In this document: piece by piece, positions 1 to 39,963 of the stretch
Layout of the letters: every line of letters begins with the position of its first letter
Position numbering within the stretch: position 1 is the stretch's first letter
IMG/VR virus record: IMGVR_UViG_3300044974_000081
Coordinates: 1-39,963 of that record
Length of the DNA stretch: 39,963 nucleotides
Source of the DNA: a virus
Strand: one strand, 5' to 3'
Position numbers and translations under genes: made by a program
The notes under the pieces: generated by a model
What the model saw: the letters and a program-made list of their open reading frames with translations, nothing else
Told to the model about the DNA's origin: nothing
Databases searched by the model: none

Positions 1-111
1 ATTGACCATTGCACCGATAAGGTACGAATAGTCAGACTGTATCACTGTCGATACAGTACTCTCTCGCATACGCAAGAGAACGCCATTAACACAGTCTAAG
101 TAAGTAGCCAT
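1..111 (-). CDS. 5' end of tail tubular protein A-like gene (duplicate copy, cut by window edge)
   Basis: This is the first 37 codons of the tail tubular A-like gene, whose complete copy lies at 39297-39947. It is present here only because the contig ends overlap by 127 bp. The start chosen is the ATG that overlaps the stop of the upstream gene (TAATG). The reading frame is open to base 1. It should not be counted as a separate gene. Confidence 0.9.
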   Translation of the reverse strand, partial: MATYLDCVNGVLLRMRESTVSTVIQSDYSYLIGAMVN

Positions 112-127
112 TACCATTTCACCTTAT
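1..127. repeat. Left copy of 127-bp terminal direct repeat (assembly closure)
   Basis: Bases 1-127 are identical to 39837-39963. An overlap of exactly 127 bp at the two ends is what a de Bruijn assembler with k=127 leaves on a circular contig. I therefore read it as a sign that the genome is complete and circular in the assembly, either circularly permuted or with collapsed terminal repeats. It is unlikely to be a biological repeat. The repeat covers the start of the tail tubular A gene and the end of the 85-aa gene. Confidence 0.95.
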
Positions 128-368
128 CAGCCCAGTATGCAGCGGACATCTTACCTTTAGCGATGTTCTTTGCATGACGAGCCTTAAATGATTTATTCCT
201 AGCAGAACCTTCTGGAGAACCTGAAACACCTTGTTGACCAAACCTAATAGTCTTTATCTGATCACCTTCTTTAGCAACAACGACATGACTTTTAGTAGGA
301 TGCGAAGGTGTACGTTTAGGTTTGTTGTAACCAGATACACCAGCTTTTTCTAGCCTAGAATCTTTCAT
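111..368 (-). CDS. Small basic conserved phage protein (DUF5872-like)
   Basis: An 85-aa lysine-rich protein. Its C-terminal half, with SFKARHAKNIAKGKMSAAYW, and the motif KSHVVVAKEGDQIKTIRFGQ resemble a small conserved family in environmental phages that I recall as DUF5872. The family name is from memory and its function is unknown. The gene is coupled at both ends: its ATG overlaps the stop of the DUF6496-like gene (ATGA), and its TAA overlaps the start of the tail tubular A gene (TAATG) across the contig junction. This position between fibre genes and tail-tube genes suggests a late role, perhaps in the virion or in DNA packing given the charge, but that is inference. Confidence 0.75.
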   Translation of the reverse strand: MKDSRLEKAGVSGYNKPKRTPSHPTKSHVVVAKEGDQIKTIRFGQQGVSGSPEGSARNKSFKARHAKNIAKGKMSAAYWADKVKW

Positions 369-523
369 TTCTTCTTCTTAGGTTTAGTCATACCAGCTTC
401 GGACAAAGCAATGGCAACTGCTTGCTTACGAGATTTAACAACATGACCACCTTTACCACTGTGTAGTGTTCCTTCTTTATACTCTCGCATTACTTTTCCA
501 ACTTTAGCAGGTTTCTGCTTCAT
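365..523 (-). CDS. Small basic conserved phage protein (DUF6496-like)
   Basis: A 52-aa lysine-rich protein. The core runs from VMREYKEGTLHSGKGGHVV into SRKQAVAIALSEAGM and ends in a run of lysines. The pattern MREYKxGxLHS...SRKQAxAIALSEA matches what I know of the DUF6496 family, common in phages and of unknown function. The start ATG overlaps the stop of the 50-aa gene (ATGA), and the stop overlaps the start of the 85-aa gene (ATGA), so it is translationally coupled to both. Its high positive charge suggests nucleic-acid binding (inference). Confidence 0.75.
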   Translation of the reverse strand: MKQKPAKVGKVMREYKEGTLHSGKGGHVVKSRKQAVAIALSEAGMTKPKKKK

Positions 524-672
524 GATGGATAACCCATCTTACGCTCTTTAGCCTTCATTGTTTTTGATTCTTTCTTCTCATGCATCTTCTTTGCTGACTT
601 TGATGCATACTCTTCTGCTGCTTTCTTTCCCTTAGCAGTGTAAGGAAACTTTTTATTCCCGACCATTGGCAT
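520..672 (-). CDS. Small basic phage protein, 50 aa
   Basis: A 50-aa lysine-rich protein beginning MPMVGNKKFPYTAKGKKAAE and ending MGYPS. The start at 672 is favoured because GGGGAA lies about seven bases upstream; a second ATG at 666 is possible. The stop overlaps the next start (ATGA). The N-terminal pattern resembles small proteins often found beside DUF6496 genes in environmental phages. The function is unknown. It is one of three consecutive short, strongly basic late proteins. Confidence 0.65.
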   Translation of the reverse strand: MPMVGNKKFPYTAKGKKAAEEYASKSAKKMHEKKESKTMKAKERKMGYPS

Positions 673-856
673 TTCTATTCCCCTTTTTTTTGAACATACA
701 CTGTACTGTATCTGTTTCCCATATACGGATAGCAGTCCATAGAATTGTTAGCACAGCAGCTATAGCAGGTAATAACTCAGCTAACGTACCGACAACAGTA
801 AGGATTGATACGGCATCGCCTAACTGTTTAACTTGCTCATCAGCTTGCAAAGCCAT
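653..856 (-). CDS. Small membrane protein, candidate holin
   Basis: A 67-aa protein with a charged N-terminus (MALQADEQVKQLGDAV), one long or two short hydrophobic segments at about residues 16-46 (VSILTVVGTLAELLPAIAAV, then LTILWTAIRIW) and a basic C-terminal tail with FKKKGNRN. The size and layout resemble small class II phage holins, including T7 gp17.5, which is also about this size, but I see no diagnostic motif. It lies in the late unit just after the adhesin genes, not beside the endolysin. A separate 3-TM holin-like gene sits next to the endolysin, so this protein could be a second holin, an antiholin or an unrelated membrane protein. Confidence 0.6.
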   Translation of the reverse strand: MALQADEQVKQLGDAVSILTVVGTLAELLPAIAAVLTILWTAIRIWETDTVQCMFKKKGNRNANGRE

Positions 857-892
857 TTCAGATACCTTTCTTTAATTGCCTAACAAGGAGCC

Positions 893-1549
893 TCATACGG
901 CTACTTTACGAATAGCTCTTACGATTAAGGATTGAGATTTAGCGTTATTGAACTGACTGCCATCTAAGAAGTCAATTCTAGTGGCTGTTGTAAGACCAGC
1001 GCCAGGATTGGTGCTAGACCAAGTCCTCAAGTTAGTAGCAAAGGCTTCTGATCCGCCAGACTGAAACGCAGCAACGCTTGTTTGTGCTGGTGTTCCTGTG
1101 GTGTAGTTAGAACCCCTAGAAGGCACTGAGTAGGAGTTTGTACCGTAAGAAGTGCTATTAGACTGTGTGGTTGGCTTGAGGTTGTAGTAACAAATCTCTA
1201 ACTCATAAAGAGCAGGTAGATACCAATCCGAGTAACCATTGATCGTTAGCGCAGCGCACCATTGAGCAGCAGGATAAGTTGCTGAGTCTAACTCTGCTGT
1301 GTTCGTTGCTCCATCGTAAGTTGATAAGCCTAACGAGTCAGACGTATCCGATGTCTTGTAGTTAATACTGCTGTTTTGACCAGAGGCTTTAGGGGAGACC
1401 AAAAGATAGTAAGTGTTGCCACCAAAAGCTATCTTCCCTGCGTAGTAACCTCCCTGCCAGAACTCACCGATGGTAGACGGGCCTCTAGCACCAGATCCTG
1501 GGCCAAAGCCTCTGACAGAACCGCCTCCTAATGCTTCTAGGACAGGCAT
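893..1549 (-). CDS. Lectin-like adhesin domain protein (DUF1566-like)
   Basis: A 218-aa protein with a glycine-rich N-terminus (about 1-30) and a domain rich in aromatic, serine and threonine residues. Seen directly: GYSDWYLPALYELE near the middle, then TWSSTNPG, IDFLDGSQFNNAKSQSLIVR and a terminal RAIRKV. The pattern WYLPA..EL...W(S/T)S...RAIR is typical of DUF1566 (Lcl_C), which adopts a C-type-lectin-like fold in surface and receptor-binding proteins. The start is coupled to the upstream gene (TAATG). Its position at the end of the fibre block fits a receptor-binding tip. No reverse transcriptase or template repeat is visible, so nothing suggests DGR diversification. Confidence 0.65.
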   Translation of the reverse strand: MPVLEALGGGSVRGFGPGSGARGPSTIGEFWQGGYYAGKIAFGGNTYYLLVSPKASGQNSSINYKTSDTSDSLGLSTYDGATNTAELDSATYPAAQWCAALTINGYSDWYLPALYELEICYYNLKPTTQSNSTSYGTNSYSVPSRGSNYTTGTPAQTSVAAFQSGGSEAFATNLRTWSSTNPGAGLTTATRIDFLDGSQFNNAKSQSLIVRAIRKVAV

Positions 1550-2112
1550 TATGCGTACCTGGATTGACTAGCCAAGACAGTGAACGTTGCTGAACCTGTC
1601 TTGATGATGGAGTAGGAATATACGTCGATAGAACTAGCATTGCCTGCGGTAGGAGCAGTACCACCTAACCATTTAGGTGTAACCGATGAACCATCTACTT
1701 GCACCGCAGAGTTGTAGTAAGCAGTGCTTCCATTAGTGACTAAGAAGGCACAGGTTAAGACTTCTCCGGTAGCCATTGCGGTATTCAGTGATGTACCAGA
1801 AGAGGCTCTAAAGTTAACCGTGAAGTTTCCAGAGGCATTGGTTGTGTAGTACAGGACACCTTGAGTCGTAGTGTCAAAGTTAATCGTGCCTGTTGCTGCT
1901 GTTGCTGATACCGTGATTGTCTCAACAACACCTTGTAGCTTTGCACCGATCTGCGAAGATGTGGATGCTAGAGAGAGTTGTTTAGCAAAGGTTGCAGCCT
2001 GTGCAGAGGAAATCGTAAGTGCTAGCGTACCTCCAGTCTTGACCTCTAGGATGTCTGTGTTGTCAGACGTAATCGAGGTTCCAGCGGTAGCTGCATTAAG
2101 GACGTTAGCCAT
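1549..2112 (-). CDS. Putative tail-fibre-associated beta-rich protein
   Basis: A 187-aa protein rich in Ala, Thr, Ser and Gly. The N-terminus has ITSDNTDILEVKTGGTLALT and is followed by alternating beta-strand-like segments such as SAYYNSAVQVDGSS-type repeats. It has no catalytic motif I recognise. The composition is typical of phage fibre or appendage proteins. Its start overlaps the end of the 120-aa gene upstream by 8 bases, and its stop is coupled to the DUF1566-like gene. A structural or adhesin accessory role is inferred from composition and neighbours only. Confidence 0.55.
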   Translation of the reverse strand: MANVLNAATAGTSITSDNTDILEVKTGGTLALTISSAQAATFAKQLSLASTSSQIGAKLQGVVETITVSATAATGTINFDTTTQGVLYYTTNASGNFTVNFRASSGTSLNTAMATGEVLTCAFLVTNGSTAYYNSAVQVDGSSVTPKWLGGTAPTAGNASSIDVYSYSIIKTGSATFTVLASQSRYA

Positions 2113-2467
2113 TGTTGACCTCTACCCAATTGACTGCTTCTTCATCCCAGCTATACATCTTACCGTCGGTAGGCATCGCAACAGGAGCTTCCCACTGAGC
2201 ATTAGCGTTTAGAAGCCAGCTAGCAAAGGGCTTAGGCGGCACAAACGCGTCAATGTCTGCTCGGTAGGTATAACCAATCCCTGCGTAGTTTTTACGCATG
2301 TTGCCGTTGTAGCTTGTCTGCTTCCATGTTCCACCTAGAATCTTCTCTAGATGAGCAGCACCAATGTGTTCTTTTTCAACACCGCTAGCGTCTGAAGTGT
2401 CCTTGTTATCAACAACGACAACCTGCGTGACGATGTTGTTTTCATCAATCTTTGCGAAGTGAGCCAT
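2105..2467 (-). CDS. Conserved phage virion/tail-associated protein, 120 aa
   Basis: A 120-aa protein beginning MAHFAKIDENNIVTQVVVVD. It contains TWKQTSYNGNMRKNYAGIGY followed by TYRADIDAFVPPKPF and a Trp-rich C-terminus with MYSWDEEAVNWVEV. The YNGNxRKNYAGIGYTY block is a pattern I recognise from uncharacterised proteins of marine cyanophages and related phages, where it accompanies structural genes. The function is unknown. It lies between the 2OG-Fe(II) oxygenase and fibre-like genes, so a role in the distal tail or adhesin is plausible (inference). Confidence 0.65.
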   Translation of the reverse strand: MAHFAKIDENNIVTQVVVVDNKDTSDASGVEKEHIGAAHLEKILGGTWKQTSYNGNMRKNYAGIGYTYRADIDAFVPPKPFASWLLNANAQWEAPVAMPTDGKMYSWDEEAVNWVEVNNG

Positions 2468-3069
2468 TACGCCTCCAGCCTTAAGCCTGTTAAATCCATT
2501 TCTTCCCCGACAACACCGACAGGGAAGGTATTAAAACTGAGTGAGATTCTTGTGTCCTCGCCCTTGACTTCAGGAACCATGTGTGTGAGCGACGAAGGAA
2601 AGAGAATCAGCCTGCCTGCATAAGCCTCAAACCACCAACTCTCACTGTTATACGGGTTCCACTGGTCAGGAGGGAATTTGATCTGCTGCCAGCCATCTTT
2701 ATAGAAGTAAATCCTGTCATCAGGGTTGGTCTGAACGTAGAACACACCTGAGATATACGAATTAGGATGAGCGTGTTTGTGGTGGTACTGGCCTTGCTCT
2801 GAATAGTTGCACCAGCTTTGCGTCACTCTCAGACTTACATTGTGCTTAGGATTGACTGTGGACTTAAAGTATTCCGAGACAGCATCCTCGATGAACGAAC
2901 GTAGGTTTGTCAGTACAGGGCTACGAAGTACGAAGTTATCAGTGCTTGTCGTGTTGCCCTGATTAGGTCTTGTCTGTAGCTCACGGATGAAGAACAACTC
3001 CTCATCGGACAAGGGTCTACCGAGTTCAGCAAAGCCTACAGGTGTCGGAAACAGATTATGCAATTGCAT
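2467..3069 (-). CDS. Putative 2OG-Fe(II) oxygenase
   Basis: A protein of about 200 aa that resembles the phage 2-oxoglutarate/Fe(II) dioxygenases (2OG-FeII_Oxy_5 type). Seen with numbering from the ATG at 3069: N-terminal FPTPVGFAEL, the metal-binding segment HAHPNSYISGVFYV with His99 and His101, then a distal GRLILFPSSLTHMVPEV with His163 and Arg174 in DTRISLSFN, which would bind 2-oxoglutarate. The ATG at 3069 is preferred over an in-frame TTG at 3075 because AAGGA lies about 8 bases upstream. In this family the enzymes hydroxylate protein or small-molecule substrates. The substrate here is unknown. The location inside the fibre block suggests a structural or host-surface target (inference). 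Confidence 0.75.
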   Translation of the reverse strand: MQLHNLFPTPVGFAELGRPLSDEELFFIRELQTRPNQGNTTSTDNFVLRSPVLTNLRSFIEDAVSEYFKSTVNPKHNVSLRVTQSWCNYSEQGQYHHKHAHPNSYISGVFYVQTNPDDRIYFYKDGWQQIKFPPDQWNPYNSESWWFEAYAGRLILFPSSLTHMVPEVKGEDTRISLSFNTFPVGVVGEEMDLTGLRLEA

Positions 3070-3310
3070 CTTCAATTTCCTTTTGCTTGATGCCCATCTC
3101 TTCTAACTGTTCAGGTAGCCAGATCGTTGGGATGCTGTCCTCAAACTCCTTGATCTTGTCTATCACCCAATAAACTTCCTTAATACTCGGACAAGGTCTA
3201 GGATCATCCCAGCGTGTGAATACGTTGTTAGAGATTTCCCACTTAGCACCCGGACGAAGCAGGTGCATTGCTGTGTCTATTCCTAAGAAGCGATATGTTT
3301 TTGTAGTCAT
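3056..3310 (-). CDS. Hypothetical protein in fibre block, 84 aa
   Basis: An 84-aa protein with RFLGIDTAMHLLRPGAKWEI, the motif WDDPRPCPSIKEVYWVIDKI and an acidic helical C-terminus. The WDDPRPCPSxxEV segment resembles short phage proteins found beside oxygenase and tail-fibre genes. No enzymatic motif is visible. It ends inside the start region of the oxygenase gene (14-base overlap with the ATG used), which implies translational coupling. It could be a chaperone or accessory for a fibre, but no function can be assigned. Confidence 0.6.
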   Translation of the reverse strand: MTTKTYRFLGIDTAMHLLRPGAKWEISNNVFTRWDDPRPCPSIKEVYWVIDKIKEFEDSIPTIWLPEQLEEMGIKQKEIEDAIA

Positions 3311-3311
3311 G

Positions 3312-5279
3312 TTATTGATTGATTTTGATAATTACGACACCGGAGCCGCCTGTGCCTCCAGCATTATTTCCAGAACCAGCGCCTCCACCACCTCCTGTAT
3401 TAGCAGTTCCGGGGTTTCCGGCTCCATAAGACGGCCCCGGAGTTCCACTACCTCCACCACCAGAACCTCCTGTTCCTGCCGTACCGCTTCTTTTAGAACC
3501 GCCACCACCACCTGAGAAATAAACTGAGCTAGATACAACTTGACCAACAGCAAATGATGTTGCCTGTGCCGTGCTAATAATGGTTGTTATGACCCCAACA
3601 CCACCATTGCCACCCGTAGAACCAGCAGCAGCACCAGCACCTCCACCACCGCCTCCACCACCGCCAGCAACATTAGCCTCGCTGCCGCCACCACCATCGT
3701 AACCTTGCCTTGTACCAGAAATAAAAGGCGATCCGGGATAAAGTCCAGACCCTGCTGTACCCGACCCTGAATAAGTTGCGCCGCCGCCGCCTGATCCACC
3801 ATTTCTGGCATTTCTTGCAGAGGTATCCCCAAAAGAACCCCCGCCACCACCGCCAAAAGCACTGCTGCCACTAAGCGTGCCTGTGATGGTTGTACTAGAA
3901 ACTGTCTGGCTTACGTTAACTGTGTAGGTTCCTGCTCCACCAGTACCCGTACCGTAGGCTGTAATGAATGTCCCACTTGCAACACCCGTACCTGACAGCG
4001 CCATCCCTGCGTAAAAAGTATTAGTGACTGTTCCACCAACCGTTAAGGTTGTACCTGATATAGACGAAGCAGTTCCAGATGCGCTAGAAATTGATGGGGT
4101 ATCCGACAAAGGCGAACCAAAAAAGGATGAATTTGTTCCATTTTTTCCTTGATTGTTATTAGTGCCTCCACTTCCACCACCACCTACCACAATTGTGTAT
4201 TCTTGACCTGCCGTAACTGATTGCGCCGAACCTGTTACAAAACCACCACCGCCACCACCTCCACCTATACCATCCGTTGATCCTGTACTGCCACCACCAC
4301 CCCCACCACCCGCAACCACAAGGTAGTCAACAGAGGTCACACCAGTAGGACATTTCCACGTCGTCGTGCCTTTGAATACAAAGACGGTTTGGCTAGGTAC
4401 GGTGTACTTTAGGATGACGATACCGGAGCCGCCTGCGCCTGCAACAGTTGACCCGCTATCACCGCTGTTTCTACTTCCACCACCACCGCCACCTGTACCA
4501 GATGTCCCAGGAACTGCGCCAGTAGTCCAAACCCCAGCACCACCACCACCAGTACCTCCAGTTGAATTGGGCTGGCCGCCCCCGCCACCACCGCCTGCGT
4601 AAGTAACAGAACTCCCAGTGATTGAAGAGGCTGTACCATTTCCTCCGTTCCCTCCTGCATTACTAGATCCAGTGCCGCCAACAGCGCTTGCGCCACCTCC
4701 ACCGCCAGCCCCAACAGCACCGCTTTGCCCATTACCACCATTATTTCCTTGCGATGGAGAGGTAGACGGTGTATTACCTGTCCCTCCTGGGACAAGTGCC
4801 GGATATAAACAAGAACCGCCGCCACCCGATCCACCGTTTTGCCCAGCGGATATAGAAAAGCCACCGCCACCACCGCCACCATACGCAACTAAAGCATTGC
4901 TATAGGGATTTCCAGAGGATGGATTGTTAGAGATCGGAGAACCGGAAATATAGGAATTACCTCCGTTTCCTCCTGTTACAGCCGAAGTGCCAACACCAAC
5001 CCCTGCTGTTCCTGCCGCCCCTACGGCAATTGTGTAATCCGTTCCTGCTGTTACGGAAAGTCCTGTTCCCGTTCTAAAACCGCCAGCGCCACCTCCACCG
5101 CCGGTTGTGCAGCCACCACCCCCACCACCAGCCACTACCAAATACTCAACCTCTGTCACCCCAGCAGGGCAAGTCCACGTAGAGGTAGCCGTAAAGGTTT
5201 GGATGACGGTGTAGCCACCACCGCCGCCCCCTGAACCAGCAAAGGCAGCAGCAATCATTGCACTTAATGCACCAGCCAT
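3312..5279 (-). CDS. Glycine-rich tail fibre/adhesin with two repeated domains
   Basis: A 655-aa protein dominated by poly-glycine tracts. Two copies of the same module are visible, each beginning with a conserved strand: [17 protein letters not shown] (near residue 36) and [17 protein letters not shown] (near residue 310). Each ends in a strand like GSGIVILKY or GSGVVIIKI. This is the phage glycine-rich domain found in receptor-binding proteins, where polyglycine II helices form the sugar- or receptor-contacting tip. The second copy holds a Ser/Thr-rich insertion ([20 protein letters not shown] and following) absent from the first. It lies in the fibre cluster directly before an unrelated 84-aa gene. 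Function: adsorption (inference from family). Confidence 0.75.
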
Positions 5280-5280
5280 A

Positions 5281-6030
5281 TTAGGTCACTCCTGCACCAG
5301 AGACATACCATGTATCCGTAGCAACCTTAAGTAAGGTAGCCATTCCCTTTGTCGCCACTGTCCTGTTACCCGTAGCACCATTGGCAAGCTGAAAGGTAAC
5401 ACCAGCACCAGAGATCGTAAGGTTTCCAGAGTTGTTATTAACGACAAGGATCGTTGTACCGACATCAATCGCCGTAGTTGCGTTTGTGTTTACCGTAAGG
5501 GTTGCTGTAGAGCCACCAGTAAAGTAAATATGCTTACCCGCATCGCTTGCAGCCACAGTCGTATTCGTGCTCTGTGGAGCGCCGATATAACCAACCTTGT
5601 TAGTACCATCTACCGTACAGTTACTTAGATTACCCGATGTAGGTGTTCCTAAGATCGGAGTTACTAAGGTAGGTGTATTAGCAAAAACATTAGCACCTGT
5701 ACCTGTCTCATCCGTAAGCGCTGCTGCTAAGTTTGCAGACGATGGCGTGGCTAGGAAGGTAGCTACGTTAGCTGCAAGGCCAGATATACCTGTACTTACT
5801 GGTAAGCCTGTACAGTTTGTGAGCGTACCTGATGATGGTGTGCCTAACGCACCGCCAGAGGTTAGTCCTGTAGCAAAGGTTAGGTTGCCTGAGCCATCAG
5901 TTTGTAGAAACTGATTAGCACTACCGTCTGTGCCAGGAAGCGTAAAGGTTGTGTTGCTGCTGGTATTGGCAGATTGGACGGTTGTTGTCCCTGTCCCAGA
6001 AGCGTTACCCTGAATTTTAAGTTTAGACAT
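5281..6030 (-). CDS. Tail fibre protein, repetitive beta-rich
   Basis: A 249-aa Thr/Ala/Gly-rich protein. It starts [20 protein letters not shown] and contains [20 protein letters not shown], repeated [18 protein letters not shown]-type units, and a C-terminal beta-rich domain ending in [11 protein letters not shown]. The LPxTDGxxxQxLxTDGSGxLxF segment is common in phage tail-fibre proteins that form trimeric shafts. It has no catalytic motif. It is packed one base from the next gene and six bases from the previous one, so it is cotranscribed with the other fibres. It may be a second fibre or the distal part of a compound fibre. Confidence 0.7.
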
Positions 6031-6036
6031 ATTGTA

Positions 6037-8397
6037 TCACCCTAATACCATCCAAGATTGTCCGTCTGGGACTGTAACTGCAAAACCAGCCGCTACTGTT
6101 ACAGGGCTGACAGATAGTCCGTTAGTATTACTTGTTAGTGTTACGTTTGAAGAAATAAGTATTTGAGACTCTAGAATAGGGCCACCAGCACCGCCTCCAG
6201 TAGCGGACAATGTACCAGCAGAATAGCTTAGGCCAGAGCCAACAGTAACGTTAGCAAAGCCACCAGAGCCATCATTAGCTAGTAATTCAGCTGCTGTGCC
6301 TGTCGTTGAAGAACCACCTGCTGGTGTATCCCAAGCAAAGGCAGTACCATTCCACTTAAGGTAAGTATTCGATGTTGTAGGTGCTGTAGCAAATGTTGTT
6401 GTATTAGAACCACTCTGATACACAATACGATTAGCACCACCACCAGTGATTGCTGCTGTGATTCCTGAAGAACCAGTGATATCGATACCCCAAGTACCAG
6501 TAGCATTAGTACCTGTAATGGAAGGAGCACCTACTGTATTATAACTGATTGTACGTGCTACAGAACCATCAAAGGTTACTGTTGGTGTATCACCACCACT
6601 GCTTGAGAATGTTGCTGCATTGGTTGTTGTACCGCCACCACCTGATACAGCAGCCCAACTTAGTACAGAGCCATCCCACTTAAGGTAAGTATTAGATACT
6701 GTAGGAGCTGCTACGAATGTTGTTGTTCCTGATCCACTTTGATAAGGAATACGATTTGCTGCACCACCAGCTAAGTTAGTTGCTGTGGTAGCTGTTGTTG
6801 CTGATGTAGCAGAGGTTGCTGCAGCAGCGTTACCTGTGATGTCAATAGACCATGTACCTGAAGCATCTCCGCCTGTTCTTGTAGGTACATTAAGGTTTGC
6901 TCTAGCATTTGCTTCAGTGGTTGCGTTAGTACCACCTTTGTTGATAGGTACAGCAGAATCTAATGTAATGTTTGGTGTTGCACCACCAGAGGATGCTAAA
7001 GGAGCTGAAGCTGTAACAGAACTAACACCACCACCAGTACCACTAGTGGCTGCTGTGATACGACCTTGAGCATCAACTGTGATGTTAGCGTTGGTGTAAG
7101 AACCAGCAGTAACAGCAGTATTTGTAAGACTGATTGAACGATCTGTACTTAGATCACCACCACCTGATAAACCTGTACCAGCGCTAAGACTACGTGTTGT
7201 CGGTACAGCACCAATACTTGCTGGTGTGATGGATGCGTTTGAAGCTGCTGTAATCCTTCCCTGTGCGTCAACTGTGAATGTAGCTACTTGCGAAGTACTA
7301 CCATAACTGGTAGCAGTAACACCTGTGTTGGTCAAGCTAATCGAACGATCAGAACTAAGATCACCTCCTCCCGTCAGACCACTTCCAACTGAGATGGTCC
7401 TTGTTGATGGAACAGCGCCAATACCTGAAGCAGTAATGCTTGTATTTGATGCTGATGTCAACCTACCTTGTGCATCTACAGTAAAGGTTGCTACTTGAGA
7501 ACCTGAACCATAAGAACCAGCTGTGACTGCTGTGTTATCTAATGCTATAGTACCTGATGTTTTTATCGTACCACCGCTAAGACCTGTACCAGCAGTTATC
7601 GATGTAACTGTCCCTGTACCTGTAATGGTAGCATATTCAAGACCTGTACCGCCTGTGTTAACACGAACAACTTGACCTGCTGTGCCTAAAGCAGTTAATC
7701 CAGTACCACCGTTAGCGACAGGCAATGCAGAGCCTGAATAGCTAACAGCTAATGTACCAGAGGAAGTAATAGGAGTACCACTAACACTTAAGAAACCAGG
7801 AACAGTCATCGCTACAGAGGATACAGTACCCCCTACAGCTTGCCATTTAAGACCTGATGTTTCAGTAGAGTCAGCAGCTAGTACGTAACCATCCGTACCT
7901 TTTGGTAAGCGAACATTGTCACTACCATTGTGAACAATGATATCGCCTTTAGTTGTTGTCGGAGATAAAGCATCAAATGCTTCAGTCTTTGTTGTTTGAC
8001 CAGTACCACCATTAGCGATAGCTACTGTACCGCTTACGTTAGTTGCTGTTGTTGCTGATGTCGCAGTAGCAGCATTACCTGTAATAGCAATGTTCCATGT
8101 ACCGCTAGCGCCTGTGCCAGTAGTAGATGGAACACCTAAATTAGTTCTTGCTGTTGCTGCATCAGAAGCACCAGTACCACCGTCTGCTACAGCAAGATCG
8201 GTAATACCAGCAATAGAGCCGCCAGTAATCGCTACAGCATTAGCTTCTTGATTCCCTAGAGAACCAACAATCTTTTGTACCGTTGATCCATCACCAACAT
8301 AGAGTTTCTTGTCCGTTGTGTTAACGGCTAATTGTCTATTCTCTAGTGAGGTAGGTACTGACCCTGCTGTAGAAGATCCTTTGATCTTAACCGCCAT
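6037..8397 (-). CDS. Large tail fibre with Mtd-N-like head and repeats
   Basis: A 786-aa fibre protein. The N-terminus SLENRQLAVNTTDKKLYVGD matches the short module at the start of major tropism determinant (Mtd_N-like) and many phage fibre proteins. The body holds repeated GGTGxT motifs and about three copies of a unit with QVATFTVDAQGRLTSAS, IGAVPSTRTIS and GLTGGGDLSSDRSISL (roughly residues 290-450). Two later copies carry ANRIPYQSGSGTTTF and SNTYLKWDGS. The composition is Thr/Ser/Gly/Ala-rich, as in trimeric beta shafts. It is the first large gene after the capsid terminator and heads the adsorption block. No enzymatic domain is seen. Confidence 0.8.
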   Translation of the reverse strand: MAVKIKGSSTAGSVPTSLENRQLAVNTTDKKLYVGDGSTVQKIVGSLGNQEANAVAITGGSIAGITDLAVADGGTGASDAATARTNLGVPSTTGTGASGTWNIAITGNAATATSATTATNVSGTVAIANGGTGQTTKTEAFDALSPTTTKGDIIVHNGSDNVRLPKGTDGYVLAADSTETSGLKWQAVGGTVSSVAMTVPGFLSVSGTPITSSGTLAVSYSGSALPVANGGTGLTALGTAGQVVRVNTGGTGLEYATITGTGTVTSITAGTGLSGGTIKTSGTIALDNTAVTAGSYGSGSQVATFTVDAQGRLTSASNTSITASGIGAVPSTRTISVGSGLTGGGDLSSDRSISLTNTGVTATSYGSTSQVATFTVDAQGRITAASNASITPASIGAVPTTRSLSAGTGLSGGGDLSTDRSISLTNTAVTAGSYTNANITVDAQGRITAATSGTGGGVSSVTASAPLASSGGATPNITLDSAVPINKGGTNATTEANARANLNVPTRTGGDASGTWSIDITGNAAAATSATSATTATTATNLAGGAANRIPYQSGSGTTTFVAAPTVSNTYLKWDGSVLSWAAVSGGGGTTTNAATFSSSGGDTPTVTFDGSVARTISYNTVGAPSITGTNATGTWGIDITGSSGITAAITGGGANRIVYQSGSNTTTFATAPTTSNTYLKWNGTAFAWDTPAGGSSTTGTAAELLANDGSGGFANVTVGSGLSYSAGTLSATGGGAGGPILESQILISSNVTLTSNTNGLSVSPVTVAAGFAVTVPDGQSWMVLG

Positions 8398-8399
8398 GT

Positions 8400-8558
8400 C
8401 TAGTCCTCTTTAGCGTTTTTAGCGACCTTCTTAGATTCTACTTTTTTCTCTTCTTCTTTTACTTCTTCGTAGTCAGGATGGATACGCATTTGTTCAATGT
8501 CGTATTCATACTCAACATTCATTAAGTTATTAGACCACTTACAACGAAAAGTAACCAT
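8400..8558 (-). CDS. Small charged protein, 52 aa
   Basis: A 52-aa protein: N-terminal MVTFRCKWSNNLMNVEYEYD, then IEQMRIHPDYEEV and a highly charged Glu/Lys tail ending KNAKED. Small proteins starting with a TFxCxxxxN motif and a HPxYEEV-like segment occur after capsid genes in phages, but I cannot name a family. It lies between the terminator that follows the capsid gene and the large fibre gene, two bases before the latter, so it is expressed with the fibre block. The function is unknown. Confidence 0.6.
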   Translation of the reverse strand: MVTFRCKWSNNLMNVEYEYDIEQMRIHPDYEEVKEEEKKVESKKVAKNAKED

Positions 8559-8570
8559 GATGTGACCTTA

Positions 8571-8601
8571 TGAAAAGAGGACCACCGAAGTAGTCCCCTT
8601 T
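8571..8601 (-). terminator. Rho-independent terminator after major capsid gene
   Basis: Read on the minus strand, AAAGGGGACTA pairs with TGGTCCTCTTT around a CTTCGG loop, giving an 11-bp stem with two G-T pairs, followed by T-rich sequence. It starts about 10 bases after the capsid stop at 8612. It would cut transcript levels after the most highly expressed gene while leaving read-through for the fibre block. Confidence 0.85.
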
Positions 8602-8611
8602 ATTGTAGCTT

Positions 8612-9586
8612 TTAGCCTGGAATGATCAAGGCAACAGCAGCATCGTTACGAAGCTCTGCAACACCGTAGAGGGTGTCAGCAGTGTACAACGTAGCAAGGT
8701 ACTCTTGCTTGTACTGAGCTTGCGAACGAACAGCCATTTGCTCTGCAAGAACCATGGAGTCCTTGTGGAACATCAAGCAAGCACGAGGAGCCGTACCAGA
8801 CGAGCTATAAGCAGTGTCAGCGTTGCTAGAAACAAACACTTTAACACCGTACACATCACCAATCTGACCATTACGGATGGTGTTGTTGTTGCCCTGCTCA
8901 CCAACGAAAGCCTGCTCAGTAAAGCGAGCAAGACCCATAAGGGTGTTACGTGCAACAGGAGGAATCACCAAGTAACGGCTATCTTGAGGAACGTTAGCAT
9001 CATCAAGACGCTGGATCGAACGACGAATTGCTGCGTCAGTCAATGCAGTTGCGTTACCAGCACCAGCACCGCCTACGAAGGCTGTAGTGCCATCACCGCC
9101 GATGAAGGCAGTAGACGTACCGGACACACTGTAGTCGCCAGTAGCGCCAGCAGCGTGAGTACCTTGGAAGAGACGACCGATCTGGATAAGATCGCTGTCA
9201 ACCTGGGTAGCAAGAGCGTAACCAGCATCTTCCGTGTAGAAACGACGAAGCGAAGCAAGCGCCTGAACTTCAACGATGTCCTCGATGAGGCGTGAGTATT
9301 CGTAGTGCTTGTTGATGCTGACCTGTACTTCTGACTCAACGTTAGCCTGAATCGTAACAGCAGTGTTAGCTGCTTTAGCGAAGGCTGCGCCACGGGTGGG
9401 GCTAGGAATATGAAGCGTATCACCTTTCTTACCACGCATCGTCATCTTGTTGACGAGGTTCGCCATAACAAGATTCTTTTTGTAGGAAGCGATGATTTCG
9501 TCTGACCAAATTTCTGGGATAAATTTATCCGCATTGGTCTTGTTAACAATGGAGGAACTACCTCCAGGATAAGCTGCTGATGCCAT
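8612..9586 (-). CDS. Major capsid protein
   Basis: A 324-aa protein that begins MASAAYPGGSSSIVNKTNAD and continues FIPEIWSDEIIASYKKNLVM and GDTLHIPSPTRGAAFAKAAN, a pattern typical of HK97-fold coat proteins of podoviruses related to T7 and P22. It contains the helical segment HYEYSRLIEDIVEVQALASL corresponding to the spine-helix region. It is directly downstream of the scaffold gene and is followed by a strong terminator, the classical position for the coat gene. AAAGGA lies upstream of the ATG. The length is close to that of T7 gp10A. No cleavage site or delta domain is evident. Confidence 0.9.
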   Translation of the reverse strand: MASAAYPGGSSSIVNKTNADKFIPEIWSDEIIASYKKNLVMANLVNKMTMRGKKGDTLHIPSPTRGAAFAKAANTAVTIQANVESEVQVSINKHYEYSRLIEDIVEVQALASLRRFYTEDAGYALATQVDSDLIQIGRLFQGTHAAGATGDYSVSGTSTAFIGGDGTTAFVGGAGAGNATALTDAAIRRSIQRLDDANVPQDSRYLVIPPVARNTLMGLARFTEQAFVGEQGNNNTIRNGQIGDVYGVKVFVSSNADTAYSSSGTAPRACLMFHKDSMVLAEQMAVRSQAQYKQEYLATLYTADTLYGVAELRNDAAVALIIPG

Positions 9587-9606
9587 TTTAAGTCCTTTAA
9601 GTTAAG

Positions 9607-10383
9607 TTATCGGACCCTACCTTCGTTATATGCTGAGATGATGTCATCTTGTAAGGACATATAACGCTCAGGGTCAGTCATTTGGAGCCGAATAAGATCT
9701 GCTCGACGATATATTTTCTTGCTCGTTTCACCAGTAGCGCCATCAACGGCTACGGTAGCTGCTTTTAGTGTTTGATTACGTTGATCCTGTAGTTGCTGTG
9801 CTGCTTGCTGAACAGTGTCCTGTTTAGCTTTCTTCAGTGCTTTGAAGTTAGACAACAACTCATTTGCTGAATCAAAATCAAACTGCTTATCTGCTGCTGC
9901 GTAGAGTCTCTGACGAACAGGTGACTCATTAACCCAACCAGCAAACTCTGGATCAGCGATCACTTGAGTATAATCTGGATGTGTTTGAGCTAGCCTGTTT
10001 GCTGTTTGCATCCTAGCCATTTGTGCTGCTGCTTGCTGGGCTTGCATCACTGCTGGATGGGAAGAAACCGCTTTATTTACTGCCTTAACAGGATCGGCAA
10101 AGAAGTCAGTATCATCTTCGACGGCTTTAACAGGTTGTTCCTGTGGTGTGATTTGTCTCTTGATGAGTTCATCAGCGAGTTTACGTACTTCACCAACTTC
10201 CTGTGCTTGACGACCAATAAGCTTTTCAGCTTCTTGATGCATCTTAATAATGTCATCCAGTGATTTACCCTTATACTTCTCAGGGATCGCTGGTTCTTCA
10301 GGTGTTGGTGGAGCTTCAGCCTTTACTTCTTCAGCTTGAAACTCGTCTTGTACATCATCAATAGAATCTACAAATTCAGCCAT
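9607..10383 (-). CDS. Capsid assembly scaffold protein
   Basis: A 258-aa acidic, helix-rich protein with an N-terminal Glu/Pro-rich stretch (EFQAEEVKAEAPPTPEEPAI), then YKGKSLDDIIKMHQEAEKLI, and a Gln/Ala-rich coiled-coil region (residues about 110-215). YKGKSxxDIIxMHxxAEKLIG is a hallmark of T7 gp9-like scaffolding proteins in environmental podoviruses. It is located immediately before the coat gene. The C-terminal basic segment SKKIYRRADLIRLQMTDPER probably contacts the coat protein (inference from scaffold architecture). Confidence 0.85.
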   Translation of the reverse strand: MAEFVDSIDDVQDEFQAEEVKAEAPPTPEEPAIPEKYKGKSLDDIIKMHQEAEKLIGRQAQEVGEVRKLADELIKRQITPQEQPVKAVEDDTDFFADPVKAVNKAVSSHPAVMQAQQAAAQMARMQTANRLAQTHPDYTQVIADPEFAGWVNESPVRQRLYAAADKQFDFDSANELLSNFKALKKAKQDTVQQAAQQLQDQRNQTLKAATVAVDGATGETSKKIYRRADLIRLQMTDPERYMSLQDDIISAYNEGRVR

Positions 10384-10436
10384 CTGCTTCTCCTAGTCGG
10401 GATAACCCAATTGTTAGGAATTAAAAGGAATCTAAG

Positions 10437-10676
10437 CTACCCTTCATAAAAGGACTTAGATCTTGCTACTTTAGTTGCCTGTTCGTGAACCGTAGCCCAT
10501 CGACTATAAGCAGTTGGAAAAGCTCCAGTGATACCTTCTAGTTTGCTTCTCGGTGATGCTAGTTGTCTATAAGCTAGTTTGTCACAATGTGGGCATTGCA
10601 CATATTCAACAGAATGATCAACAAAGTGTTCGCTTAGGTGTCCATCTTCGCATTGAAAATCATTCATTAATCTCAT
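10437..10676 (-). CDS. Small FmdB-like zinc-ribbon protein
   Basis: A 79-aa protein with FQCEDGHLSEHFVD near the N-terminus and CPHCDKLAYRQLASPRSKLE after it. Cys9, His13, Cys28 and Cys31 could bind zinc, as in FmdB-type ribbons. Similar proteins lie between portal and scaffold genes in other podoviruses. The start may be at 10676 or at the second ATG (10667); both overlap the end of the 81-aa gene. The function is unknown. It may assist capsid or portal assembly, judged by position only. Confidence 0.7.
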   Translation of the reverse strand: MRLMNDFQCEDGHLSEHFVDHSVEYVQCPHCDKLAYRQLASPRSKLEGITGAFPTAYSRWATVHEQATKVARSKSFYEG

Positions 10677-10905
10677 TCGTTATATCCTCGTAGGCTTTTT
10701 CCCAGACTTGTTCCATCGTCAGGAGCCAATCTAAAGCTTTAATTTGACCTTTACGCTCTTGCAATTCATTACCATCAGAGATGGTTGTAATGTCAGCAAC
10801 AGCGTTTCTGTATTCTTTAGCGTCTTCCAGAAGTGTTTTCCATCCTGGATGACTCATTAAATCAAATCGTTCTTCGTAGTACTTTGTAAGTTTTACTTGA
10901 TCCAT
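10660..10905 (-). CDS. Conserved small protein expressed from internal promoter, 81 aa
   Basis: An 81-aa protein, MDQVKLTKYYEERFDLMSHP followed by GWKTLLEDAKEYRNAV and a C-terminal QIKALDWLLTMEQVWEKAY-like helix. It matches the general pattern of small phage proteins with a YxxRxxLxxxxGWKxLxED motif, of unknown function. It begins only seven bases downstream of a perfect -10 hexamer, with no Shine-Dalgarno sequence, so its mRNA appears leaderless. An alternative start at Met17 also lacks a Shine-Dalgarno sequence and would remove a conserved-looking part. Confidence 0.7.
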   Translation of the reverse strand: MDQVKLTKYYEERFDLMSHPGWKTLLEDAKEYRNAVADITTISDGNELQERKGQIKALDWLLTMEQVWEKAYEDITNEINE

Positions 10906-10912
10906 TGTTGTT

Positions 10913-10941
10913 ATTATACCACACTTTTTTTAATTTGTCAA
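10913..10941 (-). promoter_or_regulatory. Perfect consensus sigma70 promoter inside late unit
   Basis: On the minus strand TTGACA (10941-10936), a 17-bp spacer and TATAAT (10918-10913) with an extended-10 TGG before it. It sits at the end of the portal gene and would start RNA at about 10906, adjacent to the ATG at 10905. It should raise expression of the scaffold and capsid genes. Confidence 0.85.
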
Positions 10942-10942
10942 G

Positions 10943-12877
10943 TCAATTCATCATATCTTGTTTACTTTGTTCTTTGACAATGTTTAGCTTATTGTCAATG
11001 TCTTTTTCTTTAAGTAGTAGTTCAGCAATCTTTACACGTCTTTCAAACTCTCTGTTAGGATCATCAATGTTGGTAGAGGCTGCCTGTACTACATCAACTT
11101 TAAGCTTCTCAGGCATCAATTGAGCCTCCATAGCGGCTTTCTGAGCCTCTGCTGTAGCTTTCTGTGCTCTAGCTTGTTTTTCCTGTACAGAAGCCTGTGC
11201 ATCCGCTAATTGAAGCTGTGTAGCCTGCATTTGAACCTGTTGTTGCTCAGGATTAGGTTGTGTTAGCTGCTGAAGTTGCTGTAATAGGCTTTCACGGTTA
11301 GGTAATGACGAGTATTCAACGATACCTTGCAGCAATAACGGTACAATGGGGCTGTTTGGTCCTAGTGTAGACATCATTGCCATCATTTGAGCCTGTTCAA
11401 ACTCTCTAGCAACCATACCCAGAGTACCTGTTGGGATAAATTCAAAGTCTTTTACAGGATAACGCTCTGGTGCAAACTGCATATAGCGCCATGCAGCCTT
11501 TTGAACGAACGGAATAAGGAAATCTTCTTGGAAATTGACCAATGAACGCTTGTTTTTCTTGATGATACCGCTAACAGCCATTGCTAAACCAGCTGCTGCT
11601 GCGTCTCCACCACTAACTTGAGCTGGTAAATTAGCTGTGTCAAGGGTTCCTGTAGCCTGTAGCATCATTCTTTCAAAGATCTGAGCTGTTTCGATGTTAG
11701 CTTTGTCTGTAACACCGAACTTAAAGGGCTGTAGGATCTCTTGAGGGTTACCATTGACAAGAATATTCTTACCAGGACGTATCTCAAACTTCTGTCCACG
11801 AGGCATTCTAGAGGCATCTATAGCCATCATAGGGGCTGCTGTAAGCCCTAATGAGTCTACATGACTACGAATCTGTGCATCTACAGCCTTTTGCATGTTG
11901 TAGGCCTTCTCAGCCGTTCCACGACCCCAGAAACGACCAGGAACGCTATCAGCTTGGTAGGCAACAACAGGCCTGTCTTGCATCATGAAAGGGTTTTCTT
12001 CGCCTTTCAGTAGTACTTCACCGTTAGCAATAACGATAAGAGCCTCTACCATCTCTGAATAGAGTTCATCGTCTGTTGTTGTACTATCTTCAGGGTTTTC
12101 TAATAGCTTCTTAGGTACTAAACCATAGTAACGAAGTAAGAGTACTTTGTCTTGTTGATAGTATGTTAGATCCTGATTAGGCTCTAGATCTGTATCTAAG
12201 TAAGCATCACCAATCGCTACTTTCTTATAAACACCATCTTCCATGCCTTTGATAACAGCATGTCTTCCGACATACTCTTCAATAGCACAACCCATCGCAT
12301 CATCAATGCTTGTTGCGTTAGGATCAATTAAGAAGTTACGTGGATTGATTGGTTTTAAGTCTACGGACACTCTGTACGATGTATTGACACCGATCATCCT
12401 CAGTCCAGGCTGTGCTGTGGGCTGTGTTGCTGGTGCTAGGTTCTTCTTTTGTTTGACAATCAGTTCACCGATACCAGTGCCATAGACCTCAGCTAAGGTC
12501 ATAACTTGACCAATGTTCTTACGTACTTTATCTTTCTTAAAGTCTTCAGACAACAAAGACTTCATGGCTTCAACGTCTGTCTTGTCTTGATCACTGACAT
12601 CATCACTGATATCAAAGAACACACCTTTAGCGAACACAGCTTCTTCTAGATCAGCTTGTTTGTTATCTACTGCTTGCTGTAGTGCTGGTGAAATCAGTTT
12701 AGAACGCTCAGTGCCTCTGGTCTTATCTTCATCAGCCCAAAGACCACGCCATAGACGTTCATACTCGTCCCAACGCTCTAGGAAGTTTTCATCTCTGTAG
12801 TTACGCCAATCGTTACATCGATCCATAACAAATGCTACAAGAGCATTCTGAGGAGAGATTTCAGATTCAAATTTCAT
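10943..12877 (-). CDS. Portal (head-tail connector) protein
   Basis: A protein of about 644 aa with the layout of podovirus portal proteins: N-terminal FVMDRCNDWRNYRDENFLER and WDEYERLWRGLWADEDKTRG, a central region with NPRNFLIDPNATSIDDAMGC and VPGRFWGRGTAEKAYNMQKA, and a Gln/Ala-rich C-terminal coiled coil (about 545-600). The ATG at 12877 is preferred over an upstream TTG because it follows the terminase stop closely and has GGTGA upstream. The length is larger than T7 gp8 (536 aa), nearer to P22-type portals. It is located immediately after the large terminase, the usual packaging order. Its own 3' end overlaps an internal promoter. Confidence 0.88.
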   Translation of the reverse strand: MKFESEISPQNALVAFVMDRCNDWRNYRDENFLERWDEYERLWRGLWADEDKTRGTERSKLISPALQQAVDNKQADLEEAVFAKGVFFDISDDVSDQDKTDVEAMKSLLSEDFKKDKVRKNIGQVMTLAEVYGTGIGELIVKQKKNLAPATQPTAQPGLRMIGVNTSYRVSVDLKPINPRNFLIDPNATSIDDAMGCAIEEYVGRHAVIKGMEDGVYKKVAIGDAYLDTDLEPNQDLTYYQQDKVLLLRYYGLVPKKLLENPEDSTTTDDELYSEMVEALIVIANGEVLLKGEENPFMMQDRPVVAYQADSVPGRFWGRGTAEKAYNMQKAVDAQIRSHVDSLGLTAAPMMAIDASRMPRGQKFEIRPGKNILVNGNPQEILQPFKFGVTDKANIETAQIFERMMLQATGTLDTANLPAQVSGGDAAAAGLAMAVSGIIKKNKRSLVNFQEDFLIPFVQKAAWRYMQFAPERYPVKDFEFIPTGTLGMVAREFEQAQMMAMMSTLGPNSPIVPLLLQGIVEYSSLPNRESLLQQLQQLTQPNPEQQQVQMQATQLQLADAQASVQEKQARAQKATAEAQKAAMEAQLMPEKLKVDVVQAASTNIDDPNREFERRVKIAELLLKEKDIDNKLNIVKEQSKQDMMN

Positions 12878-12879
12878 TG

Positions 12880-14133
12880 TCACCAACCTATCGTAGTGTC
12901 TAGGACTTCATACTCTTCTTGGTCCAGATTCTGATTCCAATCCGCTACTTGAATCTGGTCAATGTAACTTAACGCATCAATTAAGTCATCATGTGTCTTA
13001 GGATCAGGGAACTGCATAAGTTGATCTACAAACTTATTATTCCAATCACCTTCATTCAACACAATCCTACCGTGTTCAAAGCGTCCCTGTAATGACCAAA
13101 CAATCCTATCTGCTTTCTTCTTATTACCGTGTGTTAGCTCTTCAATGCGAGGATAATAATTTAATCTTCTCATCAAATCATTCATATAAGGCATCACTGC
13201 ATTCTTCAGTGAACCTTTCTCAATCCCTACTGCATTAACTCTGTAGTCCTTTGCAGCCTTTAGAATCCTCACTGCTGTTTCTCGGACATCCCATCTACCG
13301 TGTTGAATGTCAGCAACCCACCAGCCTTTGGTATTGATCTTAACAATAGCTATCGCTGTGTCATCAAGCTTTTTATTCTTCGTTTGATTCGTCTGAGATG
13401 AATCACTGAAACCACATAGATCCACCGCAATAAAGTAGTTACCTTCTTCCGGCTCTTCTTCACTGATCTTAATCCATTCATCTTTGAAGATCTCCGACTG
13501 TGCTGCCTCAAACGAAGCCATAAACTCTTGTCTAAAAGCAAAGCTAGACATCGAACCTCTAGCTGCTTCAATCTCTAAAGGATCTAACAATGGATTATCA
13601 AAGCTAGTGAAGTGCCAAGACTTGTAATCTTTATCTTTACCTGAATCACCTACTTTGTACAATTCATAAAAGTGATTCCTACCCATTGGTGTTCCAATGA
13701 ACATTGATCTACCCTTCTGATCCGCTAAAGCAGGTCTAAGGATTTGTTCGAACACCTGTGGCTTCATGTCTGCGTACTCATCCATCACTAAGTACTTCAA
13801 ACTAACACCACGCATAGTCTCTGGTCTGTCAGCACCCTTTAGCGATATCATTGCACCGTTGATCAACGTAATCTGCATGTTATTGACATGACTATTCTTG
13901 ATCACTGTATGGCCTAGCTCTAACAGCGTAGACCACATAATATCCCTAGCTTGTCCCTGTGTTGGGGCTACATACCAGACATGACCCTTCTCAGTCTGTA
14001 GTGCCTCAATAATCAATGTCCAAGCAGCTAACCTTGATTTACCTGTACGTCTACCAGCAGCGATGATCTTAAACCTTGCTGGATCTTTGAAGACCTCTTG
14101 CTGCCAAGGAAGAAGTTTAACTTGTAGATCCAT
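12880..14133 (-). CDS. terL: Terminase large subunit (ATPase/nuclease)
   Basis: A 417-aa DNA-packaging motor. Seen: Walker A GRRTGKS at residues 27-33 with the preceding adenine-binding Gln region, Walker B YLVMDEYADM with Asp118-Glu119, then the RNase H-like nuclease with FIAVDLCGFSD (metal Asp) and a C-terminal HDDLIDALSY. The start at 14133 (MDLQVKLLPW) is chosen over 14151 because GAGGA lies about seven bases upstream. It overlaps the end of the small subunit gene. The protein pumps DNA into the prohead through the portal encoded downstream. The packaging type (headful or repeat-based) cannot be told from a circular assembly. Confidence 0.92.
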   Translation of the reverse strand: MDLQVKLLPWQQEVFKDPARFKIIAAGRRTGKSRLAAWTLIIEALQTEKGHVWYVAPTQGQARDIMWSTLLELGHTVIKNSHVNNMQITLINGAMISLKGADRPETMRGVSLKYLVMDEYADMKPQVFEQILRPALADQKGRSMFIGTPMGRNHFYELYKVGDSGKDKDYKSWHFTSFDNPLLDPLEIEAARGSMSSFAFRQEFMASFEAAQSEIFKDEWIKISEEEPEEGNYFIAVDLCGFSDSSQTNQTKNKKLDDTAIAIVKINTKGWWVADIQHGRWDVRETAVRILKAAKDYRVNAVGIEKGSLKNAVMPYMNDLMRRLNYYPRIEELTHGNKKKADRIVWSLQGRFEHGRIVLNEGDWNNKFVDQLMQFPDPKTHDDLIDALSYIDQIQVADWNQNLDQEEYEVLDTTIGW

Positions 14134-14611
14134 CTTCTTCCTCGTAATCAATCAATGTAGTCTCTACATCGACTGGTTCATGCTCTATCATTTCTACTGG
14201 AGACTCTTGCACTCCAGTGATGTTTATAGTGATTGCTTTAGCCCCTGATGCTGTTCCTTTATCCTCAAAGTAAGATACTGGAAGCATCCGATCCATACAC
14301 ATCTTAAGCGCTGCAATCTGATCCTTATCATTATCATCTAATGCTTTATGTACTATCTTTCTGATAATCGCATTAGAGTGTGTCAGCAACAGCGAAGCAG
14401 TGAACTCTTTAATCCTTGCTGCTTCTCCTGGTGGTCTACCTCTTTTCTCTCTCTTAATGTACTTCTGTACTTCTTCCTTCTTAGGACGACCTCTAGATCT
14501 CTTCTTTTTCGCAGGCACTTTCTTCTCTTCATTGACTGCCAAGACATCCTGGCTGACCGATGAAGGTAGCGAACAATCCTCAGTAGGAGAAGTAATTTTA
14601 ATTTCTGACAT
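14117..14611 (-). CDS. Putative terminase small subunit
   Basis: A 164-aa protein with two AT-hook-like basic segments (KRSRGRPKK and KRGRPPGEA, residues about 38-62), then a helical region with LLLTHSNAIIRKIVHKALDD and ALKMCMDRMLPVSYFE. The xxALKMCxDRxLP segment is common in small terminases of environmental podoviruses. The C-terminal tail is acidic. It is first in the late unit, and its stop overlaps the terL start, as expected for terS. It would recognise the packaging site. The assignment rests on position plus these motifs; a DNA-binding regulator is the alternative. Confidence 0.7.
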   Translation of the reverse strand: MSEIKITSPTEDCSLPSSVSQDVLAVNEEKKVPAKKKRSRGRPKKEEVQKYIKREKRGRPPGEAARIKEFTASLLLTHSNAIIRKIVHKALDDNDKDQIAALKMCMDRMLPVSYFEDKGTASGAKAITINITGVQESPVEMIEHEPVDVETTLIDYEEEDGSTS

Positions 14612-14679
14612 CAGATCCCTCTATATAGTTTCTCTGCTGAAAGCAGGACTTTAGGGTGTATATAATTTTATGTATCTCT

Positions 14680-14723
14680 ACAATGTAGTCAGTATGAAGT
14701 TAGTATGTAGTAAGTATAAAGTA
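14680..14723. repeat. 11-bp tandem repeats in late mRNA leader
   Basis: Four units in tandem: ACAATGTAGTC, AGTATGAAGTT, AGTATGTAGTA and AGTATAAAGTA. A period of 11 is close to one helical turn, so a bound protein would contact the same face of DNA each time. The units lie between the late promoter and the terS start. Confidence 0.75.
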
Positions 14724-14778
14724 AGTTTTATTTATTGTTTGTACATCGTCTGTTCATCGTTTCTACATAGAAGGGTAT

Positions 14779-14807
14779 ATTATAGCATATTTTTTAAGTT
14801 TTGTCAA
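14779..14807 (-). promoter_or_regulatory. Perfect consensus sigma70 late promoter
   Basis: On the minus strand TTGACA (14807-14802), a 17-bp spacer ending in TGC, and TATAAT (14784-14779): both hexamers are exact and there is an extended-10 TGn. RNA would start near 14772, leaving a leader of about 160 bases before the terS ATG at 14611. Confidence 0.88.
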
Positions 14808-15082
14808 GTTGTTTCTTTTTAACCAGCATAGACTGTACTGACACCAGCACAGATTGCACAGTCTTTAGAGGCTATGGCGGGACTCCATTTACATGGTGTC
14901 AGAGGCTCCGCAGAGGCTTTATTACTAAGCTATTGATTTTATTAGATATTATTAGATAGACTACTTAGACTTTAGAGACTTCCATTTTAGCTTTTTTTTA
15001 AGGCTAGGTAGCACCACAACATTTACACTACAACACAGACCCCTCCCCCTATGTCGTATACTGTATACAGAATACAATAGAG

Positions 15083-15202
15083 ATTGTCGCTAGGTACAAT
15101 AGAGATTGTCGCTAGGATGACAATTCAATATACAAAGTCATAGATTGTCACTACGACGACAATACATTATATGAAATCATAGATTGTCGTTAGGATGACA
15201 AT
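15083..15202. repeat. Iteron-like inverted repeats, 39-bp period
   Basis: Three copies of ATTGTC-N8-GACAAT start at 15105, 15144 and 15183, exactly 39 bp apart. The surrounding sequence (CATAGATTGTC before copies 3 and 4) is repeated too. A shorter fourth copy, ATTGTCGCTAGGTACAAT, starts at 15083. This arrangement fits operator sites for a dimeric protein or origin iterons. Confidence 0.85.
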
Positions 15203-15207
15203 TGAGT

Positions 15208-15224
15208 CTGTGCAGACTGTGCAG
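15208..15224 (+). repeat. 17-bp direct repeat, copy 1
   Basis: CTGTGCAGACTGTGCAG, identical to 15302-15318. It is itself built from two CTGTGCAG units. An inverted 9-bp copy (GCACAGTCT) lies at 14856-14864. Confidence 0.85.
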
Positions 15225-15301
15225 GCACAAAAGTGTATCGATGGAGCACCACATAGGGATACTTTATTGACCACATAGATACACCTTATCATTGTCTAAG
15301 A

Positions 15302-15318
15302 CTGTGCAGACTGTGCAG
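15302..15318 (+). repeat. 17-bp direct repeat, copy 2, next to parS
   Basis: A second exact copy of CTGTGCAGACTGTGCAG, 94 bp downstream of the first. It ends one base before the parS-type 16-mer, so the two may form one protein-binding region. Confidence 0.85.
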
Positions 15319-15319
15319 A

Positions 15320-15335
15320 TGTTCCACGTGAAACA
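15320..15335. promoter_or_regulatory. parS: Perfect chromosomal-type parS site
   Basis: TGTTCCACGTGAAACA is identical to the Bacillus subtilis consensus parS, the site bound by chromosomal ParB (Spo0J) and conserved across many bacterial phyla. It lies in the noncoding control region beside a direct repeat. No ParA or ParB gene is visible in the genome, so any binding protein would be the host's. The sequence identity is seen directly; binding is inferred. Confidence 0.8.
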
Positions 15336-15416
15336 ATAACCTAAACTGTTGTGTTCGAACAACGTTACCGTTCATCATGGATTGTCTGCCGTTCGTCGGA
15401 TACACTGCAAACTGCC

Positions 15417-15445
15417 TTGACAATGCAAAAACACTTGTTTAGTAT
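15417..15445 (+). promoter_or_regulatory. Putative early sigma70 promoter
   Basis: TTGACA (15417-15422), a 17-bp spacer and TAGTAT (15440-15445). The -35 is exact and the -10 matches four of six. It would start RNA near 15452, upstream of the first early gene at 15481. Confidence 0.75.
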
Positions 15446-15480
15446 TACTACATCGAAACAAACAAACCGGAGTAAACAAA

Positions 15481-15579
15481 ATGACAATCGAAGAAAAAAT
15501 TGCAGTAGTTGTAATGACAATAATCGCTAGTAGTTTAGTGATCCCTGGCGTAGGCGCATTTATCTTACACTTGCTGTAA
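15481..15579 (+). CDS. Tiny membrane peptide, 32 aa, first early gene
   Basis: A 32-aa peptide: a short charged start (MTIEEKIAVV) followed by one hydrophobic segment with VVMTIIASSLVIPGVGAFIL. GGAG lies about eight bases before the ATG, and it is the first reading frame after the early promoter. It is too short for homology-based assignment. Placement at the head of the early unit suggests a host take-over or superinfection-exclusion role at the inner membrane, but that is speculation. Confidence 0.55.
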   Translation: MTIEEKIAVVVMTIIASSLVIPGVGAFILHLL

Positions 15580-15582
15580 ACC

Positions 15583-15598
15583 AAGGGCGAAAGCCCTT
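15583..15598 (+). other. GNRA-capped RNA hairpin between early genes
   Basis: AAGGGC-GAAA-GCCCTT: a 6-bp stem with a GAAA tetraloop, directly after the first early stop codon. Only three T residues follow, so it is a weak terminator at best. It may be an attenuator or an mRNA-stabilising element. Confidence 0.6.
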
Positions 15599-15624
15599 TC
15601 AACTAACCAACTAAGGAAACAACC

Positions 15625-16269
15625 ATGCTCAAGCTTTCGATTACATCTAAACTAGACGGAATTAGATCTTGGAGTTTACAGGCCTTAGATACTTGTCCGG
15701 GATCTGTTGGCGACAATGGCGAGTTAGTTGCTGCCTGCGCTGGTTGCTATGCCACTACAGGCAATTATTTATATCCTAACGTAAAGGCTCCGCGTGAGCA
15801 TAATAAACAAGACTGGCAGCGGGATAGTTGGGTTGATGACATGGTCCAAGCATTAGACTCCGATCGTTACTTTCGCTGGTTCGATTCTGGTGACATGTAC
15901 GCAATCAAGCTTGCAGAGAAAATGCTCGAGGTCATGAAACGTACACCTTGGTGTAAACATTGGTTGCCGACTAGAATGCACAAGTTTCCTAAGTATCAAT
16001 CAATCATTGATCAAATGGATGCACTGCCGAATGTTGTTGTTCGTAGGTCATCAGATTCCGTTATCGGCGAAGTACTTGATGCACCATGGTCTAGCACTAT
16101 TGCAGAATCCTACAATGATGATAGCATCAGTGTATGCCCAGCGTATCAGCAAGGCGGAAAGTGCAAAGGGTGTAGGAAGTGCTGGGACAAGTCAATCCCA
16201 GTTATCGGTTATGCTGCTCATGGCCAAAAGATGTCTAAAGTTATCAGACTTAAACTTGCAAAGGGTTGA
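15625..16269 (+). CDS. GP88-family cysteine-rich protein
   Basis: A 214-aa protein matching the general pattern of the phage GP88 family: N-terminal LSITSKLDGIRSWSLQALDT, a cysteine cluster with Cys24, Cys38 and Cys41 (AACAGCYATTGNY), the core RWFDSGDMYAIKLAEKMLEV, PTRMHKFPKY, and a second cluster with Cys171, Cys180, Cys183 and Cys186 (CKGCRKCWD). Seven conserved-looking cysteines suggest an Fe-S cluster or zinc. The layout recalls radical-SAM-like proteins but lacks the canonical CX3CX2C. AAGGA precedes the ATG. It is the first sizeable early gene. The biochemical role of the family is unknown to me. Confidence 0.7.
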   Translation: MLKLSITSKLDGIRSWSLQALDTCPGSVGDNGELVAACAGCYATTGNYLYPNVKAPREHNKQDWQRDSWVDDMVQALDSDRYFRWFDSGDMYAIKLAEKMLEVMKRTPWCKHWLPTRMHKFPKYQSIIDQMDALPNVVVRRSSDSVIGEVLDAPWSSTIAESYNDDSISVCPAYQQGGKCKGCRKCWDKSIPVIGYAAHGQKMSKVIRLKLAKG

Positions 16270-16271
16270 TC

Positions 16272-16358
16272 ATGTCAAAGTCTAATGATGCTATCTTAGT
16301 CCTAGGTGGTGCATTGTTCGGTGCACTGTATGCTGTAATGATTTACTTATCACTATAG
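16272..16358 (+). CDS. Tiny membrane peptide, 28 aa
   Basis: A 28-aa peptide, MSKSNDAILVLGGALFGALY then AVMIYLSL: a polar start and a single glycine-containing transmembrane segment. AAGGG sits upstream of the ATG, and the gene follows the GP88 stop by two bases. The function is unknown. It is a second very small early membrane protein. Confidence 0.5.
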   Translation: MSKSNDAILVLGGALFGALYAVMIYLSL

Positions 16359-16367
16359 GGGTTTAAC

Positions 16368-16577
16368 ATGAAACAAGTGTTTTTTGCTTTTCTTCCGACA
16401 AATTATGAGCGCCCTGGTGGCGTTTGGTGGTATAGAGCATTTGCTAATCGTTACGAAATGGACGAGTTCATTGAATCAATCCGCAGCTGTGCAACTGCCA
16501 TCAGGATATCTAATAGATTTGTAGTTCAAGATCCAGATAACATTAAACCACCAGAAGATGCTGCCGTTATAAAGTGA
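16368..16577 (+). CDS. Hypothetical early protein, 69 aa
   Basis: A 69-aa protein with MKQVFFAFLPTNYERPGGVW, WYRAFANRYEMDEFIESIRS and a C-terminal RFVVQDPDNIKPPEDAAV. It has no recognised motif. The mix of beta-strand-like and helical parts suggests a small folded protein rather than a random frame. It follows the 28-aa gene by nine bases in the early unit. Confidence 0.6.
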   Translation: MKQVFFAFLPTNYERPGGVWWYRAFANRYEMDEFIESIRSCATAIRISNRFVVQDPDNIKPPEDAAVIK

Positions 16578-16584
16578 GGCTATC

Positions 16585-16752
16585 ATGGAATTTAAGATTG
16601 TCGGTTACTTGTTGACTTATCGTTACCCTGAGTATTCAGGTTTAACCCACCTAGATCGCTTTGATACACTGGCGAAGGCAGAAGAGTATGCTGAGACTTC
16701 AGAATTGACAGAATACGTTATCAACCCCATTGTTGACTTATCAGGGGATTAG
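16585..16752 (+). CDS. Hypothetical early protein, 55 aa
   Basis: A 55-aa acidic protein, MEFKIVGYLLTYRYPEYSGL, followed by FDTLAKAEEYAETSELTEYV. The FDTLAKAEEYA segment resembles a helix seen in small phage proteins of unknown role. It lies seven bases after the 69-aa gene and three bases before the next. No function can be given. Confidence 0.6.
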   Translation: MEFKIVGYLLTYRYPEYSGLTHLDRFDTLAKAEEYAETSELTEYVINPIVDLSGD

Positions 16753-16755
16753 ACC

Positions 16756-16986
16756 ATGACAACCATACTGAAGAAGTCTGAAATACTCTATGATTGTACT
16801 AAGAGAGAATTAGACTATGCTGTTGCCTCTGTCAAGTTCCCAGAGGTCTATGATGAAATTGTTCGATTCTTATCTGAAGGTGGGTTCAATAACCTATCTG
16901 ATTCTGAATTGGCGGAGCACTATAGGGAAACCTTTACAGACTTAGACACTATAGAATTCAGAAAGCAATATAGGATTACCAAATGA
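16756..16986 (+). CDS. Hypothetical early protein, 76 aa
   Basis: A 76-aa mostly helical protein, MTTILKKSEILYDCTKRELD, with EVYDEIVRFLSEGGFNNLSD and ELAEHYRETFTDLD. No family is recognised. Its stop overlaps the next start (ATGA), so translation is coupled to the 66-aa gene. Confidence 0.6.
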   Translation: MTTILKKSEILYDCTKRELDYAVASVKFPEVYDEIVRFLSEGGFNNLSDSELAEHYRETFTDLDTIEFRKQYRITK

Positions 16987-17183
16987 GTCTTACATTCAAT
17001 GATCAACCATGTGAGATCGTCCAAGGTCCAGACGCTGATGGTCAGGTATGTATACGCTATGCTGGCGATCCTCGATGGCCTTTCCCTAGTTATACCTGGG
17101 TTAGTCCTAAAGCACTGAAGAAAACCACAGAAAAGCAAAAGCAATTAGAGGCTCTACAAGGCATCGAAGAGGCTCTAATGTAA
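16983..17183 (+). CDS. Hypothetical early protein, 66 aa
   Basis: A 66-aa protein, MSLTFNDQPCEIVQGPDADG, then QVCIRYAGDPRWPFPSYTWV and a basic Lys/Gln-rich C-terminal helix. The first part looks like a small beta-barrel, SH3-like in pattern, but I cannot name a family. It is the last gene before a new promoter at 17203-17211. Confidence 0.6.
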   Translation: MSLTFNDQPCEIVQGPDADGQVCIRYAGDPRWPFPSYTWVSPKALKKTTEKQKQLEALQGIEEALM

Positions 17184-17202
17184 GTATCATGTAAGTTTAG
17201 TG

Positions 17203-17211
17203 TGGTACAAT
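17203..17211 (+). promoter_or_regulatory. Putative extended -10 promoter
   Basis: TGGTACAAT: an extended-10 TGn followed by TACAAT (five of six). There is no clear -35. It lies in the 59-bp gap before the HNH nuclease gene and would give a short leader. Confidence 0.5.
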
Positions 17212-17242
17212 AGCAACACTTTACAAGTTGCTAGGAGCCACT

Positions 17243-17722
17243 ATGTCAGCAAAATCCAAGGAAAGGATAAGACTAAATAAGTTACATGGTCACAAGTATA
17301 AAAGACTATTCTTGAATGAAGGATACTTTTGTTTTTATTGTGCCGACCCTGCTTCGTCATTAGATCATGTTCCACCTTTGTCGTCTATGGACAATCTAGA
17401 CTATGATTACAGGAAGAAGCATAGTATACCATGTGCTTTACTGCCCTGCTGTGTGGATTGCAACACAGCATTAGGAGATAGGAAATTGTTTACTGCTATG
17501 GAAAGACTACAATACTTAGAGTCCTACTATGAAGCGAAGCTTATAAAACAACGTAAGCTATGGTCTGATGATGAGATAGAAGAATTAGGAGGTAGACTTA
17601 AAGACTATGTCAGGGCTAGACAAGAAAAGATTAGTCGTTTCATGTACAAAATAAGGGCTATACAAATGAGGCAAATAAGGCCTGAGACGTTTCCGGTGAT
17701 GTCTGAAAACACCTTCGAATAG
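17243..17722 (+). CDS. HNH-type endonuclease
   Basis: A 159-aa protein. Cys30-x2-Cys33 (FCFYCADPASS), then SLDHVPPLSS with Asp41-His42, and CCVDCNTALGDRK with Cys70-x2-Cys73 and Asn74. This is the zinc-stapled beta-beta-alpha-metal fold of HNH/endonuclease VII-like enzymes. The C-terminal half is basic and helical. The start at 17243 is chosen because AGGAG lies six bases upstream; an upstream ATG at 17228 lacks this. It may be a homing-type nuclease, a debranching enzyme or a host-DNA nuclease. It sits outside the replication block. Confidence 0.75.
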   Translation: MSAKSKERIRLNKLHGHKYKRLFLNEGYFCFYCADPASSLDHVPPLSSMDNLDYDYRKKHSIPCALLPCCVDCNTALGDRKLFTAMERLQYLESYYEAKLIKQRKLWSDDEIEELGGRLKDYVRARQEKISRFMYKIRAIQMRQIRPETFPVMSENTFE

Positions 17723-17767
17723 AAAATCGCTTGTAGGCCTGTTTTAATCGATTCTAGAGGGTATTTT

Positions 17768-17941
17768 ATGACTAAAGAGACTGTGCAAATGATGTTAGCC
17801 TTGATTGAGGCGATGATTGACTCCAGCGTAGCAGCATCATGGGGTCAGTGGGAGGAGGTAGAGCATGCTGAGGATGTTAAAGAGGATCTATACCCTAAGT
17901 TGATGGCTTTGTTGGATAGAATGGAGGATGATGGAAAATGA
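17768..17941 (+). CDS. Small acidic helical protein, 57 aa
   Basis: A 57-aa protein, MTKETVQMMLALIEAMIDSS, then SWGQWEEVEHAEDVKEDLYP and KLMALLDRMEDDGK. It is strongly acidic and fully helical in pattern. Its stop overlaps the start of the zinc-finger gene (ATGA). It could be a small protein inhibitor or DNA mimic given the charge, but that is conjecture. Confidence 0.6.
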   Translation: MTKETVQMMLALIEAMIDSSVAASWGQWEEVEHAEDVKEDLYPKLMALLDRMEDDGK

Positions 17942-18132
17942 GATGTTTATCCTGCAATGAAGTGCTTAGCGACTATGAAGCCTCTAGGCGTAGTGTGCGA
18001 ACAAGACAGTACTTAGACTTATGCAATGATTGTTTTAAGTATGTCCGAGATGATATCTGCGCTGTTGGCAATGTATCCCTGATGCATGATGATGACGAGA
18101 TTGTTAGCGAACGTAAGAAGTCAGAGGACTAA
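17938..18132 (+). CDS. Small zinc-finger protein, 64 aa
   Basis: A 64-aa protein with Cys3-x2-Cys6 (MRCLSCNEVLSDYE) and Cys29-x2-Cys32 (DLCNDCFKYV), a four-cysteine zinc ribbon, followed by an acidic then basic tail. Such short CLSC...CNDC proteins are widespread in T7-like and T4-like phages with unknown function. It is the last gene before a strong promoter and a large inverted repeat. Confidence 0.7.
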   Translation: MRCLSCNEVLSDYEASRRSVRTRQYLDLCNDCFKYVRDDICAVGNVSLMHDDDEIVSERKKSED

Positions 18133-18135
18133 GTA

Positions 18136-18164
18136 TTGACAACTTTAGTTTTCTCTGATACCCT
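18136..18164 (+). promoter_or_regulatory. Putative sigma70 promoter before large hairpin
   Basis: TTGACA (18136-18141), a 17-bp spacer ending TGA, and TACCCT (18159-18164): an exact -35, an extended-10 TGn and a poor -10. It would start RNA near the left arm of the inverted repeat at 18169. Confidence 0.6.
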
Positions 18165-18168
18165 AAAT

Positions 18169-18259
18169 CTATATAGGCTATGTATACTATGTACTATACT
18201 AAGTATATATACTAAGTATAATATTCTATGTATATACTATGTATACATAGCCTATATAG
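18169..18259 (+). repeat. Large 19-bp inverted repeat (hairpin) in leader
   Basis: CTATATAGGCTATGTATAC (18169-18187) is a perfect inverted match to 18241-18259. The 53-bp interior is AT-rich and holds a direct repeat ACTAAGTATA twice. A transcript from the upstream promoter would carry this hairpin as its leader, about 30 bases before the 66-aa gene. No T-run follows, so it is not a typical terminator. Confidence 0.85.
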
Positions 18260-18288
18260 TAGACAATGTACCCTTAAAGGATAATACA

Positions 18289-18489
18289 ATGTACCCTGAT
18301 GATGATTTCTTACCTGAAGAGGCTCTAAAGGCTTCAGAGCCAACACAGGCAGAGTTGGATGATTACCATGAAGATGTTAAGATTGAAGAAGTACTGAGTG
18401 GATTTGTTCGCTTATGTTCGGAGTATGGTTTTTACTTTATGATGCGTCAGTTGACAAAGGCTTTGAATGCTAAAGGGTTCAACGTATGA
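18289..18489 (+). CDS. Hypothetical early protein, 66 aa
   Basis: A 66-aa acidic protein beginning MYPDDDFLPEEALKASEPTQ, with EVLSGFVRLCSEYGFYFMMR and a C-terminal helix. The start at 18289 is chosen because AAAGGA lies upstream. The same frame is open back to 18136, but that part is encoded by the AT-rich inverted repeat and reads as Tyr/Ile/Leu-rich noise. Its stop overlaps the next start (ATGA). Confidence 0.65.
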   Translation: MYPDDDFLPEEALKASEPTQAELDDYHEDVKIEEVLSGFVRLCSEYGFYFMMRQLTKALNAKGFNV

Positions 18490-18785
18490 AGAAGAAGATA
18501 CAACCAAGGAAGCGTAAGCCTTCGCCGTATGTGCTATTCATGCACTCTAATGGTGGTACATGCTCTTTAGAGGATCTGATGGCAGCATTCCCTGCTAAGG
18601 GTAAGAATGCACTGCTGAATGCGATGCAGAAGCTTGTTGATAACTACACTGTTGATAGGGATATCTACATATATGGTGACAGACAGAAGAAGATCATCTA
18701 CACTTTAGGAGGTTATGTCACTAAGGATACAACGGGTATCTGTTGGCATAATCCTTTTAACTTAGGGGTAAAGCATGCAGGATAA
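18486..18785 (+). CDS. Putative small DNA-binding protein, 99 aa
   Basis: A 99-aa protein with a basic N-terminus (MKKKIQPRKRKPSPYVLFMH), then GTCSLEDLMAAFPAKGKNAL and LNAMQKLVDNYTVDRDI, ending with a strand-like KKIIYTLGGYV. The helix-turn-helix-like spacing followed by a beta wing suggests a winged-helix fold, but I cannot name a family. It is coupled by ATGA to the gene before and overlaps the gene after by 11 bases. Confidence 0.55.
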   Translation: MKKKIQPRKRKPSPYVLFMHSNGGTCSLEDLMAAFPAKGKNALLNAMQKLVDNYTVDRDIYIYGDRQKKIIYTLGGYVTKDTTGICWHNPFNLGVKHAG

Positions 18786-19113
18786 ACCTTGTAAAGACCA
18801 TCCAGATGCACCGCATGGTTTTGATCGTAACGCTAGCCACAATGCTGACAGGTATGTGTGTGAGTGTGAGAACTGGGAACCAAAGCCTGTGGCTCATGTT
18901 TACCGGATTGAAACAAACGGCAGGCCTTGTGTCGCATGGGATGACGCAAGTGAAATTAAGGTCGGCGCAAAACTTTACGCTGCACCTCGTGAATGGGTCA
19001 GTCTGACGGATCACGAAGTTTGGGAAGCGATCGATTACGTGCTTGAGGGTGGTGGTTGGCTAGATGTAGCGAGAGTACTTGAGCAGGCTTTTAAGGAGAA
19101 GAACAATGGCTGA
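18775..19113 (+). CDS. Accessory protein with REWVSLTD module, 112 aa
   Basis: A 112-aa protein. The N-terminus is His/Cys-rich (CKDHPDAPHGFDRNASHNAD then CECENW), the middle PVAHVYRIETNGRPCVAWDD is followed by KLYAAPREWVSLTDHEVWEA, and the end is LEQAFKEKNNG. The REWVxLTDxE helix and the KEKN ending recur in the next two genes, showing that they are paralogous. Base composition here is visibly richer in G and C than in the surrounding genes. The function is unknown. Proteins with such modules are frequent in phages of proteobacteria. Confidence 0.65.
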   Translation: MQDKPCKDHPDAPHGFDRNASHNADRYVCECENWEPKPVAHVYRIETNGRPCVAWDDASEIKVGAKLYAAPREWVSLTDHEVWEAIDYVLEGGGWLDVARVLEQAFKEKNNG

Positions 19114-19387
19114 AAACAAAAACGCGAAGACACCATCAGATGGTGGGTCAGGTTTTATCGACGGCGTGTGGTATGGGCCAGGGCCTACGGCGTGGCAGTG
19201 CCAATGCGGTAAAGCGTATACGGTTACTTGTATTTCAAGCAAACCTACAAAGCGTGAATGGGTTGGGCTGACGGATGAAGAAGTGAGCGAGATTATTGAT
19301 AAAGAGATTGGTTTCAACTCTTGCTTTGGGCCGGAAGAATCTTTTGCTCGTGCGATTGAGGCGAAGCTGAAGGAGAAGAACACATGA
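19106..19387 (+). CDS. Accessory protein with REWVGLTD module, 93 aa
   Basis: A 93-aa protein starting MAENKNAKTPSDGGSGFIDG, with GPGPTAWQCQCGKAYTVTCI and KREWVGLTDEEVSEIIDKEI, ending AIEAKLKEKNT. The CxCxK and TCIS cysteines are of unknown role. The start at 19106 has AAGGAG upstream and overlaps the previous gene. Its first 10 residues are nearly the same as those of the gene at 19743 and its last ones as those of the gene at 19384, so these genes arose by duplication and reshuffling of small modules. Confidence 0.65.
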   Translation: MAENKNAKTPSDGGSGFIDGVWYGPGPTAWQCQCGKAYTVTCISSKPTKREWVGLTDEEVSEIIDKEIGFNSCFGPEESFARAIEAKLKEKNT

Positions 19388-19746
19388 CTAACCACATCGG
19401 ACTTGATGAACTTGCTATACAAGAAGGTATACGCAAGCCGTGGGAAACCCTGCTGATGATGACAAAAACTGCGTATGGGCTTTATGCTTTTACGCACAAG
19501 GATTTAGAGCAATTCGCCACACTTGTAGCCGCAGACGAGCGTGAGTCTGTAGCAGCATCAAACAAGCGTGACTTGACCTGCGTCTGCGGTGCTGTGTGGG
19601 ACGGTGAGCAGATGGTTCATGCACCACGAAAGCGTGAATGGGTTGGACTGACGGATGATGATTATGAGGAATTATTAAGGACTAGGGAGTGGGGTGTTTC
19701 TTTGATTGAAGCCGTCGAAGCCAAACTAAAGGAGAAGAACACATGA
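19384..19746 (+). CDS. Accessory protein with REWVGLTD module, 120 aa
   Basis: A 120-aa protein with KDLEQFATLVAADERESVAA, then DLTCVCGAVWDGEQMVHAPR, KREWVGLTDDDYEELLRTRE and a terminal EAKLKEKNT. The FAxLVAAxERE motif matches that in the gene at 19972, and the WVGLTD and KLKEKNT parts match the gene before. It is coupled at both ends by ATGA overlaps. The function is unknown. Confidence 0.65.
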   Translation: MTNHIGLDELAIQEGIRKPWETLLMMTKTAYGLYAFTHKDLEQFATLVAADERESVAASNKRDLTCVCGAVWDGEQMVHAPRKREWVGLTDDDYEELLRTREWGVSLIEAVEAKLKEKNT

Positions 19747-19982
19747 GCGAAAACAAAAACGCAAAGACACCAGCGGACGGAGAGCCTCTGCCCGTAGCAA
19801 CAAGCGCCATGACGCTAGAGCAAACGCGACAGTGGATTGCCGACACATGGAAAAGGTGTCAGGACGAAGTTTGGCGCCAGCCAACCACTAAGACGGTGGT
19901 GTACCTGACTGCTGGTAGCTACAGTCTTGAGACGCTTGAAAATCTGGTTAAGTTACTTAGAAAGGTGGCCAATGATGACTAG
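19743..19982 (+). CDS. Accessory protein sharing N-terminus with 19106 gene, 79 aa
   Basis: A 79-aa protein starting MSENKNAKTPADGEPLPVAT, with TLEQTRQWIADTWKRCQDEV and a C-terminal SYSLETLENLVKLLRKVAND. Its first nine residues repeat those of the 93-aa protein. The rest is unrelated. It overlaps the following start by about ten bases. The function is unknown; it is part of the duplicated cassette. Confidence 0.6.
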   Translation: MSENKNAKTPADGEPLPVATSAMTLEQTRQWIADTWKRCQDEVWRQPTTKTVVYLTAGSYSLETLENLVKLLRKVANDD

Positions 19983-20217
19983 AGAAGAAATCATCCGCAT
20001 GGCGCGGGAGGCTGGATTGGCTTACGGATCTGACGAAAAGCCATTAGGTTCTGTAACACGCTTTGCTGCCCTTGTTGCCGCGCATGAACGTGAGGCGTGT
20101 GCGAAGGTGTGTGATGAGAAAGTTAACGCTGAATATGCAACAGGGAAGGTTGACCATCACGAAATGGCATGGACGCAAGCATGTGCAATAGCCATCAGAG
20201 CAAGGGGGCAAGCATGA
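19972..20217 (+). CDS. Conserved phage accessory protein (FAALVAAHEREACA type), 81 aa
   Basis: An 81-aa protein, MMTREEIIRMAREAGLAYGS, then SVTRFAALVAAHEREACAKV and CDEKVNAEY, ending AIAIRARGQA. The MTREExIRMAREAG...FAALVAAHEREACAKVCDE pattern is one I recognise from many small proteins in phages of Burkholderiales and other proteobacteria; its function is unknown. The start is at 19972 or the adjacent ATG at 19975, after AAAGGTGG. Its stop overlaps the next start (ATGA). Confidence 0.7.
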   Translation: MMTREEIIRMAREAGLAYGSDEKPLGSVTRFAALVAAHEREACAKVCDEKVNAEYATGKVDHHEMAWTQACAIAIRARGQA

Positions 20218-20429
20218 GCAAGATTCAGCCATTCAATTCAAAGTGGAACGCAACCGCAGCACTAACTTGTGCGCTTGATGAGACTGAGCCTGACGAGCAG
20301 GTGATTGTGGTTGTCCGCAAGAAAGATGGTAGCCGGTGCAAGTACGCTGCCAACATCACAAACATGGAAGTGTACTGGGAAGCCGGTGTTCTTCAACACG
20401 AAGTTGTATCAGGGAGATATGAGAAATGA
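20214..20429 (+). CDS. Hypothetical early protein, 71 aa
   Basis: A 71-aa protein, MSKIQPFNSKWNATAALTCA, then EPDEQVIVVVRKKDGSRCKY and MEVYWEAGVLQHEVVSGRYE. It has a beta-rich pattern. The start at 20214 overlaps the previous stop (ATGA), which is preferred to an upstream ATG at 20169 inside that gene. No family is recognised. Confidence 0.6.
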   Translation: MSKIQPFNSKWNATAALTCALDETEPDEQVIVVVRKKDGSRCKYAANITNMEVYWEAGVLQHEVVSGRYEK

Positions 20430-20800
20430 AATTTAGAAAGAAACCCGTGGTCATTGAGGCCACACAATGGTTCAAGAACGGTGATCACCCGCTGGATTAC
20501 AGCAAGACACATGATGGATTTGCTGGTGGCGGACTAGTCACGTTTTCACCCGAGTACCGCAAACAGATGCAATGGGAAGGCGACATCGTGCGCTACTACC
20601 GAACGCCAGATGTTGACGGTCAAACAGTGTGCAAACACTGCGGAGACATCATGCACAACCACGGCTGGATTGACACGCTGGAAGGCGGCCACATTGTTTG
20701 CCCAGGAGACTGGATCATTACTGGCGTTAAAGGCGAACATTACCCATGCAAGCCTGACATCTTTGAAATGACTTATGAAAAAGTTGAAAGCAAGGGGTGA
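20426..20800 (+). CDS. Conserved phage protein (PGDWIITGVKGE type)
   Basis: A 124-aa protein with KFRKKPVVIEATQWF at the start, CKHCGDIMHNHGWIDTLEGG in the middle (Cys69, Cys72, His77, His79) and CPGDWIITGVKGEHYPCKPD near the end (Cys92, Cys108). This is a very common phage family of unknown function, recognised by the FRKKPVxIEAxQW and GDWIITGVKGExYPCKPDIF signatures. The Cys/His set in the middle suggests that this longer variant binds zinc. It sits four bases before the primase-helicase gene. Confidence 0.75.
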   Translation: MKFRKKPVVIEATQWFKNGDHPLDYSKTHDGFAGGGLVTFSPEYRKQMQWEGDIVRYYRTPDVDGQTVCKHCGDIMHNHGWIDTLEGGHIVCPGDWIITGVKGEHYPCKPDIFEMTYEKVESKG

Positions 20801-20803
20801 GCA

Positions 20804-22414
20804 ATGACATACTTAGCTACGCACCAGGGTTGTGATGATTGCGGTAGCTCTGATGCCTTATCAGTGTCAGAGAATGACAAAGGAGAGACATGGTCTCACT
20901 GCTTTAGCTGCGGCACAAATACTAAATTGTCTACAAATGTTGATAACTTCCAACAAAATGTAACATCTAAGCCTAAAGTTGTACCTATGATTCAAGGCCA
21001 ATATCGTTCGATACCAGTGAGAAACCTTAGTGCTGATGCACTGAAGGCGTACAACGTAGTGCTTACTGATGACTACGAGGTAGTGTTTCCCTATCATGAT
21101 GCTGATGGAAAGGTAGCAGCATACAAGGTAAGGCATGAAGCTACGAAGACTGACTGCACCATCAAAGGAGATTGGAGTAAAGCTAATACATTGTTCGGAC
21201 AACACTTATTTGCTAAAGGAGGGAAGAGCATTACCATCACTGAGGGTGAGTTTGATGCCATTGCTGTCTATCAAATGAATGGTATGAAGTATCCTTCAGT
21301 ATCTATCCGCAACGGAGCAAAGGCAGCACTAAAGGACTGTAAAGCTAACTATGAATATCTTGATTCTTTTGAAACCATTGTTATCTCTTTTGATGCTGAT
21401 GAACCTGGGAAGAAAGCTGCTACGCAAGTAGCTGACCTATTCGGTGCTAAAGCTAAAGTTGTCAAGCATAGAGCACCATTCAAGGATGCTAACGATTACC
21501 TTAAAGAAGGAGCAATAAAGGAGTACATACAAGATTGGTTTGCTGCTGAGACCTATGTACCTGATGGTATTGTCAACGGCTCTAAGCTGTGGGAAGACAT
21601 CAATACACCAGCTATTAAGTCTTCATGTAACTATCCCTTTGATGGCCTTAACAAGCTAACCTATGGCATTAGGAAGGGTGAACTAGTTACCTTCACTGCT
21701 GGATCTGGGCTAGGTAAATCACAGGTGTTGCGTGAGATCGTGTATCATATCCTGTGTAAGACAGATGACAACATTGGTTTGATGTTTCTTGAGGAGTCTA
21801 CTGTCCGCACTGCCAAAGGCTTGATGTCCATACACGCTAACAAACCTTTACATTTACCAGACACAGCATACACAGATGAGGAGTTTAGAGATGCCTTTGA
21901 GCACACTCTTGGCACTAACAGGGTTTATCTTTTTGATCATTTTGGTAGTACGTCAATTGATAATATTTTATCAAGAGTCAGATTCATGTCAAAAGGATTG
22001 GGATGTAGCTTTGTGGTGTTGGATCATATTAGCATCATCGTCAGTGCTGGTGATGTTGGCGATGAGAGGAAAGCCTTAGATGAGATCATGACAAAGCTTA
22101 GGATGCTGGTTCAAGAGACTGGTATATCCTTGCTGATTGTCAGTCACCTGAAGAGACCTGATGGTAAAGGACATGAAGAAGGAGCAGCAACATCACTAGG
22201 ACAGCTGAGAGGCTCTGGAAGCATTGCACAATTGTCTGACATGGTTATCGGTATGGAAAGGAATGCACAGCATGATGATGAACGTGAACGCAATATCACC
22301 AGGATTAGGGTACTCAAGAACCGCTTCTCAGGCACGACAGGTCCAGCCTGTAGCGTCTACTACAACCACACAACAGGAAGGTTATCAGAGGTCATCGAAG
22401 ATGAAAACTTATGA
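20804..22414 (+). CDS. Primase-helicase (T7 gp4-like)
   Basis: A 536-aa replication protein. Domain order: zinc-binding primase finger with Cys10, Cys13, Cys33 and Cys36; TOPRIM domain with Glu147 in TEGEFDAIAV and Asp197/Asp199 in SFDADEPGKKAA; linker; RecA-like DnaB-family helicase with Walker A AGSGLGKS at 299-306, Walker B FVVLDHIS with Asp407, SHLKRP at 447-452 and the DNA-binding LGQLRGSGSIAQLSD at 465-479. The length is close to T7 gp4A (566 aa). It unwinds DNA as a hexamer and makes RNA primers for the PolA encoded downstream. It heads the replication module. Confidence 0.93.
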   Translation: MTYLATHQGCDDCGSSDALSVSENDKGETWSHCFSCGTNTKLSTNVDNFQQNVTSKPKVVPMIQGQYRSIPVRNLSADALKAYNVVLTDDYEVVFPYHDADGKVAAYKVRHEATKTDCTIKGDWSKANTLFGQHLFAKGGKSITITEGEFDAIAVYQMNGMKYPSVSIRNGAKAALKDCKANYEYLDSFETIVISFDADEPGKKAATQVADLFGAKAKVVKHRAPFKDANDYLKEGAIKEYIQDWFAAETYVPDGIVNGSKLWEDINTPAIKSSCNYPFDGLNKLTYGIRKGELVTFTAGSGLGKSQVLREIVYHILCKTDDNIGLMFLEESTVRTAKGLMSIHANKPLHLPDTAYTDEEFRDAFEHTLGTNRVYLFDHFGSTSIDNILSRVRFMSKGLGCSFVVLDHISIIVSAGDVGDERKALDEIMTKLRMLVQETGISLLIVSHLKRPDGKGHEEGAATSLGQLRGSGSIAQLSDMVIGMERNAQHDDERERNITRIRVLKNRFSGTTGPACSVYYNHTTGRLSEVIEDENL

Positions 22415-22571
22415 AGATCTGATGGAACTCACTAAGAAGTTTGCTTTAGAACAACTTCGTACTGGTAGCTCATTAGGAGAAGTCATCAATGCTTTCAATG
22501 ATACTGCTAAGGAGATGTCTAGCTTCAGTGATTACATGTATGCTATCCAAGATGCTAACAGGAGGCCATAG
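22401..22571 (+). CDS. Small helical protein, 56 aa
   Basis: A 56-aa protein, MKTYEDLMELTKKFALEQLR, then TGSSLGEVINAFNDTAKEMS. It is helical and has no known motif. It begins inside the last codons of the primase-helicase gene and its stop overlaps the following GTG start, so it is coupled on both sides. Confidence 0.6.
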   Translation: MKTYEDLMELTKKFALEQLRTGSSLGEVINAFNDTAKEMSSFSDYMYAIQDANRRP

Positions 22572-22729
22572 TGGCTGAAGTAACCAACCTTGTAGAGCAT
22601 GAAGATGGATCTGCTACCATTACGTTAGACTTAACTAATGAAGAGGCTAGGATACTGATACAATGGGCTATCAGAGAAGCTATCAAAGCTGGTATCAAAG
22701 CAGATAAGGAGTTGAAATGGGATTCTTAG
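22571..22729 (+). CDS. Small protein with GTG start, 52 aa
   Basis: A 52-aa protein from a GTG start: AEVTNLVEHEDGSATITLDL, then EEARILIQWAIREAIKAGI. A very good ribosome-binding site AGGAGG lies six bases before the GTG, which decides the start. It has a two-strand plus helix pattern. The function is unknown; it is part of the run of small genes between helicase and polymerase. Confidence 0.65.
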   Translation: MAEVTNLVEHEDGSATITLDLTNEEARILIQWAIREAIKAGIKADKELKWDS

Positions 22730-22731
22730 TC

Positions 22732-22896
22732 ATGAGTATGAATGAGATTGTTCAGGCAGCATGGGATGCTAAACTTATTAGTGGCTACAATGTTGAGTAC
22801 GTCAATATTGATGCACTGATGCGGTTTGCTGAAGAGATCTCTAGGGTTGCTGTTGAAAACTATCAGGAAAGGGTATCTGATGTGGGCAATGGATAA
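22732..22896 (+). CDS. Small hypothetical protein, 54 aa
   Basis: A 54-aa protein, MSMNEIVQAAWDAKLISGYN, then VEYVNIDALMRFAEEISRVA and VENYQERVSDVGNG. It is helical and acidic. It starts two bases after the previous stop, and its end overlaps the start of the coiled-coil gene. No family is recognised. Confidence 0.55.
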   Translation: MSMNEIVQAAWDAKLISGYNVEYVNIDALMRFAEEISRVAVENYQERVSDVGNG

Positions 22897-23059
22897 GTTG
22901 ATAGCAGAGCATTCAGACTTAAAGAAGAAGTACGATACACTCTTGGAAGACTATCAAAAGCTGGTACATAAATATGAAGAGCTTAGTACTGGACATCGAA
23001 ACGGACATGAAGCAGAGTGTTATCTTTTGCGTGGTAACAAAGGACCTGACAACGGGTGA
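22880..23059 (+). CDS. Short coiled-coil protein overlapping polymerase start
   Basis: A 59-aa frame, MWAMDKLIAEHSDLKKKYDT, then LLEDYQKLVHKYEELSTG: an evident heptad coiled coil, followed by a tail encoded within the polymerase gene in another frame (86-base overlap). AAAGGG precedes the ATG. The coiled-coil part looks real. The tail may be an accident of overlap. It may act to set polymerase translation. Confidence 0.5.
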   Translation: MWAMDKLIAEHSDLKKKYDTLLEDYQKLVHKYEELSTGHRNGHEAECYLLRGNKGPDNG

Positions 23060-24614
23060 GGTTGTATGTCATACTCAAGCAAGTACACTAAAGCCTCTTA
23101 TAGAGGATTACGACACAGTGATCGGACACAATCTAATCAGCTTCGACGGTTACCACCTACGGAGATTGTGGAACATTACGATACCACTCAAGAAGGTTTG
23201 CGATACGCTCGTGCTGTCGAGGCTATGGAATCCCAGTATCGAAGGAGGACACAGTCTAGAGGCGTGGGGAAAAAGGCTAGGGAATCACAAGATTGAGTTC
23301 CAAGACTTCACCGCACTGACACAACAAATGATTGACTACTGTATCCAGGATGTACACCTCACTGGTGATCTTCACCGCAAGCTATGCGGAGATATGAAGG
23401 ACTTTTCACCGCAAAGCATTGCACTGGAGCACAAAGTACAGTTCATTGTTGCACAGCAAGAGCGTAATGGTTTTAAGTTAGATGTACCTTTATGTACTGC
23501 TTTTGTGTCCGAGCTACAGTCTAAGTTGTCTAAGATTGAAGAAGATTTGCAGTTGATATTTCCACCAATCATTACAGAAAGGATTAGCGAAAAGACAGGA
23601 AAGAAACTAAAGGATCATGTCGAAGTATTTAACCCTGGCTCTAGAGATCAGATAGGACGTAGATTGATATCATTAGGTTGGAAGCCTGAGAAGTTTACTG
23701 AGACAGGTAAGCCTATGGTTGATGAGGTTATTCTATCTAAGCTACCCTACACAGAGGCTAAGGCAATGGCTGAGTATCTACTGATACAAAAGCGTATTGC
23801 ACAGGCTTCATCGTGGTTAGAGCACGTTGCTGACGATGGTAGGGTTCATGGCAAGGTCATCACTAACGGTGCTGTCACAGGCCGTATGACACACCATAGC
23901 CCTAACATGGCTCAGGTTCCTTCAGTGACTGCTGAGTATGGTGATGTATCCAGACAGGTATGGACTGTGGATGCTGGTAACGTCTTAGTAGGCTGTGATG
24001 CCTCAGGGTTAGAACTAAGAATGCTTGCTCACTACATGAAAGATGAAGAGTATACAAAGGAGGTGATCAATGGGGATGTCCACAGCAAAAACCAACTCGC
24101 TGCTGGTTTACAAACCAGACCTCAAGCAAAGACGTTTATCTACGCGTTTCTATACGGGGCTGGCCCAGCTAAGATCGGATCAATTGTCGGTGGCAACGCA
24201 GACGCTGGCAAGAGGCTTATCGCCACGTTCCTTAAGAATACGCCAGCTCTCAAAATGCTTAAAGAGAAGGTTGCAAAGTATGCAGAGAAAGGGTTTGTGC
24301 CAGGATTGGATGGTCGTAGACTATGGATACGGTCGGAACACGCAGCACTTAATACACTTCTTCAAGGAGCTGGGGCGATCTGCATGAAACAAGGTCTTAT
24401 CCATCTTCATGATTCACTGAAGAAGCTTAAGATCCCTGCTAAGTTTGTTGCTAACGTCCATGATGAATGGCAGATAGAGTGTCCTTCTGAGTTATCCGAC
24501 AAGGTTGGTAGGCTTGCAGTAGATGCTATAGAGCAAGCTGGTGTAACTTTAGGGTTACGTTGTCCTCTGACAGGGGAATACAAAGTAGGTAATAACTGGA
24601 AGGAAACTCACTGA
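22974..24614 (+). CDS. DNA polymerase I family (T7 gp5-like)
   Basis: A 546-aa family A polymerase with proofreading. Exonuclease: Asp7/Glu9 (LDIET), Asn53/Asp58 (GHNLISFDGY), Tyr122/Asp126 (DYCIQDV). Polymerase: motif A CDASGLELR with Asp342, motif B RPQAKTFIYAFLYGAG with Arg382, Lys386 and Tyr390, and motif C NVHDEW with Asp497. The motif B region is very close to T7 gp5. It is shorter than T7 gp5 (704 aa), mostly between exonuclease and palm. Tyr390 is at the position of E. coli Phe762/T7 Tyr526; Phe or Tyr there is associated with lytic phages. Its stop overlaps the next start (TGATG). Confidence 0.94.
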   Translation: MKSLVLDIETDMKQSVIFCVVTKDLTTGEVVCHTQASTLKPLIEDYDTVIGHNLISFDGYHLRRLWNITIPLKKVCDTLVLSRLWNPSIEGGHSLEAWGKRLGNHKIEFQDFTALTQQMIDYCIQDVHLTGDLHRKLCGDMKDFSPQSIALEHKVQFIVAQQERNGFKLDVPLCTAFVSELQSKLSKIEEDLQLIFPPIITERISEKTGKKLKDHVEVFNPGSRDQIGRRLISLGWKPEKFTETGKPMVDEVILSKLPYTEAKAMAEYLLIQKRIAQASSWLEHVADDGRVHGKVITNGAVTGRMTHHSPNMAQVPSVTAEYGDVSRQVWTVDAGNVLVGCDASGLELRMLAHYMKDEEYTKEVINGDVHSKNQLAAGLQTRPQAKTFIYAFLYGAGPAKIGSIVGGNADAGKRLIATFLKNTPALKMLKEKVAKYAEKGFVPGLDGRRLWIRSEHAALNTLLQGAGAICMKQGLIHLHDSLKKLKIPAKFVANVHDEWQIECPSELSDKVGRLAVDAIEQAGVTLGLRCPLTGEYKVGNNWKETH

Positions 24615-24829
24615 TGATTACCGATCCACTTAAGATCGATGAATTAACTGTTACTGTTCGCTTTACAAGGAGTGATGATGGTGATATACTGATGGATATA
24701 AGTACTGACAAACTTGTATCAAATGGTACGATGGTTACGTTGTTATACTCTGTTGCACAATCAGCAGAGGAGAGTGTAAGAGCAGACATCATGGCAATGA
24801 TGGCGATTGATAAAGCAAAGTTAAACTGA
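24614..24829 (+). CDS. Small protein between polymerase and SSB, 71 aa
   Basis: A 71-aa protein, MITDPLKIDELTVTVRFTRS, then DGDILMDISTDKLVSNGTMV and a helical C-terminus. The strand-strand-helix pattern is clear but no family is recognised. It is translationally coupled to the polymerase gene (TGATG) and lies seven bases before the SSB gene, so a replication accessory role is possible by position. Confidence 0.6.
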   Translation: MITDPLKIDELTVTVRFTRSDDGDILMDISTDKLVSNGTMVTLLYSVAQSAEESVRADIMAMMAIDKAKLN

Positions 24830-24836
24830 GGAAACT

Positions 24837-25241
24837 ATGGATATCAAACCTGTACGTATCGAAGCAACCCTTATGTGGCCTTTCCTGGACAAGCCTAACG
24901 ACATGTCTGGTAAGTATCAAGTAGATCTAACAAACCTGTCAGAGAAGGCTGTAAGGGCTTTAGAGGATATGGGTATCACTGTTCGTAACAAAGAAGGTAA
25001 AGGATTCTTCATTACCGCTAAGAGTAACCACACCATCAAGGCATTAGATAAGAATGGTGATGAGGTCTTAGCTCATATCGGTAATGGAACCAAAGCTGTA
25101 TGCGTCTTAGGTGCTTATAGCTGGTCCTTTAAGAATAAGAAAGGTGTTTCACCGTCACTGAAGAAGCTAGTCATCACTGACCTAGTTACTTATAGTTCCA
25201 ATCCACAACAGGATCAGGAAGAAACGGAAGATGTCCTCTAA
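24837..25241 (+). CDS. Single-stranded DNA-binding protein (gp2.5-like)
   Basis: A 134-aa protein with the pattern of phage gp2.5-like OB-fold ssDNA-binding proteins: KPVRIEATLMWPFLDKPNDM, GKYQVDLTNLSEKAVRALED, GKGFFITAKSN and a strand KKLVITDLVTY, closed by an acidic tail QDQEETEDVL. The acidic C-terminus is the part that contacts polymerase and helicase in T7 gp2.5. It is shorter than T7 gp2.5 (232 aa) and like the cyanophage form. Its end overlaps the exonuclease start by 11 bases. Confidence 0.8.
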   Translation: MDIKPVRIEATLMWPFLDKPNDMSGKYQVDLTNLSEKAVRALEDMGITVRNKEGKGFFITAKSNHTIKALDKNGDEVLAHIGNGTKAVCVLGAYSWSFKNKKGVSPSLKKLVITDLVTYSSNPQQDQEETEDVL

Positions 25242-25920
25242 ACTGCCAATCATTGATGGTGACATTCTCTGCTACAGAGTAGGCTTTGCCTGCAATGAAG
25301 AGACTGAGAGTGTAGCCATCAAAACCATGGCAGAGTTGTTGGAAGAGTTGGTCTTTATAGACCTCTCTTCTGACGATTGTGTCGGCTACCTGACAGGATC
25401 TAATAACTTTAGATACGACATTGCTAAGACACAACCCTACAAAGGAAACAGAAAAGATGCAGCTAGGCCAATTCATCTTCCTCGCCTTCGTGAGTACCTG
25501 CATACTGCTTGGGACTTCAGAGTGGTCGACGGACAAGAGGCTGACGATGCTATTGGAATCCATGCCACGCACCTACGAGACAAATCGGTAATCGTTACCA
25601 TTGACAAAGACTTAGACATGATTCCTGGTCATCACTATAACCCAGTAAAGAAAGAGAGCTATTACATCGACGATAAAGAAGCTATTAAAAACTTCTACCG
25701 ACAAATCCTCACTGGAGACAAGGTAGATAACATTGAAGGTTTACGTGGTATCGGTCCTAAGAAAGCAGATAAGATCCTTGCTGAAGCAGATACAGAGCTA
25801 AAGATGTACGAAGCTGTGCTGAAGGCTTATGATAACAATCAAGAACGTGTAATAGAGAATGGTCAATTGTTATGGATTAGACGACAGGAAGATGAGATAT
25901 GGCAACCACCGACACAGTAG
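25231..25920 (+). CDS. 5'-3' exonuclease, FEN/PIN family (T7 gp6-like)
   Basis: A 229-aa structure-specific 5' nuclease. Metal-binding acids are visible in PIIDGDILCY (Asp9/Asp11), VVDGQEADDAIGIH, VTIDKDLDM and LTGDKVDNIEGL, followed by the helix-hairpin-helix GLRGIGPKKADKIL. It is related to T7 gp6 and T5 D15. It would remove RNA primers and degrade host DNA, feeding the nucleotide enzymes encoded downstream. The last residues overlap the next gene by 22 bases. Confidence 0.88.
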   Translation: MSSKLPIIDGDILCYRVGFACNEETESVAIKTMAELLEELVFIDLSSDDCVGYLTGSNNFRYDIAKTQPYKGNRKDAARPIHLPRLREYLHTAWDFRVVDGQEADDAIGIHATHLRDKSVIVTIDKDLDMIPGHHYNPVKKESYYIDDKEAIKNFYRQILTGDKVDNIEGLRGIGPKKADKILAEADTELKMYEAVLKAYDNNQERVIENGQLLWIRRQEDEIWQPPTQ

Positions 25921-26180
25921 TTTACTTAGAATGGGTTGATGCTGTAGCCAGCTCAGGATGGTCTAAGAAGGGTACTGGTGACTTAGCAAGGTGTAAGGCT
26001 ATAGGGTTTATGGTGTTTGAGAACAATGATTGTGTACACATCGCAGCCACCATACATGATGATGAGTGTAATGGATTGATGATCATTCCTAAAGCATGGA
26101 TTAGTCAATGGACGGAGATTGATATTGAAGCCTTCAAGCGCAAAAAACAAAGGAAGACTACTACAAAAGCTGGTAGTTGA
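25899..26180 (+). CDS. Hypothetical protein in replication module, 93 aa
   Basis: A 93-aa protein, MATTDTVVYLEWVDAVASSG, with ARCKAIGFMVFENNDCVHIA and GLMIIPKAWISQW, ending in a basic tail. The WVDAVASSGW...GFxVxE...IxIPKAxI pattern is seen in small phage proteins of unknown function. Its start lies within the exonuclease gene, and its basic tail overlaps the nuclease gene that follows. Confidence 0.6.
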   Translation: MATTDTVVYLEWVDAVASSGWSKKGTGDLARCKAIGFMVFENNDCVHIAATIHDDECNGLMIIPKAWISQWTEIDIEAFKRKKQRKTTTKAGS

Positions 26181-26550
26181 GAAGTTAAGAGAAACCTTTA
26201 ACCTGAGCGAACATGATTGCAAAAGCACACCAATGGGTACACAGGGCGAGGATGTCTGGCTCTCGTCGAATGCTTTGGAGAGATTCCGTTACGGCATCGA
26301 ATGCAAGAACAGAGCAAGAATCGCTATCTTCAACGACTACGAACAAGCCATACGGCACTGTGAAGGAAAAGAAACAGAGCCTTTACTGGTTCTGAAGCAG
26401 AATAGATCTACACCTTTAGCTGTTGTTGGTCTTGATCACTTCATAGAGTTAGCATCAAAGGCTAAGTTGTATGAGATCCAACAACGACAAAAGACTGTAG
26501 AGCAAAGTAAACTAGCAACCACACTGAGAAAGGTTTATGGCCAACATTAA
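26125..26550 (+). CDS. PD-(D/E)XK endonuclease, possible Holliday-junction resolvase
   Basis: A 141-aa protein from a TTG start, KPSSAKNKGRLLQKLVVEKL. The start at 26125 is chosen because GGAG lies seven bases upstream and many relatives begin MKPSSAKxKGR. Nuclease residues: Glu in VVEKL, GTQGEDVWLSS (Asp), and FRYGIECKNR (Glu-x-Lys), a PD-(D/E)XK core. Such enzymes in phage replication modules resolve branched DNA, like T7 gp3 in role. It overlaps the preceding gene by 56 bases and the thyX gene by 14. Confidence 0.75.
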   Translation: MKPSSAKNKGRLLQKLVVEKLRETFNLSEHDCKSTPMGTQGEDVWLSSNALERFRYGIECKNRARIAIFNDYEQAIRHCEGKETEPLLVLKQNRSTPLAVVGLDHFIELASKAKLYEIQQRQKTVEQSKLATTLRKVYGQH

Positions 26551-27244
26551 AGTAGACTACCTAAACCACATGGGCGATGACTTAACAGTTGTCAATGCTG
26601 CTCGTGTTAGCTTCGATAAAGAGTCAGAGGCTACTGATTGGTTTGACACAGAGCAAAGTAACCATTACTTCCCTTTACCTGTGTTAGATCCTAAAGATGT
26701 CAAGCTGATTAAGTATCTAGCTAAACATAACCATTGGAGTCCCTTCAGTCATTGCTTTATCCAGTTCAGGGTTAAAGCACCTATATTCGTAGCTAGGCAG
26801 TTGATGAAGCATACGGTAGGGTTAGCCTGGAATGAAGTCAGTAGACGCTATGTTGATAGCTCACCAGAGTTCTATCAGCCTACTTATTTCAGACGTAAAG
26901 CACCCAATGTCAAGCAAGGTAGTTCATCAGAGCCTGTACAAAGTTTCACAGACTGGAATGAAACAGTTGACAAGTACACTGCTTATATGGTAACATTGTA
27001 TGAGCTGATGCTTAAGGAAGGTATTTGCCCTGAGCAAGCTAGGATGATTCTCCCCCAATCCATGATGACTGAATGGTATTGGAGCGGAAGTCTTTACGCT
27101 TTTGCTAGGGTGTGTCAACTAAGACTAGCTAAGTATGCACAGGCTGAGACAAGGATTGTAGCTGAGCAGATACACAATATCTCTGCTCAGATCTTCCCTG
27201 CCTCTTGGGATGCTTTAATGAACAATGGAGAAGATGATGAGTGA
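26537..27244 (+). CDS. thyX: Flavin-dependent thymidylate synthase ThyX
   Basis: A 235-aa enzyme that methylates dUMP to dTMP using FAD, NADPH and methylene-folate. Seen: NAARVSFDKES near the start, HNHWSPFSHCFIQFRVKAPI, FVARQLMKHTVGLAWNEVSR (residues about 85-103), PEFYQPTYFRRK, EQARMILPQSMMTEWYWSGS and FARVCQLRLAKYAQAETR. The usual ThyX motif RHRX7S is not literally present: KHT-VGLAWNEV-S occupies its place, a change I associate with phage members. The overall pattern is still clearly ThyX. It supplies dTTP together with the RNR. Confidence 0.9.
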   Translation: MANIKVDYLNHMGDDLTVVNAARVSFDKESEATDWFDTEQSNHYFPLPVLDPKDVKLIKYLAKHNHWSPFSHCFIQFRVKAPIFVARQLMKHTVGLAWNEVSRRYVDSSPEFYQPTYFRRKAPNVKQGSSSEPVQSFTDWNETVDKYTAYMVTLYELMLKEGICPEQARMILPQSMMTEWYWSGSLYAFARVCQLRLAKYAQAETRIVAEQIHNISAQIFPASWDALMNNGEDDE

Positions 27245-27545
27245 TAGTAAAATTAGTTTTCATGTGTCGCTAATGGCAGTAGATAACGAAGAAGTACAGC
27301 AGTACCATGCTGATCATGGTTTCCCATTAGACCACATGGTTGATATCAATGTTACCTTTGATAGTGGTATTGCTTGGCCTAAGTTGTTAGAGACAGCTTG
27401 TGAAGCTATCGGTGCTTACTACGGTTACGATGTCAAAGAGAAAGTATTCGTTAAGCAGTTTGACAAGATCGTTAACATCTTCGGACACGATGATCCTACA
27501 AACTACGAAACAGACTCAGACGCTGATGAGAATCCTGCTACTTGA
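27237..27545 (+). CDS. Hypothetical protein after thyX, 102 aa
   Basis: A 102-aa protein, MSDSKISFHVSLMAVDNEEV, with YHADHGFPLDHMVDINVTFD and GIAWPKLLETACEAIGAYYG, followed by an acidic tail. It has an alternating strand/helix pattern without known motif. The start at 27237 has GGAG six bases upstream and overlaps the thyX stop; ATGs at 27225 and 27234 are alternatives. The tail is read over by the next gene (20-base overlap). Confidence 0.6.
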   Translation: MSDSKISFHVSLMAVDNEEVQQYHADHGFPLDHMVDINVTFDSGIAWPKLLETACEAIGAYYGYDVKEKVFVKQFDKIVNIFGHDDPTNYETDSDADENPAT

Positions 27546-28260
27546 TATTGAATCAGCACCTAACACTGCGTATGTCTGGGGTTTGTTTAAGCAAAACATC
27601 AGCATCAGTCAAATCGTAGACAGCAGTAGTGTTTTGTGTTGGGCAGCTAAGTGGTATGGTGGTGATCATGTGATGTTCAGTAGCATCTTAAACGGTAAGA
27701 AGACGATGCTAAAGAAGATCCATAGTTTACTTGATGAGTGTGATGCAGTGATACATTACAACGGTACTAGGTTTGATATACCGACACTCAACAAGGAGTT
27801 CTTAGAGGCAGAGATGTCTCCACCAGCACCTTATCATCAGATTGACCTGTTAAAGACTGCTAGAAAGGAGTTTAGGTTTCCTAGTAACAAGTTAGACTAT
27901 GTTGCTAGAGCTTTAGGGCTAGGTCAGAAGACTAAGCATGAAGGCTTTGAACTTTGGATCAAGTGTATGAACAAAGACAAAGAAGCCTGGGCAGTGATGG
28001 AGCAGTACAACAAACAGGATGTTATCCTACTGGAAAAGGTCTATGAGCGATTTCTTCCCTGGATTCGAACCCACCCAAACGTCAGTATATGTAACGACTA
28101 CACAGGCTGCACACGGTGCGGGAGTTACCATCTACAGCGGAGGGGGTACAGCACTACCGCCACGGGAAAGTACCAGCGATACCAGTGCCAAGACTGTGGT
28201 GGTTGGCAGCAACAACGTAGAGGAGAAAAACTTGCTACCGAAATACTCAAACCAAGCTAA
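27526..28260 (+). CDS. DnaQ/PolB-like 3'-5' exonuclease with zinc ribbon
   Basis: A 244-aa protein. The RNase H-like exonuclease domain has MRILLLDIESAPNTAYVW (Asp7/Glu9), CDAVIHYNGTRFDIPTLNKE (Exo II Asp), KLDYVARALGLGQKTKHEGF and EQYNKQDVILLEKVY (Exo III Tyr/Asp). The C-terminus adds a zinc ribbon: GCTRCGSYHLQRRGYSTTAT and then YQCQDCGGW. The start at 27526 replaces a longer frame open to 27400, because the DxE motif begins here. It is separate from the polymerase's own proofreading domain. Its role may be ssDNA degradation or recombination. Confidence 0.8.
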   Translation: MRILLLDIESAPNTAYVWGLFKQNISISQIVDSSSVLCWAAKWYGGDHVMFSSILNGKKTMLKKIHSLLDECDAVIHYNGTRFDIPTLNKEFLEAEMSPPAPYHQIDLLKTARKEFRFPSNKLDYVARALGLGQKTKHEGFELWIKCMNKDKEAWAVMEQYNKQDVILLEKVYERFLPWIRTHPNVSICNDYTGCTRCGSYHLQRRGYSTTATGKYQRYQCQDCGGWQQQRRGEKLATEILKPS

Positions 28261-28474
28261 ACAAGTTGGGGGTGATCACTATAAGCAGACAACATTACAG
28301 CCTTGGGATGTCATTAGTGCTTGGTCGTTAGACCCTTGGTCCGCTAATGTAGTTAAATACATTCAAAGGTTTCACCGTAAGAACGGTAAAGAGGATCTAC
28401 AGAAAGCAGTACACTATCTGGAGTATTTGATTGAGAACTATGACTTAGTAAAGAAAAAGTACTACAAGGAGTAA
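28232..28474 (+). CDS. DUF3310 protein, TTG start
   Basis: An 80-aa protein matching DUF3310 (nucleotide kinase-linked SaV-like domain): VGGDHYKQTTLQPWDVISAW, then WSANVVKYIQRFHRKNGKED and LQKAVHYLEYLIENY. A TTG at 28232 is chosen as start because AGGAG lies seven bases upstream and it begins just before the domain. A longer frame to 28019 would run through the previous gene's zinc ribbon. The gene overlaps that gene by 29 bases. The family occurs in many phages beside nucleotide-metabolism genes; its exact function is unknown. Confidence 0.78.
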   Translation: MLPKYSNQAKQVGGDHYKQTTLQPWDVISAWSLDPWSANVVKYIQRFHRKNGKEDLQKAVHYLEYLIENYDLVKKKYYKE

Positions 28475-28476
28475 CT

Positions 28477-28650
28477 ATGGCGCTAACGATTCTGGACTTA
28501 TTTGATAAACTAAAAAGATTAGATGAAATATCTCTACTTGAGATACTGAACATAACAGCAGAAGACTTGGTTGATAGGTTTGAGGACAGAATCGAAGCCA
28601 TGTTTGATGAATTAGTTGACGAACTAGACGATACACAAGAGGAAGAGTAA
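28477..28650 (+). CDS. Small acidic protein upstream of RNR, 57 aa
   Basis: A 57-aa protein, MALTILDLFDKLKRLDEISL, then LEILNITAEDLVDRFEDRIE and an acidic end with DDTQEEE. It is helical and strongly acidic. AAGGAG lies upstream, and its TAA overlaps the RNR ATG (TAATG), so it is translationally coupled to RNR. Phages often carry such a short acidic protein next to DUF3310 genes. Its function is unknown. Confidence 0.65.
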   Translation: MALTILDLFDKLKRLDEISLLEILNITAEDLVDRFEDRIEAMFDELVDELDDTQEEE

Positions 28651-30548
28651 TGAAGTTGAATAACTACCAAGCATTTATCCACAAGAGCCGCTACAGTAGG
28701 TTTCTTGACGAACAAGGACGTAGAGAGAACTGGGGTGAGACTGTAGATCGCTACATGGCTTTTATGCAAAAGCAGTTGCTTAAGAAGCATAAGTATGAGA
28801 TTCCTCAGCATATCTACAAGACTGTACACAAGGCTATTCTGAACCTTGATGTCATGCCTTCGATGCGCTGTATGATGACTGCTGGTGAGGCACTAGAACG
28901 TCAGAACATTGCAGGATATAATTGTTCGTATCTACCTATCGATGATCCTAAGTCATTCGATGAGGCTATGTACATCCTTCTATGTGGCACTGGTGTCGGT
29001 TTCTCTGTAGAGTCTAAGTATGTCAATCAATTACCTGAAGTCCCTGATCAGCTATTCGATAGTAAAACTACTATCGTGGTATCCGACAGCAAAGAAGGCT
29101 GGGCTAAAGCACTACGACAACTTATTGCTTTACTCTATGCTGGAGAGATTGCAAAATGGGATGTCTCCAAAGTTAGACCTGCTGGGACAAGACTTAAGAC
29201 CTTTGGAGGAAGAGCTTCTGGTCCAGAACCCCTCGTTGAACTATTCAAGTTTGTTATTAGGAAGTTCCAAGCGGCCAAAAATCGTCGTCTCTCGTCCATT
29301 GAATGCCATGATATTTTGTGCAAGATCGGGGAGGTTGTTGTTGTGGGTGGTGTGCGACGATCTGCAATGATATCTTTAAGCGATCTAAGTGATGATCGTA
29401 TGGCACACGCTAAAGCCGGTGCTTGGTGGGAACAACAAGGACAACGTAGCCTAGCTAACAACTCTGCTGTGTATGATACAAAGCCTTCAGTAGGTCAATT
29501 CATGCGTGAATGGTGCTCAGTCTATGAGAGTCATTCTGGTGAGCGTGGTATCTTCAACAGGGAGGCATCACAGAAACAAGCTGCTATCAATGGTCGTAGA
29601 GATCCTAATCATGACTTTGGTACGAATCCCTGCAGTGAGATCATCCTACGTCCCTACCAATTCTGTAACCTCACTGAGGTTATTGTCAGGGCTACAGATA
29701 CTATTGAGGATCTACGCTACAAAGTACGTGTAGCATCGATTCTAGGCACTTGGCAGAGCACAATGACTGACTTCCCTTACCTGCGTAAGATCTGGGAAAA
29801 GAACACCGCTGAAGAACGTCTATTGGGTGTATCGCTGACAGGTATCTACGACAATCCATTGTTGAATGACCCTAATGATAATCAATTACCATTAAGACTA
29901 CAGGATCTTAAGCATGAAGCAGTCACTGCGAATGAAGTTACAGCGAGTGCTCTGGGCATTCCCGTCTCTGCTGCGATCACTTGCGTTAAGCCTTCTGGTA
30001 CTGTGTCTCAGTTGTGTGGCACTGCTAGTGGAATTCACCCACAACATGCTTCGTATTACATTAGACGTGTTAGATCGGATAAAAAAGATCCTCTCACAGC
30101 GTTTATGATCAGCCAGGGTATCCCTAATGAGCCTTGTGTGATGAGACCAGACAGTACAACAGTGTTCTCATTTCCTATGAAGGCTCCTGATTCAGCAATA
30201 ACTAGGGATGATGTATCTTCTATTGCACACTTAAACCTATGGAAAGTGTATCAACTTAACTGGTGCGAACATAAGCCTTCAGTAACTATCTCAGTGAACG
30301 AAGAAGATTGGCCTACTGTAGGTGCTTGGGTGTACAGGAACTTTGATATCTGTACTGGTGTATCGTTCTTGCCTATGGATGGTGGTACGTATCGACAGGC
30401 TCCTTATGAGACATGTACTGAACAAGAATACAATGAACTCTTAGCTAAGATGCCTGTGAACATCAATTGGGATGATCTTAAGGAAGTAGATGATAACGTC
30501 GAAGGTGCACAGCAACTAGCCTGTGTTGCCGGAGTGTGTGAGATCTAG
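28650..30548 (+). CDS. nrdJ: Adenosylcobalamin-dependent ribonucleotide reductase (class II)
   Basis: A 632-aa monomeric class II RNR that reduces ribonucleotides to deoxyribonucleotides using a B12-derived radical. Key cysteines: Cys92 in AGYNCSYLPI, Cys328 (radical) in GTNPCSEI, Cys339 in QFCNLTEV, and the C-terminal CX4C pair Cys625/Cys630 in CVAGVCEI. The 11-residue spacing of Cys328 and Cys339 and the CX4C tail match Lactobacillus leichmannii RTPR. The phosphate-binding-like CVKPSGTVSQLCGTASGIHP is present. It is shorter than RTPR (739 aa), and no ATP-cone is seen. It is the last large gene of the early unit and supplies dNTPs together with ThyX. Confidence 0.92.
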   Translation: MKLNNYQAFIHKSRYSRFLDEQGRRENWGETVDRYMAFMQKQLLKKHKYEIPQHIYKTVHKAILNLDVMPSMRCMMTAGEALERQNIAGYNCSYLPIDDPKSFDEAMYILLCGTGVGFSVESKYVNQLPEVPDQLFDSKTTIVVSDSKEGWAKALRQLIALLYAGEIAKWDVSKVRPAGTRLKTFGGRASGPEPLVELFKFVIRKFQAAKNRRLSSIECHDILCKIGEVVVVGGVRRSAMISLSDLSDDRMAHAKAGAWWEQQGQRSLANNSAVYDTKPSVGQFMREWCSVYESHSGERGIFNREASQKQAAINGRRDPNHDFGTNPCSEIILRPYQFCNLTEVIVRATDTIEDLRYKVRVASILGTWQSTMTDFPYLRKIWEKNTAEERLLGVSLTGIYDNPLLNDPNDNQLPLRLQDLKHEAVTANEVTASALGIPVSAAITCVKPSGTVSQLCGTASGIHPQHASYYIRRVRSDKKDPLTAFMISQGIPNEPCVMRPDSTTVFSFPMKAPDSAITRDDVSSIAHLNLWKVYQLNWCEHKPSVTISVNEEDWPTVGAWVYRNFDICTGVSFLPMDGGTYRQAPYETCTEQEYNELLAKMPVNINWDDLKEVDDNVEGAQQLACVAGVCEI

Positions 30549-30550
30549 AT

Positions 30551-30577
30551 AAAAAAAGCCCTCCATCAAAGGAGGGC
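30551..30577 (-). terminator. Rho-independent terminator of late unit
   Basis: On the minus strand GCCCTCC-TTTGAT-GGAGGGC, a perfect 7-bp GC-rich stem, is followed by seven T residues. It lies about 50 bases beyond the endolysin stop and ends the late transcript. On the plus strand no T-run follows, so early transcription from the RNR gene can continue through. Confidence 0.9.
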
Positions 30578-30598
30578 GAACGGTCACTAAGGAAAACT

Positions 30599-30772
30599 AT
30601 GCCAAATATATGGGGTTGGTCGTTTCTGTCAGGGTTTATGTTGGGTATCTGCTATTCTGATGATTTTGTCGTAACTGACGAGGACGGAGACGAGGCTTTT
30701 CTCGAAGGGTTCTTCGTCTTTATTAACATTGCTATCTTTAGCTTTGTTGTTGGATGGGCTAAGGAAGAGTGA
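30599..30772 (+). CDS. Small membrane protein antisense to endolysin end, 57 aa
   Basis: A 57-aa protein, MPNIWGWSFLSGFMLGICYS, an acidic middle DDFVVTDEDGDEAFLE, then GFFVFINIAIFSFVVGWA and KEE: two hydrophobic segments around a charged loop. AAGGA lies six bases before the ATG. It overlaps the endolysin gene on the opposite strand by 144 bases. The composition looks like a genuine small membrane protein. It would be expressed at the end of the early unit. The function is unknown. Confidence 0.55.
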   Translation: MPNIWGWSFLSGFMLGICYSDDFVVTDEDGDEAFLEGFFVFINIAIFSFVVGWAKEE

Positions 30773-31210
30773 TGCCTCAGCTTCACGACGAAGAATCAAG
30801 CCTCTGGTTACTTTACCTGCTGCAAGATTCCAACGCTTTAGTTCTTGAGCAGCTTCCTCCCATCGTTCTTGGTTTATTCTTGTTCGCATCGTGGATGACC
30901 TCAACCTAGCTGGTCCTAGATTATAAGTCCAACTAAGGATCGCAGCAGCTTTATTATCGTGTTTCGTCAACACTGGACAGGCTTTATAGACTTGAAGTAG
31001 GAACCTCTCTGCATCAAGTTCAAATAAGGCTTGTCCTCTTTCTTTTGTGATCTCAGGATCATCTAAGGTAACCTTATCTCCATTCTCGTACATCGTAGAT
31101 CCCCAACCTATGGTGGGTACGTTAGCACTACAGAGATAAGGTTTACTTCTCCATCCTTCGAATCTCTTAATCAATGGTTCAGCGATTGAGATTACTTCTT
31201 TGATTCCCAT
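30629..31210 (-). CDS. Endolysin, GH24 lysozyme
   Basis: A 193-aa muramidase. KRFEGWRSKPYLCSANVPTI holds the triad by spacing: Glu18, Cys27 (+9) and Thr33 (+15), followed by GWGSTMYENG. The T4 lysozyme triad is Glu-Asp-Thr; here Cys takes the Asp position, as in some phage GH24 enzymes. Also seen: SWTYNLGPARLRSSTMRTRI and RWNLAAGKVTRGLILRREAE. It has no signal peptide, so it needs the neighbouring holin. Residues after about 148 (SPSNNKAKDSNVNKDEEPFE onward) go beyond the usual GH24 end and are antisense to the plus-strand 57-aa gene. Its start overlaps the holin stop. Confidence 0.9.
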   Translation of the reverse strand: MGIKEVISIAEPLIKRFEGWRSKPYLCSANVPTIGWGSTMYENGDKVTLDDPEITKERGQALFELDAERFLLQVYKACPVLTKHDNKAAAILSWTYNLGPARLRSSTMRTRINQERWEEAAQELKRWNLAAGKVTRGLILRREAEASLFLSPSNNKAKDSNVNKDEEPFEKSLVSVLVSYDKIIRIADTQHKP

Positions 31211-31656
31211 ACCCTACCGATAAACCAGAACGTAAGTATCATAGCAAGCATTCCCTCATCGAAATCAGTCCAGCCTGTAACGAGTACAGAAGTCCAACTA
31301 CCGTCTTGTAAGAAAGCTAAGTAAAGTCCTGCAATCTTTACTGCTGAGTAAAAGAAAACAAACCAGTAAGTCACTGCTGGTCTAACCAGTGCTGACAGCG
31401 ATGCTACCCACTTCCAAGCTTTACCATCAGACTCTGCTTGTTGTTTGAATGCTTCACCGATAGCATCTAATTCATGCTCTTGTAGACGCTGATATCCTTG
31501 CTGTAGAGCAAACTCTGCTTGCATCTTAGCAATAGATACCTCAACGTCTAACTTCTTTAGCTCATGTTCTCTTTCAAACTTACGATCTAAGATCTTCAGT
31601 ACTTCAGGGGCTAACCTGAATACACCACCGATAAGAGCACCAATGAGTTCAAACAT
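31192..31656 (-). CDS. Holin-like protein (3-TM, GTA_holin type)
   Basis: A 154-aa protein. An N-terminal hydrophobic stretch MFELIGALIGGVFRLAPEVL is followed by a charged coiled coil (KFEREHELKKLDVEVSIAKM to about 75), then two or three membrane segments around ALVRPAVTYWFVFFYSAVKI, AGLYLAF and MLAMILTFWFIGRVW. The SLSALVRPAVTYWF motif is typical of the 3-TM holin family first described in gene-transfer agents. It overlaps the endolysin gene by 19 bases and follows the ejection protein gene, so it is probably the main lysis holin. Confidence 0.82.
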   Translation of the reverse strand: MFELIGALIGGVFRLAPEVLKILDRKFEREHELKKLDVEVSIAKMQAEFALQQGYQRLQEHELDAIGEAFKQQAESDGKAWKWVASLSALVRPAVTYWFVFFYSAVKIAGLYLAFLQDGSWTSVLVTGWTDFDEGMLAMILTFWFIGRVWESKK

Positions 31657-33652
31657 TGAGGAAAGCTCCCATTACATCACGAACAAGACTAGATTGTTTC
31701 TGAGGTTGTTGTCTAATTGGTTGAGGATTAAGAAGTTTCTGCATCTCTTCCATCTCTTGAGGTGTTAAACCTTGAGGTGGTTGATCTTGTGTTGCAGGCT
31801 GTGCTTCACCAAAATCAGACGTAGTTACCTTAGCATCGTTGTATATCTTTAGTAGTTTAGCTGCTGCTGCGCCTGTCATACCAGCCTTACTAATCTCTTT
31901 TTCAACACCAGCTAACTGACTAGCTGCTTTAGGGTTGGTAGCAATCTTCGCTAAGATCTTTGGAGTGATAAGAACACCAGCACCAACAGCAGCACCTAGT
32001 AAAGGATCTTGAGCAAAGGCAACACCAGTACCTGCAAGAGCTGCAAATGAGGATACTGCGTCAGCTTGTTTACCTGCAACAAACAATGACAAACCTGATC
32101 CTGGTGTTTTAGAGCTAATGTTTGCTGTAGAACTAAGTGCTTTGATACTGTTTTGAGCCTCAGGGCTTAGAGCTTCTTCAAAGGTACGCTTAAACTTAGG
32201 ATCTTTTCTAAGTTTATCGCCTATAGCAACAAACTCTTTAAGCGTGTTCTCAGCACCTTGTTCGCCTAGGAAAGATTCTACATAACCTCTATTCAATGCT
32301 TGTTGTAAAGCTGTACTATCTAAAGCAGGATCAATCTTCTTAGCCTGTGCTAAAGCATCTTTAATGGCCCTAATCTCAGACTGATTACCTGACCTATAAA
32401 TAGCTTCACCAATTCTTTCTGGTTCTTTAACAAGGATCTTAAGGACAGTATCAGGAAATAGTTTTTCTAATGATTCTTTGTAGAATTGTTGTGTACCACG
32501 GTAGCGAGCTAACAAATCAGGGTCCATTTGTTTTGCTGCTGTGTCCATTGCATCATCGATGGCTTTGGTTGCTTTAGACAGCTCAGCAACTACAGGACTA
32601 TTCTTACCTACTTCTACTTTAAGATCACGTAGACGATTGTTTAGAATAGATCTTAATTGATGTGCTTCTGCAAAAGATACATCAGCAGAAATATTACTGA
32701 TGTCATTTAGCACCCTAGCGACATCAGGTCCATATACAGTAGCAGGATCGCCTGTCTCAGTAAGTTTTTCAGCCCTCTTCAATGATTCAAAAGCTTTAGA
32801 CTTTATAGGAGCTAAGTTTACACCAACGTTAAACCCTCTTGCTGGTAATTCTTGTTCGTAAAAAGGTTGAACAAGCTCTGACAATCTTGTGTTTGCTGAC
32901 TGCACAACATCTCTAACACCTTGACCAGCCTGTAAAGCAGGTAAAGCGTCAGACGCTACACTTTCTAAGATCGTATCTCTTTCTTGTCTTAAAGCATTAA
33001 GGTTTGTTTCAGCTAATTTATCAAATGTACTTTGTCCTGACAAACCACTACGAGCAACTGCTTCTCTGACTTTAGCACCTGTTGATCCAGTGATTTGGTA
33101 CTCTGTTAAAGTACCACCATACTTCTGCAGCAGCTCTTGAGCAACCCTCTTAGATTCTTGAGCTGAAGCATCCATAGGAGGAAGTACACCAGCTTTAGTC
33201 ATTGCATCTTTAGTAACACGGAAAGTTTTACCAAGCATGTTAAAGACTACGTTACCAGTAGCATCCAAAGCCATATTAGTAACAGAATTAGACAACATGT
33301 CTGCTGCTGTCTTTGTTAAAGGCTCTGGCATACCCATTGCAGACTTAATACCAGCTTCTAACGCCGTACCACCTGCTGCACCAATACCAGACCCAATAAC
33401 ACCTCTTACAGCCTGTTGAGCTAATGCTCTACCTGCTGCCATACCTGCTGGAGATCTTGTCGTAGCTGCACCAATAACACCACCAGCTAGTCCAGCTACA
33501 TCAGGTAAAGCCTCTAGTGCAATATCACCAAATGTTTTTCCTGGTTGCTTAGCACCTTCCATAACAGAAGTAGGTTGAGGTGTTTGTTGTCCTTGAGTAC
33601 CAAGAAGACCTTTTAGCTCTTCTAATTCTGCTGGTGAAAGACCTGTCGCCAT
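31649..33652 (-). CDS. Large internal virion/ejection-type protein, 667 aa
   Basis: A 667-aa protein with an N-terminal QQTPQPTSVMEGAKQPGKTF region, then a hydrophobic glycine/alanine stretch (DVAGLAGGVIGAATTRSPAG to about residue 100), a long helical middle with many heptads (about 160-540), a second Ala/Gly-rich membrane-like stretch (SSFAALAGTGVAFAQ and following) and a Gln/Pro-rich tail. The pattern fits T7 gp15/gp16-like ejection proteins that form the channel through the cell envelope. I see no lytic transglycosylase motif. It is placed with two other large structural genes before the lysis genes. Confidence 0.65.
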   Translation of the reverse strand: MATGLSPAELEELKGLLGTQGQQTPQPTSVMEGAKQPGKTFGDIALEALPDVAGLAGGVIGAATTRSPAGMAAGRALAQQAVRGVIGSGIGAAGGTALEAGIKSAMGMPEPLTKTAADMLSNSVTNMALDATGNVVFNMLGKTFRVTKDAMTKAGVLPPMDASAQESKRVAQELLQKYGGTLTEYQITGSTGAKVREAVARSGLSGQSTFDKLAETNLNALRQERDTILESVASDALPALQAGQGVRDVVQSANTRLSELVQPFYEQELPARGFNVGVNLAPIKSKAFESLKRAEKLTETGDPATVYGPDVARVLNDISNISADVSFAEAHQLRSILNNRLRDLKVEVGKNSPVVAELSKATKAIDDAMDTAAKQMDPDLLARYRGTQQFYKESLEKLFPDTVLKILVKEPERIGEAIYRSGNQSEIRAIKDALAQAKKIDPALDSTALQQALNRGYVESFLGEQGAENTLKEFVAIGDKLRKDPKFKRTFEEALSPEAQNSIKALSSTANISSKTPGSGLSLFVAGKQADAVSSFAALAGTGVAFAQDPLLGAAVGAGVLITPKILAKIATNPKAASQLAGVEKEISKAGMTGAAAAKLLKIYNDAKVTTSDFGEAQPATQDQPPQGLTPQEMEEMQKLLNPQPIRQQPQKQSSLVRDVMGAFLNV

Positions 33653-33653
33653 C

Positions 33654-34970
33654 TTAGTATCCTAATTGTCTACGTTGCTCTGGAGTAGCTTTTTCTAACA
33701 AATCAGATATCCTTCTTGCAGTGCTCCTTGCTTTTGTTCGTGATTCAGCAAAGTCATAATTATTAAGATTACCGCCACCTTGTTGAAACTTAAAAGCATC
33801 TTTGTATGCTTCTTTATCAGAAATAGCATCTTCTCGCATACGACGAAGCATAGCCTGTAGTGTTTGCTTTGTCATACCGCCAGTACCAATAGCTTCTCTT
33901 AAGAACATCAATTCCTTTTCTGACAAGGAACCAGGAAGTGTTCTAGCCTGTCCTTGAGCTAACTTAGCCAACAATTGATTTAATTGTTCAGATTCTGTTG
34001 TGCCGGTAACCTGCACACCAAGGGCATTAGCAATCTGACCCGCCTTAAGAGCTACACCAGCACCTACGCCAGTGAATGCGTTGTTAAGAACACTGCTAAT
34101 AGCGTTTACATTAGTAAGTACTGAATCAGCAGCAACAGCAGAGTTTTCTAAATCATCAAGCCTTTTTACTTTAGCTGTGTTTATACCTTTATCTTGGTTG
34201 ATGCTTACATCGATTTTTGTACCTTTCTTACTTGTTTCTGCTTCTCTTTTGTTAACAGCTTGTTGTTCTAGTTGTGTTAAGTCGCCAAAACGTTTACCGT
34301 ACATTTCTCTCGAAATAGCCTCCCTGTCTGCACCAAATGATTCTTGTTTCTCCTCTTTTGGTGCTCTAGTGGTAGCTAAGTTTATAGCTGAATCAATCTC
34401 AGTTATTTGCTGTCTAATCTCTTCTTTTTCTAGCTCAGTTGTAGCATTCTGCATAGCATCTCTTAATTCCTGCCTTGCTTTCTGAAGCTGAACCACAGGT
34501 GCTTTACTTTGCATTGCTTCAGTTGCTTGTCGTATAGCTCTTTGTGTCTCAGCCGCTAATTTACCAATTTCATAAGTAGTTTTAATTGTTCCTAGTTCAG
34601 CCTTAGCCTTAGCCTCTTCAGCTTGTTTAACCTGTGCAGCAGCCGCTATAGCCTCTTGTGTTAGCCCTAAACGAGTAGCCTCTCTAGCCATGATCCTGTA
34701 AGCTTCTACAGGGTCTTGTCCATCCCACTGAGCACTGATACTATTCTTTAATTCCTGTCTTGCAGAGGCTTCCTTTAGCCTTGGGTCTTCTACACCGAAC
34801 AACCCACCAATAGCTCTACCAGCCTGTGTACCAGCCATACCCATACCAGCTCTGATACTTTGGTAAGGTGTTAACCTAGCTTGTGCTAACGCATTAGCTT
34901 GATCCTGTTGTATCTGTTCTTGTTGAATATCATAGATACTAGGACCAAATAAACTTTGTTGCTGTGCCAT
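33654..34970 (-). CDS. Coiled-coil internal virion protein, 438 aa
   Basis: A 438-aa Gln/Ala/Glu-rich helical protein. It starts MAQQQSLFGPSIYDIQQEQI; a conserved-looking YQSIRAGMGMAGTQAGRAIG and DPRLKEASARQELKNSISAQ follow, then a long coiled coil (about 110-250). The C-terminal SLSEKELMFLREAIGTGGMT region resembles parts of phage internal virion proteins. Its start is at 34970, nine bases after the 852-aa gene. No enzymatic motif is seen. Role in DNA ejection is inferred from size, composition and position. Confidence 0.65.
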   Translation of the reverse strand: MAQQQSLFGPSIYDIQQEQIQQDQANALAQARLTPYQSIRAGMGMAGTQAGRAIGGLFGVEDPRLKEASARQELKNSISAQWDGQDPVEAYRIMAREATRLGLTQEAIAAAAQVKQAEEAKAKAELGTIKTTYEIGKLAAETQRAIRQATEAMQSKAPVVQLQKARQELRDAMQNATTELEKEEIRQQITEIDSAINLATTRAPKEEKQESFGADREAISREMYGKRFGDLTQLEQQAVNKREAETSKKGTKIDVSINQDKGINTAKVKRLDDLENSAVAADSVLTNVNAISSVLNNAFTGVGAGVALKAGQIANALGVQVTGTTESEQLNQLLAKLAQGQARTLPGSLSEKELMFLREAIGTGGMTKQTLQAMLRRMREDAISDKEAYKDAFKFQQGGGNLNNYDFAESRTKARSTARRISDLLEKATPEQRRQLGY

Positions 34971-34979
34971 CTTTAATCC

Positions 34980-37538
34980 TTAGATAAACAATCCGATGTC
35001 TTGATTACCATAACCAAGCCCAGTACCAAACCCAGCACTATTAATAGCACCAGCGGCATTAGGATTAAGTATATTACCTAATAAGTTTCCAAACAAATTA
35101 GATGTACCACTTGTACCTAACACTTGATTAGCTACATTCTGTCTTGATGACAACAAACCAGCTAAGGCTTCCTGTTGTGCTTGTAGATTACCTGCTAAAC
35201 CAAGACTTTGAAGATTACCTTGAGCAGTTAAACCAGCCATTGATGGTTGTAGATAAGCATTAGTTTGTGCTATGTTACCAGCCATTGCTTGCTGTCCTAA
35301 CTGACCACTGAGCTGTGCCTGCGCTAGCTGTTGCTGTGTTAGATTCTGGATAGGTTGTAGTGCTGTGACACCCTGTCCAAGTAACGTACCACGCTCACCT
35401 AAAGCAGCCTGTCTGGACTGCAACTCACGTTGAAGCTGTTGCTGTGCAATGGCTTGTTCTTGAGCTAACAATTCAGGAGAAGAACCACCAAAAGAAGACC
35501 CACTTACACCTAATCTTCCTTGAGAACGTAACCTAGCTTCTGTAGCAAGACGCTGACGCTCAATTTCTGGTGCTGACAATGCTGATAGTTTATTGTAGTA
35601 ATCCCTACTTAACTGATCAACGTTAGTCATGTTCGCAGCCTGTGCTGACTGCATTGCAGCTACAGCAAAGGGATTATACATTGCTCTAGCATCTTCAGTC
35701 AATGCTGTGTTAACAGTACCTGTAGCAGGATTATACGTAGTACCGAACAAGGAACCAGTAACACCAAAGGGTGTAAACTCTCCTACCATGTTCGATGCTT
35801 GTGTAGCTAATGTATTGTATTGACCACCAAGACGGTTAGCTAGGTTAGTGTATTCTGTTTGTGTTAACTGTCCTTGCTGACGTAACTTATCAGCAGCATC
35901 CTGGACCATTGCTAGGTTAGCACCAGAACTAATCAAACCACCTAGGATATTCTGTGCGTTAGTGTTCGTTAAACCATTCACTAAACCAGTAGCTAATGTA
36001 CCTAGCGTTGATGGTGACAGCAAACCACCTGCAGCAGCTCCAGCAGTTGCTCCTGTTGCTGTTGTCGTAGGTGTAGTAGTTGTTGTTGGTGTAGTAGTTG
36101 TCGTAGTAGGTGTTGTAGTAGTTGTTGTTGGTGTAGTAGTTGTACCACCTGTCGTAGCTAATGTACCACCTAGTAAACCACCACCAACAGCGGCTGTGGT
36201 TCCAGCACCAGTTGTCGTAGCTAATGGTGTTGCTGCTACAGTTAACGAAGCTCCTCCAGTACCGCCAGTAGCAGCCCCAGTAGTTGCCCCTGTAGTAGCA
36301 CCTGTAGTGGTCCCTGTAGTAGCTCCACTAAGTAAGCCTGTATCAGTAGCTAACGTACCTCCAGTAGCAGCTGTAGTACCACCAGCACCAGTTACTAAAG
36401 AACCTGTTGTTCCTGCTGTAATGGAACCAGCACCTGCTGGGCCTCCTCCAACAACACCACCTGTTGAAGTTACAGCACCTGTAGCAGCTCCTCCAGTACC
36501 AGCAGCAATACCAGCGGCGACAGCATCAGTTACTGATAAACCAGCAGCGACATTACCGGCAGCAACATCAGCAGCTATCCCTGCCAATGCGCTATTACCT
36601 GTCGCTGCAAGTGTATTACTATAAGCAGTTGTTGCTGCTTGTGAAGCAGCGCCTTCAACACCACCAACAGCTAAACCAGATGAACCACCACTAAGAAGTC
36701 CTCCAGTAGCGGTTGTAGTGCCTCCAGTAGCAGCTGTAGTGCCACCAGCACCACTAAGCAAACCACCTTCAGCGCCTCCTAATGCTGTACCACCAGTGGC
36801 TGTTGCACCACCAAATAAAGAAGGAGCAAGTAAACCAGCAGCAATTAGACCTAATGTAATATTCCTACCTAAAGTAGGCATGTTACTACGATTAACTACT
36901 TGTGTAGTTGTTTCGCCAGTATCTGGGTTTAATATATCAGCTCTATATTGATCACCACTTAAACCAGACTGATTAGCATTAAGTTTTTGAATAACGAGAG
37001 AACCATTAGGTGTTCTAAAAACATCCCAGTTAGATCCTTGAAAACTTATCTCACCTGTTTTAATGTCTGTTTGTATTCCAGGCTGCTCTTGATTAGCTAC
37101 TTCAGCATCCCATTGAGATTGTAAAGGAGCTAGTACATTATCTAATTGACTTCTATTGTAACTATTAACTGCTGTATCAATTATGTTTTGAACAGGATCA
37201 GTTACTGTAGAAGTGGGTGTAGATGTGTTTGTTGACGTAGGTGTAGATGTAGGCGTATACGTAGGCTCTGAATAAACAGGCTCTTCGTAGGCAGGCTCTG
37301 CTACCTGTGTAGTAACGTTGTTTGTTGATGACTGAATAGATGCTGGAGCAGCCGGAGCTGTTCCTGGTCCCATGCCTCTTTCTTCAAACCAATACGCTTC
37401 ACTAGGTTGAATCCAACCAGCTTGTAACAGATCGTAGGTAGTAACACCTCGGCTCTTAAACCAATTGACCTTGTCCTGAGCTTCGTAGTACGGACCGCCT
37501 GGAACACCCCAGTTTGATGGTAGCGTTGGAATTGCCAT
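34980..37538 (-). CDS. Large structural protein with low-complexity Thr/Gly/Ala core, 852 aa
   Basis: An 852-aa protein in three parts. The N-terminus (1-75) has two short repeats around WFKSRGVTTYDLLQAGW and YWFEERGMGPG, like peptidoglycan-binding or linker helices. The centre (about 250-515) is almost only Gly, Ala and Thr, with a run of PTTTTTT repeats near 485-510. The C-terminus (about 560-852) is a Gln/Leu-rich helical region with RLATEARLRSQGRLGVSGSS, then QQLQRELQSRQAALGERGTL. This C-terminal pattern is common in podovirus internal or tail-core proteins. It may be the first of three ejection proteins. The low-complexity core is unusual. Confidence 0.6.
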   Translation of the reverse strand: MAIPTLPSNWGVPGGPYYEAQDKVNWFKSRGVTTYDLLQAGWIQPSEAYWFEERGMGPGTAPAAPASIQSSTNNVTTQVAEPAYEEPVYSEPTYTPTSTPTSTNTSTPTSTVTDPVQNIIDTAVNSYNRSQLDNVLAPLQSQWDAEVANQEQPGIQTDIKTGEISFQGSNWDVFRTPNGSLVIQKLNANQSGLSGDQYRADILNPDTGETTTQVVNRSNMPTLGRNITLGLIAAGLLAPSLFGGATATGGTALGGAEGGLLSGAGGTTAATGGTTTATGGLLSGGSSGLAVGGVEGAASQAATTAYSNTLAATGNSALAGIAADVAAGNVAAGLSVTDAVAAGIAAGTGGAATGAVTSTGGVVGGGPAGAGSITAGTTGSLVTGAGGTTAATGGTLATDTGLLSGATTGTTTGATTGATTGAATGGTGGASLTVAATPLATTTGAGTTAAVGGGLLGGTLATTGGTTTTPTTTTTTPTTTTTTPTTTTTPTTTATGATAGAAAGGLLSPSTLGTLATGLVNGLTNTNAQNILGGLISSGANLAMVQDAADKLRQQGQLTQTEYTNLANRLGGQYNTLATQASNMVGEFTPFGVTGSLFGTTYNPATGTVNTALTEDARAMYNPFAVAAMQSAQAANMTNVDQLSRDYYNKLSALSAPEIERQRLATEARLRSQGRLGVSGSSFGGSSPELLAQEQAIAQQQLQRELQSRQAALGERGTLLGQGVTALQPIQNLTQQQLAQAQLSGQLGQQAMAGNIAQTNAYLQPSMAGLTAQGNLQSLGLAGNLQAQQEALAGLLSSRQNVANQVLGTSGTSNLFGNLLGNILNPNAAGAINSAGFGTGLGYGNQDIGLFI

Positions 37539-37540
37539 GA

Positions 37541-37753
37541 TTAGTAAGTCCCGTCATCGTACACAACACCACCCGTAGGAAGCGTCACTGTACCAGTAAA
37601 AGTAGGGGAAGCAACATCAGCCTTGGATGTAATAGCACTGGCGATGTTGTTGTATTCGGTATCAATCTCAGTACCTTTGATAATCTTACTAGGATTACCA
37701 GACGGTAGTGTATCCTTAGATGCAAAGTTAGTTGTCTTAGTATAGTTACTCAT
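37541..37753 (-). CDS. Conserved small tail protein, 70 aa
   Basis: A 70-aa protein, MSNYTKTTNFASKDTLPSGN, then PSKIIKGTEIDTEYNNIASA, ITSKADVASPTFTGTVTLPT. The N-terminal pattern NYTKTTNFxxKDxLPSGxPxKIIxGxExDxEF is a familiar one from phage tail-fibre proteins, where it attaches the fibre to the tail. Here it stands alone without the fibre body. Its start is coupled to the end of the tail tubular B-like gene. It could be an adaptor that joins fibres to the tail tube (inference). Confidence 0.72.
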   Translation of the reverse strand: MSNYTKTTNFASKDTLPSGNPSKIIKGTEIDTEYNNIASAITSKADVASPTFTGTVTLPTGGVVYDDGTY

Positions 37754-39297
37754 TAGATTGTCCTACCTGCTTTAACAAAAATATCCATTTGTTGAACAGA
37801 AAAAGAATCATTACCAATATCAGCTTCGATACCTAACTGAAACACTCTACCAGCACCACCAATGGTTTGACCATATCCTTGAAACTGTTTAGGTACTGGG
37901 TTGATAGTGATACCAGCATTGTATTCAGCAATGTTGTATTCAGATACGTTGTACTCAGAGCGAACAACATTAGGGTATGTCCATAGAGCACTACGATAGT
38001 CTGTACCGTAGTCTACAGTCCACTTTAGGAATACGTTAGTACCAGCACCACCAACAGTGAGTGTGTTTACTTTCTTAAGTATCTTGATGATAGACGAATC
38101 ACCAGCATCTAAGTGTGATGTATAGTACAAGAACCTGAAGCTATTACCATTGTCTCTGTTACCTGCATAGCGACCAATGTAGCCTTCTCGACCTAAATAG
38201 AGTTCTCTACTGCGTGTAGAAAGCAATGATTTAGGTGCGAACATCCACTGAGTTGTTTTACAAGAAGCATCCTGAAGACGTTGCTTCAGATCAAAACAGT
38301 ATGTAATACCTCTTGTCGGTAATGTCAGAAGATAGAAACCTTCACGCTCATGAAAGACAGACTTTATGTTATCATAATCGTTATTTGACAATACGTCAAG
38401 TATTAATTGATCTCTGACATTCCTTGAGATATCAAATAATGGTGCTGACTTCTCTTGAATAAGTCTACCAAGGCTACGAACACCAGTATCAGACAAGAAT
38501 AAGATATCTGATCCAACATCCTGTACTGAATCTCTAGCGATACAACCAACACCATCAATAACTTCTACAAGCTTAAGATCTGATGTAGGATCGCCATCAG
38601 CACCAGAATAGATAATCGTAGTCTTTCTACAGAAGATCACTAAGAAGCCGTTAAACCCTGCTAGGGCTACGATGCTATCAGTACCGTTGGTTAGTACCTT
38701 TTCTATGCTGATGGAACCACTAGCACCACCAGACCACTTCATACCTGATAATGTATCTGACCACCAGATAGTTGTTTTATCAGTGGTTGTGTCCGCTACC
38801 CATAAGCGACCATAAGCTGCTAAGACTTCATTACCTAACTGTACTGTACCTGAATATCCAGGATGTGCTGACACTAATCCCCAAGTATTAGTAGCATGAT
38901 CATAGATAAGTGGATTATGATTTCGTTGAAAGAAGTAAGTATGATCATTAAAGCTTACTGCTTTCCAGTACTGAGCAGTCCACGTAGCTGAACCATTGTA
39001 GACTTCAGTCAGTGTTGTTGTACCAGTGTAGATCCTGTTGTTACCGATACTGACAATCTCTGTAGTACCAGCTTTCTTAACAACTTCATGTAATAGTGTT
39101 GGCTCTGTACTGTTGTAGCCAGCAGTAGTATTAACAGTTACCCAACCCTTACGAGCAGCTATGCGACCATACTGGTCAATCACTGCATTCTCTGCCCTAA
39201 GAGCAAACTCTTTAGGTAACGTGATAGGAGAGTCTTGAGTGTTTAATCCATAGAAGCCTGGAGCAACAAGACTAACAGGTCTAATAGGAGCAGCCAT
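37753..39297 (-). CDS. Tail tubular protein B-like (nozzle) structural protein
   Basis: A 514-aa protein. It starts MAAPIRPVSLVAPGFYGLNT, continues SPITLPKEFALRAENAVIDQ and YGRIAARKGWVTVNT, and has a beta-propeller-like body with ATWTAQYWKAVSFNDHTYFF, VADTTTDKTTIWWSDTLSGM and LYLGREGYIGRYAGN. The pattern matches podovirus tail-tube/nozzle proteins comparable to T7 gp12 or P22 gp10 in position. The start at 39297 overlaps the tail tubular A stop (TAATG); a longer start at 39312 is less likely. It is adjacent to tail tubular A and thus part of the stubby tail. Confidence 0.75.
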   Translation of the reverse strand: MAAPIRPVSLVAPGFYGLNTQDSPITLPKEFALRAENAVIDQYGRIAARKGWVTVNTTAGYNSTEPTLLHEVVKKAGTTEIVSIGNNRIYTGTTTLTEVYNGSATWTAQYWKAVSFNDHTYFFQRNHNPLIYDHATNTWGLVSAHPGYSGTVQLGNEVLAAYGRLWVADTTTDKTTIWWSDTLSGMKWSGGASGSISIEKVLTNGTDSIVALAGFNGFLVIFCRKTTIIYSGADGDPTSDLKLVEVIDGVGCIARDSVQDVGSDILFLSDTGVRSLGRLIQEKSAPLFDISRNVRDQLILDVLSNNDYDNIKSVFHEREGFYLLTLPTRGITYCFDLKQRLQDASCKTTQWMFAPKSLLSTRSRELYLGREGYIGRYAGNRDNGNSFRFLYYTSHLDAGDSSIIKILKKVNTLTVGGAGTNVFLKWTVDYGTDYRSALWTYPNVVRSEYNVSEYNIAEYNAGITINPVPKQFQGYGQTIGGAGRVFQLGIEADIGNDSFSVQQMDIFVKAGRTI

Positions 39298-39947
39298 TAT
39301 ACCCAGTTCCAAGTTATTTCATCTTCGTACCTAGCTGATTCAATAGCAATGTACGTAGCTACAGCTTTCCTATAAAGATCATTCTGTTGATCAGACAATC
39401 TACCTTGATCTTCTCCACGTTCATTGATAGCACGTAGATAAGCACCTTGTATTACTAACTCTGAAGGTACATAGATAACATCAAGATCATTAACTAAATT
39501 AGCTTGTGGTACAACACAGTCAACCTTAACTGCATACGCTTGATCAGGTATAGGCCATAGATCTAACGTAATCTCATCGCTGGTGTTGCTATTACCTATG
39601 GAGAAATACTGAGGACCACCAGTGACTGTACCTTGCATGTTCACCCAAGCATGCATTTGATCCTGTGAGGCTTGCTCAAGATCACGCTTAAGTGTAGGTA
39701 TGTAGACCTTTAATAGTCTTGTCCGTGATGATGTACCTGTGATAGCGTAATTCTGAGTACCGTTAACTGTATTGATTGTCTTGGTTGTACGTAAGATAGA
39801 CCAATTCCAAGCATCTTCGATCTCACGTTTAGTTTCATTGACCATTGCACCGATAAGGTACGAATAGTCAGACTGTATCACTGTCGATACAGTACTCTCT
39901 CGCATACGCAAGAGAACGCCATTAACACAGTCTAAGTAAGTAGCCAT
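39297..39947 (-). CDS. Tail tubular protein A-like (adaptor)
   Basis: A 216-aa protein, MATYLDCVNGVLLRMRESTV, then LIGAMVNETKREIEDAWNWS, TLKRDLEQASQDQMHAWVNM and a C-terminal DLYRKAVATYIAIESARYED. The helix pattern with VNxxKREIEDAWNW matches T7 gp11-type head-tail adaptors that form the ring below the portal. The start at 39947 is chosen because AAGGTG lies eight bases upstream and the ATG overlaps the preceding stop (TAATG); another ATG at 39953 is closer to the ribosome-binding site. The upstream 85-aa gene lies at the other end of the window, across the circular junction. Confidence 0.82.
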   Translation of the reverse strand: MATYLDCVNGVLLRMRESTVSTVIQSDYSYLIGAMVNETKREIEDAWNWSILRTTKTINTVNGTQNYAITGTSSRTRLLKVYIPTLKRDLEQASQDQMHAWVNMQGTVTGGPQYFSIGNSNTSDEITLDLWPIPDQAYAVKVDCVVPQANLVNDLDVIYVPSELVIQGAYLRAINERGEDQGRLSDQQNDLYRKAVATYIAIESARYEDEITWNWV

Positions 39948-39963
39948 TACCATTTCACCTTAT
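39837..39963. repeat. Right copy of 127-bp terminal direct repeat (assembly closure)
   Basis: Identical to bases 1-127. It joins the two window ends into a circle. It contains the first codons of the tail tubular A-like gene and the last of the 85-aa gene, which are adjacent in the closed genome. Confidence 0.95.

Follow-up and report, generated by a model that had tools for sequence, protein, structure and literature searches.

The window analysed here, the whole 39,963-nucleotide stretch of the IMG/VR virus record IMGVR_UViG_3300044974_000081, encodes TerL, portal, MCP, primase-helicase, DNA polymerase, exonucleases, ThyX, class II RNR and lysozyme, together with many early proteins that have no family match. 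A 2OG-Fe(II) oxygenase (PF13759) at 2467-3075 lies within the structural and tail region. The leftward terS with the structural genes and the rightward GP88 gene with the early and replication genes are separated by a divergent region of about 1 kb, in which a single parS site is situated among repeats, a palindrome and two promoters (Table 1).

Table 1. Coordinates of the control region features and of the adjacent genes in the window
Feature	Position	Strand	Basis and remarks
TerL (terminase large subunit)	12880..14151	-	phrog_2, 4e-45
terS-like small terminase subunit	14117..14611	-	position beside TerL, no family match above cut-off; left boundary of control region
leftward sigma-70 promoter, perfect (TTGACA-17-TATAAT), of terS/structural operon	14779..14807	-	promoter scan
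three 39-bp iteron-like repeats, each with ATTGTC-N8-GACAAT	15103..15219	+	
ACTGTGCAG direct repeats (15205-15224, 15299-15318)	15205..15318	+	upstream side of parS
parS 16-mer TGTTCCACGTGAAACA	15320..15335	+	exact match in window scan, conserved among relatives
14-bp parS core GTTYCACGTGRAAC	15321-15334		within the 16-mer, conserved
conserved palindrome TGTTGTGTTCGAACAACG, also given as TGTTGTRTTCGAACAACR	15347..15364		downstream of parS; alignment of relatives
two CCGTTCRTC direct repeats, 21 bp apart (15368-15376, 15389-15397)	15368..15397	+	alignment
early promoter TTGACA-17-TAGTAT	15417..15445	+	scan; kept in most aligned relatives
GP88-family early gene	15625..16269	+	PF17338, 1.5e-28; right boundary of control region

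The perfect B. subtilis-type parS announced in the original prediction was recovered by our scan as an exact 16-mer. It is the sole copy in the window at zero or one mismatch, while 0.40 copies with up to three mismatches are expected by chance. For the four-member family TGTTYCACGTGRAACA hand arithmetic gives a chance expectation of about 4e-5 per 40 kb, which agrees with the 2e-5 calculated earlier for the single 16-mer, and a chance match as the origin of the site is ruled out by its conservation in relatives (see below). The sequence conforms to that of chromosomal-type parS, TGTTNCACGTGAAACA, in which the outer bases and N are degenerate. It is located outside every ORF of at least 60 aa and about 80 bp upstream of the early promoter, with direct repeats adjoining, so the earlier placement of the site between genes, beside repeats, holds. 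The description of its surroundings as a control region between early and late genes likewise stands, but had left unremarked the origin-like look of the region and the position of parS within 13 bp of a palindrome. In relatives the gap between palindrome and parS measures either 0-3 or 12-13 bp, two classes that are about one helical turn apart. The CCGTTCRTC repeats form the second most conserved block of the alignment, behind parS, and are probable regulator sites upstream of the early promoter.

Neither ParB_N (PF02195) nor ParA (PF13614), the two proteins of a phage-encoded ParABS cassette, was found in the six frames of the window and of 11 relatives' records, several of which are fragments. 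Pfam and PHROGs scans of the window proteins returned no integrase and no partition family, which bears out the earlier statement that this phage has no recognisable partition protein. Among the proteins scanned, with small ORFs left unassigned, there was no integrase, repressor or RepA family as a mark of a temperate phage or plasmid-prophage; the uncultured phage and its lineage are apparently virulent. The term 'T7-like' used for it previously is loose, as portal, MCP and TerL show no close similarity to their T7 counterparts. No phage RNA polymerase was recognised in the window. Both ends of the window carry an identical 127-bp direct terminal repeat, which resembles the overlap left when a circular or permuted genome is assembled. 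A contaminating bacterial chromosome is ruled out by this circular-type overlap and the complete phage gene set. The sequence data thus far support the view of the site as a chromosomal-type parS in a phage for which no partition gene was detected.

Close relatives were gathered by GP88 and TerL searches. In most of them the same region contains a single GTTYCACGTGRAAC core, at a distance of about 570-735 bp from the start of terS, and counts over whole records give exactly one core per genome wherever a clade carries parS; a more distant fragment (L198) is the only record with two. Absence or lack of conservation in close relatives, which the original prediction had named as evidence against itself, is therefore not what we observe, because these relatives hold parS at the same place. 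In an alignment of 24 relatives no block is better conserved than the 14-bp core, whose pairwise identity of 96.6% exceeds both that of the whole alignment (61%) and that of fourfold-degenerate positions in the neighbouring GP88 gene (52%). We also gathered IMG/VR loci by the neighbouring palindrome GTTGTRTTCGAACAACRNTACC, leaving parS itself unused, which yielded 63 loci (54 non-redundant). The core is present at most 13 bp upstream of the palindrome in 57 of the 63 and in 50 of the 54; in the non-redundant set it is exact in 47 loci, has one mismatch in three and is absent from four, and none of the palindrome-selected loci has a core at 2-5 mismatches. We interpret the window parS as a solitary chromosomal-type site that is probably under purifying selection.

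The variation that does occur is not evenly spread. Relatives differ freely in the first and last bases of the 16-mer (G..A, T..T, T..G, T..A, A..A), and substitutions within the core affect mainly positions 4 and 11. Host parS sites differ at the same positions: their consensus is mainly TGTTNCACGTGAAACA, with NGTTNCACGTGAAACN in V. cholerae and t/cGTTt/cCACGTGAAAca in Caulobacter (PMC7022226). Variation is thus found mostly where chromosomal parS is degenerate, a pattern that matches the tolerance of ParB. Core position 4 is C in 36 of 39 cases, and the asymmetric form GTTCC...GAAAC is preferred. Its retention goes beyond what a wholly symmetric ParB site would call for, and this surplus makes a second binder or an overlapping function possible. 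The site is moreover dispensable in part of the clade, because the control regions of four close relatives (L128, L129, L130 and L140; GP88 92-94%) have neither parS nor DnaA boxes. These four carry a different module with CCGTTYRTC-like repeats instead.

Outside the clade we compared sister phages, defined as members of other clades with a TerL identity of 60-71% whose records extend 500 bp or more upstream of terS. Three of them (L246, L287 and L288; TerL 60-68%), whose loci were gathered regardless of parS, have exact cores near terS, and a fourth (L086) was found through parS itself. Accordingly, 29 of the 33 sister phages having the region are without parS, one of the four exceptions having been chosen for it; the remaining phages are at least three mismatches away from the core, and intermediates with one or two mismatches do not occur. 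The core is also carried by the more distant GP88 relatives L177 and L198. In distant relatives the surroundings of parS near terS differ from those in the window. Such an exact-or-absent pattern is what repeated gain and selected retention would yield.

Several relatives show features of a replication origin in the same region. In eight of them (L123, L137, L141, L142, L147, L149, L152 and L155) the slot of the 39-bp repeats holds two to five DnaA boxes (TGTGGATAA), and DnaA arrays are present upstream of terS in 11 of the 33 sister phages. One of the latter, L246, has an oriC-like layout at 3216-3364, where five DnaA boxes surround an exact, perfectly palindromic parS upstream of terS. Among the palindrome-selected loci, DnaA arrays are found in all four without parS versus seven of the 50 with it (hypergeometric probability about 0.001 by hand, relatedness ignored). 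The idea that parS and DnaA arrays are strict alternatives was rejected, as several relatives carry both. The control region of the window itself has no DnaA boxes, and the one strict box, at 28675, lies inside a gene. Its cumulative GC skew has a flat minimum over 14.5-15.5 kb and turns there, in a genome where skew also tracks the direction of transcription. Because of the DnaA arrays in relatives and the skew minimum, we read the divergent region as probably a replication origin combined with an early control region. Unrelated viral contigs have no enrichment of DnaA boxes around parS (0.017 vs 0.013 per kb); the link to DnaA is therefore specific to this phage group.

The site itself also recurs outside this group. 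At least 120 IMG/VR stretches carry the exact 16-mer, compared to one for its reversal and four for a control with scrambled flanks and CACGTG kept; this set consists of viral contigs, in which true phages and possible contaminating chromosome are taken together. In viral contigs with the 16-mer, 63% of the sites are inside ORFs of at least 100 aa, versus 84% of random positions, and an HTH_ParB match above the cut-off was obtained for none of 50 other contigs that carry the exact site. The core was found in nine of ten bacterial genomes searched.

Some viral contigs contain parS in multiple copies. L044 (IMGVR_UViG_3300037518_000322, 116,662 bp), a GC-rich contig with a weak DNA match to Streptomyces phage only, has 24 exact TGTTYCACGTGRAACA copies in arrays at 91.7-95.7 kb and 105.8-112.4 kb. 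These are intergenic and, in the stretch that was read, mostly just upstream of a leftward gene start, which looks like a stoperator-like use. Twelve exact copies are present in L016 (IMGVR_UViG_3300038443_000757, 169,219 bp), again in a single viral contig, and L007 has three in one intergenic region (6637-6894), two of which are in direct tandem with zero bases between them.

Binding of host ParB to the phage parS is likely. Neither the window nor the relatives searched yielded a gene resembling parA or parB, so host ParB is probably what the site captures, and it is moderately probable that ParB loaded at the phage origin and early promoter directs the positioning or partition of phage DNA. 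Chromosomal ParB is known to load at parS and to spread along kilobases of DNA as a sliding CTP clamp, to about 10 kb in Caulobacter (PMC5815017), and it stimulates ParA and loads SMC; ParB and ParA influence DnaA in several bacteria (PMC7022226). With a parS at its own origin and early promoter, the phage would obtain this complex at no cost. In the phage, host ParB-CTP dimers would load at parS after injection, and the clamps would slide outward across the origin and early-promoter region, so that the ParB-covered region would become a small imitation of the host origin domain. The phage genome would thereby be tied to the host ParA/nucleoid (and SMC) machinery, leading to its positioning or partition, and the loaded ParB would probably tune the firing of the neighbouring origin and early promoter. 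As the purpose of the site we tentatively prefer this origin-linked positioning together with replication control, at somewhat below an even chance. With similar reserve we suggest that a widespread phage lineage may build its replication and early control region from host origin-domain sites, parS and/or DnaA boxes. If true, host ParB, with ParA, SMC and DnaA, would run both positioning and replication of the phage, and the solitary chromosomal parS would be a so far unrecognised element by which phages in general depend on their hosts.

The strongest rival to positioning and replication control is a transcription switch, in which parS-loaded host ParB acts as activator, roadblock or anti-silencer and segregation is irrelevant. 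The fixed place of parS just upstream of the early sigma-70 promoter and beside conserved operator-like boxes would suit such a switch, as would the helical phasing of the palindrome (0-3 or 12-13 bp). ParB alters transcription in some species (PMC7022226), and a precedent exists in the ParB-derived VirB, which overcomes H-NS using CTP (PMC10676424). However, distant relatives keep parS near terS amid different surroundings, and the DnaA arrays favour an origin in the region; a role restricted to transcription seems on balance unlikely. More doubtful still is an operator for an unrecognised phage DNA-binding protein that uses the parS sequence while host ParB is uninvolved. The preference for C at core position 4, the resemblance of the 24 intergenic copies in L044 to operators and the numerous early proteins without family match would agree with it, but the substitutions match the tolerance of ParB, the same sequence recurs in unrelated phages, and no ParB-type domain was found in the window or the 11 relatives' records, nor, as HTH_ParB above the cut-off, in the 50 other site-bearing contigs.

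With only one site per genome, titration of host ParB or SMC is unlikely as the main role. The same single site, and a placement tied to origin and promoter that would be superfluous for a decoy, also speak against a disguise of the phage as 'chromosome' from defences. The copy number of parS climbs during replication and its sequence is identical to the host consensus, yet we consider a decoy of either kind very improbable. Neutral shared ancestry in a young clade, or chance, would agree with the relatedness of the carriers and the loss of the site in some, but a functionless element is scarcely credible in view of a core identity of 97% versus 52% at fourfold sites and of distant relatives in which the core is either exact or absent.

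Nearly all bacteria segregate their chromosomes by means of ParABS. The phage shares with the chromosomal system (parS, the ParB CTPase, ParA and SMC) the same 16-bp site, a probable origin nearby and, in some relatives, DnaA boxes, but differs in having the site alone, in one copy, with parA and parB undetected. XerCD/dif-exploiting phages (IMEX) likewise enlist host proteins by carrying a site for the maintenance of the host chromosome, and they integrate; the borrowing concept is alike, whereas site and purpose are different. A partition-type site on the phage genome is known from the parABS systems of P1 and of cluster A mycobacteriophages such as RedRock (PMC7157519). Those phages are extrachromosomal prophages with ParA and ParB genes of their own and a separate type of parS, which in RedRock consists of 8-bp direct repeats (PMC7157519); in contrast, the window phage has a host-type palindrome, and lysogeny genes were not found in it. 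A parS-like site acting on a promoter region, as with VirB of Shigella (PMC10676424), is conceivable here as well, but VirB is encoded by the element itself, whereas the ParB would have to be the host's. A literature search that covered few subscription papers or preprints turned up no published case of a lone chromosomal-type parS, the host's own centromere site, conserved in apparently virulent phages in which no ParB is recognisable. If host ParB does load on the phage site, segregation proteins would become host factors for phage replication, and a natural test of ParB roles beyond chromosome segregation would be at hand. It would also explain the strong over-representation of chromosomal parS in viral contigs.

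A TerL search of GTDB genomes at 60% identity or above retrieved only phage-like contigs in mixed MAG bins, which were assigned to Bacteroidota, Verrucomicrobia, Actinobacteria and 'Euryarchaeota'. The capsid protein resembles those of cyanophages, and RNR and DNA polymerase resemble those of phages of Alphaproteobacteria; the latter likeness may serve as a weak hint to the host.
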